In this document: piece by piece, positions 1 through 5,587 of the stretch
Layout of the letters: every line of letters starts with the position of its first letter
Position numbering within the stretch: position 1 is the stretch's first letter
NCBI GenBank assembly: GCA_029558435.1
Contig: JAKQEZ010000245.1
Coordinates: 1 to 5,587 of the forward strand
Direction: 5' to 3'
DNA: 5,587 bases
Source of the DNA: Bacteroidota bacterium
Lineage (GTDB): Bacteria; Bacteroidota; Bacteroidia; Flavobacteriales; Crocinitomicaceae
Position numbers and translations under genes: made by a program
Notes under the pieces: generated by a model
Told to the model about the DNA's origin: nothing
The model's database searches: none
Seen by the model: the letters and a program-made list of their open reading frames with translations, nothing else

Positions 1-144
1 GTTCTTTGAATTAGCTGAAATAGAGTTATCAATGATGTCTGCAATCGCTGTTTCTATATTGTAGCCAATAGCACGAAAAGTCTCAATCATTGATGAGGCT
101 TCTGGAATTGCTGACGTTGTTTGGTATTTTGAGTAATCAATCAT
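1..144 (-). CDS. GHKL/MORC-like ATPase, N-terminal fragment (cut by window edge)
   Basis: Only the first 48 codons are visible; the frame is open to base 1, so the gene continues to the left. The translation begins MIDYSKYQTTSAIPEASSMI and contains AIADIIDNSISA at residues 33-44. This is the N-box of the GHKL ATPase fold (Hsp90, MutL, MORC): an acidic residue (Asp36) four residues before the Mg/ATP-binding Asn40. MutL has Glu at the Asp36 position. The DNSI(S/D)A wording is closer to MORC-type proteins than to sensor kinases. The start codon overlaps the endonuclease stop by one base (TAATG), so translation is probably coupled. MORC/MutL-like ATPases are known companions of methylases and nucleases in bacterial restriction operons, so a role in DNA recognition or loop formation for restriction is inferred. 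Motifs G1 and G2 and the C-terminal half cannot be seen. Confidence 0.82.
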   Translation of the reverse strand, partial: MIDYSKYQTTSAIPEASSMIETFRAIGYNIETAIADIIDNSISANSKN

Positions 145-650
145 TAATATCCTATTATTAGAATTCCCTTAAGTGGGAGTTGTAATCTACCTGACGCATA
201 AAGAGTATCAAAAAAGGTTATTACATTTTGAAAATCAGGATTGCCTCTATAATCTTTTCTTACAGCAATAACTAAGTAATCCACCTCATACATCATACAA
301 GCTTGAAACAAATCTTTTAAAAATTGGTAATTTGTAACTGCTCTGCCTGCTTCAACTTCAATAACCGTTTTTGTTGCTGTATTATATCCGTCTGCGTCAA
401 AGTATTTTTCTAGTTTACCATTTTGTCCAAATAGCACTGGTACTTTGATTTTGTCACTTGACTTTTTACTCTTTTCAATTTGAAAATCTAATTTTTCTAA
501 GTTTGTTCTAACATTTTCCAATACCTCATTACTACCGTAGTTATGAACTTCAGAACTAATTAAGCTTTCATTTAATTCAAATACACCTAAAACATTTTGC
601 AGGTGTTCAGGTATTATTCTGCTTTTGGGAAAGAATTGCCAATTTATCAT
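144..650 (-). CDS. Putative PD-(D/E)XK-type restriction endonuclease
   Basis: A 168-residue protein lying directly after a DNA methyltransferase, overlapping it by 4 bases (ATGA) and the next ATPase gene by 1 base. The centre reads like the PD-(D/E)XK nuclease core: acidic residues Asp85/Asp87 in EKYFDADGYN, then a beta strand TVIEVEAGRA (residues 95-104) with Glu98 and Glu100, then the helix YQFLKDLFQACMM (108-120) and a hydrophobic strand VDYLVIAVR (123-131). In place of the usual E-x-K the strand has E-x-E, a variant known in BamHI. The C-terminus LKGILIIGY is a further strand. The N-terminal 60 residues are charged and helical and may serve specificity or dimerisation. The sequence shows the fold and context, but I cannot name a specificity. 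It could be a non-cutting accessory nuclease, although its position next to the methylase favours restriction. Confidence 0.75.
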   Translation of the reverse strand: MINWQFFPKSRIIPEHLQNVLGVFELNESLISSEVHNYGSNEVLENVRTNLEKLDFQIEKSKKSSDKIKVPVLFGQNGKLEKYFDADGYNTATKTVIEVEAGRAVTNYQFLKDLFQACMMYEVDYLVIAVRKDYRGNPDFQNVITFFDTLYASGRLQLPLKGILIIGY

Positions 651-1882
651 ATCATTTCCCTAATTTTTTCTGCAATTTTTTGAGCCATCAATGGAGGAAC
701 GGCATTGCCTATTTGTTTAAAGGCGGCTGTCCTACTTCCTTCAAAGAAATAATCATCAGGGAAAGATTGTATTCTTGCAGCTTCTCTTACACTTATTGAA
801 CGATTTTGTTTTTTATCTGGATGGATGTAATAATGTCCATCCATTGCTATATGAGCAACAACAGTGTGTGAAACACCCTTGCCATTTACAACTTGAAAAC
901 GATTTACAAAAGAATCTGTATTTGAATGTTTGATTAGTCTTTTTGGCAACTCAGCATAATTCAATCTTTTGCCATTGTTCCATTGGTCAATTGCAATTTG
1001 ATAGATTTCTAAATCATTATCATTATTGGGTCTTACAATATGTTGTGTTACAAAGTCTAAACCGTTTCTAATATTAGTTTGCTTTAAATATTCTGTTGTC
1101 GGCTTTGCATATTCAACTGCGTTTAGAGTTCCTTGTCCATTTTTTAATGGCTTCAAATCAGAAAACAAATCTTTTAAAATTTGAAAGTTATGTTCTGATG
1201 TCTCAAATTCGGGATACTTTAAGTTTAGCTCTTTCTTCCAGCCAATGATTATTACTCTTTTTCTGTCTTGTAATACTCCGAAATCTTTTGCGTTCAAATG
1301 ATTTTTTGGAGGAATAGCAACTTCATAACCAGCATTTCTAACAGCCTTGAAAATTTTACTTAAATACTCTCCGTTTTTTGCAGATAAAATACCCGGTACA
1401 TTCTCAAATACAAACATCTTTGGTTTGTACTTTTCTAGAAACTTAACGTAATGTTTATATAAATGATTTCTAGGGTCGCTTTCCATATCTTTTCTTGCAC
1501 GACCAACGACAGAATAAGCCTGGCAAGGCGGACCACCAATAATTAAATCAACTTTTTTTTCGTTCAATTCCTTGTCAATTGTCTTGAAAATTTCAGGCAA
1601 TGTGTTTTCTGAAATTTCTTTGTTTATGACTGAATTGATTAAATGTTCGGGAACATTTTTCCAAAGCTCTTCTTTGTTTTTAGTTTCTGATTTAAGATAA
1701 TCATTATAGATTCTGGTTTTCTTATTCTCTTTTAACCAGTGGTAAACTGTTCTGGTTTTAATAGTATCACAAGCATCTTTATTCATTTCTACGTGTGCAA
1801 TAGGTTTAAATCCAGCACGTATAAAACCTTCAGAAAGTCCTCCAGCACCAGCGAATAAATCTATATAGTTTAATTCCTTCAT
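647..1882 (-). CDS. DNA (cytosine-5)-methyltransferase
   Basis: A 411-residue C5-cytosine DNA methyltransferase, which transfers a methyl group from S-adenosylmethionine to a cytosine in a specific DNA site. The motifs are in canonical order. Motif I is YIDLFAGAGGLS (6-17, SAM binding) and motif II starts at VEMN (31). Motif IV is GGPPCQAYS (116-124) with catalytic Cys120, and motif VI is FVFENVPG (157-164) with Glu160. Motif VIII is QDRKRVIIIG (205-214), motif IX is around SVREAARIQSFPDDYFF (364-380), and motif X is QIGNAVPPLMAQ (390-401). The region 230-360 is the target recognition domain, so specificity is not readable. About 75 residues lie between motifs II and IV, longer than in minimal enzymes. 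The start is fixed by the short lead to motif I and by the 4-base ATGA overlap with the XRE gene; the end overlaps the endonuclease the same way. All catalytic residues are present, so it should be active. Confidence 0.96.
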   Translation of the reverse strand: MKELNYIDLFAGAGGLSEGFIRAGFKPIAHVEMNKDACDTIKTRTVYHWLKENKKTRIYNDYLKSETKNKEELWKNVPEHLINSVINKEISENTLPEIFKTIDKELNEKKVDLIIGGPPCQAYSVVGRARKDMESDPRNHLYKHYVKFLEKYKPKMFVFENVPGILSAKNGEYLSKIFKAVRNAGYEVAIPPKNHLNAKDFGVLQDRKRVIIIGWKKELNLKYPEFETSEHNFQILKDLFSDLKPLKNGQGTLNAVEYAKPTTEYLKQTNIRNGLDFVTQHIVRPNNDNDLEIYQIAIDQWNNGKRLNYAELPKRLIKHSNTDSFVNRFQVVNGKGVSHTVVAHIAMDGHYYIHPDKKQNRSISVREAARIQSFPDDYFFEGSRTAAFKQIGNAVPPLMAQKIAEKIREMI

Positions 1883-2145
1883 ATGTGATTTACAGATTTA
1901 TTGTTTTTAGTTTCTTTCAATTGAAATTCAAAATCCAAGAACCAAGAAAATTTGGATAAGTAGTCAATACTTAAATTGAATTTGCCATTTTCAATTTTTG
2001 AAATTGTTGAACGATTTACATTCATTATTTCCGCAAGTTCATCTTGGCTGTAACCTTTTTTCTCACGAATATTTTTAATGGCATCACCAATTTTAATACG
2101 GTAATCTCTAATGAATTTTTCTTTGTTTTCTAATTCCATTTCCAT
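1879..2145 (-). CDS. XRE-family HTH transcriptional regulator (controller-like)
   Basis: An 88-residue protein with one HTH_3/XRE helix-turn-helix. Residues 16-58 include the recognition region GYSQDELAEIMNVNRSTISK (31-50) followed by IENGKFNLSIDYLSKF. The remaining ~20 C-terminal residues are charged. Its size and position, just upstream of and overlapping the methylase start by 4 bases (ATGA), fit a restriction-modification controller (C) protein that times methylase and nuclease expression; the control role is inferred from context. I see no clear paired C-box palindrome in front of it, and its promoter is probably shared with the small gene 11 bases upstream. A second in-frame Met at residue 3 is an alternative start. 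No Shine-Dalgarno sequence is evident, as is usual in Bacteroidota. Confidence 0.88.
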   Translation of the reverse strand: MEMELENKEKFIRDYRIKIGDAIKNIREKKGYSQDELAEIMNVNRSTISKIENGKFNLSIDYLSKFSWFLDFEFQLKETKNNKSVNHI

Positions 2146-2156
2146 AAAACGGTTTA

Positions 2157-2555
2157 TTAATTCACGAAAAGAGTTCCGGTATGTTCTTTACCGCTTTCAT
2201 CTTCAATTGTCAGCAATACATTTGTTTCAACTCCTTTTACACCTTTAGTTAAGTCAAGCATAATTTTTTGTTCACTTACTTTTACAACCTTTCCAGTCGC
2301 TTGTGAATAGTCTGCTTTGTTGATTGTAACTTGGTGACCTACGAGGTCAGCTGTATCAACTTCAACAACTTCTAGGTCATCAAGTAAAACGGTATTTATG
2401 GGAGGGAAGGAAAGACCTGTGTTCAATGCTTTGATGTCGGCTCTTGGTCTTTTATCGTCTTCTTTGATTTCTAAAACAACATAAAGTTGGTCTGGATTTT
2501 CGTCTGGTAGCGGTGTATGAAACTTTGCTACTTGTCCAATTTTGTTTGGTCTCAT
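2157..2555 (-). CDS. Small conserved-looking protein of unknown function, first gene of the R-M operon
   Basis: A 132-residue acidic protein that I do not recognise. Codon-level coding looks genuine: the frame is clean, composition is balanced, and beta-strand-like patterns alternate throughout. The N-terminal part (IGQVAKFHTPLPDENPDQLYVVLEI, residues 6-30) resembles the opening of small beta-barrel domains that monitor a flow or level. A second barrel-like part starts at DLVGHQVTI (70-78) and includes ATGKVVKV (86-93). No signal peptide, membrane helix or catalytic motif is visible. It ends 11 bases before the XRE start on the same strand, and a good promoter element lies ~60 bases upstream of its start, so it is likely the leader gene of the operon. 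A role as an accessory, immunity or DNA-binding factor would be guesswork. Confidence 0.7.
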   Translation of the reverse strand: MRPNKIGQVAKFHTPLPDENPDQLYVVLEIKEDDKRPRADIKALNTGLSFPPINTVLLDDLEVVEVDTADLVGHQVTINKADYSQATGKVVKVSEQKIMLDLTKGVKGVETNVLLTIEDESGKEHTGTLFVN

Positions 2556-2610
2556 TTTTAATGTTGCAGAATTTATAGCGTTGCCCCCGCTGTTAAATTA
2601 TTTAATGTGT

Positions 2611-2618
2611 CAAATGTA
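2611..2618 (-). promoter_or_regulatory. Probable Bacteroidota -7 promoter element for the R-M operon
   Basis: On the minus strand this reads TACATTTG, an exact match to the Bacteroidota -7 consensus TAnnTTTG. It lies 56 bases upstream of the ATG at 2555, giving a leader of about 50 nt. The -33 element is weaker: the nearest upstream TTG with usable spacing (in ATTG) is 22 bases away, slightly longer than the usual ~19. It is the only good promoter-like match in front of the five-gene operon. Confidence 0.45.
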
Positions 2619-2711
2619 GTATTTATTGAAACAAAAGGTGCAATATATTGAACATTTCTTTTCAACATATTATTGTCAAGTTTTATAATTTGTTTATCAG
2701 CGTTGGCAAAA

Positions 2712-2773
2712 AATGGCTCTTTTGGTTTTGCGAAGGGTCGGCTTGTGTGTCGGGCAAAACCAAATGTGCCATT
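2712..2773. repeat. Inverted repeat, 20-nt arms, 22-nt loop
   Basis: The left arm 2712-2731 (AATGGCTCTTTTGGTTTTGC) pairs with the right arm 2754-2773 (GCAAAACCAAATGTGCCATT) at 18 of 20 positions. The loop contains AGGGTCGG. GTTGGCA just outside the left arm (2702-2708) equals the core heptamer at the end of the palindrome at 2971-3102. The inner stem does not share its conserved AAAAGTGGCGG block, and no matching partner core is visible on the other side. It may be an unrelated intergenic repeat, a degenerate recombination site or a transcription terminator without a clear T-run. Confidence 0.6.
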
Positions 2774-2852
2774 TGTGCGGCTGGCTAAAATTATTTTTAA
2801 AAAATGTGCGGTGGGGAAAAAATAAAAAACATAGGGTCGGTCAGCGTGTCGG
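2734..2852. repeat. Pair of diverged 20-nt direct repeats
   Basis: AGGGTCGGCTTGTGTGTCGG at 2734-2753 and AGGGTCGGTCAGCGTGTCGG at 2833-2852 agree at 16 of 20 positions, including the first eight and last seven bases. The first copy sits in the loop of the hairpin at 2712-2773; the second lies in plain sequence. Function unknown. Confidence 0.5.
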
Positions 2853-2970
2853 TTTAAATGCTGTCCGTTTGTAATATCGTTTCTATGTCTTTGGTCACCT
2901 GTCAAAATGGTTTACTTTTTTTTGTTCTTAGTCGTCTGTTTGTTATTGTGGTGTCGTCCTTTACACTTGC

Positions 2971-3102
2971 TGCCAACGGTTTCGGGCTTGGCGAAGGTGG
3001 CGATTTTCACCACAAATGTTGATGCGGAGAATCAAACTTTGATTAACCACAAATGTGTCTGCGGAGCACTGAACCGCCACTTTTGCCAAACCCGTGTTAG
3101 CA
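2971..3102 (-). repeat. attC-like imperfect palindrome A
   Basis: A 132-nt palindrome 19 bases after the glycosylase-like gene stop. On the minus strand it opens with TGCTAAC (3102-3096) and closes with GTTGGCA (2977-2971), which are complementary except for one G:T pair. Inside comes a conserved asymmetric loop (A on one side, AAACC on the other). A 10-bp helix follows, CGGGTTTGGC with GCCAAGCCCG, then the arm AAAAGTGGCGGTTCAGTG, whose GTGGCG pairs with CGCCAC of the other side. The tip holds two 20-nt direct repeats (3010-3029 and 3047-3066, 17 of 20 identical) around the perfect palindrome AATCAAACTTTGATT (3030-3044). Paired outer cores, unpaired spacer, inner arms and a variable tip are the parts of an integron attC. 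The heptamers depart from the textbook RYYYAAC/GTTRRRY, so this is a variant or a similar recombination site. Confidence 0.7.
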
Positions 3103-3875
3103 GTTCGGCCTTCTTTTTTCGTCATTCGTTTAGCCAATTAAATGCGTTTGAAAAATAATTGTCGGCATAATTTCTCCAGTCCTGTCTGTTGAAGCCAAAT
3201 TGAGCAAGTTGTCTTTGCGGTGAGCCTGGAGAGGGAATTGCTAATGCTGTCACTTGGAAATTGTCAACTATGAAAACCTTTGCAATTGGACTTGTTATTT
3301 GATTATTGTTTCCACCAAGTCCCGTAATAAAGTTGTCTTGAAAAGTGCAACCTGCTAAGTTGTCAACTTGTCCAAATGGTAAATTTCCTTGAAGGATAAT
3401 TTGTTTTTCAAGGTCTTTAAGAACACCTTTGGAAGTGCAAATAATTTTTCTTACTCCATTTTGAATAAGAGTTTGAATGCCTTGTCTATTATATGTTCTC
3501 CTAATTAATTTACTGTCTTCCGAACTAAATCCGTGTCTTTCACAAGAAGCGATTGTGTCTGAAACTGCAATTTGTCTTTGTGCTAAACTTGGTAAAATTA
3601 AGTTTGGGTTCGGTGGCAATAAAATTGTGTCGTCAATATTGTCACGGTATAAACCCCAAAGTCCGCTGTCAATGCTTCCATAGAAAAAACGGATTGTTCC
3701 TTCATTCTGTCTGTTTTGTTGTTTTAAAGGATTGTCTTGGTCGGTGCATTCGTATACAGGGAAGCTACCTAAAATCAGTTTGGTCGCTCCGTTAATTTGT
3801 CCTTGTTGCAGGTAAGGATGTATTTCTATTTCTCCTATTGGCATATTGTCTGGGTTTCTTTAGGCTGACTGCTAA
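2977..3875 (-). mobile_element. Putative integron-type gene cassette 2 (glycosylase-like cargo), 899 bp
   Basis: The boundaries are the inferred G^TT crossover points of two related palindromes. Read on the minus strand, the unit starts with TTAGCAGT just after G3876, has 25 bases to the ATG, a single 240-codon gene, 19 bases after the stop, and then the palindrome at 3102-2971. The leading boundary GTTAGCAGT is the exact reverse complement of ACTGCTAAC (3104-3096), the first core of its own trailing palindrome, 9 of 9. The core now adjoining it, GTTGGCAGC, matches less well. This matches the one-gene-plus-attC organisation of integron cassettes. No integrase is visible in the window, so mobility is inferred. 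Confidence 0.6.
3122..3844 (-). CDS. Uracil/hypoxanthine-DNA-glycosylase-superfamily-like protein, diverged
   Basis: A 240-residue protein, near the usual 160-240 of the superfamily, that I place in the UDG fold from ordered motifs. TKLILGSFPV (21-30) matches the first strand and loop, usually GSxPG. FFYGSIDSGLWGLY (53-66) corresponds to the YYAHPxNxFW segment. QIAVSDTIASCERHG (91-105) closely resembles the (A)LWDVLASCER.GS segment of DNA-deoxyinosine glycosylases. A predicted strand KIICTSKG (133-140) follows, and AIPSPGSPQR (202-211) is like the closing P-S-x-S-P DNA-binding loop. Several key positions differ: Gly to Val30 in motif one, and the Asn of PxNxFW appears to be Ser60. It may therefore have altered specificity or have lost glycosylase activity. 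The role, removing a deaminated or modified base, is inferred only. The gene is the sole cargo between two attC-like palindromes. No signal peptide, so cytoplasmic. Confidence 0.7.
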   Translation of the reverse strand: MPIGEIEIHPYLQQGQINGATKLILGSFPVYECTDQDNPLKQQNRQNEGTIRFFYGSIDSGLWGLYRDNIDDTILLPPNPNLILPSLAQRQIAVSDTIASCERHGFSSEDSKLIRRTYNRQGIQTLIQNGVRKIICTSKGVLKDLEKQIILQGNLPFGQVDNLAGCTFQDNFITGLGGNNNQITSPIAKVFIVDNFQVTALAIPSPGSPQRQLAQFGFNRQDWRNYADNYFSNAFNWLNE

Positions 3876-4002
3876 CGGTTTGCAGCTACCCGAAGGTGGC
3901 GATTTCGGAGCGATTCACGGTCAGTTAAGTACAAACGTTGATAGAAGCACAAAGCTTGAACTAACCACTGAACCGCCACTTTTGGGTAGGTGCTGTTATG
4001 CA
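3870..4002 (-). repeat. attC-like imperfect palindrome B
   Basis: A 133-nt palindrome that begins 3 bases beyond the stop of the secreted-protein gene; the extended core even includes that stop codon. On the minus strand it opens with TGCATAAC and closes with GTTAGCA (3876-3870). The internal loop is the same as in copy A (A versus AAACC), followed by a 10-bp helix GCACCTACCC pairing with GGGTAGCTGC at 9 of 10 positions. Then come the shared arms AAAAGTGGCGGTTCAGTG and AAATCGCCACCTTCG. The tip differs from copy A. It sits 25 bases upstream of the glycosylase-like start, and the two copies are 899 bases apart in the same orientation. The hairpins might also slow or terminate transcription between the genes. 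Confidence 0.7.
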
Positions 4003-4005
4003 CAG

Positions 4006-5361
4006 TTATTCTTTCACTATTTTGCTGCGTTGCAATACTTGTCCTTTGTTATCCGTAAGTGTCAAAAAGTAAATACCTGTCGGTTGGTCTGAAAGGTCAA
4101 GATGATTTACATTTTTTCTATCTGCAACAATTTGTCCGGTCACGTTTGTCAGTTGCGCGTTGGTCTGAATTGAAAAATTAATTTGGTTTTTTGTGGGGTT
4201 AGGAAATACTTTAATGCCATTTTTTAAGTTAAAATCATTTACCCCTGTAGTAGGTTCAATATACTTCATAACTGTAGCTTTGCCAGAATTTCCATAATCT
4301 TGATACACTACATAAGGTTCTCCACTATTACTGAATTTAAGAGTAACAAAATCAGACATTCCTGCTGAAAACCCCACATTCCCGACTGTCATCCAATTAT
4401 TACCATCAAATTTTTGAACTGTGACACTTTGTGAATTAACCCAATCTCTGTACGCGACATAAGGCTCTCCAGAATTGCTGATTGCAATTGAAGTGTAGAG
4501 CGCAGTTCCCGCTGAAAACCCTGCATTACCAACTGTCTCCCAAATGCTATCATTAAATTTCATTACTGTTGCTTTGCTCGAATTGCCAAAATCCATATAA
4601 GCAACATAAGGTCTTCCATCATTGCTGAACGCTAATGTAGCGTCATTAGCTACACCTGTGGAAAATCCAGGTGTTCCAACTGTCATCCAATTGGTCCCAT
4701 CAAATTTCTTGACGGTAACTTTACTTGAGTTCCCATCGTCAATATATGACAGATGAAGCACTCCATTATTATTGAATCCAAGAGATAAATTATTAGCGAG
4801 CCCATCCGAAAATCCTACATTTCCAACGTTTACCCAAGATGTTCCATCGAAAAATTTGACAGTTGTTTTGTTTGAATTAGCGCCATCTTTATATGATACA
4901 TATGGCGTGTTGCTACTGGAAGAAGCATTAAAGGCAAGAGACGTAGAAGCGGCTACACCATCTGAAAATCCAACATTTCCAACATTTATCCATGATGTTC
5001 CATTAAATTTCATAACAGTAGCCTTGTACGAATTACCTTCATCTTGATAAGCTACATAGGGTTCACCATTACTATTGAAAGCAAGTGAGACATAGTAAGC
5101 ATATCCTGCTGAAAATCCAGCATTTCCAACATTTACCCAAGATGTTCCATTAAATTTCATTACAGTAACTTTTCCAGAATTACCTGCATCTTGATATGCT
5201 ACATATGGCTCTTCATTGTTACTGAAGGCGAGAGTTGTGTACTCTACAACTCCTGCGGAAAACCCTGGTTGTCCAACATTTTGCCATTGGGAAAAAACAT
5301 TTGTGGTAACACCCACGGCTAAAAGTAGGCAAGTTGTCAATTTTAAAAGATTTTTTTTCAT
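4006..5361 (-). CDS. Secreted seven-repeat beta-propeller-like protein with type IX sorting domain
   Basis: A 451-residue exported protein. Residues 1-25 are a Sec signal peptide (MKKNLLKL, then a hydrophobic core, ending near VFSQ). Residues 26-371 are seven tandem repeats of 49 residues (the third has 52). Each begins W-x-(N/T)-V-G-x-x-G-F-S-x-G and continues with a strand like SLAF, then GEPYVAYQD, GNS-K and TVMKF-G-S. Seven such four-strand units suggest a seven-bladed propeller; this is inferred from the repeat pattern. Residues ~382-451 form a Por secretion (type IX) C-terminal sorting domain, with VFPNP (385-389), TGQIV, GIYFLTLTDNKG and the basic end SKIVKE. The protein should thus cross the outer membrane and be anchored or released. 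No enzyme motif is seen; binding or adhesion is plausible. The stop codon lies inside the core motif of the attC-like palindrome B, a tight gene-to-attC fit. Confidence 0.9.
   Translation of the reverse strand: MKKNLLKLTTCLLLAVGVTTNVFSQWQNVGQPGFSAGVVEYTTLAFSNNEEPYVAYQDAGNSGKVTVMKFNGTSWVNVGNAGFSAGYAYYVSLAFNSNGEPYVAYQDEGNSYKATVMKFNGTSWINVGNVGFSDGVAASTSLAFNASSSSNTPYVSYKDGANSNKTTVKFFDGTSWVNVGNVGFSDGLANNLSLGFNNNGVLHLSYIDDGNSSKVTVKKFDGTNWMTVGTPGFSTGVANDATLAFSNDGRPYVAYMDFGNSSKATVMKFNDSIWETVGNAGFSAGTALYTSIAISNSGEPYVAYRDWVNSQSVTVQKFDGNNWMTVGNVGFSAGMSDFVTLKFSNSGEPYVVYQDYGNSGKATVMKYIEPTTGVNDFNLKNGIKVFPNPTKNQINFSIQTNAQLTNVTGQIVADRKNVNHLDLSDQPTGIYFLTLTDNKGQVLQRSKIVKE
4249..5286 (-). repeat. Seven in-frame tandem repeats (~147 bp each) within the secreted protein gene
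   Basis: Repeat units on the minus strand are 5286-5140, 5139-4993, 4992-4837 (nine bases longer, within a Ser-rich loop), 4836-4690, 4689-4543, 4542-4396 and 4395-4249. Protein identity between units is high, for example VGNVGFSDG in units 3 and 4, while DNA identity is lower. This indicates duplication followed by drift rather than very recent expansion. Confidence 0.9.
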
Positions 5362-5436
5362 GTTACTTTGATTTTGTGTTTAAAAATTTGAATCTATGAG
5401 ATACCTTTATCTAAATGTGCTGATCGTTTAGGCGTT

Positions 5437-5451
5437 ATAATTGTGCATAAC
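5437..5451 (-). other. Core-site-like left boundary of cassette 1
   Basis: On the minus strand GTTATGCACAATTAT, the inverted copy (14 of 15) of the motif at 3995-4009. It has the G^TT crossover form of a cassette head. Unlike the other two boundaries it is not preceded by the conserved CGCCACCTTCG and AAACC block, so it is not the end of another palindrome of this family. It may be a junction with an attI-like primary site or a secondary target. Confidence 0.5.
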
Positions 5452-5459
5452 TCATAAAT

Positions 5460-5560
5460 ATGCGCAATAATACAATATTTATTTCAAATATCAACATAAT
5501 AAGCAAACAGGAATATTCTCTTGATAAACAGGCAATCAGATTAAAATCAATATTGCGCAT
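5460..5560. repeat. Perfect 10-bp inverted repeat with 81-nt spacing
   Basis: ATGCGCAATA at 5460-5469 and TATTGCGCAT at 5551-5560 are exact inverse copies, each holding the self-complementary core TGCGCA. The left copy overlaps the possible -7 element of the promoter at 5465-5495. Such paired sites upstream of a gene can be operators for a dimeric regulator bridging two sites, or accessory binding sites of a recombinase next to the boundary at 5451. The role is not determinable from the window. Confidence 0.5.
5465..5495 (-). promoter_or_regulatory. Possible Bacteroidota-type promoter upstream of cassette 1
   Basis: On the minus strand TTG (5494-5492) is followed after exactly 19 bases by TATTATTG (5472-5465), one mismatch from TAnnTTTG. 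Transcription would start near 5459, just outside the cassette boundary, and read the secreted-protein gene with a leader of about 100 nt. A promoter outside the first unit driving cargo inward is the arrangement of integron Pc promoters. The region is AT-rich, so chance matches are likely. Confidence 0.35.
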
Positions 5561-5587
5561 TTTGTATATTACCTTTTCAAAAATATT

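What the first reader, a model, noticed from the sequence alone, without database searches (positions are those of the whole stretch)
2971..4002. Two same-orientation 132/133-nt attC-like palindromes exactly bracket a single gene: a probable integron cassette in a Bacteroidota genome
The palindromes at 2971-3102 and 3870-4002 share inner arms (AAAAGTGGCGGTTCAGTG and AAATCGCCACCTTCG), have core heptamers ending in AAC and starting with GTT, and lie 899 bases apart. The genes fit tightly: 25 bases from boundary to start, 19 from stop to palindrome, and 3 bases for the other gene. Nothing else explains such spacing. Integron arrays are described mainly from Proteobacteria and a few other phyla, so an attC variant in a type-IX-secreting bacterium would be of interest.
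Basis: partly seen in the sequence, partly recalled or inferred. Interest (0 to 1): 0.85.

Follow-up and report, generated by a model that had tools for sequence, protein, structure and literature searches.

The report
Overlooked integron-like cassette system in Bacteroidota
The two palindromes are recombination sites of a gene-capture system that works like an integron, is common in the phylum Bacteroidota, and appears to be run by an integrase that lacks the part by which known integron integrases are recognised.

Summary
The palindromes (2971-3102, 3870-4002) are attC-like sites on the minus strand. The window reads: attI-like junction at 5451, cassette 1 (T9SS protein), attC, cassette 2 (uracil-DNA-glycosylase-fold protein, 899 bp), attC, start of a third unit with a DNA methyltransferase.

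The same kind of site occurs in 121 of 296 sampled Bacteroidota genomes. In one 4.27-Mb chromosome 344 sites, all one way, span 507 kb. The cassette signature holds there: bases after GTT of one site complement those before AAC of the next (6 or more in 243 of 309 adjacent pairs; 2.2% of random pairs). One cassette is 95% identical in two genomes, its homology ending at GTT on both sides.

Sites lie behind a same-strand tyrosine recombinase, with a conserved attI 63-249 nt after its stop (17 of 18). That enzyme lacks the ~41-residue IntI insert. So it works like an integron but fails the IntI test: a new variant. Catalysis is inferred. Nine paper searches showed no description; preprints were not searchable.

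The parts
5439..5465 (-). attI-like junction; GTT at 5451-5449
   Evidence: Weight matrix from 20 other attI sites (window not included): 13.5, rank 1 of 231 GTT in the window, next 3.4, training 8.3-16.4. GTTATGCACA complements the R'' of the next attC, run of 6. Against: no integrase C-terminus is visible in the 136 nt up to 5587, where 15 of 17 relatives would show it
3876..5450 (-). cassette 1; gene 4006-5361 (451 aa, T9SS sorting domain)
   Evidence: Por_Secre_tail above cut-off; both borders match
3866..4005 (-). attC-like site of cassette 1 (R'' CTGTGCATAAC, R' GTTAGCAGT)
   Evidence: covariance model R1, 130.9 bits (a member of the model's own alignment)
2977..3875 (-). cassette 2, 899 bp; gene 3122-3844 (240 aa), uracil/thymine-DNA-glycosylase fold
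   Evidence: R' GTTAGCAGT and R'' ACTGCTAAC match, run of 6; 243 homologues, 3 of the 120 listed named G:T/U-mismatch repair DNA glycosylase; AlphaFold model pLDDT 90.9, Foldseek ranks 1-9 all uracil/thymine glycosylases, best E 5.5e-4; no Pfam or NCBIfam match
2966..3107 (-). attC-like site of cassette 2 (R'' AACTGCTAAC, R' GTTGGCAGC)
   Evidence: R1 155.6 bits (a member of the model's own alignment)
2686..2790 (-). recurrent cassette leader with a hairpin (inside the third unit)
   Evidence: similar DNA in 16 other loci; 11 sense and 0 antisense copies in the 507-kb array, median 70 nt after the preceding GTT
1..2976 (-). third unit, its attC not in the window: genes 2157-2555, HTH 1879-2145, C5-methyltransferase 647-1882, unknown 144-650
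   Evidence: the expected partner end CTGCCAAC does not occur in the window, so this is either a cassette longer than 2.9 kb or the end of the array

Best explanation
This is the head of an integron-like gene-cassette array. Each unit is usually one gene plus one folded site of about 135 nt. A tyrosine recombinase encoded just upstream, on the same strand, is taken to cut at G|TT, join circular cassettes to an attI that lies behind its own stop codon (TATAAACAA|GTT), and excise or shuffle them by attC x attC exchange, probably on the folded bottom strand. Shown from sequence: the arrays, their exact unit borders, one exchanged unit, the attI consensus, the linkage to the recombinase, and the absence of the IntI insert. 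Inferred: that this recombinase is the catalyst, the single-strand mechanism, and that such a gene lies beyond base 5587.
For: Arrays: 344 sites in one orientation over 507,297 bp of chromosome CP058707.1; 13 antisense hits all overlap sense sites. In 132 loci with sites (some overlap one another) no locus has both strands once self-overlaps are removed. Ends: adjacent run of 6 or more in 243 of 309 pairs, against 12 of 339 same-site, 12 of 338 next-but-one, 4 of 338 reversed, 440 of 20,000 random; 102 pairs from the other loci agree (mean run 5.2 against 1.1). Exchange: one cassette 95.4% identical over 1,441 bp in two genomes, homology from (C)GTT to GTTG, flanks unrelated. Linkage: 19 of 30 recombinase loci have a site within 1.5 kb, 19 of 19 on the same strand, 18 of 19 downstream; 0 of 8 IntI loci; 35 of 36 genomes with a strong recombinase match have sites, 86 of 260 others (the cut was set after seeing the scores). 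attI in 17 of 18 loci. Bottom strand folds better in 56 of 79 and 275 of 341 sites. Non-Bacteroidota control: 1 of 145, the seed genome itself.
Against: No activity was shown. 86 of 260 genomes without a strong recombinase match still carry sites, and 11 of 30 recombinase loci show none within 1.5 kb. attI was not found in G003, only an odd candidate at 2,646 nt in G007, the largest array, and not in L184. In the largest array the longest frame of 58 of 308 short cassettes is antisense and 72 have no frame of 60 aa. The window shows no integrase end where most relatives would.
Confidence: 0.85

Rival explanations
1. These are ordinary integron cassettes, moved by a classical IntI acting in trans.
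For: True IntI is not rare in the phylum: 84 of 296 genomes pass the TIGR02249 cut-off. 23 of the 86 genomes listed with IntI hits also carry sites.
Against: 0 of 14 array-bearing genomes have a match over the IntI cut-off. 0 of 8 IntI loci have a site within 1.5 kb. Genomes with IntI hits carry sites less often than the rest (23 of 86 against 98 of 210, p 0.0017).
Confidence: 0.07
2. Dispersed palindromic repeats (REP- or MITE-like), spread by copying, that happen to lie between genes.
For: Inner arms are strongly conserved; some genomes hold only one or a few sites; arms of different types are combined in some copies.
Against: Orientation is uniform within loci, the ends match between neighbours and not within a site, and one unit moved as gene plus site. 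None of this is expected of inserted repeats.
Confidence: 0.02
3. The arrays are real cassettes, but the catalyst is another recombinase (for example XerC/XerD or a phage enzyme), and the linked gene is itself only a passenger.
For: 11 of 30 recombinase loci lack a nearby site; no biochemical test was possible.
Against: Same-strand linkage in 19 of 19, and an attI consensus fixed 63-249 nt behind its stop codon in 17 of 18.
Confidence: 0.06

Closest known systems
Integrons with IntI (mobile classes and sedentary chromosomal integrons; archaeal integrons, PMC9668308)
   Same: Cassette arrays in one orientation; folded attC with AAC and GTT ends; the cassette start pairs with its own attC; attI beside the integrase (in archaeal integrons also just downstream of intI, passage of PMC9668308); better-folding bottom strand
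   Different: Integrase lacks the ~41-residue IntI insert and stays under the TIGR02249 cut-off in 14 of 14 genomes; matching ends run 6-7 nt past GTT; integrase reads in the direction of the cassettes; sites are long, with conserved inner arms
XerA / XerC / XerD chromosome-type recombinases
   Same: Nearest solved structures are XerA-type (220 and 210 bits), before IntI4 (188) and XerD (159); segment length 72-73 against 74-80; source names say XerD
   Different: Linked to cassette arrays and an attI; N-terminal extension of about 70 residues or more
Xer-tet(X) modules of Acinetobacter plasmids (xerD-tet(X)-res-ISCR2, PMC7530245, passages)
   Same: The recombinase beside tet(X3) is a truncated member of the insert-less family, 56% identical over 187 aa
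   Different: Described in print with ISCR2 as the likely vehicle; in the passages seen the recombinase is not tied to an integron

Membership tests
Integron (IntI-defined) | Tandem array of attC sites in one orientation, each with a gene | tested here: met
Integron (IntI-defined) | R'' ...AAC and R' GTT..., complementary within one cassette rather than within one site | tested here: met
   with four controls; window: runs of 6 at both cassettes
Integron (IntI-defined) | Exact consensus RYYYAAC / GTTRRRY (recalled) | tested here: not met
   After GTT the first base is R in 341 of 341, the second is R in only 189 of 341
Integron (IntI-defined) | Folded single strand with bottom-strand bias | tested here: met
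   In silico only:
Integron (IntI-defined) | Integrase gene and attI at the head of the array | tested here: met
   In relatives. In the window attI only
Integron (IntI-defined) | Integrase with the IntI-specific additional domain | tested here: not met
   KGxKDR to HxLRHSxA: 72-73 aa in 40 of 40 rows (some from the same genome), 114 in IntI L204; IntI4 residues 183-243 unaligned
Integron (IntI-defined) | Score over the curated cut-off of TIGR02249 | tested here: not met
   0 of 14 array genomes; L128 207.5 bits against 265
Integron (IntI-defined) | attI x attC and attC x attC recombination | not testable with these tools
   Only indirect: one exchanged cassette
Dispersed REP/MITE repeats | Ends matching within a copy, mixed orientation | tested here: not met
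XerCD/dif modules | 28-bp dif-like sites flanking the module | not tested
   No dif search was made

The most novel reading that the evidence does not exclude
A second integron lineage that does without IntI is spread through the Bacteroidota. Its insert-less integrases include the stock from which IntI arose by gaining its extra domain, and it is the system from which tet(X) was set loose, the known 'xerD-tet(X)' unit being a broken array head.
Probability: 0.35. Interest if true: 0.97.

Novelty: new variant of a known kind. Interest (0 to 1): 0.88.

Why it matters
Surveys that look for IntI and its attC models report few or no integrons in Bacteroidetes (one complete integron in Salinibacter ruber in IntegronFinder 2.0, PMC9024848; no Bacteroidetes model among the 11 attC models of PMC8352920; passages seen). 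If the array head, attI and insert-less integrase work as read here, a large gene-capture system has been missed in a major phylum, with an array of 344 sites. It would show that the IntI insert, held to be needed for attC use, can be done without, give a testable sister or ancestor for IntI, and offer a source for a resistance gene now found in Acinetobacter.

Tried and rejected
Rfam: one match at E <= 1 (Ocean-V RNA, 27.4 bits against a gathering score of 75, elsewhere in the window), nothing on the palindromes. Phage records: only 33-nt matches under a DNA methyltransferase. L005 of the viral scan shares the 19-mer but no partner arm: taken as chance. L001 gave no clear site at 12,690-12,840. 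AlphaFold model of the integrase from a shallow alignment: mean pLDDT 54.9, not used. The tree places IntI (8 rows, one clade, 100/100) beside a subset of the insert-less enzymes, but with long branches and a warning; so no claim of descent is made outside the section on the most novel reading. The recombinase score cut was set after seeing the scores; with the weaker matches 34 of 58 genomes have sites (p 0.0028). In one search, 252 of 267 listed model hits were used; the 15 dropped were cut-off hits, low scorers and hits overlapping a better one on the other strand. Paper search returned unrelated papers.

Full report
What is there. All annotated genes of the window lie on the minus strand. 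Read that way, the two palindromes are sites of one kind...TAAC-A, an outer stem (CGGGTTTGGC or GCACCTACCC), AAAAGTGGCGGTTCAGTG, about 60 nt, AAATCGCCACCTTCG, the matching outer stem, AAACC or similar, GTT. The two stem types replace each other with both sides changed, so the pairing is kept (9 of 15 predicted pairs with double changes in 79 sequences). As single-stranded DNA both window sites fold better than shuffles, the upper one best on the strand opposite the genes (z -4.72); across 79 sites the bottom strand is the better folder in 56, and in the large array in 275 of 341.

How common it is. A covariance model built from 79 sites finds at least one site at E <= 1e-4 in 121 of 296 genomes drawn evenly from the phylum of Pedobacter glucosidilyticus (strict filters, at most 10 candidates scored per genome, so counts are low), and in 1 of 145 genomes of the Staskawiczbacteria's phylum, that one being the seed. 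Sites also lie on plasmids of Chryseobacterium, Emticicia and Empedobacter and on two short viral contigs.

Arrays. In CP058707.1 ('Bacteroidota bacterium isolate SSA2', handle G007) an iterated profile finds 344 sites in one orientation over 507,297 bp; AAC stands at the same place in 342 and GTT in 341; the 13 antisense hits all overlap sense sites. The covariance model gives 347 at E <= 0.01, and the 300 listed are all on the minus strand. Median distance between sites is 717 bp, 312 of 343 gaps are under 3 kb. Of 308 cassettes measured, 236 have a frame of 60 aa or more and the longest frame is in sense in 250. 311 cassettes fall into 175 families at 90% identity, the largest of 27, 24 and 17 copies.

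The cassette signature. In integrons the start of a cassette pairs with the front of its own attC, because the two meet in the free circle. Here the bases after GTT of one site were compared with those before AAC of the next. A run of 6 or more is found in 243 of 309 adjacent pairs, 12 of 339 for the two ends of one site, 12 of 338 for next-but-one, 4 of 338 for the reverse pairing, and 440 of 20,000 random pairs. Pairs from 118 other loci agree: 102 pairs, mean run 5.2 against 1.1 at random and 1.3 within a site (252 of 267 listed hits used). The window's two cassettes each give a run of 6.

A moved unit. Among cassettes of different genomes 8 similar pairs were found (one genome counted twice through overlapping loci), and the best, G007 against G003 (a Sphingobacteriaceae bin), is 95.4% identical over 1,441 bp. 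The homology runs from (C)GTT at the start to GTTG behind the attC; the flanks are unrelated. Of the other pairs, some share attC parts beyond the border and one matches over its right part only.

The recombinase. In 14 genomes with arrays the integron-integrase family TIGR02249 gives matches but none over its cut-off. The best ones sit at array heads where both are on one contig: G001, G002, G003, G006, G007, G008. A profile of ten of them was run over the 296 genomes: 94 match at E <= 1e-70. Of 30 top loci 19 have a site within 1.5 kb, all on the recombinase's strand, 18 downstream; 8 true IntI loci have none. 35 of the 36 genomes with strong matches have sites, against 86 of 260 others (threshold chosen afterwards). 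True IntI over the cut-off is in 84 of 296 genomes, and genomes with IntI hits carry the sites less often (23 of 86 against 98 of 210).

Not IntI. The nearest solved structures are XerA-type (220, 210 bits), then IntI4 (188 bits in two pieces, its residues 183-243 unaligned) and XerD (159). From KGxKDR to HxLRHSxA the array enzymes have 72-73 residues (40 of 40 rows, a few from the same genome), XerA 74-76, XerD 80, IntI L204 114; the other seven IntI rows show the same extra stretch by eye. That this domain marks integron integrases is stated in passages of PMC9668308 and PMC2426708. In NCBIfam all ten match 'site-specific tyrosine recombinase/integron integrase' (NF040815; L128 214.2 bits, cut-off 220) and TIGR02249 (L128 207.5, cut-off 265).

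attI. For 18 recombinase loci with a site downstream, the GTT that matches the first attC lies 63-249 nt behind the recombinase stop in 17, preceded by a consensus GCGCATATAAACAA. In the first set it was found in G001, G002, G006, G008, and more weakly in G010; not in G003; in G007 only at 2,646 nt without the motif. With a matrix from 20 of these the window's junction at 5451 scores 13.5, first of 231 GTT, the next scoring 3.4. So the window looks like an array head: attI, cassette 1, cassette 2, a third unit. Against this, no recombinase end is seen in the 136 nt to the window's edge, though two of 17 relatives have it at 236 and 249 nt.

Cassette contents. Cassette 1 encodes a protein with a T9SS sorting domain. 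Cassette 2 encodes a 240-aa protein with no family match but a uracil/thymine-DNA-glycosylase fold. The third unit begins with a recurrent hairpin leader and holds a C5-methyltransferase with an HTH protein.

What is known. Saw passages of PMC9024848 (one complete integron in Bacteroidetes, Salinibacter ruber; earlier only In0), PMC8618304 and PMC9668308 (Bacteroidota in lists of phyla with integrons; archaeal attI downstream of intI), PMC8352920 (11 attC models, none for Bacteroidetes), PMC2426708 (intI in the Bacteroidetes/Chlorobi group), PMC7530245 (xerD-tet(X)); of PMC7370490 only reference lines came up; other papers only as search listings. Nine searches showed no account of this system; subscription papers and preprints are not in the library.

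Verdict. It works like an integron. It is not filed as a member of the IntI-defined family, since the IntI domain was tested and not met. The catalyst is inferred from linkage.

Noticed in passing
L212 (NZ_CP044019.1, Acinetobacter indicus pAI01) 2450-4550; L006 (NZ_CP043635.1, Empedobacter brevis pSE1-3) 500-2780: The recombinase beside tet(X3) in pAI01 is a truncated insert-less integrase (56% over 187 aa). tet(X) DNA of the two plasmids is identical for 100 of 100 bases after one GTT and 29 of 100 before it; in L006 an attC-like site precedes that GTT and another follows tet(X), in L212 the following site is cut short. So tet(X) seems to have travelled as a cassette. Against: its two ends do not match each other and the pAI01 junction does not fit the attI motif (-1.2).
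   Followed up: partly
L006 9168-9371 and 2027-2780: On the same Empedobacter plasmid a third site follows an ABC-F gene, and the unit after tet(X) ends in GCGTACAAC, matching its start GTTGTACGC, without a full site behind it.
   Followed up: partly
296 Bacteroidota genomes: True IntI (over the TIGR02249 cut-off) in 84 of 296 sampled genomes, far more than the literature passages seen suggest. What sites those IntI use was not looked at.
   Followed up: no
window 2686-2790 (-) and 16 other loci: A conserved hairpin leader near the start of cassettes, perhaps a promoter or a structured RNA.
   Followed up: partly
L063, L092, L097, L107, L118: Some sites combine the left stem of one type with the right stem of another, which simple exchange at GTT would not give.
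   Followed up: no
L004 2665-2805: A site inside a short phage-like contig, next to a DnaB-like helicase frame: cassettes may also land in phages.
   Followed up: no
L031: One perfect site in a bin titled Staskawiczbacteria, the only one in that genome; transfer or a misplaced contig.
   Followed up: partly
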